38,331 nucleotides of DNA from a virus. Each line of letters opens with the position of its first letter. The first letter of the stretch is position 1. Below are positions 1-38,331 of the stretch, piece after piece. The notes beneath the pieces were generated by a model. The model ran no database searches. It had not been told where the DNA came from and was given only the letters and a program-made list of their open reading frames with translations. The position numbers were made by a program, and so were the translations under genes. Location: IMG/VR virus record IMGVR_UViG_3300031673_000209, positions 1-38,331 of that record; one strand, written 5' to 3'.

Positions 1-2860
1 TATCGTGCCAATACTCTTCGTCATCATCGCTTAAAGTATTGCCCCGGCGCTCCTCCACCCTCACCATAGCCTCAACATATTTGAACGGTATTCTATTCGC
101 AACTTTTGCCCTTACTTGCGCACCGGGATCGGTAATTAGACGTATTAAATGTTTGGCATCTATTCTGTTCGCCACAACGGCACGAATATTGCTATCGGGG
201 TCTTTTATCATTTGTGATAGATGTTCCACACCTATTCTTTCTGCTACCGACTGTCTAACCTTAGCAGACTCATCGTTCATCATTTGAGGTAAATACTTAG
301 CATCTAGATGGTTTACCGCTTTATATCTAACTTCCGCAGAAATACTGTTCATTAAAAGTGTCCACGGAACTTCGGAGTACAGTTGGCTAATTGCCTCATC
401 GATAACTGGGCTCTTTTTGTTCAATAGTTTTTTTAACTGTTCCTCGGAAAAAACTCGGTAACGATCCTTCTTTGTATATTGAGCAACCACATCTAGGTCC
501 GGATCGTCCAGCAGAAGATCAGTTATTTTTTTAATTTGTTCATACGAGATTATGGCATTTTGCGCCAGCCACATCCTTATTGTTTTTGAATTGTCATGTA
601 CCAGCTTCTCAATTATTTTAGCCAGCACATCTTCTTGTCCATATAGTTTACCTTGATAAACAGATAAAGCGATAGTGCGTATATCATCGCTCAGTGATTC
701 ATCAAGAGCAATAGCTTCAATTTCAGGAGGAGACATACCAGACAGTGCCAGCTTTCTGACCGCATCACTTTTCACATCCTCCATAAAAATTGCCATCTTG
801 TATAGCTCTTCTGGTATTTCATCTCGATTCAATATAGTTGATCTAATAGAATCTGGACCATCCTTAAACATTTGAATCAAATATTTTGTATCGATACGCG
901 CGGCAACAGCATTTCGAATACGTTCGTCAGAATGATTCATTATCTCTGCCAGACGTTCAGGACTGGCTTTAGCTACGACGTGGCGAAGAACTGCAAATTC
1001 GTCATCTTTTAGTAACAGATTGGCGACCTCTTCCCCTCCGTATCTAGCCAAAGAGACTCTAACGTCAACTTCAGGATCATGAATCATCTTTTTGGCATAG
1101 TTTGTGTCGCCAAATATAACCTGGGCGACTGCCATTCTAATTATTCTATTGGGAAAGTTATATAAAGCTTGGGGAAACTTTTTACCAAAAATTTGTAACA
1201 TTATATTAATATGATAAACATCTCCTGAATAAGTTCCCTTTTCAGGATTGCCTAAAACTTTAAAAATACCATTAATATAAGCAACAATAGTGCTGTCAGT
1301 TGCTTTCTCTAATATCTCTTCTTTTAATTTATCGAACTTGTGCTGTTTTGCCAAATCCCAGGCTTCCTTGGATATGGACCTTGCTATAACTTTCTTGTAT
1401 TGATCTTGTAGAACCTTTTTATATTTATCAGTAGTTGCAGGGTTTTCTATCGCACCTGAGATCATAGAAGGGGAGAGGATATGGTCCTTAATCATTTTAG
1501 ATAGCTCTTTGCCTTCGTACCGCTTTATTAACTCCTCTTTAACCTGCATGCTAGTATCTTTTGCCATGGCGAGGATAATGTCCATCGGGGCACGCTTAGC
1601 TACCTCAGCTCTGACTTGTTCGTTTGGGTCGTCAACGAATACGCCCAAATCCCTGCCGAGCATCTTTTTTACTATAAAGAAACGCTCCGCATCACTGGCA
1701 TCTTCGGTGATAATCTTTACTAATTCTTCCGCTTTAGTCTTGGTGTATTTTCCTAAATCAATAGGGGTAGTGGCTTTTGTTAATAAATCTTTTAACTCTC
1801 CCGCAACCGACGACTCGTAGGTCTTACCCTCCCACTTTATCGTTTCTTTCTTGGGGTTTCTAACGATGTCAAGAACATCAATATTACCAGTACCAAAGTA
1901 TACTCCTTGGGCTGGCTCATTTCCGTGAATTACACCAGAACCAGGATCATGAACGCCGGAATATCCTAGTGTGGATAATATTCTTCTAAACAAAAACTTA
2001 TTACCAATCTGGATTCCCAACTCTGTTGTATTCTCGTGTAAAAACCGAATCACATAGAACAATCCTGAAGCGGGTTTACTAACTCTTCTAGCTCTTACAC
2101 TTCGTTCGTACAAATCGTCTACGGTTTTGTCTATTGTTTGATCCAAAAGTTCATCGGAGCTTAGAACGTATTCTGAAAAGGCATTTAGCTTATCAGAAAC
2201 TTCACTTTTTGCTACAGCCAGTTTATCCAACTCTAATTTTTTTTTAGTCAGCTCTCCTTTTGTTTCTATATAAGCTAGGCGGTTGGCATCTGTTGCCATG
2301 CTTTCGTGTCGCTTCAACTCTTCATTTAACTTAAATATTTCGGTATTCAATTCATTATATTTTATCTCGTACTGATTATAAAAAGTTTGAAGCTGTTCTT
2401 TCTTGCCGATTATTTGGTCCCGACTGGCTTTGGCATACGGTTTTAATAATTCTTTAATTGCAACAACATCTTGTTTAAGATCATCTTCAGTGTATTCTGC
2501 CACATTCAATACTGATTCTGGATTTTTGGCTTTAAATATCATAATGGCAGGTGCGTCTGCCCGGAACTTTAAAACCTTATTTCCATAACCGGCGGATGGC
2601 GTTTCCAAATCTTTTACAGAATCATCATTAATAGGAAAGCCATAAATACCTATTGGAGTATCAAACGAGGATTGAAGGTACAATCCCCAAAGCATCTTCC
2701 TGTCAGCTGGTTTTTGACCCTTTTGATTCCATGGCTGAACAGTGTCGGAGAAGTGTATATAATGGTACGGCTTATTTATATAGCGCCGGATAGCCCCTAA
2801 TGCGCTGGGCATGTATACGTCTTCTTTGACGTGTCTGGTTTTTGCTACTTTAGTGCTCAT
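1..2860 (-). CDS. large protein, ART-like N-terminal domain plus HEAT-like repeats (3' end off window)
   Basis: The minus-strand frame is open from the ATG at 2860 to the window edge, about 953 codons, and has no stop in the window. The first ~310 residues resemble the 24462 protein: both have 'TPIGIYGF/NPIGIYGY' and, later, a 'LGYSGV...VLDIVRNP' stretch like the C-terminal strand of ADP-ribosyltransferase-like domains in phage polyvalent proteins. A Lys/Glu-rich coiled coil lies between these. The rest is built of ~24-residue units such as 'DPDSNIRAVVANRID' and 'DPEVDVRVSLARYG', which are HEAT-like helical repeats. The ATG overlaps the stop of the upstream gene (ATGA). The repeats are clear; the ART assignment is by motif only, and catalytic residues are not certain. 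Confidence 0.8.
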   Translation of the reverse strand, partial: MSTKVAKTRHVKEDVYMPSALGAIRRYINKPYHYIHFSDTVQPWNQKGQKPADRKMLWGLYLQSSFDTPIGIYGFPINDDSVKDLETPSAGYGNKVLKFRADAPAIMIFKAKNPESVLNVAEYTEDDLKQDVVAIKELLKPYAKASRDQIIGKKEQLQTFYNQYEIKYNELNTEIFKLNEELKRHESMATDANRLAYIETKGELTKKKLELDKLAVAKSEVSDKLNAFSEYVLSSDELLDQTIDKTVDDLYERSVRARRVSKPASGLFYVIRFLHENTTELGIQIGNKFLFRRILSTLGYSGVHDPGSGVIHGNEPAQGVYFGTGNIDVLDIVRNPKKETIKWEGKTYESSVAGELKDLLTKATTPIDLGKYTKTKAEELVKIITEDASDAERFFIVKKMLGRDLGVFVDDPNEQVRAEVAKRAPMDIILAMAKDTSMQVKEELIKRYEGKELSKMIKDHILSPSMISGAIENPATTDKYKKVLQDQYKKVIARSISKEAWDLAKQHKFDKLKEEILEKATDSTIVAYINGIFKVLGNPEKGTYSGDVYHINIMLQIFGKKFPQALYNFPNRIIRMAVAQVIFGDTNYAKKMIHDPEVDVRVSLARYGGEEVANLLLKDDEFAVLRHVVAKASPERLAEIMNHSDERIRNAVAARIDTKYLIQMFKDGPDSIRSTILNRDEIPEELYKMAIFMEDVKSDAVRKLALSGMSPPEIEAIALDESLSDDIRTIALSVYQGKLYGQEDVLAKIIEKLVHDNSKTIRMWLAQNAIISYEQIKKITDLLLDDPDLDVVAQYTKKDRYRVFSEEQLKKLLNKKSPVIDEAISQLYSEVPWTLLMNSISAEVRYKAVNHLDAKYLPQMMNDESAKVRQSVAERIGVEHLSQMIKDPDSNIRAVVANRIDAKHLIRLITDPGAQVRAKVANRIPFKYVEAMVRVEERRGNTLSDDDEEYWHD

Positions 2861-3654
2861 GTATTCCAAAGTTCAGGATTAAAATCTTTAACCTTAATTC
2901 CGCCGCCATATCTTCCTTGCAGTATCTTACCAATATGCTTAGCCTCTTTGGATGCTTCTTCTATACTGGAGTAACCTTTAATTCCTACTAAAGTCGGTAC
3001 ACTGCCGATTAAAATCTTTTTTGCCGTCGTCCCGGCTCGGTGTACCCTCTTTTCGTATATAACCCCATCTTCGGTTATACGCATGTTACGCCCTGGCATA
3101 ATCCTCGCCGCTGCCCAGGCTGGGTATATGTATAAATCAACCCCCTCTGGATTAGACTTTTTGTACAGCTGATACATCCTGCGTACTTTTTCAAACAAAT
3201 CCACCGATAACTCTATGTAGTTGTTGCCAGAGAATAGTAGTTCGATTTGCTGATCAGCTGCCCGTTTGGCTGCTTTTGCTTGAGACAACGCCATTCCCTT
3301 TTCCATGGGCTTGAGAGCAAATAGCTGAACCCGGTTGTGATCGTACCCTTTTCTAATCCCTGAGATAGCCAACACGGTGTCAGTTTTTCGGTCGATAGTG
3401 AGAACTACTTGATCAATTTTGCCCAACAGTTTATGGAATAATTCATCGGGTATAAACTTGAGCGCCCCCAAGAAAGGAATAACTTGCATTCCTAGCTCTT
3501 GACCATATCGTTTTTGGATGATTTTAAATATTTGGTCTTTATACTGCATCAAAATGGGATCCTTAGATCCTACCGTGACGGTTTCTACCTGAGAAGCCTC
3601 TTTGGTGATTTTTGCTAAAAACTTGTCAGCCATCTTAGATATATGATTATACAT
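2857..3654 (-). CDS. conserved-looking hypothetical protein, 265 aa
   Basis: I do not recognise a family. The N-terminus 'MYNHISKMADKFLAKI' is an amphipathic helix like those at the ends of several other large proteins here (19004, 28507, 16747). The body is a mixed alpha/beta soluble protein with no Cys pairs, signal or membrane segment. The start is ATG at 3654, which overlaps the stop of a 10-codon upstream ORF (TGATG) and has a GGAG-like ribosome site 6-9 bases before it; an in-frame TTG one codon earlier is less likely. The stop overlaps the next gene's ATG, so the two are probably translated together. Confidence 0.75.
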   Translation of the reverse strand: MYNHISKMADKFLAKITKEASQVETVTVGSKDPILMQYKDQIFKIIQKRYGQELGMQVIPFLGALKFIPDELFHKLLGKIDQVVLTIDRKTDTVLAISGIRKGYDHNRVQLFALKPMEKGMALSQAKAAKRAADQQIELLFSGNNYIELSVDLFEKVRRMYQLYKKSNPEGVDLYIYPAWAAARIMPGRNMRITEDGVIYEKRVHRAGTTAKKILIGSVPTLVGIKGYSSIEEASKEAKHIGKILQGRYGGGIKVKDFNPELWNT

Positions 3655-3686
3655 CAAATTCTCCGGTTACTCAGCTCACTATCCAT
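3654..3686 (-). CDS. possible 10-codon leader peptide MDSELSNRRI
   Basis: This is a short ORF whose TGA overlaps the ATG of the 265-residue gene (TGATG). A ribosome finishing it would sit on the next start, so it may act as a translational coupler. Its reading frame is the only support. Confidence 0.3.
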   Translation of the reverse strand: MDSELSNRRI

Positions 3687-3708
3687 AATCTTATACAATT
3701 TTAGGCAT

Positions 3709-3731
3709 ACGGGTTTTTACGCTAAACCCGT
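3709..3731 (-). other. 8-bp stem-loop in leader
   Basis: ACGGGTTT and AAACCCGT pair perfectly around a 7-base loop. No T-run follows on the minus strand, so it looks more like an mRNA or processing hairpin between tRNA-Cys and the next genes' upstream region than a classical terminator. The rest of 3687-3791 holds nothing else I can call. Confidence 0.4.
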
Positions 3732-3791
3732 GCTAGATTGACTCAAAGCAAGCTCTGAGGAACAGCGCCTTTTCGGCAAGCTGTACTAATA

Positions 3792-3866
3792 TGGAGAGCC
3801 GGTAAGGAATCGAACCTTATAGTCCTGTTTTTGCAGAACAAGCTCCATTTGCCAATGGTCCGGCTC
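3792..3866 (-). tRNA. tRNA-Cys (GCA)
   Basis: The acceptor GAGCCGG/CCGGCTC pairs fully, the anticodon loop is CTGCAAA with GCA at 34-36, the T-loop is TTCGATT, and CCA is encoded (3792-3794). The 5' end overlaps the last 2 bases of the upstream CDS. Confidence 0.93.
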
Positions 3867-4215
3867 ACAAACTCCAATGCATTGATATTGGCTTTTTTAA
3901 GTTGTATCGGCTAGCGTCTCCATCAGTATATTTAGCCTGAAGGGTCCTGGACAAATCTCTCCAGCTTTTTCGGCACTTGCCGCAGCGCCATACTGCCCGT
4001 ACAAAACAGTGTTCATTCTGCCAGTCGTAATCGTAATTGTACTTTTTGGATACTTTAAAAGTTTTCGATACTTTAATTTTACGACGAGTAATTTTAGTCT
4101 TCTTTATGAATTTTATAATTGGATGTTTACCGCCATCGTGTCTTCGTAGCATGTAAATGTATTTGAACTTATATGCTTCGTATACGTTTTTGGATCCGCA
4201 GCGGATACATATCAT
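3865..4215 (-). CDS. zinc-binding protein, 116 aa
   Basis: A basic protein with CxxC near the N-terminus ('MICIRCGSKN') and a second CxxC ('WRCGKCRKSW') near residue 80. The spacing fits a zinc ribbon split by a Lys-rich insert. No family is recognised. The ATG at 4215 uses the A of the CCA end of tRNA-Gly (CCATG), so 3' maturation of that tRNA would remove the start codon. The TGA overlaps tRNA-Cys by 2 bases. It lacks the IKEIIE tail of the zinc ribbons elsewhere in the window. Confidence 0.75.
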   Translation of the reverse strand: MICIRCGSKNVYEAYKFKYIYMLRRHDGGKHPIIKFIKKTKITRRKIKVSKTFKVSKKYNYDYDWQNEHCFVRAVWRCGKCRKSWRDLSRTLQAKYTDGDASRYNLKKPISMHWSL

Positions 4216-4288
4216 GGAGCGGTAGACGGGTCTCGCGCCCGTATCTCCGATTCGGCAAACCAGTACTCTACTGTTGAGCTACTACCGC
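4215..4288 (-). tRNA. tRNA-Gly (GCC)
   Basis: The acceptor GCGGTAG/CTACCGC, anticodon loop TTGCCGA and encoded CCA are clear. The T-loop CGCGAGA departs from the usual TTCGAAT. The 5' 21 bases are shared with the end of the upstream CDS and the last A with the start of the next. Confidence 0.88.
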
Positions 4289-4948
4289 CTGGTTTCTATA
4301 TTTATTATATATCTTTATCACCCCATCAATGAAATCAGCATAGGCTATAGTGTTTTCTTCGTCATCAAGAAATTCTGCCAGATCTTCATTGCACGAAGAA
4401 TAAGCCTGGATTTCATCCGCTATAACTATGTCAGTATATCCTTTCCTAATTAAAGTAGCCTTTACCTCGGAATATACTTTCTCGGGAAGTTTAGAAATCA
4501 TTGTTTCCATAGTGTCCCGATATTTTTTATTAGTATAAAACAAAGCGTGGGCTATTTCATGTTTTAAATACTGTTCTTTATTTTTCTCAGGAGTGCCTAT
4601 TAAATATGCATCTTCCGCCCCGTTGTCCAGGATCATGCCCAGTATCCCACGCATTAGATAATCATAGTGGTTGGGGTCTGATATACCTTTTTCCCAGACT
4701 TCCTGTATCATCTTGGTGGGCATATTAAAACCGCCCCAATCCTCCGTATAACTAAAATATGGCTTGTCTCGATCTTTAGAATACCATGCCATATATTCAG
4801 TGATAGTGAACGGTTTTCGCCAGAAACGAGGGTTGGGAGATTCGTAGTATTCCTGATATCTCAGAAAAGCCATTGTTAAGTCATAACGACTGTTGCAAGA
4901 TACTAAATAAATACGATCCTGTAACTTACTTAATGATAATATTTCCAT
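4268..4948 (-). CDS. HExxH metalloprotease-like protein, 226 aa
   Basis: 'LKHEIAHALFY' near residue 127 is an HExxH zinc site; 'IADEIQAY' about 45 residues later can supply the third ligand as in gluzincins. The N-terminal part ('YYESPNPRFWRKPFTITEYM') resembles a domain I associate with phage proteins, of unproven role. There is no signal peptide, so it should act in the cytoplasm or inside virions. The last seven codons and the TAG lie inside tRNA-Gly; RNase P cleavage at 4288 would leave a message with no stop codon. The start overlaps the upstream gene by 23 bases. Confidence 0.8.
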   Translation of the reverse strand: MEILSLSKLQDRIYLVSCNSRYDLTMAFLRYQEYYESPNPRFWRKPFTITEYMAWYSKDRDKPYFSYTEDWGGFNMPTKMIQEVWEKGISDPNHYDYLMRGILGMILDNGAEDAYLIGTPEKNKEQYLKHEIAHALFYTNKKYRDTMETMISKLPEKVYSEVKATLIRKGYTDIVIADEIQAYSSCNEDLAEFLDDEENTIAYADFIDGVIKIYNKYRNQAVVAQQ

Positions 4949-5309
4949 CTCCAGATCGCCTTTCTAAAATCGAACTGCTAATGTTAGTACTGCGATATCC
5001 ACAACTTAAACAGTGGTAGCCATGTTTTATAGAAAAAGATATTCTTTTCATATAATTTCTAACTACCCCTTTGGTTCTAATAAAGTATTGTGTCCCATAT
5101 TTTCTAGACGTTCTGCCGTTGGTTTTAGCTCTAGCACACACTGAACCAGTTAAAGTATAAGGTTTTTTCTTATTGGGAACTTTCAAATGTCCTATTATTT
5201 CATAATCTATATCAACACATTTGTTATTAACAGTTTTCCCGCACATTTCACATCGTTTACGTTGGATGTTTGATAAACAGTCGGTTAATAAGTAGTTGTT
5301 AATATTCAT
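4926..5309 (-). CDS. Cys-rich hypothetical protein, 127 aa
   Basis: A CxxC ('RCEMCGKT', residues ~19-22) and a CxxCG ('HCLSCGYRS', ~99-102) frame a basic middle, consistent with one structural zinc site. No HNH catalytic motif is visible, and I do not recognise the family. It ends in 'GNIIIK'. The ATG at 5309 is preceded by very short ORFs rather than by a strong ribosome site. Confidence 0.7.
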   Translation of the reverse strand: MNINNYLLTDCLSNIQRKRCEMCGKTVNNKCVDIDYEIIGHLKVPNKKKPYTLTGSVCARAKTNGRTSRKYGTQYFIRTKGVVRNYMKRISFSIKHGYHCLSCGYRSTNISSSILERRSGDGNIIIK

Positions 5310-5329
5310 TCTGCCATCTATACATTAGA

Positions 5330-5548
5330 TTGGAGCGGCTGGCGGGAGAGGAAAAACGATTTTTTACTAATGCTGTTCAGAATAATGACGACCGCAAATT
5401 CCAGGCTTGCCTAGATAAGATGATTGAATTAGTTATCATAGATTCATCGGGACAGAAATACTTCAAAATAAGTACATCCCAAAAATACCTTGATATAATT
5501 CAGAAAATAATAAATATAAAGCTGAGCGCCCTATCAGAATTGAACTGA
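5330..5548 (+). CDS. possible plus-strand protein, 72 aa
   Basis: The only plausible plus-strand gene here. It starts at TTG (or further in at ATG, 'KMIELV'), has a helical, charged composition ('FFTNAVQNNDDRKFQACLDK') and coding-like codon use, while the minus strand of 5310-5524 has no ORF. It runs antisense into tRNA-Gly(TCC) by 24 bases. The start and even its reality are uncertain. Confidence 0.35.
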   Translation: MERLAGEEKRFFTNAVQNNDDRKFQACLDKMIELVIIDSSGQKYFKISTSQKYLDIIQKIINIKLSALSELN

Positions 5549-5595
5549 TAGCCAGAGGTTGGAAACCTCTGATGTTTCCGTTACACCAAGGGCGC
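5525..5595 (-). tRNA. tRNA-Gly (TCC)
   Basis: Acceptor GCGCCCT/AGGGCGC, anticodon stem AGAGG/CCTCT with loop TTTCCAA, T-loop TTCAATT. No CCA is encoded: the bases after discriminator T are CAG. Confidence 0.92.
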
Positions 5596-5599
5596 AAAT

Positions 5600-5674
5600 C
5601 TAAACGCTACTACCAGAACAAGACACGTTACGTTTTAATATTGCTCCTGAATATGTTGTATTATTCTCATTCAT
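5600..5674 (-). CDS. 24-codon peptide before tRNA-Gly, ending at an amber
   Basis: ATG at 5674 lies just after the promoter at 5683-5711. The frame reads 24 codons to 'CSGSSV' and then TAG, followed in frame by ATT TGC GCC (I-C-A). The tail family nearby ends S-V-L-I-C-A, so the amber sits where the Leu codon would be. It may be a degenerate member of that family or simply the leader of tRNA-Gly(TCC). Confidence 0.35.
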   Translation of the reverse strand: MNENNTTYSGAILKRNVSCSGSSV

Positions 5675-5682
5675 GGCACGTT

Positions 5683-5711
5683 ATTGTATCTGTTCTATTT
5701 GTAAATGTCAA
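5683..5711 (-). promoter_or_regulatory. sigma70-type promoter
   Basis: TTGACA (5706-5711), 17-base spacer, TACAAT (5683-5688), reading leftward. It would start near 5676 and drive the 24-codon peptide and tRNA-Gly(TCC). Confidence 0.7.
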
Positions 5712-5738
5712 GACTTATAATTACTTTAATATAGAAAA

Positions 5739-5882
5739 TTATGCACAAATCAAAACAGTGTAGAACGTAAAGGCTTCTTGTTCTACAGTACCGGGCATAT
5801 GACATACCGGTTCTACTTTTCCGATCTCAAATATAGGGTGATACGATTGGGAATAATAAATCTGAGTGTGAACTAGGCGCAT
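5739..5882 (-). CDS. small VLICA-tail protein, 47 aa
   Basis: ATG at 5882 lies inside the final codons of the upstream VLICA gene (ATATGCGCCTAG), so the two are coupled. It starts MRLVHTQIYY and ends 'TFYTVLICA' with TAA. No domain, signal or membrane segment is visible. It shares only the last five or so residues with its neighbours, and the codons for those differ from theirs at third positions, which argues for selection on the peptide. Confidence 0.6.
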   Translation of the reverse strand: MRLVHTQIYYSQSYHPIFEIGKVEPVCHMPGTVEQEAFTFYTVLICA

Positions 5883-5983
5883 ATTAGAACCTTTCTTCTA
5901 GGCAACATTACAAAAGGGTATCCACCACTTTTAACTAAAGATATTTCTATTAGTTCAAAATCTGGAGCAATATTAACGAACAC
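5873..5983 (-). CDS. small protein ending RRKVLICA
   Basis: The frame is open from tRNA-Thr(GGT) to the TAG at 5873, and its C-terminus is 'LPRRKVLICA'. No ATG is available except one 11 codons from the end (5908, with GGTGGA upstream); a GTG at 5983 is the next option and is used here. The residues 'NIAPDFELIEISLVKSGG' look coding. It is a member of the second tail family; the true start is unknown. Confidence 0.45.
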   Translation of the reverse strand: MFVNIAPDFELIEISLVKSGGYPFVMLPRRKVLICA

Positions 5984-6026
5984 ATAATGTTTATGGAATT
6001 GCCAATTTCTATCTCGACAAATACAG

Positions 6027-6097
6027 AGCCCGCACCCAGAATCGAACTGGAATATCAACCGTACCGGGGTTGCGCTTTACCATTGAGCTATACGGGC
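6027..6097 (-). tRNA. tRNA-Thr (GGT), C33
   Basis: Acceptor GCCCGTA/TGCGGGC, anticodon stem CAACC/GGTTG, loop CCGGTAC giving GGT. Position 33 is C, not the near-universal U. No CCA is encoded (CTG follows the discriminator). Confidence 0.85.
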
Positions 6098-6759
6098 GTG
6101 GAGCCCTGACTCAGATTTGAACTGAGAGCCGACTGCTTACGAGGCAGTTGCACCTCCGTTGTGCTACCAGGGCAATTTTCTCTGTGATACCTTTTTCTTC
6201 TCTTTAGGTTCCTGCTGCTATTATAGTTTTTTCTATTGCGGCTTGTGAAAGTGGGAGTTAGAGCGTGACAATTAGGACACAACAGGCGGAGATTATCTCT
6301 AGTGTTGTGGTCAGAATTTCCATCTATATGATCTAATTGTACCGGTGTCGCTTGTCCTCTCCACTCGGTGATGCCGCATAATTCACACTTAATTCCTCGT
6401 TCTTTTATTATTAGCCTTTTTCTCGATTGATCAGTATTTAAATTTTCTAAGGCATGTTTATTTGTCCAGCAGGAGCTGCAATATTTTTTAGCGCGAGTTA
6501 TTTGGTTTCCACATCTAATACACGAACCGCGCGCTTTGCTAGGTTTATTGCGGTTGTTAATCTTAGCAGCGCAACTATGGTTACAATATTGGTTGCATCG
6601 GTTTTTATAGGATATTTTGCACTTGCAGTAACCGCAAAGTTTGGGATTTTCGTCGTATTTTGCCGTAGCTTCCTGTTTGCGCTGTTGGCATAAGGCTAAT
6701 AAAATGCTACGTGATTTTTGGTATCCAAGTTTGCCCGCGTCGCTTCGAGAGTAAGTCAT
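6088..6759 (-). CDS. HNH endonuclease, 223 aa
   Basis: An N-terminal treble-clef zinc region ('CGYCKCKISYKNRCNQYCNHSC', then 'CIRCGNQITRAKKYCSSCW') is followed by a classical HNH module at ~120-165: 'CELCGITEW', 'QLDHIDGNSDHNTRDN' (catalytic H), 'LCPNCHALT'. It is a homing-type nuclease of the free-standing kind common in phages. From residue 196 the frame runs through the whole of tRNA-Thr(CGT) and stops at TAG in the next tRNA, so the last ~28 residues are tRNA sequence. It may be insertion debris or a CDS whose message is cut by tRNA processing. Confidence 0.85.
   Translation of the reverse strand: MTYSRSDAGKLGYQKSRSILLALCQQRKQEATAKYDENPKLCGYCKCKISYKNRCNQYCNHSCAAKINNRNKPSKARGSCIRCGNQITRAKKYCSSCWTNKHALENLNTDQSRKRLIIKERGIKCELCGITEWRGQATPVQLDHIDGNSDHNTRDNLRLLCPNCHALTPTFTSRNRKNYNSSRNLKRRKRYHRENCPGSTTEVQLPRKQSALSSNLSQGSTPV
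6099..6173 (-). tRNA. tRNA-Thr (CGT)
   Basis: Acceptor GCCCTGG/TCAGGGC, anticodon stem ACTGC/GCAGT with loop CTCGTAA, T-loop TTCAAAT, CCA encoded. One base separates its 3' end from tRNA-Thr(GGT). It would read ACG, the second codon of the Pth2 gene at 22478. Confidence 0.92.
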
Positions 6760-6784
6760 ATAACTTACTATAACACTTCAATAG

Positions 6785-6862
6785 TGGAGCTGGTCGGGAT
6801 CGAACCGACGCTAAAAAAACCCAGGTTGCAAACCTAGTGCTCTCCCACTGAGCTATAGCCCC
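6785..6862 (-). tRNA. tRNA-Ala (TGC)
   Basis: Acceptor GGGGCTA/CAGCTCC (one mismatch), anticodon loop TTTGCAA, T-arm GTCGG/CCGAC. It has an enlarged T-rich variable loop. The bases after A73 are CTA, not CCA. Confidence 0.9.
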
Positions 6863-6863
6863 G

Positions 6864-7061
6864 TTAAACTACTTCTTTTATCTCACTAACCGATACATGT
6901 TCTCCGCTCTGATTAGAGGCGATTTTAATGATGCTTTTAGACCTAGCAAGGTTTACTAACTTAGCATGACCTCGGCGTAAAGCAACTGTTACGTTATCGT
7001 TTTCACTATCGTTGATTAATTCATTAACTCTGTCTGCTGCCTCAAAATATTCGTTACTCAT
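6864..7061 (-). CDS. small protein with EIKEVV tail, 65 aa
   Basis: Acidic helical N-terminus 'SNEYFEAADRVNELIND', related to 'FREAADRVWNIA' in the next gene upstream (7273), so the two are likely paralogues. It ends 'HVSVSEIKEVV', a short version of the IKEIIE tail. It has no Cys pair. It ends 1 base before tRNA-Ala and starts 20 bases after the upstream stop, with AAGGA before the ATG. Confidence 0.75.
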   Translation of the reverse strand: MSNEYFEAADRVNELINDSENDNVTVALRRGHAKLVNLARSKSIIKIASNQSGEHVSVSEIKEVV

Positions 7062-7081
7062 TTTGATATCCTTTAATAAGA

Positions 7082-7273
7082 TTATTTATTATCTTCTTCT
7101 ATTTTTCTGGCAGAATTATGCAGCTGAGTTGCCAACTCTTTTAACTCCTCTTCCAGATCTTTCAACCCTTTAGCTTCGTATTCTCGTGCTATGTTCCAAA
7201 CGCGATCTGCCGCCTCTCTGAAACATTCATGTTCGCTTTTGTTTTGCATACATAAATGATGTTTTATGCGCAA
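7082..7273 (-). CDS. small helical protein, 63 aa
   Basis: Helical, charged protein ('EAKGLKDLEEELKELATQLHNSARKIEEDNK' region is a probable coiled coil). The start is TTG (7273) or ATG at residue 9; the TTG lies two bases after the TAA of the upstream VLICA gene. Residues 18-30 resemble the 7061 protein. Function unknown. Confidence 0.65.
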   Translation of the reverse strand: MRIKHHLCMQNKSEHECFREAADRVWNIAREYEAKGLKDLEEELKELATQLHNSARKIEEDNK

Positions 7274-7275
7274 AG

Positions 7276-7395
7276 TTACGCACAGATCAAAACACTTCGT
7301 TTGTTCAAGAGTTTGAAAATGTTAGCATCTTCTTGAACTTGTATTTCCCAGGTGCATCGTTTAACAACTTGATCCATCAAATTGAATTTACGCAC
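7276..7395 (-). CDS. small VLICA-tail protein, 39 aa
   Basis: It ends 'LLNKRSVLICA' with TAA. The GTG start at 7395 overlaps the stop of the upstream ICA gene, as in the other links of this chain; an in-frame ATG at 7428 would give 50 residues. The middle ('CTWEIQVQEDANIFKLL') looks like real coding sequence. No known domain. Confidence 0.55.
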   Translation of the reverse strand: MRKFNLMDQVVKRCTWEIQVQEDANIFKLLNKRSVLICA

Positions 7396-7471
7396 AGATA
7401 AATGAGGAGGAGCGGATCTTATTAACATAGGTCCATATAATAGGTAAGGAGGTTGATGACTTTAAGCGCAT
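7388..7471 (-). CDS. small FICA-tail peptide, 27 aa
   Basis: ATG at 7471 lies in the last codons of the upstream VLICA gene (ATATGCGCTTAA). It starts MRL like the 5882 gene and ends 'RSSSFICA' with TAA. Support is the shared start/tail architecture only. Confidence 0.45.
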   Translation of the reverse strand: MRLKSSTSLPIIWTYVNKIRSSSFICA

Positions 7472-7566
7472 ATTAAAACTTTTCTTTTATTTCTATCTAT
7501 AATATTAAATCTTCTCTTTTTGATATCAGATATTTTAATTGTGGGACTTAATGGTATTTCAAACAT
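7462..7566 (-). CDS. small VLICA-tail protein, 34 aa
   Basis: The ATG at 7566 overlaps the stop of the homing endonuclease. The basic peptide ends 'IIDRNKRKVLICA' with TAA. With its two downstream neighbours it forms a chain of three overlapping tiny ORFs, all with the same C-terminal residues in different codons. Confidence 0.6.
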   Translation of the reverse strand: MFEIPLSPTIKISDIKKRRFNIIDRNKRKVLICA

Positions 7567-8608
7567 CGGTAATGTTACTCGTTTCCCATAAACTTTCTTC
7601 TCCATTTAAAAATTGTAATATGGTTTGGGATTTAGGATGTTTAAAAATTTTTGTGTGCTCTCCTTTTCCCATCTCTAATTCTTCTAGTCGGCCGACGTAA
7701 TGTTTCATCAGTGAATAGTATTCAAGTACTGCTATATTTGCGATTTTAGTAGTAATTTGAGTAGCAAATAGTTGTAATTTATTAGTTTTCTTATCATGCA
7801 TAAAACCAGAAACCTCTATGTATTTACCCCGCGACGGGATATAAAAATCAGGCGTATATCCCATATTTTCTTTACCATTCTTTAAAAGAAAACGTTGCTT
7901 TTCGTATTCGAATGGTATTTGTTCTAACAATAACATTCTAACAATATTCGCCTCCCATCTGGATCGGACATATAATTGAATATCGTTTCTAAACCCACAT
8001 TTACCATATCCAGATCCTTTATTTGGTGGGTGACCAATTAGCTGTGTAGCCTGTTTTGCAACTCTGTCATCAGTTTCTTTAGTAAGACCTTTGTTCCAGG
8101 CAGAATAGGGAAATATTCTTATGGCTGCTTTTTGAGATAATTCTTCTTTAGTGTACCGAGCCGAAATAGTGGCTTTGCGTTTTTCTATTTGGGATTTATT
8201 TTGTTTTCGGTGGCCTACAGCTAATCCGGAGGCTTTTAATTTAGCCGCATATTCTGGATCTTTCAATATTCTTTTTTGTTTTGATTTTGATATTTTGGCC
8301 GCTATTTTATTTTTATCATTTTCAGCTTTATTGTGATAAGCTTGTGAAATCTTTTCACCTCTTTTAGGTCCAGTAAATTGTAACTGACACAATACGGAAC
8401 AGAATTGCTGGTGTAATTTACGTCTATGTGGTGAAAAATTTCTTTCGCAGTTATGGCATTTAAGCAACAAAGGTGTTTTGCGTTTAGCAGCTCCTGTGCA
8501 TTTGTTAGAGCAGTACCGCCGCTTGTTCTTTTTTAGTAAATAAAGCTGTGCCTGATAGGTTTTTCCACACCACTTACAATTACTGTTTACTAACTTACAC
8601 TTACTCAT
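7559..8608 (-). CDS. PD-(D/E)XK homing-type endonuclease, 349 aa
   Basis: Two N-terminal treble-clef zinc fingers ('CKWCGKTY...RRYCSNKC' and 'CHNCERNF...QQFCSVLC') are followed by NUMOD-like DNA-binding stretches ('LKASGLAVGHRK', 'WNKGLTKETDD') and a C-terminal nuclease core at ~225-290: 'RSRWEANIVRMLL', 'GYTPDFYIP', 'KYIEVSG'. The last motif normally reads E-V-K; Ser in place of Lys may weaken catalysis. The architecture is typical of mobile phage endonucleases. It starts at ATG overlapping the previous stop (TAATG). Confidence 0.85.
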   Translation of the reverse strand: MSKCKLVNSNCKWCGKTYQAQLYLLKKNKRRYCSNKCTGAAKRKTPLLLKCHNCERNFSPHRRKLHQQFCSVLCQLQFTGPKRGEKISQAYHNKAENDKNKIAAKISKSKQKRILKDPEYAAKLKASGLAVGHRKQNKSQIEKRKATISARYTKEELSQKAAIRIFPYSAWNKGLTKETDDRVAKQATQLIGHPPNKGSGYGKCGFRNDIQLYVRSRWEANIVRMLLLEQIPFEYEKQRFLLKNGKENMGYTPDFYIPSRGKYIEVSGFMHDKKTNKLQLFATQITTKIANIAVLEYYSLMKHYVGRLEELEMGKGEHTKIFKHPKSQTILQFLNGEESLWETSNITDV

Positions 8609-8880
8609 TATTTGTTTTTCTTATTCTTTTTCCGCCATCCTGGTGAAAATTTATCTTTTACCGAAGCACAGAATTTTTCAGGATCGTCCATATGTTTCTT
8701 CATCTTCTCCACACAATCGGCAAAAGGATGTTCTTCACCCTTCATCATCGTGCGAGAATACTGCTTGACGGACTTTTCCTTCCATCCTGGGGGCTTCTTA
8801 CTCCAGGGCTTTTTCTTCTTTTTGGCTTCTTTTAGGAAATAATCACAAGCGGCAAGTAATTTGTCGTACTTAGTGGACAT
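8608..8880 (-). CDS. basic phage protein, 90 aa
   Basis: Very Lys-rich; 'HPFADCVEKMKKHMDDPEKFCASVKDKF' resembles a small-protein family seen in many phages (HPF..C..KM....P..FCA). The start is chosen at ATG 8880 rather than the TTG at 8904, which lies inside the tail of the upstream gene. 'KYDKLLAACDYFLKEAKKK' is an amphipathic helix like others in the window. Role unknown; a DNA or capsid partner is possible. Confidence 0.75.
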   Translation of the reverse strand: MSTKYDKLLAACDYFLKEAKKKKKPWSKKPPGWKEKSVKQYSRTMMKGEEHPFADCVEKMKKHMDDPEKFCASVKDKFSPGWRKKNKKNK

Positions 8881-8894
8881 ATTGAAATGCGCGG

Positions 8895-9233
8895 TTATGC
8901 ACAAATCAAAACGCTACGTCTGAATGGGATATTTCCAAACCAGCCGGGAGTGAATGTTCCCTGTATTTCGTGTACAAACCATCCCATAAAATCGCGATTA
9001 TGATGGGGATAATCGGAGGTATTAATCTCTTCCTCCATAAATTCACCCCATTCAGTTTTAACGAGGGCTTTAGCTTCGTCCGGAGTCAATACTAACGTAG
9101 GGTTTCGATACAGATATATCTTACCCCACTTGAGTAGTTCGTTTTGCTTGGCTAGGACAACCTTATCATACTCAGTCTCCTCTTTGGGCGGCGACTGGAT
9201 AAGGAATTGTTCTATTTTGGTAATTATGTCCAC
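8895..9233 (-). CDS. VLICA-tail protein, 112 aa
   Basis: The longest member of the second tail family: a soluble, acidic protein beginning 'MDIITKIEQFLIQSPPKEE' and ending 'PFRRSVLICA'. The GTG start lies 5 bases after the CCA of tRNA-Ile. No domain recognised. That a 100-residue protein and 13-47 residue peptides share the ending shows the tail is separable from the body. Confidence 0.7.
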   Translation of the reverse strand: MDIITKIEQFLIQSPPKEETEYDKVVLAKQNELLKWGKIYLYRNPTLVLTPDEAKALVKTEWGEFMEEEINTSDYPHHNRDFMGWFVHEIQGTFTPGWFGNIPFRRSVLICA

Positions 9234-9238
9234 TAAAA

Positions 9239-9316
9239 TGGTGGGGCGAGGCAGATTCGAACTGCCGACCTATTCCTTATCAGGGAATTGCGCCAACCTG
9301 ACTGCGCTATCGCCCC
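9239..9316 (-). tRNA. tRNA-Ile (GAT)
   Basis: Acceptor GGGGCGA/TCGCCCC, anticodon stem ATTCC/GGAAT with loop CTGATAA, T-loop TTCGAAT, CCA encoded. Confidence 0.95.
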
Positions 9317-9341
9317 AGTTATAATATATGTATTTAATCCC

Positions 9342-9440
9342 TTACGCACAAATCAGCGCGGTTCGGCGTTTTCTATACCACACCGTCACCCATTGTCTGC
9401 GAGCCTGCTCTTGAGCCCTGACAAAATCAAGTTGTGACAT
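9342..9440 (-). CDS. small ALICA-tail protein, 32 aa
   Basis: The ATG at 9440 overlaps the end of the coaC gene by 14 bases in another frame. The peptide is Arg/Gln-rich ('RAQEQARRQWVTVWYRKR') and ends 'RRTALICA' with TAA, 25 bases before tRNA-Ile. Member of the second tail family. Confidence 0.55.
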   Translation of the reverse strand: MSQLDFVRAQEQARRQWVTVWYRKRRTALICA

Positions 9441-10041
9441 TTTCAACCGCTTTAGCAATATCTGCTGGCTCTGCCATAGCTCCGATTCCAGTAGTGCCGC
9501 AGGCTAGCTTCTTCTCGATTGGTGGTACAATTTTAATATAAGAAACTGTGTTTAATGGTCTGCCATACCATTCAGTATGTCTTTGCCGCAGCTCTTCTAA
9601 ATGTTTTTCCGTAACAGGGTGGTACCACATATCAGTATTCATGGCGGGCGCCAGAACTAGCGGTTTTTTAAATTCCGGCGTCATAGGGTATGCACGATAA
9701 ATGCACGTCAACAAATTATCACAAATACCATTAGCCATCTTAGCCAAAGTGTTAGCAGTAAGCGGAGCAATTACTAAAACATCAGCCCAATCTTTAAGAT
9801 CGATGTGTAAAACAGGATCACCGATACTTCTCCAGTTCCATTCTTTTTCATCGTCATAAATCATACACAAACTACGTATTGGTTCGTATGAGTTTTGGAA
9901 GTGTTTGTTTTGGGTACTCATAATTTTGTGAGCACATTCGGTTACAACCACTTTCACAGTGCCCAAATCCCGCAGAGCTTTGTACACCTCTGGGATTTTA
10001 ATTGCCGCAACTGAACCGGTGACGCCAAGAAGTATATTCAT
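9427..10041 (-). CDS. coaC: phosphopantothenoylcysteine decarboxylase (CoaC domain)
   Basis: A flavoprotein that decarboxylates 4'-phosphopantothenoylcysteine in CoA synthesis. Visible: 'MNILLGVTGSVAAIKIPE' (FMN-site start), 'ADVLVIAPLTANTLAKMANGICDNLL' around 85-110 (the P-x-T-A-N-T-L-A-K signature), 'LAPAMNTDMWYHP' (PxMNxxMW substrate motif) and a final 'ACGTTGIGAMAEP'. At 204 residues it is a stand-alone CoaC rather than the bacterial CoaBC fusion. Its partner CoaB is encoded two genes upstream (10573-11292). It starts with an ATGA overlap and is probably in one operon with coaB. Confidence 0.9.
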   Translation of the reverse strand: MNILLGVTGSVAAIKIPEVYKALRDLGTVKVVVTECAHKIMSTQNKHFQNSYEPIRSLCMIYDDEKEWNWRSIGDPVLHIDLKDWADVLVIAPLTANTLAKMANGICDNLLTCIYRAYPMTPEFKKPLVLAPAMNTDMWYHPVTEKHLEELRQRHTEWYGRPLNTVSYIKIVPPIEKKLACGTTGIGAMAEPADIAKAVENVTT

Positions 10042-10307
10042 TCCTCTTCTCCCACGGATGCCTCATATGGAATACCTAAGTCTTCTAATTTGCTTCTGAG
10101 GTTCTCGTTATCCATCGATGTTCCGAAATCGAACGAGTCAGGGCATTCGTCCATATCCCAACCACCACTATAATAGTTTCCCAAAATGGCACGCAATATG
10201 TTATCATAATTCCTAACAATATCAAGTTGAATTTGGGATAATCTCTTTTTATATATAACAAAAGAAGAGCTAGAAGAGTTGGAAACAAAACCCGTCCTAA
10301 TTTTCAT
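10038..10307 (-). CDS. small protein with FVSNSSSSSF N-terminus, 89 aa
   Basis: It begins 'MKIRTGFVSNSSSSSFVIYK', a striking N-terminus that recurs in small uncharacterised proteins of phages and bacteria; its meaning is unknown. The rest is acidic. ATG at 10307 overlaps the stop of the upstream tail protein (ATGA), and its own stop overlaps coaC, so three genes are tightly coupled. Confidence 0.8.
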   Translation of the reverse strand: MKIRTGFVSNSSSSSFVIYKKRLSQIQLDIVRNYDNILRAILGNYYSGGWDMDECPDSFDFGTSMDNENLRSKLEDLGIPYEASVGEEE

Positions 10308-10549
10308 GTTATTACCTCTTTTATAGCACATTCGCTGCAAGATAAAAGATTGGTTATATTTTTAACATCAGCGTCATAATATTTATTACTGTAAGTACTG
10401 TATGACGATTCCGTTACATCACAATAGTGCGAGGGATTATCGTAATTATCTACATTAAACGCTTCGGTTCCGCAACCTTCGCATACCCACCGGTAAACGT
10501 GGGCAGCTATACAGTCTTTCTTAACCCATTTGTGTTGGTCTTTTGACAT
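10304..10549 (-). CDS. zinc-ribbon protein with IKEVIT tail, 81 aa
   Basis: 'QHKW...WVCEGCG' (H6, C~24, C~27) and a final 'SCSECAIKEVIT' give the H-CxxC-C arrangement and tail of the main family. It lies between coaB and coaC, about 20 kb from the main cassette, so the family is dispersed. Confidence 0.8.
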   Translation of the reverse strand: MSKDQHKWVKKDCIAAHVYRWVCEGCGTEAFNVDNYDNPSHYCDVTESSYSTYSNKYYDADVKNITNLLSCSECAIKEVIT

Positions 10550-10572
10550 TTATCTACACCGTTTTAAGTTAG

Positions 10573-11292
10573 TCATCGCCCGGTATTCACCGCCTTGTCC
10601 ATTGAGTCCGCGCCCAATACGTAATTTAACAAACAAGGTGCCAATTCTTTTCTCTCCACCTCTACACAATCATGCTCAGTAATAATAAAGGCTCTTTCTT
10701 TAGCCCACTCTAAACAGTTGGCTACGATAATATCTGCCTCGGAGGTTTCTCTACTTTTCTTTGCAATCTCAATAAGCTTTTCATCACTTGTATCCACCTG
10801 GAGCTTAAATTTAACCAATACACCTTTGAAGCCCCAGGGTTTTCTAATTTTATCAATAATCTTCTCAGTAGGCACAAGCTCTAAATACAGTACGTCATAA
10901 TTGGAGCTAATCTTACCTCCCATTGGGAGCGAAGGACGTGGCAGATCCAGCATTGAAGGCTCTAGCACTCGGTTGACTTGATAATCAGAAACAGCTGCCG
11001 AATGAATAATCGCGTCGTACTTGCCGGTAGTAATTTCCTCTTTCATGCAAGAGTACAGTTCGTCGTAGGTTTTATATACGCTCAATCTCAGGTTTTTCCA
11101 CTCCGTATTGAGCCAATGTTGCATTTGCGAGTTCCCCAAAACTGTTACATCATGTTTTTCATGGTCATTTTCATCTCCGTAAGCCGCTGAATTGGCAATA
11201 TTAGCTGCTGTTCTGCCACGGAAAATGTTAGTAATTCCCCTAACTTTATCGATGGGGACTAAAGTATTACCACCTGTGATTAAGATTTTCAT
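10573..11292 (-). CDS. coaB: phosphopantothenate-cysteine ligase (CoaB domain)
   Basis: Joins cysteine to 4'-phosphopantothenate, the step before CoaC. 'ILITGGNTLVPIDKVRGITN' matches the CoaB nucleotide-binding start (TAGGTxEPID.VR.I.N); 'IIHSAAVSDY' near 100 and 'GKISS' near 140 match the AAVxDY and K-I-K/S motifs; 'GVLVKFKLQVD' replaces the usual GFKAE strand. 239 residues is the size of a single CoaB domain. It shares a TGA/ATG overlap with the 139-residue gene upstream. Confidence 0.88.
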   Translation of the reverse strand: MKILITGGNTLVPIDKVRGITNIFRGRTAANIANSAAYGDENDHEKHDVTVLGNSQMQHWLNTEWKNLRLSVYKTYDELYSCMKEEITTGKYDAIIHSAAVSDYQVNRVLEPSMLDLPRPSLPMGGKISSNYDVLYLELVPTEKIIDKIRKPWGFKGVLVKFKLQVDTSDEKLIEIAKKSRETSEADIIVANCLEWAKERAFIITEHDCVEVERKELAPCLLNYVLGADSMDKAVNTGR

Positions 11293-11708
11293 TTGTCGTT
11301 TTTTCGTGGCAATTGGTTCTTTAAATTTTCCGGCGGAGTGGATGGACCCATTGGTATTGGTCCGGGCTTAGCTCCGTCGTTGATCATCCACTCTATCTCT
11401 TCACCATCGAGACTATAAAGATTGTTATCCTCCACAATTTTGTAAAGCACCGTGGTATCGAACGCTTCGCAACCTTCCTCCCCGGTTACGGCAACTATCT
11501 CTAAATCACCTTCTCCTGGTATCAATCTTACGCTGGCGTCTGACCAATCTTTGCCATGTGGGTCTTTGGCGTTTTTGGGAATCTTTTTAGGGCGTGCCAG
11601 GAAGGCGTGGAGGGTTTCGGCAACCCAAAAGTCATCGTTGTTTGGATCGGTGATAATCCAACGATAATGATAGGTTTTTCCAGGTTTAATATCGTTAATT
11701 GTTATCAT
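11289..11708 (-). CDS. hypothetical protein, 139 aa
   Basis: Soluble beta-rich protein starting 'MITINDIKPGKTYHYRWIIT', which resembles small beta-barrel starts, with a Pro-rich C-terminus. No family recognised. Overlaps both neighbours by 4 bases (ATGA), which ties it to the NRDE and coaB genes. Confidence 0.75.
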   Translation of the reverse strand: MITINDIKPGKTYHYRWIITDPNNDDFWVAETLHAFLARPKKIPKNAKDPHGKDWSDASVRLIPGEGDLEIVAVTGEEGCEAFDTTVLYKIVEDNNLYSLDGEEIEWMINDGAKPGPIPMGPSTPPENLKNQLPRKNDK

Positions 11709-12415
11709 GTTGCCTTTAGTGCTAATCTATTCCAAGAAGACTCACAGGGAGGCTTATTAGTATGAAAAACTTTAAAACCCAAGTCCCAAGTCACATCCAT
11801 AACACAACTAGAAACTGTTCCATAATCATCTTGGTGTAGGCATAGAGATGTTTCTCTGCTGTTGGAAATATCTCCGTGATATTTAAGTAGAGTTTGTACC
11901 GATTTAACCTCTTCCAAAAGGGTGCCTCTAATTTTCTGGCAACGAGGTATTTGCCAAGCATTGATTCCCCAAGGTGTAGCAACGTGTGTCTTCTCACCAC
12001 CATAATTATTAGGAGAAAGTTGCACTACCTTAATCTCAGGCTCAGTAAATGTGATGCCAAGCAGTCGCGTTTTATCAGCAATAAAGATGTTGAACGGGTT
12101 GTACAAGCCAGACCCTAATAGTTCGAATACCTTTCCGGTTGCTGTGAGTGCATTGCTCTGTTTTAGAGCTTGAAACACTAGGTCTCCGCGAGATCGGCGC
12201 CCCATTTTATCGCCGCGTGGTACTTCCAGATTAGTAAGAGCAGCGAATACGAATCGGTCATTAAGACCAATCCAGGTGCCACCTCTTACATCCAAAGGGC
12301 AGCACACGCCATCAGGACGGAAAGCGAAATCTTCGGAATATCGATTGTATTTTTCGTCCCGGTTTGCTCCTACGAGCATACCTTCGGAATTCCATGAGAC
12401 GATTAGGGTACACAT
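11705..12415 (-). CDS. NRDE (TANGO2-like) family protein, 236 aa
   Basis: 'MCTLIVSWN' then 'VGANRDEKYNR' (N-R-D-E signature), 'RGGTWIGLNDRFVFAALTN' and 'SRGDLV' follow the NRDE family order. Members are predicted N-terminal-nucleophile-like proteins with Cys2 exposed after Met removal; the eukaryotic homologue TANGO2 affects lipid and CoA metabolism. Its place beside coaB and coaC is suggestive, but the activity of the family is not settled. Confidence 0.88.
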   Translation of the reverse strand: MCTLIVSWNSEGMLVGANRDEKYNRYSEDFAFRPDGVCCPLDVRGGTWIGLNDRFVFAALTNLEVPRGDKMGRRSRGDLVFQALKQSNALTATGKVFELLGSGLYNPFNIFIADKTRLLGITFTEPEIKVVQLSPNNYGGEKTHVATPWGINAWQIPRCQKIRGTLLEEVKSVQTLLKYHGDISNSRETSLCLHQDDYGTVSSCVMDVTWDLGFKVFHTNKPPCESSWNRLALKAT

Positions 12416-12915
12416 TTTAGACCTGGAAGGTTTGAGATCTTTATCCTTTTAACCGCGGATTCGAGATAAAGAAAGTTGTAGCGCCATTTACCTAAATACA
12501 TATCATTAGTATTGACCATGCAGTTATAGTCTGATTGTGAGTGCAGAAATATATCATCGTGAACTAGGGCAATTATCGTTGCAAAATCAAGTATATACTT
12601 TTTCCAAAAAAGTACATATTCGGTATCCTCAAATGAAACACAAGAGAAGGGCGGAACAGCGTTTATAGTCCCTAAAGCCTGCTGTAGAAAAGTTACTTGA
12701 CATTCGTCAGTAAAACACATGTTTTGTGAGTCAAGTTTTTTGTTAAGTTCTTTTAACAACAGGTTAATGTTTTCAATGGCTTGTTTGGAAAGTTTATAAT
12801 ACGGATGCTTATCGAACTGTTTAGCATCTACAGGTTTTGTAGCACCCACAAGTTTTGGTACGCTCAGCGCCGCAATGCCACAAACCCAAGCGGCGAAGAA
12901 ATGTCGTCTTTTCAT
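12403..12915 (-). CDS. exported protein with Tat-like signal, 170 aa
   Basis: 'MKRRHFFAAWVCGIAALSVPKLVGA' is a twin-arginine-like signal (K-R-R-H-F-F plus hydrophobic run), so export in the infected cell is likely. The mature part has four Cys (two near 'MCFTDEC') that could form disulfides. No family recognised. Unusual for a phage accessory gene; possibly host-derived. Confidence 0.75.
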   Translation of the reverse strand: MKRRHFFAAWVCGIAALSVPKLVGATKPVDAKQFDKHPYYKLSKQAIENINLLLKELNKKLDSQNMCFTDECQVTFLQQALGTINAVPPFSCVSFEDTEYVLFWKKYILDFATIIALVHDDIFLHSQSDYNCMVNTNDMYLGKWRYNFLYLESAVKRIKISNLPGLKCVP

Positions 12916-12916
12916 T

Positions 12917-13369
12917 TTACTTCTTAACTTTCTTCAATGATTTTGTGTATTCGGTAACCGCCCGACAAAAATCAATCAGCGTATCATCGCTATATGTATT
13001 ACGAGCAATATTAGCTATGTAGCTGACAAACCTTACATTATCTTTAGTATATCCTTCCGATGAGTTTATTCGGTCTACACTTGCGTTTTCGGGTCTTTTG
13101 TTGTTTTTCCACCCATTAGTGGTAAGTGGTAGTTTTAATTTCCAACCAGTTATTGGACAAGTGCCTTGTTGTTTTTCGAATAACAGTTTTAAATCTTCAG
13201 CCGTTAAGTTGACGTATTTTTTGGGATTTGTTTTTGATCTGCTCCTCAAACACTTTATAAACCATCTATATGGTGAATGCAGGTATTCCGACGACGGAGC
13301 ATCTCCGCATACCCAAGCCGGCCCCGGCGTGGTTACGTTGATCTCAAAGTATGTGTCTGCGGCGTCCAT
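12917..13369 (-). CDS. HNH-type endonuclease, 150 aa
   Basis: 'LLFEKQQGTCPITGWKL', then 'NASVDRINSSEGYTKDNVRFVSYIANIAR' fit the phage HNH pattern in which the usual H is in a 'S-x-D-R-I-x-S/P-x-x-G-Y' element. The start is placed at ATG 13369 because GGAGGG lies 4-9 bases ahead; ATGs at 13384 and 13414 are alternatives. The GC-rich 5' third differs in composition from the AT-rich 3' two-thirds, so this may be a junction between foreign and resident DNA. Confidence 0.75.
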   Translation of the reverse strand: MDAADTYFEINVTTPGPAWVCGDAPSSEYLHSPYRWFIKCLRSRSKTNPKKYVNLTAEDLKLLFEKQQGTCPITGWKLKLPLTTNGWKNNKRPENASVDRINSSEGYTKDNVRFVSYIANIARNTYSDDTLIDFCRAVTEYTKSLKKVKK

Positions 13370-13448
13370 GGTCCCTCCGTGCATGACAGAGCCTAGCGGT
13401 CGTGAATTGAACATCCCGGGGTCGGCCGCGGGTAGTCTTTCTTTTCAC
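13344..13448 (-). CDS. possible small basic peptide, 34 aa
   Basis: GTG at 13448 has a strong GGAGG site before it; the product is 'MKRKTTRGRPRDVQF...', Arg-rich with an AT-hook-like RGRPR. It overlaps the HNH start out of frame. Supported only by the ribosome site. Confidence 0.3.
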   Translation of the reverse strand: MKRKTTRGRPRDVQFTTARLCHARRDHGRRRHIL

Positions 13449-13472
13449 TGTGTCCTCCGTGTTGTGCAGTTA

Positions 13473-13757
13473 CTACTCGAAGTCTTCCGCGGCCGGACCA
13501 ACTGGCTCGGATTGTGGGAAGTCTTCGCCTTCGTCGTATTCGACCCCGCAGTCGGGGCAGCGCCAGTGTCCGCAGCCAGGGCAGCACTCGGCCATGTTCG
13601 GATGCGTGCAAGCTACGCCATGCAAGAACGTCCCGAGGTACGCAAGAAAGTCAGGGTGGGGCGAACCGTCATCCGCCAGAATGCGTGTTCGGTGCTCGTC
13701 CTGCGGCGGCTTCGTGCCCCGCTTGCGACGTGGTTTCTTGCGTGGACGGGTCTGCAT
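13473..13757 (-). CDS. GC-rich zinc-binding protein, 94 aa
   Basis: An Arg/Lys-rich N-terminus ('RPRKKPRRKRG') is followed by 'CCPGCGHWRCPDCGVEYDEG', a compact CxxC-CxxC zinc ribbon near residue 60-75, and an acidic end. Codons are strongly GC-rich, unlike the AT-rich surroundings. It ends TAG TAA, a tandem stop. Function unknown; recent transfer likely. Confidence 0.7.
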   Translation of the reverse strand: MQTRPRKKPRRKRGTKPPQDEHRTRILADDGSPHPDFLAYLGTFLHGVACTHPNMAECCPGCGHWRCPDCGVEYDEGEDFPQSEPVGPAAEDFE

Positions 13758-13762
13758 GACAG

Positions 13763-13930
13763 TTACTTGGGCGGCGCCTCGCGCAATTCAGAGACATCAG
13801 CCCAGGTGTCAATGCCCAGAACATCGTTGCGAATCCTGACAGTGTGACCCATTGAGCAAGCCACGATCACGGGCACGAAACGTCCACCGTAGAGCGCCCA
13901 TACCTTCTTGCCTGCGTCAGCGTACGTCAT
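13763..13930 (-). CDS. GC-rich small protein, 55 aa
   Basis: 'MTYADAGKKVWALYGGRFVPVIVACSMGHTVRIRNDVLG' reads as a small beta-rich domain. The ATG overlaps the upstream TGA (ATGA), and the TAA is 5 bases before the next start, so it is in an operon with the 94-residue zinc protein. GC-rich codons. No family recognised. Confidence 0.65.
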   Translation of the reverse strand: MTYADAGKKVWALYGGRFVPVIVACSMGHTVRIRNDVLGIDTWADVSELREAPPK

Positions 13931-14154
13931 AACGCATCTGGTGTCCTACCTCCTCCAGAATATTTTTTAATTCTTTCTGTGGCTTGTTTATAGTCATACT
14001 TACCCTGTTCGTGTCCATATTTTACGGAGCAAGAATGGGAACAGAAAAAGTTTTCTTGACCTTTTTTTATTTGTCTGGTGTATTCTTTTTGTTCTTTTTT
14101 TACAGCGAGGCTACACCTGGCGCACGCCAAATCTATTATTCTAACCATACCCAT
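13927..14154 (-). CDS. treble-clef zinc-finger protein, ~75 aa
   Basis: 'LACARCSLAVKKEQ...NFFCSHSCSVKYG' is the same CxxC...[FY]CSxxC finger found at the N-terminus of the 8608 endonuclease. It lacks a nuclease domain, so it may be a remnant of a homing endonuclease. The start at 14154 is chosen because further upstream the frame is tmRNA; an ATG at 14148 is equally possible. Confidence 0.55.
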   Translation of the reverse strand: MGMVRIIDLACARCSLAVKKEQKEYTRQIKKGQENFFCSHSCSVKYGHEQGKYDYKQATERIKKYSGGGRTPDAL

Positions 14155-14166
14155 GTATATAACACG

Positions 14167-14199
14167 GGTGGAGGCGCGCTGAAATTGGTGGTGGAGGCG
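14167..14199. repeat. short direct repeat of the tmRNA 3' end
   Basis: GGTGGAGGCG occurs at 14167-14176 and 14190-14199; the second copy is the tmRNA acceptor end. Integrases often use tmRNA 3' ends as attachment sites, and insertion duplicates them, but 10 bases is short and no integrase is seen here. Confidence 0.35.
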
Positions 14200-14568
14200 T
14201 CCGGGAATGATCCGGAGTCCGCGCCTACTAGCAGCTCTCTTCATTCACGCTTATAGTCGCTGAACCTCAACGACACGGTTTGCTCAGCCTCTCACCCGAG
14301 CATGGGTTCTACCCCTGAAGAAAATACTCTAACCAGGCTATACGTGGGAGAACGAGTCCATCACCTAATTATAGTTCCGTGTAGTGACGCCTTTTAAATT
14401 ACTCGGAATCCTCACTTAAAAGACGGCTGAGAGCAATTACGCTGCAACAGCAAGATCTGCATTATCGTTGGCAGTTAGTACGTTTGGGAAATTGATCAAA
14501 GCACTCACCCAAAATGTGCTCAAGCGCAGATTGCTACCTGTCCGACACGTCGAAGCCACTTCGCCCCC
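14189..14568 (-). ncRNA. ssrA: tmRNA (transfer-messenger RNA)
   Basis: About 380 bases. The 5' end GGGGGCG (14562-14568) pairs with CGCCTCC before A and encoded CCA (14189-14191). 'GTGGCTTCGACG' follows the 5' end, as in bacterial tmRNAs. Inside, a reading frame ends NVLTANDNADLAVAA-TAA (14437-14484), a tag with the hydrophobic -AVAA ending recognised by host proteases. The T-loop (ATCATTC) is divergent. tmRNA frees ribosomes stalled on messages without stop codons; several genes here could produce such messages. One-piece, non-permuted form. Confidence 0.9.
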
Positions 14569-14611
14569 GTATCTTACAAGTTTTACTAAAACCTTTTTAC
14601 TTTAAAACCTC

Positions 14612-16747
14612 CTACAGTAGTTGTGCTAATTTATAATACGCATACGCTCCTTTGTCAAGAGAATTCGCCACTCGACGCATGGTATATTGCCTTCTTATTA
14701 AATCTTCTGGTTTTGCCTCTATTTGTTCTGTGGGAAACTGCATAATATCAGGTATGCGGTCATACACATCTTTATTTCTTTCAGGCAGGTTGTTCCATTT
14801 TGATTTCTGCATTTGGAAAGTAGTCAAGTATACTTTCTTTTCAATCTCTTTGCCGAATTTATTTAAAGCATCCAGCAGGGCAGGAATCCAGAACTTTTTA
14901 ATAGCAGTTAGCCACCAACGCAACGCCAGTTCCGCACTATCCTTATCTAGTTCCTGGAAGGTGGATTTATACGTTTGAACATCAATATCTGTTTGTAGGT
15001 TGTCAATTATAATATTACCATCGCTCATAGAAAACCTAGCAAATGCTAAGGATCCCGGATGGTGACCCCGGTGAGAAATATATTTCTCATAAACAGCTTT
15101 AGCGCCAGGCTGCATTAACTCAGCATAGTCTAAAAATTCCTCACTAGGATATACAGCAAACACTTTACCAGCATGATGCATGGCTGAGTTTTCTATTTTA
15201 ATATCTACTGGTAGTGGTTTAAATCCTTTTAGTTTAGGATACTTATCTTTAAATTTTGCCAATTCTTTTTGGTGTTCGGAAAAGTACTCATACAGGTTGT
15301 GTAACGAATCCATCGACCTACTCTTAGCTAGTACTGCATTTTGAGCCTCTTTCCTCTGGATGCGTTTAAGCACGAAAGCAAGCTGTTTATCAAAAGGCAT
15401 AGTGGGATTAGATTGCAGCTTTTTTAACCCCAGTTTTAAAGCGGGCAGGATGGAGGTTTCGATGGTTTTTTCATCCAGTGGAAACAGTTTTGGTAGTTTA
15501 TCAACAACCTCTGCCGCATCTTTTAAATCATCCTTCTCTATATTTTCATCTACTCCTGTATCTCTATCCTCGTAACAATTGGGACAGCGTTCTTCTTGTG
15601 AATCCTCGTCCCATATCATATCTTCGGTGTAACGGTATTCATCACACCCATCACAATAACGGTATACCTCGTTGAAACACTCCTGATGATACCAATCATT
15701 TTCGTATTCCATTGCTTCATCATCTTTTAACACACCATTTCCGCAGGATTCACACTTTGCCGCGTGCTCTTCACAATAGTTATTGGTAGTTGTTTTATTC
15801 CAATAATATTGATGTTCTGCATCTGGAGGCATATGTTGTGTTAATTCTACCTCAATAATATCATCTTCATCTGTGGTATGGAAATCGCAATCATCTTCTG
15901 CACAGTAAAACCTAGCTTCTTCACTACATTTGTTGCATAACGGTAGTAAAATCTTACTCTTCTGTACTTCAATTCCTTCCAGCCCAACTAATGATTTTAA
16001 TTTATTAATTGCCACTTGACACGCTTCAAAAAATGGTTTCAGACCTTCCATAATCATACGTTTGAACGTATTGACGATGAGCTTTCCGCCAACTTGTCTT
16101 ATGTGCTTCATTTGTAATTGGGTAAAGGGACCAATTATCTGACGCACAGCGTTTTCTAGTTTTTTCCAAGCTTCATTAATGAGCGAGTACGACAGGTGAG
16201 GAACATAAAGGCTGACACCTTTGACGTGTAATGATGCGAAAAAGATGCGCTCAACCACGCCAATCCTTTCTTTCACCATATTACATAAGTTACGGATCTG
16301 ATCATTTATATCGTAACTTAAACTAAAATAAGCATCATCCGAAGCGTTTTTATGTTTCTCAAAATATTCATCTATAACGTTGGGAACATTCTGTATTGAT
16401 AGTTGAAGTTGGTTTTCAACACTGTTAACCATTGTCTCAGTTAGAACTTCTCCGGTTTTCTTCTCCTCGGATATATAATCTTCTTCAAACTCTTCTATAT
16501 CCCTAACATTCCAGATAGGTTTTCCAGCCTCATCAACGATAGGTTCGTGACAATCGTGACATTGCCAATATGGATTATCACCCATTCTACCGTGATAAGG
16601 AACCACTTGGTCAGAAATTTGTACAGTTCCACGACCCGATCTCTGCCAAGAACTACTAAAATCCTTGAAAGGAAAGGTTAATTGATGCCCCCACGCAGCA
16701 CGCAAAACTAGACTGTATTGTTCGTTAAAGGGAGAAATTACGTGCAT
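14612..16747 (-). CDS. large multi-zinc-finger protein, 711 aa
   Basis: Several Cys-rich modules: 'CHDCHEP' near 63, 'CNKCSEEARFYC' near 275, a LIM-like 'CESCGNGVL...WYHQECF' near 340-365, and 'CDGCDEYRYTED...CPNCYED' near 370-400. The second half has 'HHAGKVFAVYPSEEF' and a long helical region, and the C-terminus 'GAYAYYKLAQLL' is an amphipathic helix like those of other large proteins here. It may be a virion or ejected protein; no enzyme signature is certain. The TAG stop is followed in frame by four codons and TAA. Confidence 0.75.
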   Translation of the reverse strand: MHVISPFNEQYSLVLRAAWGHQLTFPFKDFSSSWQRSGRGTVQISDQVVPYHGRMGDNPYWQCHDCHEPIVDEAGKPIWNVRDIEEFEEDYISEEKKTGEVLTETMVNSVENQLQLSIQNVPNVIDEYFEKHKNASDDAYFSLSYDINDQIRNLCNMVKERIGVVERIFFASLHVKGVSLYVPHLSYSLINEAWKKLENAVRQIIGPFTQLQMKHIRQVGGKLIVNTFKRMIMEGLKPFFEACQVAINKLKSLVGLEGIEVQKSKILLPLCNKCSEEARFYCAEDDCDFHTTDEDDIIEVELTQHMPPDAEHQYYWNKTTTNNYCEEHAAKCESCGNGVLKDDEAMEYENDWYHQECFNEVYRYCDGCDEYRYTEDMIWDEDSQEERCPNCYEDRDTGVDENIEKDDLKDAAEVVDKLPKLFPLDEKTIETSILPALKLGLKKLQSNPTMPFDKQLAFVLKRIQRKEAQNAVLAKSRSMDSLHNLYEYFSEHQKELAKFKDKYPKLKGFKPLPVDIKIENSAMHHAGKVFAVYPSEEFLDYAELMQPGAKAVYEKYISHRGHHPGSLAFARFSMSDGNIIIDNLQTDIDVQTYKSTFQELDKDSAELALRWWLTAIKKFWIPALLDALNKFGKEIEKKVYLTTFQMQKSKWNNLPERNKDVYDRIPDIMQFPTEQIEAKPEDLIRRQYTMRRVANSLDKGAYAYYKLAQLL

Positions 16748-16755
16748 ATACCCAT
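16738..16755 (-). CDS. 5-codon mini-ORF MGICT
   Basis: ATG GGT ATA TGC ACG TAA overlaps the ATG of the 711-residue gene. The layout (ATATGCACGTAA containing the next start) copies the ICA-stop/start links near 5880 and 7470. Could be a coupling minigene. Confidence 0.3.
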   Translation of the reverse strand: MGICT

Positions 16756-16761
16756 GCGTAA

Positions 16762-17064
16762 TTATTCAGCGAGCGTTTTTTTCAGTTCATTTATTGTGGT
16801 TATAACCCTGGGAAGCTCAACTTCAGGTTCTGGGTCGGAATTTTCATCCACATATTTTTGTACAAATAATGTAATGGCACCTTCTGTTTCCTCATCCAAC
16901 CTGCCACCCCATACGTTGGCAACGCTAACTTTATAGACTTGGTGATCGTTAATTATGCACACCCATAAACGATAGAAGTTCTGTTTTAGCTCTTTACGGA
17001 TAGTACAAGCCAACTCAATATTTGTAGTGGTAGCGACAATGAACTCTTTATTTTCGTTTTCCAT
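16762..17064 (-). CDS. hypothetical protein, 100 aa
   Basis: Starts 'MENENKEFIVATTTNIELA'; the ATG at 17064 follows the stop of the 23-residue membrane peptide by 5 bases with GGA just upstream. Alpha/beta, with 'ITLFVQKYVDENSDPEPEVELPRVITTINELKK' at the end. No family recognised. Confidence 0.65.
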   Translation of the reverse strand: MENENKEFIVATTTNIELACTIRKELKQNFYRLWVCIINDHQVYKVSVANVWGGRLDEETEGAITLFVQKYVDENSDPEPEVELPRVITTINELKKTLAE

Positions 17065-17069
17065 ATTCC

Positions 17070-17141
17070 TCAGACTGTAACGGCAACAATTACCAGTAAG
17101 GTGAAAAATAAACCAACCCAAGTATCAAATCTAACTGACAT
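17070..17141 (-). CDS. 23-residue membrane peptide
   Basis: 'MSVRFDTWVGLFFTLLVIVAVTV' is a single membrane helix. GGAG lies 5-8 bases before the ATG, and it sits between tRNA-Leu and the 100-residue gene with tight spacing. Small phage membrane peptides often act on the host envelope; the role here is unknown. Confidence 0.55.
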   Translation of the reverse strand: MSVRFDTWVGLFFTLLVIVAVTV

Positions 17142-17158
17142 AATATCTCCATATAATT

Positions 17159-17234
17159 TGGTGCTCGGAGCGGGATTCGAACCCGCACGCCTGCCGGCAT
17201 TAAGAACGTGTCTCCCTGGTTCCACCACCCGAGC
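17159..17234 (-). tRNA. tRNA, Leu-like, anticodon uncertain
   Basis: Acceptor GCTCGGG/TCCGAGC, T-arm GCGGG/CCCGC with TTCGAAT and encoded CCA are clear. The D-arm (GGTGGTGG...GAGACAC) resembles tRNA-Leu, and TAA is the expected anticodon, but the anticodon stem does not pair well and there is no long variable arm. It may be decayed. Confidence 0.7.
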
Positions 17235-17541
17235 GTAAAAATGGGTTCATCACACTAAGCACAATCATACCTGGCCAAGCTAATAACATGATAAAAAAAC
17301 ATATAACTAGATTGGCTATCGTATAGATTATGAACGCAGACTTTCTGTCAATTTGATCATCAAGATTAATTGCATTAGCCTCAAAAACATTGAGGAATTT
17401 CTGACGTACATCTTCAAATAAGAATAATTGTGCCGGCAACCATGTAATCCCCAGAAAGACTCCCAAAAGTAGGAATGTTTTAATAGGCATTAGTAGTATT
17501 ACTAAAACGGTTACCATCAACAATGTGATAATTTTACCCAT
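17200..17541 (-). CDS. membrane protein, 113 aa
   Basis: Three hydrophobic segments: 'ITLLMVTVLVILLMP', 'FLLLGVFLGITWLPA' and 'IIYTIANLVICFFIMLLAW', with a charged loop between the second and third. No family recognised. The last 11 codons and TAA lie inside the downstream tRNA, the stop falling in its anticodon arm, so 5' maturation of the tRNA would strip the stop from the message. Confidence 0.7.
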   Translation of the reverse strand: MGKIITLLMVTVLVILLMPIKTFLLLGVFLGITWLPAQLFLFEDVRQKFLNVFEANAINLDDQIDRKSAFIIYTIANLVICFFIMLLAWPGMIVLSVMNPFLRSGGGTRETRS

Positions 17542-17577
17542 ATAAATGATATGAATTTATGCTATGGTTCTCGACGC

Positions 17578-17772
17578 TTAGCCTAGCCATAAAACTTCTG
17601 TAACTTCGTTGTTTTCTACTTTCACGTTAATCCTGGATGGCGTTTCATTTTGATTGGGCGTGAACTTTAGTCCATCTTTAATCATGATTTTGAATAAAAA
17701 CCCCTGGGTTCTGACCATTTTAGATGCTTCTATTGGTGACATTCCTATGATGTCTTCTAATAACTCTTTCAT
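17578..17772 (-). CDS. small protein resembling I78-type protease inhibitors, 64 aa
   Basis: The ending 'PSRINVKVENNEVTEVLWLG' matches the R-(I/V)-N-V-x-V-x-x-x-x-V-x-x-V-x-x-G pattern of the potato-inhibitor-like I78 family, and the front half has the expected helix ('PIEASKMVRTQG'). It lacks a signal peptide, so it would act inside the cell. Tentative. Confidence 0.5.
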   Translation of the reverse strand: MKELLEDIIGMSPIEASKMVRTQGFLFKIMIKDGLKFTPNQNETPSRINVKVENNEVTEVLWLG

Positions 17773-17782
17773 TTTATTTTCC

Positions 17783-18046
17783 TTAAGTAATAATTTCTTT
17801 AATATCCCGCTCAGCGGAACTTAATTCATTCTCTTTGTATATTTTTTCGTACATAATACATCGTTGGCAGGGTGTAAATTTTTTTGTGTATCTAGTGCCG
17901 TATTTATCCTCAAAACTCAACATAATAGTGTTGGGAAATTGAAAGGTGTTTATATTAAATATATTATACCCGTCGGAAGGAGTATTTTCTTCGATATCCA
18001 CATGCCCGAAAAGTTTACACCAAATTCTCTTTAATCCATTTGTCAT
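17783..18046 (-). CDS. small protein with IKEIIT tail, 87 aa
   Basis: Begins 'MTNGLKRIWCKLFGHVD', a start seen in small phage zinc proteins and similar to MIDWLKRIF and MFKWLKRLR in the main cassette; a CxxC ('PCQRC') near residue 60 and the ending 'ERDIKEIIT' complete the pattern, though the Cys just before the tail is absent. An AAGGA site follows its own stop, so the tail codons are not needed to start the next gene. Confidence 0.75.
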   Translation of the reverse strand: MTNGLKRIWCKLFGHVDIEENTPSDGYNIFNINTFQFPNTIMLSFEDKYGTRYTKKFTPCQRCIMYEKIYKENELSSAERDIKEIIT

Positions 18047-19004
18047 TCATCACCGCATTAATAAATTCTTTTACAGCTTTGCGCCATTTAGGCACACTAT
18101 GCTGCTTTAGCTTTTTAAAAAAGGTACTGGTGATGAAGTTCTTCTCGGCCTTAATAGTTCCAACGTATATTTTAATTGCTTTGTTTAGTGGATATTCTCC
18201 CGGAAATATTAGAGAGTGTAAAGTAACATATCGTTTAAATCTATAAAAAGTATCAAGTAAAGATGGGTAAAATTCTACATCTCTCAGTTGGTGTATTTGT
18301 CTTTCTTTCTTTAATCTTTTTTGTGTAATAGGGCTGCGGACATATCCGGCAGGATCTCTTTTAGGGCGTACTTTGCGGGGTGGCATTCCAAACTGGAGAG
18401 TCCGAGCGTGAGGGGAAATTAAAGGATCTATATTTTCTTTATCTGCTGGGTGGTTTTGTAAATGTTCTAAATCCTGTTTCTCGTACATTGCGCCGGTAAT
18501 GAGAGATTGGGAAGCGTGGATAAGTTCGTGCCTAACACCATCATATAGCGAATTCATAAGGCGTGGTATGCACGTAGGTTTTACCAAATCCTGTTCTGTG
18601 GGAGTGGGAACATTGATATCCATTACATAACCAGCCTCCATCCATTGTCCTAAACGTCCTGGTCCAGCAACAAAAACCATGGGAACAATATCTACTCTTA
18701 CGTCCATCCGCAGTTCTGGATAGTCTTCAAACCTATGTAGCACCTTTTCATACTTCCATCCAGCAGTGTCGAAGGGAAAAATTTCATTATGCGGTTTGTC
18801 TAAAAGATTGACCGGCTCCCTAACCGTCTGTCCTGCACCACTCACCTCTTTAACATTTTCTCCATTTTTTTGCAGTACATACAAAATGTGCCCGAGGTAC
18901 ATTTTCTGTGCCCAGCGTGTAATCTGCTGAGTAACTACAGGCGGAGGTTCCATCATCGCCCCTGTCGCATACAGTTCAGCCGTTTTATTAATGATATTGT
19001 ACAT
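18015..19004 (-). CDS. HExxH metallopeptidase-like protein, ~329 aa
   Basis: 'GVRHELIHASQSL' near residue 160 is an HExxH zinc site. The N-terminus 'MYNIINKTAELYATGAMM' is an amphipathic helix of the type shared with the 3654 and 28507 proteins. The C-terminal third is basic and helical. I do not recognise the exact family; a virion-associated protease or structural protein is possible. The start is GTG 19007 or ATG 19004; its end overlaps the next gene by 32 bases. Confidence 0.75.
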   Translation of the reverse strand: MYNIINKTAELYATGAMMEPPPVVTQQITRWAQKMYLGHILYVLQKNGENVKEVSGAGQTVREPVNLLDKPHNEIFPFDTAGWKYEKVLHRFEDYPELRMDVRVDIVPMVFVAGPGRLGQWMEAGYVMDINVPTPTEQDLVKPTCIPRLMNSLYDGVRHELIHASQSLITGAMYEKQDLEHLQNHPADKENIDPLISPHARTLQFGMPPRKVRPKRDPAGYVRSPITQKRLKKERQIHQLRDVEFYPSLLDTFYRFKRYVTLHSLIFPGEYPLNKAIKIYVGTIKAEKNFITSTFFKKLKQHSVPKWRKAVKEFINAVMNDKWIKENLV

Positions 19005-19028
19005 CACTAATTTGCGGGAATATTGCTA

Positions 19029-19277
19029 TTACAGATTTTCGACGGACTTCAGCATTTCGGGAACGAATGATACCCTGGGACGAATCAGCGTAGTGCGAGC
19101 TGCTCTCGGACGGACACGAATTGTAGCGTCATTTGGTCCAAAACCTCCAGCCGCTAGAGGATCGTCATCGAATGAATACCCATAACCTTCTTTTTCTTCG
19201 AAGGTTTTGGTTTGTCCAAACGCCGGTACTGTGATAAGCATTACCGCTACTGCGGCTAATATTGTGATGTGTTTCAT
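19029..19277 (-). CDS. exported small protein, 82 aa
   Basis: The signal peptide 'MKHITILAAVAVMLITVPAFG' with an AFG-Q cleavage site is followed by a Gly-rich linker and 'RAARTTLIRPRVSFVPEML', ending 'KSVENL'. This C-terminal motif resembles small periplasmic proteins I associate with large myoviruses. Role unknown; the signal implies it acts in the periplasm or on the envelope. Good ATG 18 bases downstream of tRNA-Arg. Confidence 0.75.
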   Translation of the reverse strand: MKHITILAAVAVMLITVPAFGQTKTFEEKEGYGYSFDDDPLAAGGFGPNDATIRVRPRAARTTLIRPRVSFVPEMLKSVENL

Positions 19278-19299
19278 GGTACGTATGTTCCATTATTAG

Positions 19300-19374
19300 C
19301 CTCCCCGGCAAGATTTAAACTTGCGACTTTCGGTTTAGGAAACCGCTACTCTATTCGGACTGAGTTACGGGGAG
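19300..19374 (-). tRNA. tRNA-Arg (CCT)
   Basis: Acceptor CTCCCCG/CGGGGAG, anticodon loop TTCCTAA with four good stem pairs, T-loop TTTAAAT. After G73 come CTA rather than CCA. The 5' half overlaps the end of the SLOG gene. Confidence 0.88.
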
Positions 19375-19839
19375 AATTGGGGATATTCTGTATATCATCT
19401 TATTCTGCTCTTGGGCATATCTGAGGCAGTTTGCGGTGCCTCCTGGTGACCCATCGAATAGCCCTATTACTATATCTGCGTGGTCCACCATCCATTCATT
19501 TCTTTTCTGCATTTTCCAGCCCGCATATACGCCTTCGGACACTATGACTACCTCAGTAGCCTTTTTGATTAATCTATTATAAACGGCTCTAGACTCCTTT
19601 GGCCAAATGACATCTTGGTCCGCAAAAGGAACCGCAGCAATCCAGGGAATATTGAGATCTACGCAAATTTGAGCCGCCCACTGATCGTAGCCTATAGCCA
19701 TTCCTGAAATAGCCTTTTCAGGCTTCAATTTCTTTAATAATTTCTCTGTTTCTGAACGTATATGGTCGTAAGTGGGGTTTGGGATATCATATCCACAACC
19801 TAGTTTGGCGGGGCGGTGCCCAGTGAACGTTAAAATCAT
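19351..19839 (-). CDS. SLOG-fold nucleotide-binding protein (YspA/DUF1273-like), 162 aa
   Basis: 'MILTFTGHRPAKLGCGYD' and 'AISGMAIGYDQWAAQICVDL' match the SLOG superfamily (YspA/YpsA type): T-G-H-R-P start, G-x-A-x-G-x-D motif, then 'WPKESRAVYNRLI' and 'IGLFDGSPGGTANCLRYA'. These proteins bind nucleotide-derived ligands and are common in phages. The start is ATG 19839; an ATG six codons earlier is possible. The last codons and TAG lie in the D-arm of tRNA-Arg. Confidence 0.88.
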   Translation of the reverse strand: MILTFTGHRPAKLGCGYDIPNPTYDHIRSETEKLLKKLKPEKAISGMAIGYDQWAAQICVDLNIPWIAAVPFADQDVIWPKESRAVYNRLIKKATEVVIVSEGVYAGWKMQKRNEWMVDHADIVIGLFDGSPGGTANCLRYAQEQNKMIYRISPILPVTQSE

Positions 19840-19875
19840 ATTATTGTAGAGGATCATCGTAGCGGGCTCGACAAA

Positions 19876-19961
19876 TGGCGGAGGGCACCAGAATCGAACT
19901 GGACACCTTCGGTGTGCCTGGTTAGCAGTCAGGTGGGTACGCCAGTTACCCTATGCCCTCC
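19876..19961 (-). tRNA. tRNA-Ser (GCT)
   Basis: 86 bases, class II: acceptor GGAGGGC/GCCCTCC, anticodon loop CTGCTAA, long variable arm (GCACACCGAAGGTGT), G73, CCA encoded. Confidence 0.93.
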
Positions 19962-19964
19962 ATT

Positions 19965-21389
19965 TTAGCTCAACAAATAATCGAGTATCTGCTGAAGTGT
20001 ACTCTTTCGTTCTTCTCTTCTAGCTTGAGCCCCAGTACCTTTGTGACCTCTTATTGTAGCAGTAACATCTCTGCGAGTAAAGTAACCTTTTTTATCTCGA
20101 TCAAAGCCAGAGTTTTGATCATAAATTGGATTACCTTTACGAGCTACTACAGTATTAGGAGACTTCCTAATCAAACTTGGCATAAATACAGCCAGGTACA
20201 CATCTTCTAAACTCCTTAATCTTCCTTTGTACTTACTAAACCACGACTTAACCATATCCATCTGTTCCATGGCACTTTTGTTTTTCATCCACTCGGAAGC
20301 TTCTATCTTCTCTTGCTTCGTCATCCGTGGATGTGTTCTTTTAGCAGGAACCTTATATAATCTGTGAATATTAAATGGCATCCATTGAATTAATCCGGTA
20401 GCATAAGACTTCGGATTTACCGCTCTGGGACTGAAACCAGATTCAAAACTAATTACAGTAGCTAACCAATTAGGATCTATTCCAACATCTTTCGCTATCT
20501 GTTCTAATTTGTAGCGTAATTCTGGTGTTAATCCATATGTTCGTTTCGTAGTTCGTTGCGTTCGAGTTGTGGGAACCGTGCCTGCGGGATAATGTAAATC
20601 TACACCTTTGTGCCATTTTGGATTAAGGCTGTTGGGAGGATGGTTACTTATCTTAGCTACATACTTTTTACCACCCTGAGTAAATGATATCCGAGTACCT
20701 ACAGGTTCATTTCTGTATTTGCGGAGTATTTGTACAGCTATTTGACTTAAAGCAGGAGTAACCTCACTGTTTTTCATTGGAGTTAAATCAGCTCGTGGAA
20801 CCGCTTTCGATACCGTCCGTTGGCTACCGGTTAAAGCCCAGTGCCAAACTTCATCTGCCCACAGTCCGTAACCCTTAGCGGTGGGATGTATTTTATCAAC
20901 CTGAGGAAGGTTGACCTTGCGAGTATCAAAGAGGTGTCCAGCATTCCCCCGAATGGTATCGAGAAGATCACGTTTTATACTTACCCCACCGGAGCGGTCA
21001 GGAAGAGTCGGAGCGCCAATCCACATAGGGGAAGCTCCAGCTTGTCGGATTATATCATTCAGTTCCCGGGTTAACTTAGCAATCTGCTCGGAACTCATGC
21101 GTGTGTAGGCGTCATTGGTGCCCAGTGAAATAAATACATGAGTAGGTCGGAAGGAAGCTAATTGATTATTAAGCCACTGCCTACCTTCTCCGTTTACCCA
21201 ATACCAGATAGTTTTGCTGCCCACCCCTTTTCCTTGATAGAGCATGCCGGCATCTTGGGCATGCTGGCGCAGTTGGTTGTTTAGACCAACCGCCAGAGAA
21301 TCTCCAATTAGCAGTACTCTATTTTCACGGGATTTAGCCGCTTTATAGAAATACGAGCATAACTGTGTAAGATCATAAGGGTATGACAT
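19965..21389 (-). CDS. GDSL hydrolase plus lysozyme-like cell-wall enzyme, 474 aa
   Basis: Residues ~24-190 are an SGNH/GDSL esterase: 'VLLIGDSLAVG' (Ser), 'ISLGTNDAY' (Asn), 'DKIHPTAKG' (Asp-His). A short 'KGVDLHYPAGT' near 245 recalls part of an M23 site but looks incomplete. Residues ~285-400 are lysozyme/transglycosylase-like: 'WLATVISFESGFSPRAVNP' (catalytic Glu) and 'ATGLIQWMP'. It probably deacylates and cuts the cell wall during entry or lysis. No signal peptide, which fits a virion enzyme. It starts 26 bases after the upstream stop. Confidence 0.85.
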   Translation of the reverse strand: MSYPYDLTQLCSYFYKAAKSRENRVLLIGDSLAVGLNNQLRQHAQDAGMLYQGKGVGSKTIWYWVNGEGRQWLNNQLASFRPTHVFISLGTNDAYTRMSSEQIAKLTRELNDIIRQAGASPMWIGAPTLPDRSGGVSIKRDLLDTIRGNAGHLFDTRKVNLPQVDKIHPTAKGYGLWADEVWHWALTGSQRTVSKAVPRADLTPMKNSEVTPALSQIAVQILRKYRNEPVGTRISFTQGGKKYVAKISNHPPNSLNPKWHKGVDLHYPAGTVPTTRTQRTTKRTYGLTPELRYKLEQIAKDVGIDPNWLATVISFESGFSPRAVNPKSYATGLIQWMPFNIHRLYKVPAKRTHPRMTKQEKIEASEWMKNKSAMEQMDMVKSWFSKYKGRLRSLEDVYLAVFMPSLIRKSPNTVVARKGNPIYDQNSGFDRDKKGYFTRRDVTATIRGHKGTGAQARREERKSTLQQILDYLLS

Positions 21390-21415
21390 TCAAAATAATA
21401 CTATTTTATGTACGG

Positions 21416-21919
21416 TTACTCAATTACCTCTTTAACCACCATATCCCCCTTCCAACCGTTGAACCACTTATGGGCTTTCAGCATGGTTTTTACCATATCT
21501 ATCTTCACGCCGGATATGGCTTCTAGCCGATTGAACCAGTCTAAAAAGATTTCTCTAAGATCATCATCTTCTTGTTCTAGCGCTGTAATATGGAACAGGC
21601 GATCCGGTGGAATCAAATGTCCGTTGTGGGATAAATTACATGATAGTTTGTGCTGGTGATGTTGCGGGTTTCTATCATCTTTATAGTGCCCTACGAATTC
21701 TGCGCCCGGAACATAGATTTGTGGGATTAGTAAAGAAGGCATTGGGGCCACTTTGTGTGAGCTTGAGCTGCGGGACCTCGTCCTTGTCCCCCTTGCCAGG
21801 ATCCGCACGTACAAATCCATGGACAATGTATATTGGTAACAATACACTGTCAGTGTGGACTGATTAGCTATATTTTCATACCGCTCTTTTGTGGTGATAG
21901 CTATGTATGGTTTTGTCAT
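21416..21919 (-). CDS. 168-aa protein with VVKEVIE tail
   Basis: Starts 'MTKPYIAITTKERYENI'; a middle 'HYKDDRNPQHHQHKLSCNLSHNGHLI' is rich in His and could bind metal; the end is 'GWKGDMVVKEVIE'. No zinc ribbon, so the IKEIIE-type tail is here attached to a different fold. The ATG overlaps the upstream TGA. The stop is 26 bases from the next gene, so the tail does not double as that gene's ribosome site. Confidence 0.7.
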   Translation of the reverse strand: MTKPYIAITTKERYENIANQSTLTVYCYQYTLSMDLYVRILARGTRTRSRSSSSHKVAPMPSLLIPQIYVPGAEFVGHYKDDRNPQHHQHKLSCNLSHNGHLIPPDRLFHITALEQEDDDLREIFLDWFNRLEAISGVKIDMVKTMLKAHKWFNGWKGDMVVKEVIE

Positions 21920-22050
21920 TGAGTCATCCGAAAGATTAGCACCACTATTACAAAAAGTAGTAAAACAATACAGATTTGCCAATCACGAGACAATTCGCAC
22001 TGGTGTTTGCCGGTAATCTTTTCACCACAGAAATTACAGTATGCTGACAT
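21916..22050 (-). CDS. zinc-knuckle membrane peptide, 44 aa
   Basis: 'MSAYCNFCGEKITGKHQCEL' is a CxxC...HxxC zinc motif, followed by a membrane helix ('ICIVLLLFVIVVLIF'). The ATG lies one base after the CCA of the suppressor tRNA, and the TGA overlaps the next ATG. Similar 'CxxCG...TM' miniature proteins occur in bacteria; function unknown. Confidence 0.65.
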   Translation of the reverse strand: MSAYCNFCGEKITGKHQCELSRDWQICIVLLLFVIVVLIFRMTQ

Positions 22051-22051
22051 T

Positions 22052-22126
22052 TGGCGCTCCCAGAGGGAATCGGACCCCCAACCGTGCCTTTTAGAAAAGC
22101 CCGCTCTGCCATTGAGCTATGGGAAC
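22052..22126 (-). tRNA. amber-suppressor tRNA (CTA anticodon)
   Basis: Acceptor GTTCCCA/TGGGAGC, D-stem GCTC/GAGC, T-arm GGGGG/TCCCT region with TCCGATT, G73, CCA encoded. The anticodon arm GGCTT-TTCTAAA-AGGCA places C-T-A at 34-36 after T33, with A37 and A38, so it should read UAG. Charging identity cannot be told from sequence by eye. It lies just downstream of a gene with an early in-frame TAG. Confidence 0.85.
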
Positions 22127-22151
22127 TACGGACGAGGCTCTCAGCGAAGGA

Positions 22152-22478
22152 TTAACTAAGAGCTAATTTCAATCTACTACACAGCTTTTTAGATCTACCT
22201 CCTGGCTCAAATGTTACTGCCGTAATTTCATTATCGAAATCTGGCTCGCGGAATATAGAGAACTTGATTCCTTTCATTTCCGCCAAAATCAGAAGCTCTT
22301 GCAACTGTTTTTCATCTTCTATTTCTAGCAAGACCAGATAGTTTGATGTTTCAAACCACGATCTATCTATTTCTGGATTTTCAAATCCGAACTGTTTTAG
22401 AGCATGGCAACACTGAGCTGCTTTTGCTCCAGGTGATAAATCTGTTCTGGTTACAATATATAGTTTATTCTACGTCAT
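22152..22478 (-). CDS. peptidyl-tRNA hydrolase, PTH2 type, with in-frame amber at codon 3
   Basis: From codon 4 the frame reads 'NKLYIVTRTDLSPGAKAAQC' then 'CHALKQFG', the PTH2 signature (R-T-D-L...G-K-x-A-A-Q-x-x-H-A), later 'YLVLLEIEDEKQLQELLILA' and 'KFSIFREPDFDNEITAVTFEPGG', ~105 residues as usual for the family. PTH2 frees tRNA from peptidyl-tRNA lost by ribosomes. The only ATG in frame is at 22478: ATG ACG TAG AAT AAA, with AGGA 8 bases upstream. Full-length product therefore needs UAG read-through, or a non-AUG start after the TAG. Alternatively, it is a recent pseudogene. Confidence 0.8.
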
Positions 22479-22479
22479 A

Positions 22480-23010
22480 TTAGTCCTCATCTTCATAGTC
22501 TAACTCTTCAGCCATTTGTTTTCTTGCTTCGGCATCTTCTCTAAATTTGTGAGACACCTTCTCAATTATTTCCTCGGGTATGTTGGCTTCTCTGAGCGTG
22601 CCTTTCCAGCCGGAATACGGTTCATCACCAGAAATCCAGTGCTTTTCTCCTACCTGAAAACTGGGGGGATCGCTGTAGACCTTTCCACACTCAGTTTCTA
22701 AATACGGCCAAACCTCCAGCGGCGAATCATTACAACAGCCGCAATTATGAGAGCAATCGTATTTATCAGTTTTGTCATTTACTGAAGCAGAACAGAGACG
22801 AACAGTTTTCCAGCGGTTAACATTACGTTTTAAATCAGGATACTCAGCGTACAGTTTTTTCAGATTGTCTAGATCTGTCTGTTTGTCGCTAATTTCCTTC
22901 TCTGTGGTTTCGATTACACCAGGAATACTCCAGAGATATTCTTGTTTAGCACGCCTTTCTTTATCGGCTTGGTTCTTTTCTTCTGGCGTCATGTCGTTAT
23001 AGTTTTTCAT
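22480..23010 (-). CDS. hypothetical protein, 176 aa
   Basis: An N-terminal coiled coil ('EKEISDKQTDLDNLKKLYAE') precedes a Cys/His cluster ('CSHNCGCCNDSPLEVW', ~85-100) that probably binds metal, then an acidic helical end. No family recognised. Starts with an ATGA overlap; its stop is one base before the Pth2 ATG. Confidence 0.72.
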   Translation of the reverse strand: MKNYNDMTPEEKNQADKERRAKQEYLWSIPGVIETTEKEISDKQTDLDNLKKLYAEYPDLKRNVNRWKTVRLCSASVNDKTDKYDCSHNCGCCNDSPLEVWPYLETECGKVYSDPPSFQVGEKHWISGDEPYSGWKGTLREANIPEEIIEKVSHKFREDAEARKQMAEELDYEDED

Positions 23011-23342
23011 GCTGCCTCCTGCGCTAACTTATTAATGCGCGCGTAAATCCATTCACGGGCTTCTTTATGTTCTGCGCAACCGAATGAAAATTTCGTTTCG
23101 GTAGCAGCACAAATATAATGAGCAATACCAGCAGCTAGCCCTAGATAAAAGGTTTCTCTACCGATTTCGCAATGTTTATCTTCGTTGGTTTGACGCTCAA
23201 TTGCCTCATAAGGCAGACCACGCAAAAAACCGTATGCCAACAGCCTTCGGCGTTGGTTCCAACCACCTTCCTTAGCTCCGGCAATTATCCAGGCTCGAAT
23301 TTGAGCCCTAACTTCTTTTCTACTTTTGTTTTCAAAATTCAT
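23007..23342 (-). CDS. hypothetical helical protein, 111 aa
   Basis: First gene after the promoter at 23450-23478, with AGGAG 6-10 bases before the ATG. Helical and basic: 'RKEVRAQIRAWIIAGAKEGGW', 'RRRLLAYGFLRGLPYEAIER', 'YLGLAAGIAHYICAATE'. No family recognised. Confidence 0.75.
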   Translation of the reverse strand: MNFENKSRKEVRAQIRAWIIAGAKEGGWNQRRRLLAYGFLRGLPYEAIERQTNEDKHCEIGRETFYLGLAAGIAHYICAATETKFSFGCAEHKEAREWIYARINKLAQEAA

Positions 23343-23375
23343 GTTATTCTCCTAAAGGTTGAAAGTTACAAACAG

Positions 23376-23441
23376 TTAATACTGGAAAATGTCCAACCAA
23401 GGAGGTCCACGAATTCTTTTATAAATCTACGAATCTTTCAT
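23376..23441 (-). CDS. possible 20-codon ORF with an amber at codon 5
   Basis: ATG AAA GAT TCG TAG, then 16 more codons (IYKRIRGPPWLDIFQY) to TAA. AGGA is 6-9 bases before the ATG and the promoter is directly upstream. It would need UAG read-through, like Pth2. Weak evidence, as the region is a leader. Confidence 0.25.
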
Positions 23442-23449
23442 ACTTATCC

Positions 23450-23478
23450 TATATAACATTATGCGCTGAGTTTGTCAA
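23450..23478 (-). promoter_or_regulatory. sigma70-type promoter
   Basis: TTGACA (23473-23478), 17-base spacer, TATATA (23450-23455), reading leftward to the 111-residue gene. The leader of about 100 bases (23343-23440) carries the small amber-containing ORF. Confidence 0.65.
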
Positions 23479-23516
23479 GTACTTTCTCGCCATTTCTCTC
23501 GCCAGAATCGACTGGG

Positions 23517-23756
23517 CTATTCTATTATTTCTTTTATCTCGTAGTCTTTGTCAGACATTGTACAATTCAAACGTGTCTTTTTTGATGGAAAACTAAAACT
23601 GGTTATGGTTAATTGTTCAAGAGTTTTATTACATTTCAAACTAAAACTGGTTATGGTTAATTGTTCAAGAGTTTTATTACATTTCAAACATTTGAAACTG
23701 AACCATCCGCGTTCAGTTTTCCATTTATGTTTGAATCGCTTTTTCGTAGTAGGCAT
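23517..23756 (-). CDS. zinc-ribbon protein with IKEIIE tail and internal duplication, 79 aa
   Basis: 'KHKWKTERGWFSFKCLKCNKTL' gives H and CxxC; a perfect 48-base tandem duplication repeats 16 residues around 'LKCNKTLEQLTITSFS'; then 'NCTMSDKDYEIKEIIE' and TAG. The ATG at 23756 (MPTTKKRFKHK) is chosen over 23810, which lies in the upstream gene. The frame-preserving duplication is probably recent. Confidence 0.8.
   Translation of the reverse strand: MPTTKKRFKHKWKTERGWFSFKCLKCNKTLEQLTITSFSLKCNKTLEQLTITSFSFPSKKTRLNCTMSDKDYEIKEIIE
23590..23685. repeat. 48-bp perfect tandem duplication
   Basis: Copies at 23590-23637 and 23638-23685 are identical and multiple-of-three in length, inside the zinc-ribbon gene. 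Could also be an assembly or phase-variable slip. Confidence 0.9.
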
Positions 23757-24462
23757 TAGCTGCTCTTTCAAGCCTATACTGCTGTACTTTTTTATATTCG
23801 TACTCGTCAAATATGGGATTCTGCAATTTATCCAAAACTACTAGAGCCCGAGGATTTATAATACATATTTCATCAGTATGTCCAGCGGATATAAAACCTT
23901 TTACTGCATCATACCCGATTTTTCTTAGTATTACGTTAACAGCGAGATGGTCATTTCCGATACCACTATGCATCAACGCTTCACCCAGTGTATGCCTAAA
24001 ATGGTCGGCGTAAGAATTTTGGGGCGGATGTACACGTCGCATCCTGTTAATATATTCCTGAACCTTTTCTTCCAAAGTGTCAGGAACAGCTGGAGCTAAA
24101 ACCATATCATGCTGAATCATTTCCTTTATAATGTTTTTAAATTCATTTTGATCCAACTTATTTAAATCCAGCGTTTTACCTTTAGCATCGAAAATATATA
24201 GGTACCGGTACAAATTAACTGACTCCATATTACTAACAAAGAATGAATGCTGTCCTTCAACTATGGAGCTTATAAGTTCGTTATCAATAGCGTAGCCATA
24301 AATACCGATAGGATTAATTCCAGGGTACACACCTTTCACATTAATCCCTAGCTTATCTGCGTTAGTAAAATGTAGATATTTTCCTTTGTATCTATTTAGA
24401 GCAGAGAAAACATTTTCCAGTTCAACGCCTTCACGCTCATATCGGGTTTTTGCTACCTTCAT
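23725..24462 (-). CDS. ADP-ribosyltransferase-like protein, 245 aa
   Basis: 'KYLHFTNADKLGINVKGVYP' then 'NPIGIYGYAID' and, near the end, 'LRKIGYDAVKGFISAGHTDE' with 'ICIINPRALVVL' follow the order H-F-T...G-I-Y...G-Y-D-A-V...E-x-x-x-x-N-P of ART-like domains in phage polyvalent proteins. It is a stand-alone version of the N-terminus of the protein at 1-2860. Catalytic residues are not proven. ATG 24462 has GGAG 6-9 bases upstream. Its end overlaps the zinc-ribbon gene by 32 bases. Confidence 0.65.
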   Translation of the reverse strand: MKVAKTRYEREGVELENVFSALNRYKGKYLHFTNADKLGINVKGVYPGINPIGIYGYAIDNELISSIVEGQHSFFVSNMESVNLYRYLYIFDAKGKTLDLNKLDQNEFKNIIKEMIQHDMVLAPAVPDTLEEKVQEYINRMRRVHPPQNSYADHFRHTLGEALMHSGIGNDHLAVNVILRKIGYDAVKGFISAGHTDEICIINPRALVVLDKLQNPIFDEYEYKKVQQYRLERAANAYYEKAIQT

Positions 24463-24492
24463 GAAATCTCCAGTCAATCAGCCTAATGTTCG

Positions 24493-24535
24493 CCCGAGTT
24501 TTGCTCGGGAAGGAACAAACCTACAGCTGTAGGTT
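24493..24535. promoter_or_regulatory. hairpin and 18-bp palindrome between genes
   Basis: CCCGAG/CTCGGG (24493-24509, 5-base loop) is followed by the perfect palindrome AACCTACAGCTGTAGGTT (24518-24535), the form of an operator for a dimeric regulator or of an RNA hairpin. It lies in a 90-base gap upstream of the ART-like gene on the minus strand. Confidence 0.45.
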
Positions 24536-24555
24536 GTTGACGCAAATATGTGATA

Positions 24556-24783
24556 TTATTGAACGGAAGTTAGAGTATTACGCTCGTCTAGCAGGTTTCT
24601 TAGGTAAAATAGGTAGCTTTCGAATTTTGATTCATTTTCTATAAGGATGGTACATTCTGCCGGAGTGAAACCTAAATACTCATTTAGAGCTATACCGGGT
24701 CGTAGGTGTTGCCATGAAGCAACAGCATTATGGACCTCTTCAAACTCAACCTCTCCTAATAAATACTGTTTCATGAAGCTCAT
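24556..24783 (-). CDS. hypothetical protein, 75 aa
   Basis: Acidic helical protein ('FEEVHNAVASWQHLRPGIALNEYLGFTPAECTILIE'), resembling small phage proteins with a Y-L-G-(F/L)-T/S-x-x-E-x turn-helix; no firm family. It starts 10 bases after the hpt stop with AAGGA before ATG (24783; a second ATG is at codon 4). Confidence 0.7.
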   Translation of the reverse strand: MSFMKQYLLGEVEFEEVHNAVASWQHLRPGIALNEYLGFTPAECTILIENESKFESYLFYLRNLLDERNTLTSVQ

Positions 24784-24793
24784 GTTTTAATCC

Positions 24794-25309
24794 TTAGTCG
24801 GGGGCAGCTGGAAGTATTTTTATTTCTGGCAGGTTACGACCGTCTTGGTTATAATCTAAACCATAACCTATCACAAATTTATCTTCGATAGTGAAACCTA
24901 GATAATCTATTTTCACTTCTTTTATCGTCTTTGCCGGTTTATGCAGCAGAGAACACAGTTTAACTGATTTGGGAGATCTCGCTTCTAGCATATCCAACAG
25001 ATACCTAGAAGTTAAACCTGTATCAACAATATCCTCCACTACCAGCACGTTGGCATTTTCTATTGGGAAATCCAAATCGTGTGTGATTTGCACCGCGCCA
25101 CTGGATTTAGTATTATCGTAGCTTTTAAGCCCTAGAAAAGCAATCTTCATTGGTAAGTGGATTTGCCGTGCCAGATCGGCAGTGAACATGAAGCTACCTT
25201 TAAGGACGCAGAGTAATACTATCGGTTGTCCTTCGTAGTCTATGGTAATTCGTTTACCTAACTGATTAACCCTATGACGAATGGTACGTTCAGATAGTAG
25301 TGTTTTCAT
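24794..25309 (-). CDS. hpt: hypoxanthine phosphoribosyltransferase
   Basis: Transfers ribose-5-phosphate from PRPP to hypoxanthine or guanine (purine salvage). Motifs: 'LCVLKGSFMFTADL' (~33-46), flexible-loop region 'LGLKSYDNTKSSG', PRPP loop 'VLVVEDIVDTGLT' (~93-105), 'DKFVIGYGLDYNQDGRNLP' near the end. 171 residues, typical length. The ATG overlaps the TGA of the 13-codon VLICA peptide, so its translation is probably coupled to that peptide. Confidence 0.95.
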   Translation of the reverse strand: MKTLLSERTIRHRVNQLGKRITIDYEGQPIVLLCVLKGSFMFTADLARQIHLPMKIAFLGLKSYDNTKSSGAVQITHDLDFPIENANVLVVEDIVDTGLTSRYLLDMLEARSPKSVKLCSLLHKPAKTIKEVKIDYLGFTIEDKFVIGYGLDYNQDGRNLPEIKILPAAPD

Positions 25310-25347
25310 GCGCAGATTAGCACCTTTCTTTTGGGAGGATCTGTCAT
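25306..25347 (-). CDS. 13-codon VLICA peptide upstream of hpt
   Basis: ATG overlaps the stop of the upstream IKEVIE-tail gene, and its TGA overlaps the hpt ATG, so it fills the gap exactly. It reads MTDPPKRKVLICA; the tail equals that of the 5873 and 7462 genes in other codons. It is the one place where the two tail families touch. It could be a translated regulatory leader. Confidence 0.6.
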   Translation of the reverse strand: MTDPPKRKVLICA

Positions 25348-25814
25348 TCTATCACTTCCTTAATTAGAAGCTCAGAATGTTTCTGGGCGTTGATTAGAAA
25401 GGTTCTCGAACTATTTCTAGCCCACAGAAACTTACCAGATAGCCTTCCCCCTTTCTCTAATCCCTCCCTAAATGCGCTGAATATAAATTCATCAAACCTA
25501 AAATCGAAAATAAAACCCTCATCGGTGAGAACTTTAAAAACTGTGCTATTTTTACGCTCTTCAAAATCGATCACAGTAAGTCCCGAGAACTCTACGTTCT
25601 TTACGGTTTTCTTACCTACCTGATGTAGCGCTTTGGTTCCCCAGCCGGTTCTATAAGTTTGTGCCCAATTGATAGCAGTATCGTAGGAACGTTTTTGTTT
25701 TAAAGCAATATCTAACGGGAAAGCAGGAGTACCTTCATGTTTATAGCCATAAAGCTCTCCTTCCTGTTTAGCCCCCTGTGGAAATATGTAAATAACTTCT
25801 TTAGGTATAATCAT
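25344..25814 (-). CDS. 156-aa protein with IKEVIE tail, no zinc ribbon
   Basis: Alpha/beta protein starting 'MIIPKEVIYIFPQGAKQEG'; no CxxC pairs. The end 'AQKHSELLIKEVIE' matches 'CSELTIKDIIT' of a zinc-ribbon member with His in place of Cys. Shows the tail on an unrelated body. ATG overlaps the macro-domain gene's stop (ATGA). Confidence 0.75.
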   Translation of the reverse strand: MIIPKEVIYIFPQGAKQEGELYGYKHEGTPAFPLDIALKQKRSYDTAINWAQTYRTGWGTKALHQVGKKTVKNVEFSGLTVIDFEERKNSTVFKVLTDEGFIFDFRFDEFIFSAFREGLEKGGRLSGKFLWARNSSRTFLINAQKHSELLIKEVIE

Positions 25815-26353
25815 TGATCTCCAGGTCTTTTAATAATAAAGACCTGGACATCATCTTTCTTCTCGACATAAGTGGCAAATTTATCTATAGTTTTACTATA
25901 AAAATTCCAATCACCACCAGCAAGCCCACACCCAATTTTATAGGGAAAGGCTACCGAGTTTAAATCTTTTATATCCGCGATTGCCATCAAACAATCGTAG
26001 AAGAATTGCTTCCTATCTTTAGCTGCATCGTTAAAATTTAAAAAACCATGTCCGTTGGGTTTTCCCGGGTAAATTTGGGCAGTTGCATTAATTACGTACC
26101 GTTTCCCATTTCCGTCGCCGCGAGTGTATATTTCCCCAGGCTTGTGAATAAATTTACCTATTTTTCTTTCCTGGTAGATATTAGAATAAGGGTATTTTTG
26201 AAATATTCCGTAAGCTAACCCAGACCATGTTTTAGAAATACAGTTACACTGATGTACTATGTATTTAGCATCATGATCTAGCAGATCGCCTTCTATTAAT
26301 TTCACTGACACTGCACTAACCTGCACCTTACTACGCCAGACCTGGGTCGTCAA
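25811..26353 (-). CDS. macro domain protein, ~180 aa
   Basis: 'VKLIEGDLLDHDAKYIVHQC' is the macro-domain start (G-D-(L/I)-(L/T)...D-A-I-V-(H/N)-x-x-N), with 'GLAYGIFQKYP', 'YVINATAQIYPG' and the loop 'IGCGLAGGDWN'. It most resembles the Poa1p/ALC1 type that binds or hydrolyses ADP-ribose derivatives. A start at TTG 26353 or at GTGs ten or more codons later is unclear. With ART-like proteins nearby, it could reverse or read ADP-ribosylation. Confidence 0.85.
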   Translation of the reverse strand: MTTQVWRSKVQVSAVSVKLIEGDLLDHDAKYIVHQCNCISKTWSGLAYGIFQKYPYSNIYQERKIGKFIHKPGEIYTRGDGNGKRYVINATAQIYPGKPNGHGFLNFNDAAKDRKQFFYDCLMAIADIKDLNSVAFPYKIGCGLAGGDWNFYSKTIDKFATYVEKKDDVQVFIIKRPGDQ

Positions 26354-26365
26354 GCGCGTACTTGG

Positions 26366-26551
26366 TCACAGCAGCCCTTTCAGCTTAGCTTTAAGCGCAC
26401 GCTTTTCCATTTCTATTTCTGTGCACCGTCCTTGCACATGCTTTAAAGCGTCGTACAACGCTTTTCTCTCTGTCAAAACTTCCCCCAGTATATCTAGCAA
26501 GTTGCTATTATCCAAGTTCATTTCACGAACTTCTTCAATTGTTTTTTGCAT
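26366..26551 (-). CDS. coiled-coil protein, 61 aa
   Basis: Heptad-like helix ('LLDILGEVLTERKALYDALK'). First gene after the promoter at 26576-26604. 'EMEKRALKAKLKGLL' ends it. No family; small phage adaptor or regulator possible. Confidence 0.65.
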   Translation of the reverse strand: MQKTIEEVREMNLDNSNLLDILGEVLTERKALYDALKHVQGRCTEIEMEKRALKAKLKGLL

Positions 26552-26575
26552 TTTTCCTCAGAACAGTGAACTTCC

Positions 26576-26604
26576 ACTGTACACTTCAGCTCAGCAATAG
26601 TCAA
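26576..26604 (-). promoter_or_regulatory. probable sigma70-type promoter
   Basis: TTGACT (26599-26604), 17-base spacer, TACAGT (26576-26581). It reads leftward to the coiled-coil gene and the macro/hpt operon. A short hairpin (ACAGTG/CACTGT, 26565-26580) overlaps its -10. Confidence 0.5.
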
Positions 26605-26662
26605 GCTTTCTATCCGAGAAGTTTCTTCAGTTTTTCAGTGCGCTGTTGCAGTTTTTTTCTTT

Positions 26663-28507
26663 CTATCCAGGGTTGATTATTCTGTAAATTTCTGCCATGC
26701 GTTCTTCGTTTTCGGGATAAGCTCTATCAGATGCCCAACCATCCGGGGCAATGCTTTCTATGAGATATTTGTCAACCTTTGGGTTGTTATAGAATACCAT
26801 ATGTAAAGTTCCCCCATCTAGCTCGTGCAAAAATGGGTGTCTGGCTAACACTTCGGGATATTCTCTCCAAACCTTTATAGGCACTGCCAACATTAATGCT
26901 CTAGCTCCAACTGTTGGATCGTTAGTTAATTCCTCTAAAACTGTCCTCATAGAGGTTGCACCATTTTTACCATAAAACTTTTCGTAATCTTCGTGCTCAA
27001 GAACTTTTTCTAAATCCTTTGGATCTACTCGTGCCCAGTTTAAATAGGAGTCCTTATACTGTCCCAATCCATACTTACCGCCTTGTATCATCCCCTTTAT
27101 ATAATCATCTTCGTTGGTCAGATAGGTTTTGGCGAACTCTTTTTTAAGAGGATCAATTTCGTCTTTCAAATCATTCATGTGTGGTATAATTGATTCAAAT
27201 GGAGTATTTTTATACCTATCACTGTTCCAAGAAGCGTTCTGCAGATCTGAAACCAATGTATCTAAATCACTTTTGTGCCACCACGTGGAGTTATGAGACA
27301 TGCTGGGCATAATGTTTATTAAAAAGTTTGCAGTACGTATAGTATTATCATTCTTTAACAGATAATCTACAGATTCGCCTGGATACTTTTTCTTAATATT
27401 TTCAGCCTGCTCTTTGCCAATTTCTCTGGCGGCACTTTTAATTTTATTAACCTTATCTATGATATTTTTATAAACAAAATATTTAAGTTCTCCATATTTA
27501 ACATCCTGCCACTCCATGGTGGAAGAGCTATGCTGTGAATAAGCGGGCAAATACTGTATATCAATTTTTACCCCAGGAGGTGCCACTTCCTCTAGTTTTT
27601 CTTTAACCTTCTCAGATCCGTCATCTTCTTGTTTTAAAACTATTACCTTTTCCAAATCCGCTCCATCAAACGGAAATGGTAACGGAACAGCCCACTCCCG
27701 CTCGTACTTATACATATCGGATATAAAAAGATCTTTGTAGGATTCTGATTCACGTCCTTTATTCAACATTTCGAGGTATTGTTTTTCGGGATAGTAGCGC
27801 ATTTTCTTAGCACGCCTGCGCTGAATAGCACCAGCGTTGAATGCAAAAACTACGTTACCAAACTTTGCGGCTGCTGTTAAGTCTGATGTGAAAGACAGAT
27901 TAGCAAAAGCTGTGCTTTTATGAAACTTTCTATTCTTCAATACGGAGTAAGCGTCGGCTGGGTTGGTTCCATGGTACAGCGTGGAGTGAGGTTGAGCAAA
28001 CTCTTGGCGCGGTTGCTTTGCAAATTGGGAATAGTACTCTTTGCTGTATTCTCCTAATCGAGCTAGCTGCTGATACTCCCTATGTATTAACCCAGCTATT
28101 TGCCACTGTTTAATGGACATTAGGTATTTGCGTAGCTTGTACAACTCCTCTAGAATGGGTTTGACATCTTCTTTAGCGGTTTGCCAATTAATTGTATGTT
28201 TTTGACTCAGAAGCGTTTCTATGGGGATAAGCTTTTCTGGGTCATAACCTTCCTTGTCTTGGAGGATGAATTTGAAAGCCCTAATAATTTGGCGCAGATA
28301 ATCAAATCTATCTTTAAGCTCTGCTGCAAAGGCATACAAATTGGCGATTTTTACTATCAGATTTAAATCAGCCTTTTTCTTACGCTTCTTTTTCTTCACC
28401 TTTTTTTGGAGAGAAGTACCTTTAGGAGTATGTTTTTCCCACTTCTCAGCCATTTCCGGATCGTTGGCATACATCCATTTGCGCTGCTGTTTGGAACGAA
28501 AGGGCAT
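26663..28507 (-). CDS. large phage protein with ART-like domain, 614 aa
   Basis: The start 'MPFRSKQQRKWMYANDPEMA' followed by 'EKWEKHTPKG' is a motif common at the ends of phage head-associated proteins; a Lys-rich run and the helix 'LIVKIANLYAFAAEL' follow. Residues ~178-275 look like an ADP-ribosyltransferase: 'LYHGTN', 'ANLSFTSDLTAAAKFGNVVF' and 'YEREWAVPLPF' match the (R/H)-(S/Y)-E type order. The remaining half is unassigned. It may be an injected virion enzyme that modifies host proteins. The TAG stop is followed in frame by 13 sense codons. Confidence 0.75.
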   Translation of the reverse strand: MPFRSKQQRKWMYANDPEMAEKWEKHTPKGTSLQKKVKKKKRKKKADLNLIVKIANLYAFAAELKDRFDYLRQIIRAFKFILQDKEGYDPEKLIPIETLLSQKHTINWQTAKEDVKPILEELYKLRKYLMSIKQWQIAGLIHREYQQLARLGEYSKEYYSQFAKQPRQEFAQPHSTLYHGTNPADAYSVLKNRKFHKSTAFANLSFTSDLTAAAKFGNVVFAFNAGAIQRRRAKKMRYYPEKQYLEMLNKGRESESYKDLFISDMYKYEREWAVPLPFPFDGADLEKVIVLKQEDDGSEKVKEKLEEVAPPGVKIDIQYLPAYSQHSSSTMEWQDVKYGELKYFVYKNIIDKVNKIKSAAREIGKEQAENIKKKYPGESVDYLLKNDNTIRTANFLINIMPSMSHNSTWWHKSDLDTLVSDLQNASWNSDRYKNTPFESIIPHMNDLKDEIDPLKKEFAKTYLTNEDDYIKGMIQGGKYGLGQYKDSYLNWARVDPKDLEKVLEHEDYEKFYGKNGATSMRTVLEELTNDPTVGARALMLAVPIKVWREYPEVLARHPFLHELDGGTLHMVFYNNPKVDKYLIESIAPDGWASDRAYPENEERMAEIYRIINPG

Positions 28508-28534
28508 CACAAGTATGCATAATTATTGCGCGCA

Positions 28535-28708
28535 TCATTTTTTCTTAGATTTTGGCTGTTTAGATGGGTAATCACCATCTCTTTTGCGCACGGGTGGCAT
28601 CATAGCTTCAGCCAACATCTTTTTGCCTTCTTCTGTTTTAATCAGCTTAGCTATTAAATCCTCCTCCTTTCGTTTCTGAAACGCTTGTTCTATTGTTATT
28701 GTTTTCAT
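28535..28708 (-). CDS. small basic protein, 57 aa
   Basis: 'MKTITIEQAFQKRKEEDLIA...' with a Lys-rich tail 'PSKQPKSKKK'. ATG at 28708 shares its A with the CCA end of tRNA-Val. No family recognised. Confidence 0.65.
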   Translation of the reverse strand: MKTITIEQAFQKRKEEDLIAKLIKTEEGKKMLAEAMMPPVRKRDGDYPSKQPKSKKK

Positions 28709-28782
28709 GGTGTGGGGTGAGGGATTCGAACCCACGGCTTCGATCCTGTAAAAATCGATTTCTTCCACTGAATTAACCCCAC
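28708..28782 (-). tRNA. tRNA-Val (TAC)
   Basis: Acceptor GTGGGGT/ACCCCAC, anticodon stem CGATT/GATCG with loop TTTACAG, T-loop TTCGAAT, CCA encoded and overlapping the next ATG. Confidence 0.92.
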
Positions 28783-28790
28783 GTGTTCAC

Positions 28791-29018
28791 TCACTCTATT
28801 ATATCTTTTATATCAAGCTCGTCATCTGTCATGGTGCAGGGATAATTATTTTTCATGCACACTTCTAACAATTCATCTTCCTTTTCAGGATGCTGTTTGA
28901 TCAGTTGGGTCTTTTGCTGTGTAAACTTATCTCCGTGATAAGCTATTAAATCCTTTAAGAAAGATTCTTTAGCCCCGCATTTGCGACACACGCCGTCTTT
29001 GAATCGATGTACTCTCAC
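28791..29018 (-). CDS. zinc-ribbon protein with IKDIIE tail, 75 aa
   Basis: 'VHRFKDGVCRKCGAKES' supplies H4, C10 and C13; the middle is helical; the end is 'YPCTMTDDELDIKDIIE'. GTG start overlaps the upstream TAG (TAGTG). It is the last member of the cassette before tRNA-Val. Confidence 0.8.
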   Translation of the reverse strand: MRVHRFKDGVCRKCGAKESFLKDLIAYHGDKFTQQKTQLIKQHPEKEDELLEVCMKNNYPCTMTDDELDIKDIIE

Positions 29019-29019
29019 A

Positions 29020-29211
29020 CTATCCTATTATATCGCGGATGATAATTTCTACACACTTCTCTTCGCCAGTTGTGTCATAGTATCTCACTGAAGTCCAAAA
29101 CCTACTCTTGTCTTTATACGCTGTTAATCCGCATTTAGTACATTTATAGTAATTGTACTCTTTTCTCTCAAAGCTATGCCGAGATTTTACTTCTACTCTG
29201 TGAAACGACAC
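29020..29211 (-). CDS. zinc-ribbon protein with IRDIIG tail, 63 aa
   Basis: 'SRHSFERKEYNYYKCTKCG' (H~12, CxxC ~24-27) and 'KCVEIIIRDIIG'. One of the shortest members, showing the minimal unit: H, CxxC, C and tail. GTG start and TAG stop both overlap neighbours. Confidence 0.8.
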   Translation of the reverse strand: MSFHRVEVKSRHSFERKEYNYYKCTKCGLTAYKDKSRFWTSVRYYDTTGEEKCVEIIIRDIIG

Positions 29212-29489
29212 TATTCTATTATATCCCAGATTATAATTTCTGCACAGCTCTCCCCGCCGGTCATCTTTTTGAACCCAATTGGGTGGGGATATATTACGTA
29301 CATTCTACCGTTTTCTTGTCGTGCCCGTAGTCCGCACTTGGTGCAAACGAAAAGAGGTCGATTCCTCATATTGTCTTCGTCTGTGTATTTAAACTCATGG
29401 TACGCTTTTACTTCAGTAGGTGAGAGCATTACTGTAGCATACAGTACGCCAGGAAGAGCATTACCCATACCAGGAAAATTAATAGGCAC
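29211..29489 (-). CDS. zinc-ribbon protein with IWDIIE tail, 92 aa
   Basis: 'YHEFKYTDEDNMRNRPLFVC' then 'TKCGLRARQ' gives H and CxxC; the end is 'ESCAEIIIWDIIE' with TAG. Closely related to the 29211-29020 protein (C-x-E-I-I-I-x-D-I-I), so this pair is a recent duplication. GTG start overlaps the upstream TAG. Confidence 0.8.
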   Translation of the reverse strand: MPINFPGMGNALPGVLYATVMLSPTEVKAYHEFKYTDEDNMRNRPLFVCTKCGLRARQENGRMYVIYPHPIGFKKMTGGESCAEIIIWDIIE

Positions 29490-29572
29490 TACTTCACCAC
29501 TGTCTGGTACTCTTCGTTGTTTGTCTTACACACGGCGATTAATTTGGAATCAGATGATATACATTTTTCCAT
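29489..29572 (-). CDS. 27-aa ORF, likely frameshifted continuation of upstream gene
   Basis: The reading frame 'MEKCISSDSKLIAVCKTNNE' continues to TAG at 29489. It overlaps the 29741 gene just after a run of seven A, and removing one A would join the two into one protein. It may be a separate small gene, a +1 frameshift product or a sequencing slip. Confidence 0.4.
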   Translation of the reverse strand: MEKCISSDSKLIAVCKTNNEEYQTVVK

Positions 29573-29741
29573 ATGTTTTTTTGCCGCACATTTTGACGCA
29601 TTGTTGTTCTTCTAATTTGCGATCTCTACTATTTCTACCACCAACAGGACAACTAGCAAACATGCCCAGAATTATAAGAACAGTAGGAATTCCTAAAATA
29701 GCTAATGCAAACAAATGATCCAATTGTTTGGGAGTAGGCAT
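29550..29741 (-). CDS. small membrane-anchored protein, 63 aa
   Basis: A membrane helix ('LFALAILGIPTVLIILGMFA') is followed by SCPVGGRNS, which may be a lipobox-like site but with poor spacing, and a Cys/Lys-rich tail. ATG 29741 overlaps the upstream TAA (TAATG). The reading frame may shift at the A7 run (see the 29489-29572 entry). Confidence 0.6.
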   Translation of the reverse strand: MPTPKQLDHLFALAILGIPTVLIILGMFASCPVGGRNSRDRKLEEQQCVKMCGKKTYGKMYII

Positions 29742-29857
29742 TATATTATAACAAACCTTTGCGGGAAACACTTTTTAGTCAGGGGTTCACCTATTATTGC
29801 TCCGCCAGCTTTACCTGTGAGCCCCATGCCTTGATTTAACATTCGTGTATATTTCAT
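29741..29857 (-). CDS. small Gly-rich peptide, 38 aa
   Basis: 'MKYTRMLNQGMGLTGKAGGA' to 'KKCFPQRFVII'. The ATG at 29857 is the first after the upstream stop; ribosome site weak. No family recognised. Confidence 0.45.
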   Translation of the reverse strand: MKYTRMLNQGMGLTGKAGGAIIGEPLTKKCFPQRFVII

Positions 29858-29871
29858 AGACTTAATACGCT

Positions 29872-30051
29872 TTATAGCGGTGGAATGTTTAGGGCTGCAA
29901 TTAACCATGTTGGAAACATCCAAACCTCTCCTCCACAATTGAGACACAGCGAGTAATAGTGGTCATCGATTTGTTTCCAATATCCCAAATCGTGCCCGTG
30001 TCCGGTTGCCATTCGACGGGCAGTTTTTCTCAATCTGTTAAAACGTTTCAA
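29872..30051 (-). CDS. small zinc-binding protein, 59 aa
   Basis: A basic start (TTG, then KRFNRLRKTARRM) leads to 'GHGHDLGYWKQIDDHYYSLC' and 'LNCGGEVWM', an H...CxxC half-ribbon like the tail family but ending 'ALNIPPL' with no tail. TTG overlaps the TGA of the DUF6899-like gene; GGGGA lies upstream. Confidence 0.55.
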   Translation of the reverse strand: MKRFNRLRKTARRMATGHGHDLGYWKQIDDHYYSLCLNCGGEVWMFPTWLIAALNIPPL

Positions 30052-30314
30052 AGATCAATGTCCCCATTTTCTTCTATTTTAGTATCTTCGTACGGGGCTA
30101 AAAACCTACGGTAAAATTCAGCCTTTATACACTCTAGGGCTCCGATCATGTTATTACCTAGAGTGTAAGAGTGTTCTTTGTGCCATATTTTCCACAACAA
30201 CCTAGACACAACGTAGTTAAATTCGCCAGGGCGGTTATAGAATGATAACTCTGCAGCTAGGGCATCTATGTGTTGGTTGAATTTTTCTCTTTTACTTTGT
30301 TCTATGTATGGCAT
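30048..30314 (-). CDS. DUF6899-like phage protein, 88 aa
   Basis: 'MPYIEQSKREKFNQHIDALA', 'GEFNYVVSRLLWKI', 'GALECIKAEFYRRFLAPYED' and 'KIEENGDIDL' match a small protein family common in phages (MPYI...; GxLNY; LE..K.E.YRR...PYED.K...NGD), which I take to be DUF6899. Function unknown. ATG 30314 is preceded by GGTAGGTG; the longer start lies inside the upstream gene. Confidence 0.85.
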   Translation of the reverse strand: MPYIEQSKREKFNQHIDALAAELSFYNRPGEFNYVVSRLLWKIWHKEHSYTLGNNMIGALECIKAEFYRRFLAPYEDTKIEENGDIDL

Positions 30315-30318
30315 GATT

Positions 30319-30438
30319 TCACCTACCTTTTCGCCATTTTCGCCATTTTCGTAATGCCGGTGTGATAACAAATCTACCTAGTAAGTATCCTCCGATACAA
30401 ACAGCAAAAACTCCGATTATGTATGTTTGATCGCTCAT
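30319..30438 (-). CDS. small membrane protein, 39 aa
   Basis: 'MSDQTYIIGVFAVCIGGYLL' spans the membrane; the basic tail repeats KWRKWRK. ATG overlaps the upstream tail-gene stop (ATGA) and its TGA is 4 bases before the DUF6899-like start. Confidence 0.65.
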   Translation of the reverse strand: MSDQTYIIGVFAVCIGGYLLGRFVITPALRKWRKWRKGR

Positions 30439-30674
30439 GTTAACACTTCCTTTATGTCAAGTTCGTTCTTCGTCAAACACGGATGGTCTACATCTGCCAG
30501 CTTCATTGCTGCAAACATATCTTCGGTGCAGAAAGTTCCTTCCGCTAGCTCTACTTGCAATACTATGTTTATATCAACTAACTCTATCCTACAGTATTTA
30601 CACACTGCACCAGTTCTACCGCCATAGATCCAATGATGTTTAGGACGCCGGAGACGTTTTAGCCACTTAAACAT
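30435..30674 (-). CDS. zinc-ribbon protein with IKEVLT tail, 79 aa
   Basis: Starts 'MFKWLKRLRRPKHHWIYGG' (H~14), then 'AVCKYCRIEL' and 'HPCLTKNELDIKEVLT'. The N-terminus is shared with the next gene upstream (MIDWLKRIF), so these are paralogues. ATG 30674 overlaps the upstream TAA (TAATG). Confidence 0.82.
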   Translation of the reverse strand: MFKWLKRLRRPKHHWIYGGRTGAVCKYCRIELVDINIVLQVELAEGTFCTEDMFAAMKLADVDHPCLTKNELDIKEVLT

Positions 30675-30952
30675 TAAGTTATCACATTTTTGATGACAAA
30701 TTCTTCTTCCGTCAGACAAGGATTTTGATCGTTCAATTCTCGCCGTCTGTTAGAAAAAAGCAAAGAGTTCCGTGCGTAACCTTCCAACTCCATGCCGCAA
30801 CGCTCGCATACCACCTCCGGGAAAACTGGCATTCTCCTAATTTCTTTCCACTGGTGTTCAGGATATTTATCAAAAAACTTCCATCTATATTCGGGATATT
30901 TAGGCTCATGAATATGGAAGTTTCTGAATATTCTTTTTAACCAATCAATCAT
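30674..30952 (-). CDS. zinc-ribbon protein with IKNVIT tail, 92 aa
   Basis: 'MIDWLKRIFRNFHIHEPKYP', then 'EHQWKEIRRMPVFPEVVCER' with CxxCG, and 'NPCLTEEEFVIKNVIT'. Contains a tandem 'YPE(Y/H)(R/Q)WK' repeat near residue 20-35. ATG 30952 overlaps the upstream TGA. Confidence 0.82.
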   Translation of the reverse strand: MIDWLKRIFRNFHIHEPKYPEYRWKFFDKYPEHQWKEIRRMPVFPEVVCERCGMELEGYARNSLLFSNRRRELNDQNPCLTEEEFVIKNVIT

Positions 30953-31380
30953 ATTACTTCCCAAATCTCTTCTTCGCCTGGTAAAAAGCACCACGGCATT
31001 ATGGAGTCTTCATCCATATCAATAAGAGCAACTCTATTTTCAACACTTGCTTCGCTATTGCTGGAAACGGCAACACCACAACGTTTACACCGAGAAGCTT
31101 TCCCGTCTGGTGTTTTTTCCCAATCGTGTTTTGCTGGGAGTGTTTTACTTTTTTTTATATTTCTTCTTCTAATCTTGTCTACTACTATTTTCCATTCTTG
31201 CTCAGTAAGTGTTTTACCCCAATCACATAGAACACCGCAAACAGTAGAGCCGTGGGTTTTACATTTTAAACAAACAGCATGAGTTATATTGGCGTTGCCG
31301 CTTTCTATCCATTCAATGGTGTGAACTCCGCCCGCCGGGCATGATTCTTTTTCGACATCAATATCTAAAAAATCGTCCAT
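30949..31380 (-). CDS. two-ribbon zinc protein with IWEVI tail, 143 aa
   Basis: A first unit 'HTIEWIESGNANITHAVCLK' plus CxxC-type 'CLKCKTHGS', and a second 'KHDWEKTPDGKASRCKRCG', end in 'CFLPGEEEIWEVI'. It looks like two family units in tandem with one tail. Its ATG takes the A of the tRNA-Glu(CTC) CCA. Confidence 0.78.
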   Translation of the reverse strand: MDDFLDIDVEKESCPAGGVHTIEWIESGNANITHAVCLKCKTHGSTVCGVLCDWGKTLTEQEWKIVVDKIRRRNIKKSKTLPAKHDWEKTPDGKASRCKRCGVAVSSNSEASVENRVALIDMDEDSIMPWCFLPGEEEIWEVI

Positions 31381-31453
31381 GGTGCCCCATAGCGGTTACG
31401 ATCCGCTGTTTTAACTTTGAGAAAGTTACGATCTGCCATTAATCTAATGGGGC
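31380..31453 (-). tRNA. tRNA-Glu (CTC)
   Basis: Acceptor GCCCCAT/ATGGGGC, anticodon stem TAACT/AGTTA with loop TTCTCAA, CCA encoded and overlapping the next ATG. T-loop ATCGTAA is unusual and is shared with tRNA-Glu(TTC). Confidence 0.9.
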
Positions 31454-31461
31454 TTCCTTAG

Positions 31462-31535
31462 TGACCCCACCGGGTTACGATCCCGGACTCTTCGGTTTGA
31501 AAGGCCGACGATTTAACCAGTTAATCTATGGGGTC
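31462..31535 (-). tRNA. tRNA-Glu (TTC)
   Basis: Acceptor GACCCCA/TGGGGTC, loop CTTTCAA giving TTC, T-loop ATCGTAA. CTA follows A73 instead of CCA. Related to the neighbouring tRNA-Glu in D- and T-loops, so the pair may have arisen by duplication. Confidence 0.9.
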
Positions 31536-31577
31536 AAACGATCTTTCCTAGCAGATGGAGCCAAAAAAGTCAAGCTC

Positions 31578-31874
31578 TTACGTTATAATGTAACGAATGA
31601 ATAGATTATTACAATTGCAATCCTCGATATTTAGATTTATTTTATCATGCAGCCAAAAGAATTCGTCGCAGTTAGAAAAGTATGTATCAGGATTATCCCG
31701 ATTACCTTTAGTTACGTAGCTTCCGCAATCCTTACACCTAAGAATCCCATACCCACTATCTTGGTTGGTATTATAACCTTTGATCGTTTTGATAGTTTCC
31801 CAGTTGTGGGTTTTATAAATATCGAACTGGACAATTTGTTCTTCAGATATGTAGGACGGCTTTCCCATAAGCAT
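31578..31874 (-). CDS. zinc-ribbon protein with IRYIIT tail, 98 aa
   Basis: 'THNWETIKTIKGYNTNQDSG' and 'ILRCKDCGSYV' give H and CxxC; 'NIEDCNCNNLFIRYIIT' ends it. ATG CTT ATG: either ATG (31874 or 31868) may be used. It is the last gene of the overlapping run before tRNA-Glu(TTC). Confidence 0.8.
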   Translation of the reverse strand: MLMGKPSYISEEQIVQFDIYKTHNWETIKTIKGYNTNQDSGYGILRCKDCGSYVTKGNRDNPDTYFSNCDEFFWLHDKINLNIEDCNCNNLFIRYIIT

Positions 31875-31875
31875 T

Positions 31876-32181
31876 TCATTCGATGATTTCTTTCACATCC
31901 CAATCAGCATCCGTATATTCACATGGCTCAATTCTACTGAAAGGTCTTCCCCACATTCCTATCTTGTAAAACGTATGAGATACAGAGAATTTCTTAGCTT
32001 TGCATTTTATACAGATATGATCTTCACCCCAAGTATGTTTGAACTTTTCTACCTCACTGCGTGATTCGAATTTACATTTTTCTTCTTTGTAATTTATACT
32101 GGAACAAGTTGCACACTTTAAACATATATAATTATATCCTAATATCTGAGAAGTAGTTTTACACCATTCGTGTTTGTACAT
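31876..32181 (-). CDS. double zinc-ribbon protein with VKEIIE tail, 101 aa
   Basis: Two tandem units: 'KHEWCKTTSQILGYNYICLK' with CxxC, and 'KHTWGEDHICIKCKAKK'. One tail, 'PCEYTDADWDVKEIIE'. Supports growth of the family by unit duplication. Confidence 0.8.
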   Translation of the reverse strand: MYKHEWCKTTSQILGYNYICLKCATCSSINYKEEKCKFESRSEVEKFKHTWGEDHICIKCKAKKFSVSHTFYKIGMWGRPFSRIEPCEYTDADWDVKEIIE

Positions 32182-32185
32182 AATA

Positions 32186-32542
32186 CTATTCGATAATATG
32201 TCTTATCATCAAATCTTTACACGAATCGGGCTTGACGATGCACTCAGACAGCACCGCTCGAACGAACAGCGAGCTGTCGTTGTCCGCGCACCCAGGTGCA
32301 GACAGCAACTTTGGGAGCTTGGTATAGTATCTGCGACGGCTGTTACATTCATATATCTCCAGTTTGCCGGGGTGAGCGACACCAAACCAGTCACCGCCCC
32401 AAAACTCGATAATAAATACGCTGTGGCATTCATCACACTTCCACCATTCGCGGTGATATGAACCGTCGCTATATCCAGAATCTTCCAATTCAGGTTTGTG
32501 TCCCAATTCTGCCAACCGGTAGATGGCATCTCTAAACGTCAT
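32186..32542 (-). CDS. zinc-ribbon protein with IRHIIE tail, 118 aa
   Basis: LGH-type N-terminus (LAELGHKPEL, H15), C36/C39 in 'WWKCDECHS', tail 'DSCKDLMIRHIIE' with C108 and TAG. The middle carries extra Cys (residues ~70-85). Confidence 0.8.
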   Translation of the reverse strand: MTFRDAIYRLAELGHKPELEDSGYSDGSYHREWWKCDECHSVFIIEFWGGDWFGVAHPGKLEIYECNSRRRYYTKLPKLLSAPGCADNDSSLFVRAVLSECIVKPDSCKDLMIRHIIE

Positions 32543-32829
32543 TCTATTATATCCTTTATAATACCGTCTTTACACTTCATAGCGCTGCGAGAAATAGTAG
32601 TTGGATCCTTACTCCAAAGCCGTTTTTCTTCATCCCATCGGGTATATGCTAGAACCCCACAATCAGTACAGAGAAACCATCTGTGAGAATTAGTATCATA
32701 TCCTTGCAGTATGAGATCTTGTTTTGAGTCGGCTAACTCAACGAACTGGTGAGTTTTGTCTGCTTCCATTCTGAGCTGTAAAAGCTGAATGGTTTCGTCA
32801 ATAATTGATTTTCCTTCGCGAAGTTTCAT
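32539..32829 (-). CDS. zinc-ribbon protein with IKDIIE tail, 96 aa
   Basis: Long helical N-terminus, then 'NSHRWFLCTDCGVLAYTRWD' and 'KCKDGIIKDIIE'. ATG 32829 (MKLREGKS) overlaps the upstream TGA; the longer start lies in the neighbour's frame. The tail codons AAG GAT ATA ATA GAA TGA also provide AAGGA ahead of the next ATG. Confidence 0.8.
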   Translation of the reverse strand: MKLREGKSIIDETIQLLQLRMEADKTHQFVELADSKQDLILQGYDTNSHRWFLCTDCGVLAYTRWDEEKRLWSKDPTTISRSAMKCKDGIIKDIIE

Positions 32830-33122
32830 TCTATAATACTCCGTACTATTTTTTCGTCCTCGGTTAGATCCCAATCACCCCTATAATTAGGATCCCACCG
32901 GTACTTCAAACTATCTTCGTCAAATTCTAAAATTCCTAATTCTTCTAAAGATACCAACATCTTAGCCAACATCTCACCTACCGGGTGATTACTCCAAAAC
33001 ACGTATTTGTGCGGAATGCTCGAAGTTTTATCATACTCTTTCATAAGTCCCAACGAAACGGCTAGATTAAGAGAAGCTAAATCAAAATCTTGCCAATCCT
33101 TCAATCGCTCTTTGAAAGTCAT
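32826..33122 (-). CDS. 98-aa protein with VRSIIE tail, no zinc ribbon
   Basis: A helical protein with no CxxC ('VGEMLAKMLVSLEELGILEF', 'YRGDWDLTEDEKIVRSIIE'). It resembles no ribbon member except in the tail, and it sits in the middle of the ribbon cassette with ATGA overlaps on both sides. Confidence 0.75.
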   Translation of the reverse strand: MTFKERLKDWQDFDLASLNLAVSLGLMKEYDKTSSIPHKYVFWSNHPVGEMLAKMLVSLEELGILEFDEDSLKYRWDPNYRGDWDLTEDEKIVRSIIE

Positions 33123-33322
33123 TTTATTAATTCCTTGATTATTATATCTTTACATTTGATTGTATTAATCAAGCTCGAAAAAGGATACGACTGAAAATCA
33201 TTGAAATACGCCATAAATAGCGTATCACAATTGATACAGCGATAAAAGGCGTAAGGTTTGTGATTTTCTGGATTAAGTTTATCTATTAAGTGCCCCAATT
33301 CTTTAAGCTCCTCTAAAGTCAT
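33119..33322 (-). CDS. zinc-ribbon protein with IKELIK tail, 67 aa
   Basis: LGH-type (LKELGHLIDK, H11), C29/C32 in 'FYRCINCDTLFMAYF', C57 in 'KCKDIIIKELIK'. 'SYPFSSLI' in the middle matches 'PIPFSSRA' of the next gene upstream, so they are sister copies. Confidence 0.82.
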   Translation of the reverse strand: MTLEELKELGHLIDKLNPENHKPYAFYRCINCDTLFMAYFNDFQSYPFSSLINTIKCKDIIIKELIK

Positions 33323-33567
33323 TCAATTACATCCTGTATTATTAAGTCGGAACATGTGTAAGTTAAAAACCAAGCGCAGGCGCGACTCGAAAAAGGAATC
33401 GGATACAGGTCGTCTGCATGTTTCATAAATATCGTGTTGCAATTTTTACATTGGTAAAGCTGTCCCGCCGTCGCCCCAGAAGGTGTTCGCTTAACTGCCT
33501 CGGGTAAGTTTTTGAAATTGGCTATTTCAAGCTCGTGACCCAAACTTTCTAGTTCTTCTACCTTCAT
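33319..33567 (-). CDS. zinc-ribbon protein with IQDVIE tail, 82 aa
   Basis: LGH-type (LESLGHELEI, H11), C40/C43 in 'LYQCKNCNTIFMKHAD', C72 in 'TCSDLIIQDVIE'. Sister of the 33322 gene. Confidence 0.82.
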   Translation of the reverse strand: MKVEELESLGHELEIANFKNLPEAVKRTPSGATAGQLYQCKNCNTIFMKHADDLYPIPFSSRACAWFLTYTCSDLIIQDVIE

Positions 33568-33848
33568 TTAATCACACCCATGATGATAAACTCGTTGCAC
33601 GTCCAGTCTTGATATTTGTACCAAAAATGAGAATGTTTATCGAAATAGGTTATGCGGCATAGGAAGTCTTGGTCGTTTTCATCTCGTAAATCGACCCCGC
33701 TCAAACTGCTAGGACGATAACGTGGAATAGTAAAAATCCCCTCACACCTACTGCACTGATAAGCTGCTCCTTGCCAATCTCTATATGAACAGTCTTCAAT
33801 CCCATGACCCAAACTTTGTAACTTCGCCCTAAGACTGGTGGTAATCAC
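33564..33848 (-). CDS. zinc-ribbon protein with IMGVIK tail, 94 aa
   Basis: LGH-type (LQSLGHGIED, H15), C32/C35 in 'AYQCSRCEGIFTI', C84 in 'WTCNEFIIMGVIK'. GTG start overlaps the upstream TGA (GTGA). The tail has drifted (MG for KE), giving no purine-rich ribosome site. Confidence 0.8.
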   Translation of the reverse strand: MITTSLRAKLQSLGHGIEDCSYRDWQGAAYQCSRCEGIFTIPRYRPSSLSGVDLRDENDQDFLCRITYFDKHSHFWYKYQDWTCNEFIIMGVIK

Positions 33849-34066
33849 TCTATTATATCCTTCACCATAAATTCTTTATCGCTCAGGCATGGGTGAAATT
33901 CGGTCAGTAAACTTTCAAACTTGCTTTGCCAGCCTGACTTAGCCGGGCTATCTGTCAGCTTTCTAAGAATAACTTTTTGCTCGTCAGTTATGTGTTTCTC
34001 CATTTCTGATATGCGTTTCCCACATATTTTACAGCTGGAGTATGGACCCGCAATAATATGCTTCAC
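33845..34066 (-). CDS. zinc-ribbon protein with VKDIIE tail, 73 aa
   Basis: 'KHIIAGPYSSCKICGKRI' (H3, C12, C15), helical middle, 'HPCLSDKEFMVKDIIE'. Shares the PCL(S/T)D(K/E)EF version of the tail with the 34344 gene. Confidence 0.82.
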   Translation of the reverse strand: MKHIIAGPYSSCKICGKRISEMEKHITDEQKVILRKLTDSPAKSGWQSKFESLLTEFHPCLSDKEFMVKDIIE

Positions 34067-34344
34067 TCTATTATCTCCTTAACTGTAAACTCTTCATCAG
34101 TTAAACATGGTACCACTATATCCATGTACTCATTAAATGATGTTATAATCTCTTTTGACTGCGTCAATCGTAAATGAACCTCTTTGTGGAAGTATCCAGG
34201 ATCACTTCGTGCTCTTAGGCTATTAAACCCTTCTAGATCTGCCTCCGTTGCTATCTCTGCCGCTTTTTTCGCACTTATGCCGCATACTTTACAAATGTAA
34301 ACAGGGTTTCCGTGCCAGCGATGAAGAATAAAATTGTGCTTCAT
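34063..34344 (-). CDS. zinc-ribbon protein with VKEIIE tail, 93 aa
   Basis: 'LHRWHGNPVYICKVCG' (H8, C18, C21), helical middle, 'VPCLTDEEFTVKEIIE'. ATG 34344 overlaps the upstream TGA; the longer frame to 34530 is out-of-frame sequence of the neighbour. Confidence 0.82.
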   Translation of the reverse strand: MKHNFILHRWHGNPVYICKVCGISAKKAAEIATEADLEGFNSLRARSDPGYFHKEVHLRLTQSKEIITSFNEYMDIVVPCLTDEEFTVKEIIE

Positions 34345-34592
34345 TCTATTATGTTTTTTATAACCGCTTCTATACAAGATAACGGCAATTGTGATGTGTA
34401 GCGCTCTTTTCCAACTATGAAATGCGGAACAACAAATTTTTCCAATGAAGGAAAATAGTCTGAATATAATCCACAGACACGGCAAACTTGAGAATTTCCT
34501 TTGCCAAAATCTGGATCCCAAACCCTCCACTTTTCAGCCCAACTATGATCCGTCGGAAAGAAAAACACTCCCGATATACCGTACACTTTCAT
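34341..34592 (-). CDS. zinc-ribbon protein with IKNIIE tail, 83 aa
   Basis: 'DHSWAEKWRVWD' (H16), C37/C40 in 'SQVCRVCGLYSDYF', tail 'SCIEAVIKNIIE'. ATGA overlaps on both sides. Confidence 0.8.
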   Translation of the reverse strand: MKVYGISGVFFFPTDHSWAEKWRVWDPDFGKGNSQVCRVCGLYSDYFPSLEKFVVPHFIVGKERYTSQLPLSCIEAVIKNIIE

Positions 34593-34885
34593 TTAATTAT
34601 TTCTCTGATGCATATTTCTTCACAGGTTAGGTCTGGATAATTATGCCAGTCTCGGGGGTATTTTGTGCGTTCATAGTAATAAAGTTCTGGTCCGGCGCCG
34701 TTCGATGCGGAACCATACCATTCGTACCAAGCATGGTCTTGGTGCCAACCTCCATCTATGGTAAAAATAGTACCACAAGTAGTGCACTCTAAATTACTAC
34801 CCGCGGTGCGATTTTCCTGAACAGGCTCTAAAATATGTCCCAAATCATGTAGGTATTTAATAAATTCGTTCGGAAATCGAGGCAT
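34589..34885 (-). CDS. zinc-ribbon protein with IREIIK tail, 98 aa
   Basis: LGH-type (LHDLGHILEP, H17), C34/C37 in 'LECTTCGTIFTIDG', C88 in 'LTCEEICIREIIK'. 'FTIDGGWHQDHAWYEW' parallels 'FTVTGELEAGNWYHEH' in the next gene, so the two are sister copies. Confidence 0.82.
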   Translation of the reverse strand: MPRFPNEFIKYLHDLGHILEPVQENRTAGSNLECTTCGTIFTIDGGWHQDHAWYEWYGSASNGAGPELYYYERTKYPRDWHNYPDLTCEEICIREIIK

Positions 34886-34886
34886 G

Positions 34887-35129
34887 TCATTTCATCACTT
34901 CTCTTATAATATACTCGTTACATGTTAAGTTATCATAGGGGTGCCAACCTTTTTCGTAAACCCAGTAGATATATCCGTGTTCGTGGTACCAGTTTCCAGC
35001 CTCTAGCTCCCCGGTTACAGTAAATTTTCCTTCACAAATTGAACATTGTACGTACCGATTATTAAATATTTTTACATTGTGACCTAGTTCTTCCATTTTT
35101 TCTAGAAAAAACTGTACCGTAGAAGTCAT
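34887..35129 (-). CDS. zinc-ribbon protein with IREVMK tail, 80 aa
   Basis: First gene of the long overlapping run. LGH-type (MEELGHNVKI, H17), C29/C32 in 'YVQCSICEGKFTV', C70 in 'LTCNEYIIREVMK'. It begins 40 bases after tRNA-Trp, with no clear promoter between. Confidence 0.82.
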   Translation of the reverse strand: MTSTVQFFLEKMEELGHNVKIFNNRYVQCSICEGKFTVTGELEAGNWYHEHGYIYWVYEKGWHPYDNLTCNEYIIREVMK

Positions 35130-35144
35130 TTTGCGCAGCGCATT

Positions 35145-35402
35145 CTACCATGTCGGTAAGCGCACGTCTAGCGGGCTGCCGAGGAATCGAACCCCGCCAA
35201 ACGGACTTGGAAACCGTCTTATCACCCAGGATGCAGCCCTAGCGGCGCAAATACCAAATTCCCTCTTGCATAAACGATTCCATTTACGCAGCAACTTGGT
35301 ATCGCGCCTGACAATAAATATTAAATTGTCAAAAATCGGTGTGCTATATTTTAAAAGCGGCACCCTTCCTATTATTAGGACACTAACGCTTTCTCGAAGC
35401 AT
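35145..35402 (-). CDS. possible small protein downstream of EF-Tu running into tRNA-Trp
   Basis: From ATG 35402 the frame reads 'MLRESVSVLIIGRVPLLKYS' and on to 'CKREFGICA', then continues through the whole of tRNA-Trp. The ICA element before the tRNA recalls the VLICA tails but has no stop. It overlaps the EF-Tu stop region by two bases of spacing. Possibly a decayed member; only the first ~50 codons look coding. Confidence 0.3.
   Translation of the reverse strand: MLRESVSVLIIGRVPLLKYSTPIFDNLIFIVRRDTKLLRKWNRLCKREFGICAARAASWVIRRFPSPFGGVRFLGSPLDVRLPTW
35172..35239 (-). tRNA. tRNA-Trp (CCA)
   Basis: Acceptor GGGCTGC/GCAGCCC, anticodon stem ACGGT/TCCGT with loop TTCCAAG, T-loop TTCGATT, G73 as in Trp tRNAs. 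The D-arm is short (68 bases overall). CTA follows G73 instead of CCA. Confidence 0.82.
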
Positions 35403-35403
35403 T

Positions 35404-36573
35404 CTATGCAACCTCTATCACAATCCCTGCTCCGACCGTCTTGCCACCCTCTCGGACAGCAAATCGCATCCCAGTCTCCATTCCGACTGCCTTCTGCAAA
35501 TCGAAACCAACCTCGGAACGGTCACCAGGTTTTACAGGAACATCATCCTTCACAGTTACCGTTCCCGTTACGCCCGTAGTCCCAAAAAAGAAATACGGAG
35601 AGTATCCCGTGCCAAATGGAGTGTGTCGTCCACCCTCCTTGCCAGACAAAATGTACAACTCTGCCTTGCCCTTGGAATGTGGCTTGACACTGCCTGGAGA
35701 CGTTATCACTTGACCTCGTACAACCTCGTCCTTGTGAACCCCACGCAGTAACAATCCAATGTTTAGCCCAGCACGAGCCTCTGGAATGTCTTTGTGAAAT
35801 GCCTGAATTCCTGTAACTACTACCTCCCTTGGTTTGTCGTCTTCGTTTACTAAGCCGACAATCTCAACCTGCTGGTTCCGGACCAAAATCCCGCGACCAA
35901 CACGTCCGGTTACTACCGTACCTCGACCCGGAATGCTGTGAACATCCTCAATTGGCATCATAAACGGTGACTCGTAGTCCCGCGGTGGCTCGGAAATGTT
36001 GTTATCCAAAGCCTCGATTAACTCTATGATGCATTGAGCATCTGGATCACTAGCATTCTCAGCCCGTAACGCCTTCAATGCGGAGCCCTTTACGAAAACC
36101 GTGTTCATATACCCTTGAGCCTCCAACATTTCTGCAGTCTCAAGCTCTACCAACTCGATTAGCTCCTGATCGGCAACGTCAATCTTGTTGACGAATACCA
36201 CCATCTGATCAACACCGACCTGATGGGCAAGCAGAATATGCTCACGAGTCTGTTGCTGCGGACCCTGAGACGCATCTACCAACAGAATCGCCCCATCCAT
36301 CTGGGACGCACCCGTGATCATGTTCTTCACATAGTCAGCATGACCAGGGCAGTCGATATGTGCGTAATGCCGGTTCGCAGACTCATACTCTACATGAGCT
36401 GTATTGATGGTGATTCCTTTCTCTTTCTCTTCTGGCGCTTTATCGATTTGATCGAAAGCCACTACTAGACCGCCATGAATCTCCGCCATCACCTTAGTAA
36501 TGGCCGCAGTTAGGGTGGTTTTCCCGTGGTCGATATGGCCAATCGTACCGATATTAATGTGTGGTTTCGTCAT
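35404..36573 (-). CDS. tuf: elongation factor Tu
   Basis: 389 residues, all three domains. '[10 protein letters not shown]' (G1), '[20 protein letters not shown]' (G3), 'NKIDVAD' (G4), domain 2 '[15 protein letters not shown]', domain 3 'EGGRHTPF' and '[17 protein letters not shown]'. It delivers aminoacyl-tRNA to ribosomes. Differences from bacterial EF-Tu are visible: '[18 protein letters not shown]' in place of FxxGYRPQFYFRTTDVTG, and '[20 protein letters not shown]' for FRKxLDEGxAGDNxGxLLRG. More GC-rich than its neighbours, so probably acquired from a bacterium. Stop is TAG. Confidence 0.95.
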
Positions 36574-36619
36574 GACTTGTCTCGCTTTCTTTTATCTCCT
36601 TGTTAATGACCTTGATTGG

Positions 36620-36859
36620 TCAAGTTATTATATCTTTGATGGTTAGTTCTGAACATGTGGGCGTTCCGTCGTACTCTATTATCTCTCCAAATAAATGGTA
36701 TGTACAATGCTTAGGAAACTCTATTACTTCAAATTTGGTGCCACAATTTTTACACTCATAAACTAATAATGGCATCCCAGAATATTCGGATGCTTTTGCT
36801 TTTTCAATTAACCTCACTTCATGTCCATCCTTTGCTAAATGTTCTATATGGTTTGTCAT
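36620..36859 (-). CDS. zinc-ribbon protein with IKDIIT tail, 79 aa
   Basis: 'LAKDGHEVRL' (LGH-type variant, DGH), 'VYECKNCGTKFEVIEF', 'PTCSELTIKDIIT'. ATG 36859 uses the A of the CCA end of tRNA-Leu(CAA). It stops 46 bases before the EF-Tu start, so its tail is not part of EF-Tu's ribosome site. Confidence 0.82.
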   Translation of the reverse strand: MTNHIEHLAKDGHEVRLIEKAKASEYSGMPLLVYECKNCGTKFEVIEFPKHCTYHLFGEIIEYDGTPTCSELTIKDIIT

Positions 36860-36947
36860 GGTAGGCGTGACAGGATTCGAACCTGCATGAGGACTAACCT
36901 CAGAAGTTTTTGAAACTCCCTCCGATGCCGAATTTGGATACACGCCC
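36859..36947 (-). tRNA. tRNA-Leu (CAA)
   Basis: Class II with variable arm (TGAGG...CCTCA); anticodon stem GGAGT/ACTTC, loop TTCAAAA; T-loop TTCGAAT; CCA encoded and overlapping the next ATG. Confidence 0.92.
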
Positions 36948-36957
36948 ATATTTTGAT

Positions 36958-37038
36958 TGGTCCTGACGGCTGGATTCGAACCTGCACAAATAAACACTTT
37001 CTGAGAGTGCCTCCTCTGCCTAGTTGGGATACGTCAGG
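36958..37038 (-). tRNA. tRNA-Leu (CAG)
   Basis: Acceptor CCTGACG/CGTCAGG, anticodon stem GCACT/AGTGT with loop CTCAGAA, T-loop TTCGAAT, CCA encoded. The variable arm is shorter than usual for Leu, so isotype rests on the anticodon. Confidence 0.85.
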
Positions 37039-37039
37039 G

Positions 37040-37117
37040 TACTCAGGGCGGGAGTCGAACCCGCAAGCTTGAAGCGGCACGTTTAGCGTACTGTGTTTTC
37101 CGTTTCACCACCTGAGC
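37040..37117 (-). tRNA. tRNA-Leu (TAA)
   Basis: Acceptor GCTCAGG/CCTGAGT, D-arm GGTGGTGAAACGG, T-arm GCGGG/CCCGC, short variable hairpin GCTT/AAGC. TAA is at 34-36, preceded by C33 rather than U. CCC, not CCA, follows A73, shared with the neighbouring tRNA's leader. Confidence 0.82.
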
Positions 37118-37131
37118 AAATATTACCTTAG

Positions 37132-37203
37132 CCCACTGGGTTGGTAACGATCCAACCTCACAGGAATTTCACCCCTGTACTAATCCATCTCAGCTACCAG
37201 TGG
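37132..37203 (-). tRNA. tRNA-Phe (GAA)
   Basis: Acceptor CCACTGG/CCAGTGG, anticodon stem CAGGG/TCCTG with loop GTGAAAT. T-loop ATCGTTA is unusual. CTA follows G73. It begins one base after the stop of the upstream CDS. Confidence 0.88.
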
Positions 37204-37434
37204 TTATTCAATCACACTCTGCACAATATATTCATCACATCCAACCTCTTGATCTACTCCATCAAACATTACTCCACCCCTTTTAAAAGAAGCATTATCA
37301 ACCAACACCATTCTATCCCCATCTTTGATTGACACTAGTCGTATTTTATACAATCCACATTCTGAACATTTATATGCTTCAAAGTATTTTTGTAATTTAC
37401 TGCGTTGATATTTCCTCCATCTGTGATTTGTCAT
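37204..37434 (-). CDS. zinc-ribbon protein with VQSVIE tail, 76 aa
   Basis: 'MTNHRWRKYQRSKLQKYFEA' (H4), 'YKCSECGLYKIRL', 'VGCDEYIVQSVIE' with TAA. ATG takes the A of the tRNA-Lys CCA, and the stop abuts tRNA-Phe, so its tail has no downstream start to serve. Confidence 0.82.
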   Translation of the reverse strand: MTNHRWRKYQRSKLQKYFEAYKCSECGLYKIRLVSIKDGDRMVLVDNASFKRGGVMFDGVDQEVGCDEYIVQSVIE

Positions 37435-37514
37435 GGTGAACCAGGTGAGGATCGAACTCACGAAAAATCTCTCGATTAAGAGTCGAGGGCTATGCCATAT
37501 CTAGCTTCTGGTCC
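37434..37514 (-). tRNA. tRNA-Lys (CTT)
   Basis: Acceptor GGACCAG/CTGGTTC, anticodon stem CTCGA/TCGAG with loop CTCTTAA, T-arm GTGAG/CTCAC, CCA encoded. It overlaps the next ATG. Confidence 0.93.
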
Positions 37515-37517
37515 AAA

Positions 37518-37763
37518 TCATTCAATTACTTCTTTAATACATATCTCTGAGCACGATGGAGAAGGTTCATTACAATAACCTAACCACGTAGGGGAGTTTG
37601 CTTTTTGATACAAAATCTCATCACTGTCTAGCTTTACAAACCTTGCGCCACAAATAGTACAACTCATTATCGTTTCCCTATAAAGTAAACCATTATTACG
37701 CAGTGTTGTAAACGTTTCTGTAAGTTTAATATGTCCTTTCTCTGTTAAATATTCTTTAAGCAT
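37518..37763 (-). CDS. zinc-ribbon protein with IKEVIE tail, 81 aa
   Basis: 'YLTEKGHIKLTETF' (GH-type), 'IMSCTICGARFVKLD', 'PSCSEICIKEVIE'. Its stop is 3 bases before tRNA-Lys, so the conserved tail is not a ribosome site here. Confidence 0.82.
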   Translation of the reverse strand: MLKEYLTEKGHIKLTETFTTLRNNGLLYRETIMSCTICGARFVKLDSDEILYQKANSPTWLGYCNEPSPSCSEICIKEVIE

Positions 37764-37769
37764 TATTGG

Positions 37770-37949
37770 TTACTCGATATGAGGTAGCGCAGGAAAGACG
37801 CCCTGCCCTTTCCTTGATTCCCCAATCCGCTTGACCATTTGTGGGCAACCGCAATGGGGGCAGTAAGCTACAGGGTTGCGGCTGTGCTCGCAGAAGCAGT
37901 AGGCAAACTCGTGACCACATTGGCAGCACGCAGCATCCACCTCATCCAT
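37770..37949 (-). CDS. GC-rich zinc-ribbon protein, 59 aa
   Basis: 'CCQCGHEFAYCFCEHSRNPV' then 'AYCPHCGCPQM' is a dense CxxC/CxC zinc-binding pattern, perhaps two zinc ions. Ends 'PALPHIE' with TAA. Codons are GC-rich compared with its neighbours, like the 13473-13930 islet. ATG 37949; its stop is 7 bases before the next start. No family recognised. Confidence 0.7.
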   Translation of the reverse strand: MDEVDAACCQCGHEFAYCFCEHSRNPVAYCPHCGCPQMVKRIGESRKGQGVFPALPHIE

Positions 37950-37976
37950 GCAACGAAGCCTCTCAACCGTATCGTT

Positions 37977-38138
37977 TTATATTCCTAATTTCAGTTTCAG
38001 CTCACCTTTACTTTTAGAATCTTTAACTTTAATCACCGGACGGACGCTTACTCTCTTGCCTGTGAATTGAACTTCCAGGTTAAAGAAGCAGTTTAGTTCG
38101 CTTGCTGTGTTCTGTAGAAATTTGTTTACGTCCGTCAT
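37977..38138 (-). CDS. small protein, 53 aa
   Basis: 'MTDVNKFLQNTASELNCFFN' to 'KSKGELKLKLGI'. AGGAGG lies 6-11 bases before the ATG, the best ribosome site in this part. Beta-rich basic C-terminus; function unknown. Confidence 0.65.
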   Translation of the reverse strand: MTDVNKFLQNTASELNCFFNLEVQFTGKRVSVRPVIKVKDSKSKGELKLKLGI

Positions 38139-38148
38139 GACGACCTCC

Positions 38149-38215
38149 TTTTTACCTTTTTGTAATTTTACTGCCTTCTACCTTTCGATGACCTATCTTT
38201 TTACCTTTTCGTAAT
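38149..38215. repeat. imperfect 18-base direct repeat
   Basis: TTTTTACCTTTTTGTAAT (38149-38166) and the same with one change (38198-38215) flank a spacer just before the 53-residue gene. On the minus strand they read as AAAAGGTAAAAAG; they may be regulatory or slippage products. Confidence 0.5.
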
Positions 38216-38331
38216 CTACTCAATCAAATTTTTTATTGTCAACTCTCTGCAAGTGTGGGGTTGGTCTGGTTTGCCATTTGTGCACCAGCAACAGTACCAA
38301 TTCGTGTTAAAGCCGCTGCACCAGCTCCAGG
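38216..38331 (-). CDS. partial zinc-ribbon protein with IKNLIE tail (5' end off window)
   Basis: The last 37 codons only: 'TNWYCCWCTNGKPDQPHTC' then 'RELTIKNLIE' and TAG. CxxC-type pair plus C-x2-E and the tail identify it as another member, so the family continues beyond the right edge. Confidence 0.75.
   Translation of the reverse strand, partial: WSWCSGFNTNWYCCWCTNGKPDQPHTCRELTIKNLIE

Follow-up and report, generated by a model that had tools for sequence, protein, structure and literature searches.

Stop codons at the head of phage pth2 genes and matching suppressor tRNAs: a putative natural translational switch

Introduction

Why should a phage gene for a peptidyl-tRNA hydrolase open with a start codon that is followed two codons later by an in-frame stop, next to a tRNA gene whose anticodon matches that stop? 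The question is raised by the window, the whole stretch of DNA analysed here, which comprises 38,331 bases (41% G+C) of an IMG/VR virus record and is classed as a fragment. The window carries 18 tRNA genes and also encodes a tmRNA and EF-Tu, a pair that fits a phage running its own ribosome rescue and tRNA delivery. The features of the locus (the early in-frame stop is called the gate) are the following.

22152 to 22478, minus strand: pth2, amber-gated, ATG ACG TAG followed by the PTH2 core and TAA (Pfam, AlphaFold, Foldseek)
22476 to 22478, minus strand: start codon ATG before the amber (Shine-Dalgarno spacing; no later start before the core)
22470 to 22472, minus strand: in-frame amber at codon 3, the gate (sequence and conservation in phage PTH2 clusters)
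22484 to 22488, minus strand: Shine-Dalgarno sequence GAGGA within the 3' end of the upstream gene (read from sequence)
22480 to 23010, minus strand: upstream ORF of unknown function, without Pfam match
22052 to 22126, minus strand: suppressor tRNA, anticodon CTA, encoded CCA, discriminator G73 (ARAGORN; Rfam RF00005, 48.8 bits)
14189 to 14568: tmRNA with the tag ANDNADLAVAA
35404 to 36573: EF-Tu

The pth2 gene and the tRNA of the window

Analysis of the minus-strand sequence and a match of the product to the Pfam PTH2 family (PF01981, E 9.4e-10, 39.2 bits against a gathering score of 23) confirmed the amber at codon 3 of pth2, which a previous sequence-only reading had pointed out; the frame amounts to 108 aa when the TAG is taken as a residue. 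Following the TAG it continues with AAT AAA CTA TAT ATT GTA ACC AGA ACA GAT and closes with TAA at 22154-22152. Inspection of the codons between the window TAG and the conserved core with its first strand revealed no ATG, GTG or TTG, in agreement with the claim of that reading that the only ATG of the frame precedes the TAG. The GAGG at 22488-22485 is followed by 6 nt and then by the pth2 ATG. Since the TAA of the upstream ORF ends one base ahead of this ATG, both genes are probably cotranscribed. RNA folding of the start region revealed no special structure.

The AlphaFold model of the window Pth2, obtained with an alignment of homologues, showed a mean pLDDT of 95.9. Its first strand comprises residues 6-11, three residues past the amber, so a downstream start would delete this strand. 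Foldseek indicated that the model resembles the solved PTH2 structures 1q7s, 2zv3, 3erj and 1xty, with an E value of 8e-9 to 1q7s and TM scores up to 0.80 to 3erj and 1xty. By profile and fold the window gene belongs to the PTH2 family, while hydrolase activity on peptidyl-tRNA is inferred. Family (PF01981) and fold are common to the phage type, human Bit1 (1Q7S) and archaeal Pth2, whereas the phage type is divergent. Where the canonical motif is G-K-x-A-A-Q with a catalytic-loop lysine, the window protein reads GAKAAQ, and in most gated homologues PGxQ stands in a loop that is some two residues shorter. Canonical Pth2 paralogues, found in three phages that also encode a gated Pth2, are ungated.

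The tRNA gene lies downstream of pth2 at a distance of 25 bases, not 26 as first counted. It scored 48.8 bits against the Rfam tRNA model (gathering score 29), which is normal given that the window's tRNAs for Val and Lys reached 48.5 and 46.6 bits, and the tRNA fold together with the CTA anticodon qualifies it as an amber suppressor tRNA, as the sequence-only reading had it; charging and suppression activity are inferred. The anticodon stem is weak, with 4 bp and a G27-A43 mismatch, and stop-codon reading has been linked to 4-bp anticodon stems (PMC13092985). The D-arm is of the standard bacterial type. A pyrrolysine system, which would pair a pylT-type tRNA with PylRS, was considered and ranked low, within the limits of a record that is a 38 kb fragment.

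Distribution of the gate in phage pth2 loci

Phage pth2 loci were collected by tblastn in annotated phages and by alignment searches of IMG/VR, and about 100 phage PTH2 loci were grouped into 55 clusters at 65% identity. For each locus the codons ahead of the core were read and ARAGORN was run. Small alignments were used to search IMG/VR, a seven-sequence alignment being too diverse; a search of IMG/VR with a single protein and a scan of GTDB gave no matches.

The gate, defined as a start codon, zero to four codons and then TAG (codon 2-6), was found in 32 of the 55 clusters. It occupies codon 2 in four clusters, codon 3 in 16, codon 4 in five, codon 5 in five and codon 6 in two. Four calls (L029, L108, L017 and L050) were removed by hand, because a regular ATG followed the stop or the frame differed, and L036 was entered as gated by hand. 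Because the search seeds were mostly gated genes, 32 of 55 is no unbiased frequency, and at 65% identity not all clusters represent independent origins of the gate. Cultured phages are among the carriers, and in their records pth2 is either missing or annotated to start after the TAG:

Serratia phage BF: ATG ACG CAC TAG
Cronobacter phage GAP32 and Pectobacterium phage CBB: ATG GCA CAA TAG
Salmonella phage Arash: ATG CTG TAG
Acinetobacter phage ME3: ATG ACT TAG
Mycobacterium phage Myrna: GTG TAG
Mycobacterium phage HyRo: ATG TAG

A start codon with at most six codons, a TAG and at least 80 open codons, without an early second start, occurred in 39 of 94 pth2 loci, whereas all six frames of 1.06 Mb gave 95 occurrences outside these loci. 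The sequence-only reading had proposed a comparison of the start in relatives, and these proved to carry TAG at that point, or TAA together with a TTA tRNA.

Two further arrangements were observed. In L017 (5976-6030) and L018 (5966-6030) an ATG preceded by a Shine-Dalgarno sequence opens a frame of 6-8 codons ending in CAG TCC CAT TGA, and the PTH2 core resumes in the +1 frame in both; a programmed +1 frameshift gate in place of a readthrough gate is possible there. In L075, L107, L002 and L025 an in-frame TAG lies about 30 codons into the PTH2 core with a CTA tRNA nearby, and L075 and L107 have no gate at the start.

Linkage and covariation of stop codon and tRNA

A CTA tRNA was located within about 6 kb of pth2 in 27 of 32 gated clusters; of the 23 clusters without a gate, 9 had one (Fisher p 0.0012). 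In the gated L118 the CTA tRNA is about 8 kb off, and for four gated clusters (L042/43, L046/47, L058 and L059) none was found in the DNA examined; the L059 phage has an odd tRNA whose 8-nt loop contains TCTA. The suppressor tRNA may be encoded upstream or downstream of pth2, at distances between about 100 bases and 4 kb, and the tRNA sequences are highly dissimilar; where readable, the discriminator may be any of A, G, T and C. Such variation in place and sequence points to an association that was probably formed or re-formed many times, and the dissimilarity of the tRNAs suggests that the identity of the inserted amino acid does not matter.

The nearest relative of the window Pth2 (69% identity) is encoded by L052, a 458 kb phage whose pth2 opens with ATG GCT TAA and whose tRNA has the anticodon TTA. 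The first nucleotides of this tRNA overlap the end of pth2, so that the terminator TAG of the gene is T8-A9-G10 of the tRNA. As the sole gate other than TAG, L052 is the strongest evidence: judged from the two sequences, stop and anticodon switched together. The gate codon never doubles as the terminator of its own gene: none of 36 cluster-terminators of TAG-gated genes is TAG, versus 14% in neighbouring ORFs, and the TAA-gated gene terminates in TAG.

A suppressor tRNA was also found near pth2 in 13 of the 23 ungated clusters. The gate thus accounts for only part of what connects pth2 with these tRNAs, and these clusters support a putative partnership of pth2 and stop-reading tRNAs that extends beyond the gate. 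Near the ungated pth2 of L009, L011, L012, L014 and L084, which include Lak phages, the tRNAs have the anticodon TTA (ochre/amber-reading). Immediately upstream of other ungated pth2 genes (L053, 5710-5794; L088, 2857-2939; L027, 5892-5968) there are tRNA-like genes in which the hairpin of the anticodon arm is capped by GGAG, GCAA or CGAAA and which have no ordinary anticodon loop.

Conservation of the gate and its specificity to pth2

Within clusters, both members of a pair shared the TAG in 52 of 52 cases; agreement was 29% for the codon before it and 63% for the codon after it. Only gated loci were paired; this value is therefore conditional on the gate, and losses would sit in the ungated set. 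In 31 of 32 clusters the gate stop is followed by a purine, whereas 62% would be expected (p 4e-6). A 3' purine tilts an amber toward suppression rather than termination.

The whole-genome pairs GAP32/BF and HyRo/Myrna were scanned for start-anchored amber-gated ORFs common to both members. The start anchor and counts by codon position were added to the scan, as shadow frames dominated the output of a raw search for conserved in-frame TAG codons. In both pairs pth2 was the only convincing conserved amber-gated gene. A GAP32 candidate at 43.4 kb was rejected, its annotated gene starting past the TAG.

A proposed switch

These data lead us to propose a stop-gated translational AND-gate, in which Pth2 would be made only when the suppressor tRNA of the phage is both present and charged; we consider this very probable. 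The message of pth2 would be translated from the ATG and the ribosome would reach the UAG within one to five codons. Without suppressor, release factor would terminate there and no Pth2 would be made; once the CUA tRNA has been transcribed, matured and aminoacylated, it would read the UAG and full Pth2 would result. The gate, its invariance, the match to a linked anticodon, the fitting start signals and the specificity to pth2 in two genome pairs are observed, all of them in sequence, and readthrough in infected cells is inferred from them. Counting against the proposal are the four gated clusters without a located CTA tRNA, the 23 ungated clusters, the start codons that follow the TAG in mycobacteriophages and the weak anticodon stem of the window tRNA.

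Conservation, covariation and linkage over 32 clusters lend strong support to the inference of the sequence-only reading, by which Pth2 synthesis follows the availability of suppressor tRNA; suppression itself remains an inference. None of the conditions which that reading had named as refuting it was fulfilled. It spoke of a feedback switch. The dependence on the suppressor tRNA stands, but as Pth2 has not been shown to act back on the tRNA, feed-forward is the better name for the circuit.

Alternative explanations

Minigene regulation. The short ATG-TAG frame, unsuppressed, might itself be the regulator by releasing short peptidyl-tRNA and sequestering tRNA, a state which Pth2 from occasional readthrough would relieve. 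Minigenes with such an early stop are known to provoke drop-off, according to works cited in PMC10192219, and the gate lies at codon 2 or 3 in 20 of the 32 clusters, but in the other 12 it lies at codon 4-6, the preceding codon is not conserved, and synthesis of Pth2 would still require readthrough. The two-codon minigene suggested from the window alone thus proved not to be specific, the stop being codon 2, 3, 4, 5 or 6 depending on the phage. We retain such a regulator as an improbable explanation.

Initiation after the stop. Translation may instead begin beyond the TAG, using a non-standard or alternative start codon, with ATG-TAG as a short leader or a part of the ribosome-binding region. 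In the mycobacteriophages a GTG or ATG does follow the TAG and annotators begin there, with GGAGG or GAAGG 7 nt ahead of it in the C1/C2 loci, and ATT, a rare start codon, occurs after the TAG in several loci. Against this, 27 of the 32 gated clusters have at least one member without ATG, GTG or TTG between the TAG and the core; the codon following the TAG in several loci is AAT, GGC, AGA, GAC, AAC, CTG or GTA. A good Shine-Dalgarno sequence precedes the pre-TAG ATG where the hosts use such sequences; Bacteroidota-type loci lack it, and there the start-site evidence is weaker. Ten actinophage-type loci carry TTGAC(A/G) and TAnnnT, with the -10 box 12-13 bases before the pre-TAG start codon. 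This is the spacing that leaderless transcripts should show, and from this promoter anatomy we infer that actinophage pth2 mRNAs would be leaderless from that codon; the transcript would then begin only after the apparent Shine-Dalgarno sequence that precedes the GTG of the annotators. L046 (GTG TAG GTA) shows the same promoter layout and L056 (ATG ACA TTT GCG TAG ATC) a similar one, and neither has a start codon after the TAG. A downstream start would also leave unexplained the identity of the TAG, the anticodon match and the switch to TAA beside a TTA tRNA. Since starts after the TAG are few, the Shine-Dalgarno sequence fits the upstream ATG and the actinophage promoters fit leaderless messages, we regard downstream initiation as unlikely, with only a small chance of being correct.

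Recoding. The phages might read TAG as Gln throughout (code 15), which would make codon 3 a plain glutamine. CTA tRNAs are a hallmark of code-15 phages, and a second in-frame TAG lies inside the pth2 of L002 and L025. Yet among the 27 ORFs of the window that do not overlap and reach 120 aa, 8 terminate in TAA, 6 in TAG and 13 in TGA, and EF-Tu terminates with TAG, which upholds the earlier statement that TAG is still a stop in the window; code 15, where TAG is sense genome-wide and unused as a stop, does not apply to it. TAG also serves as a stop in actinophage and enterobacterial loci, and L003/L019 contain no in-frame TAG across 2,402 neighbouring codons. The TAG recurs at one place, where CAA or CAG almost never stands in its stead, and the variation of the suppressor tRNAs in acceptor stems and discriminators (A, G, T or C) implies no single amino acid. 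Recoding therefore appears very improbable.

Error or chance. A lone TAG in one metagenomic contig could be a sequencing error, a pseudogene or chance, but the gate recurs in dozens of independent assemblies and isolates, and the substitutions downstream of it are of the coding type (7, 4 and 29 by codon position, GAP32 vs BF), which leaves this explanation a negligible chance.

Possible purpose of the gate

A stop-reading tRNA would also make ribosomes overrun genuine stops, and the drop-off that follows would yield peptidyl-tRNA, on which Pth2 acts. As suppression would in this way yield its substrate, Pth2 output may be tied to the suppressor dose, and a Pth2 dose that tracks suppressor activity would be self-adjusting. 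Damage control against by-products of suppression is accordingly a candidate purpose, which we advance tentatively, neither confident of it nor ready to discard it, and as a weaker inference than readthrough. The gate may instead provide timing or licensing, the tRNA being mainly a timer for Pth2, which is possible but rather doubtful.

Across host groups, the loci probably represent a natural two-part switch, in which a nonsense-opened pth2 is paired with a matching suppressor tRNA, one gene is licensed by a tRNA rather than by a protein or small molecule, stop and anticodon can change together, and the orphan suppressor tRNAs of non-recoded phages would serve largely this end.

Comparison with known systems

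Release factor 2 (prfB) is autoregulated through an in-frame UGA near its start by +1 frameshifting, in a negative feedback. In prfB as in pth2, an early in-frame stop ties the synthesis of a translation factor to the termination balance, whereas the stop of pth2 is apparently read by a dedicated tRNA and not passed by a +1 frameshift.

In recoded phages (code 15, Lak, crAss-like; PMC9523058, PMC10879173, PMC13037316) a phage CUA tRNA likewise reads UAG, and the timing of expression has been proposed as the purpose. In contrast, the genome analysed here is not recoded and keeps UAG as a stop; one gene has one early stop and a matching adjacent tRNA, and the gate spans phages of many host groups. 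The synthetic suppressor-tRNA 'leak dampener' (PMC7969014) similarly combines a tRNA and a nonsense codon into a coherent feed-forward AND-gate; it is engineered, while the phage switch appears to be natural and conserved and to control a peptidyl-tRNA hydrolase.

Suppressor tRNAs or phage PTH2 have been treated separately in PMC10879173, which describes theta ribozymes beside suppressor tRNAs, and in jumbo-phage surveys (PMC13037316, PMC7824862). The genes targeted by the two CUA tRNAs of XacN1 were not identifiable (PMC5852040), and possible suppressor targets in phage Summit were reportedly not identified (PMC9022506). No account of the stop in pth2 was found in the full-text literature searched, and within it the switch looks undescribed; most subscription papers and preprints were outside the scope of the search, so this absence is not proof.

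The suppressor tRNAs of standard-code phages are an open puzzle, for which pth2 offers a specific and conserved target in cultured phages. The switch would be a natural case in which a dedicated suppressor tRNA gates translation, and it would link stop-codon suppression with peptidyl-tRNA recycling in a testable manner. It would also correct the start of the gene in many phages; most of the approximately 190 mycobacteriophage records with a HyRo-type start region are probably among them. The CTA tRNAs themselves are labelled diversely in GenBank: as tRNA-Ser in Myrna (L005, 2466-2537), as tRNA-Arg in Phabba (L006, 2465-2535) and as OTHER in Cane17 (L013, 3601-3673), while that of HyRo (L007, 3611-3684) is unannotated.
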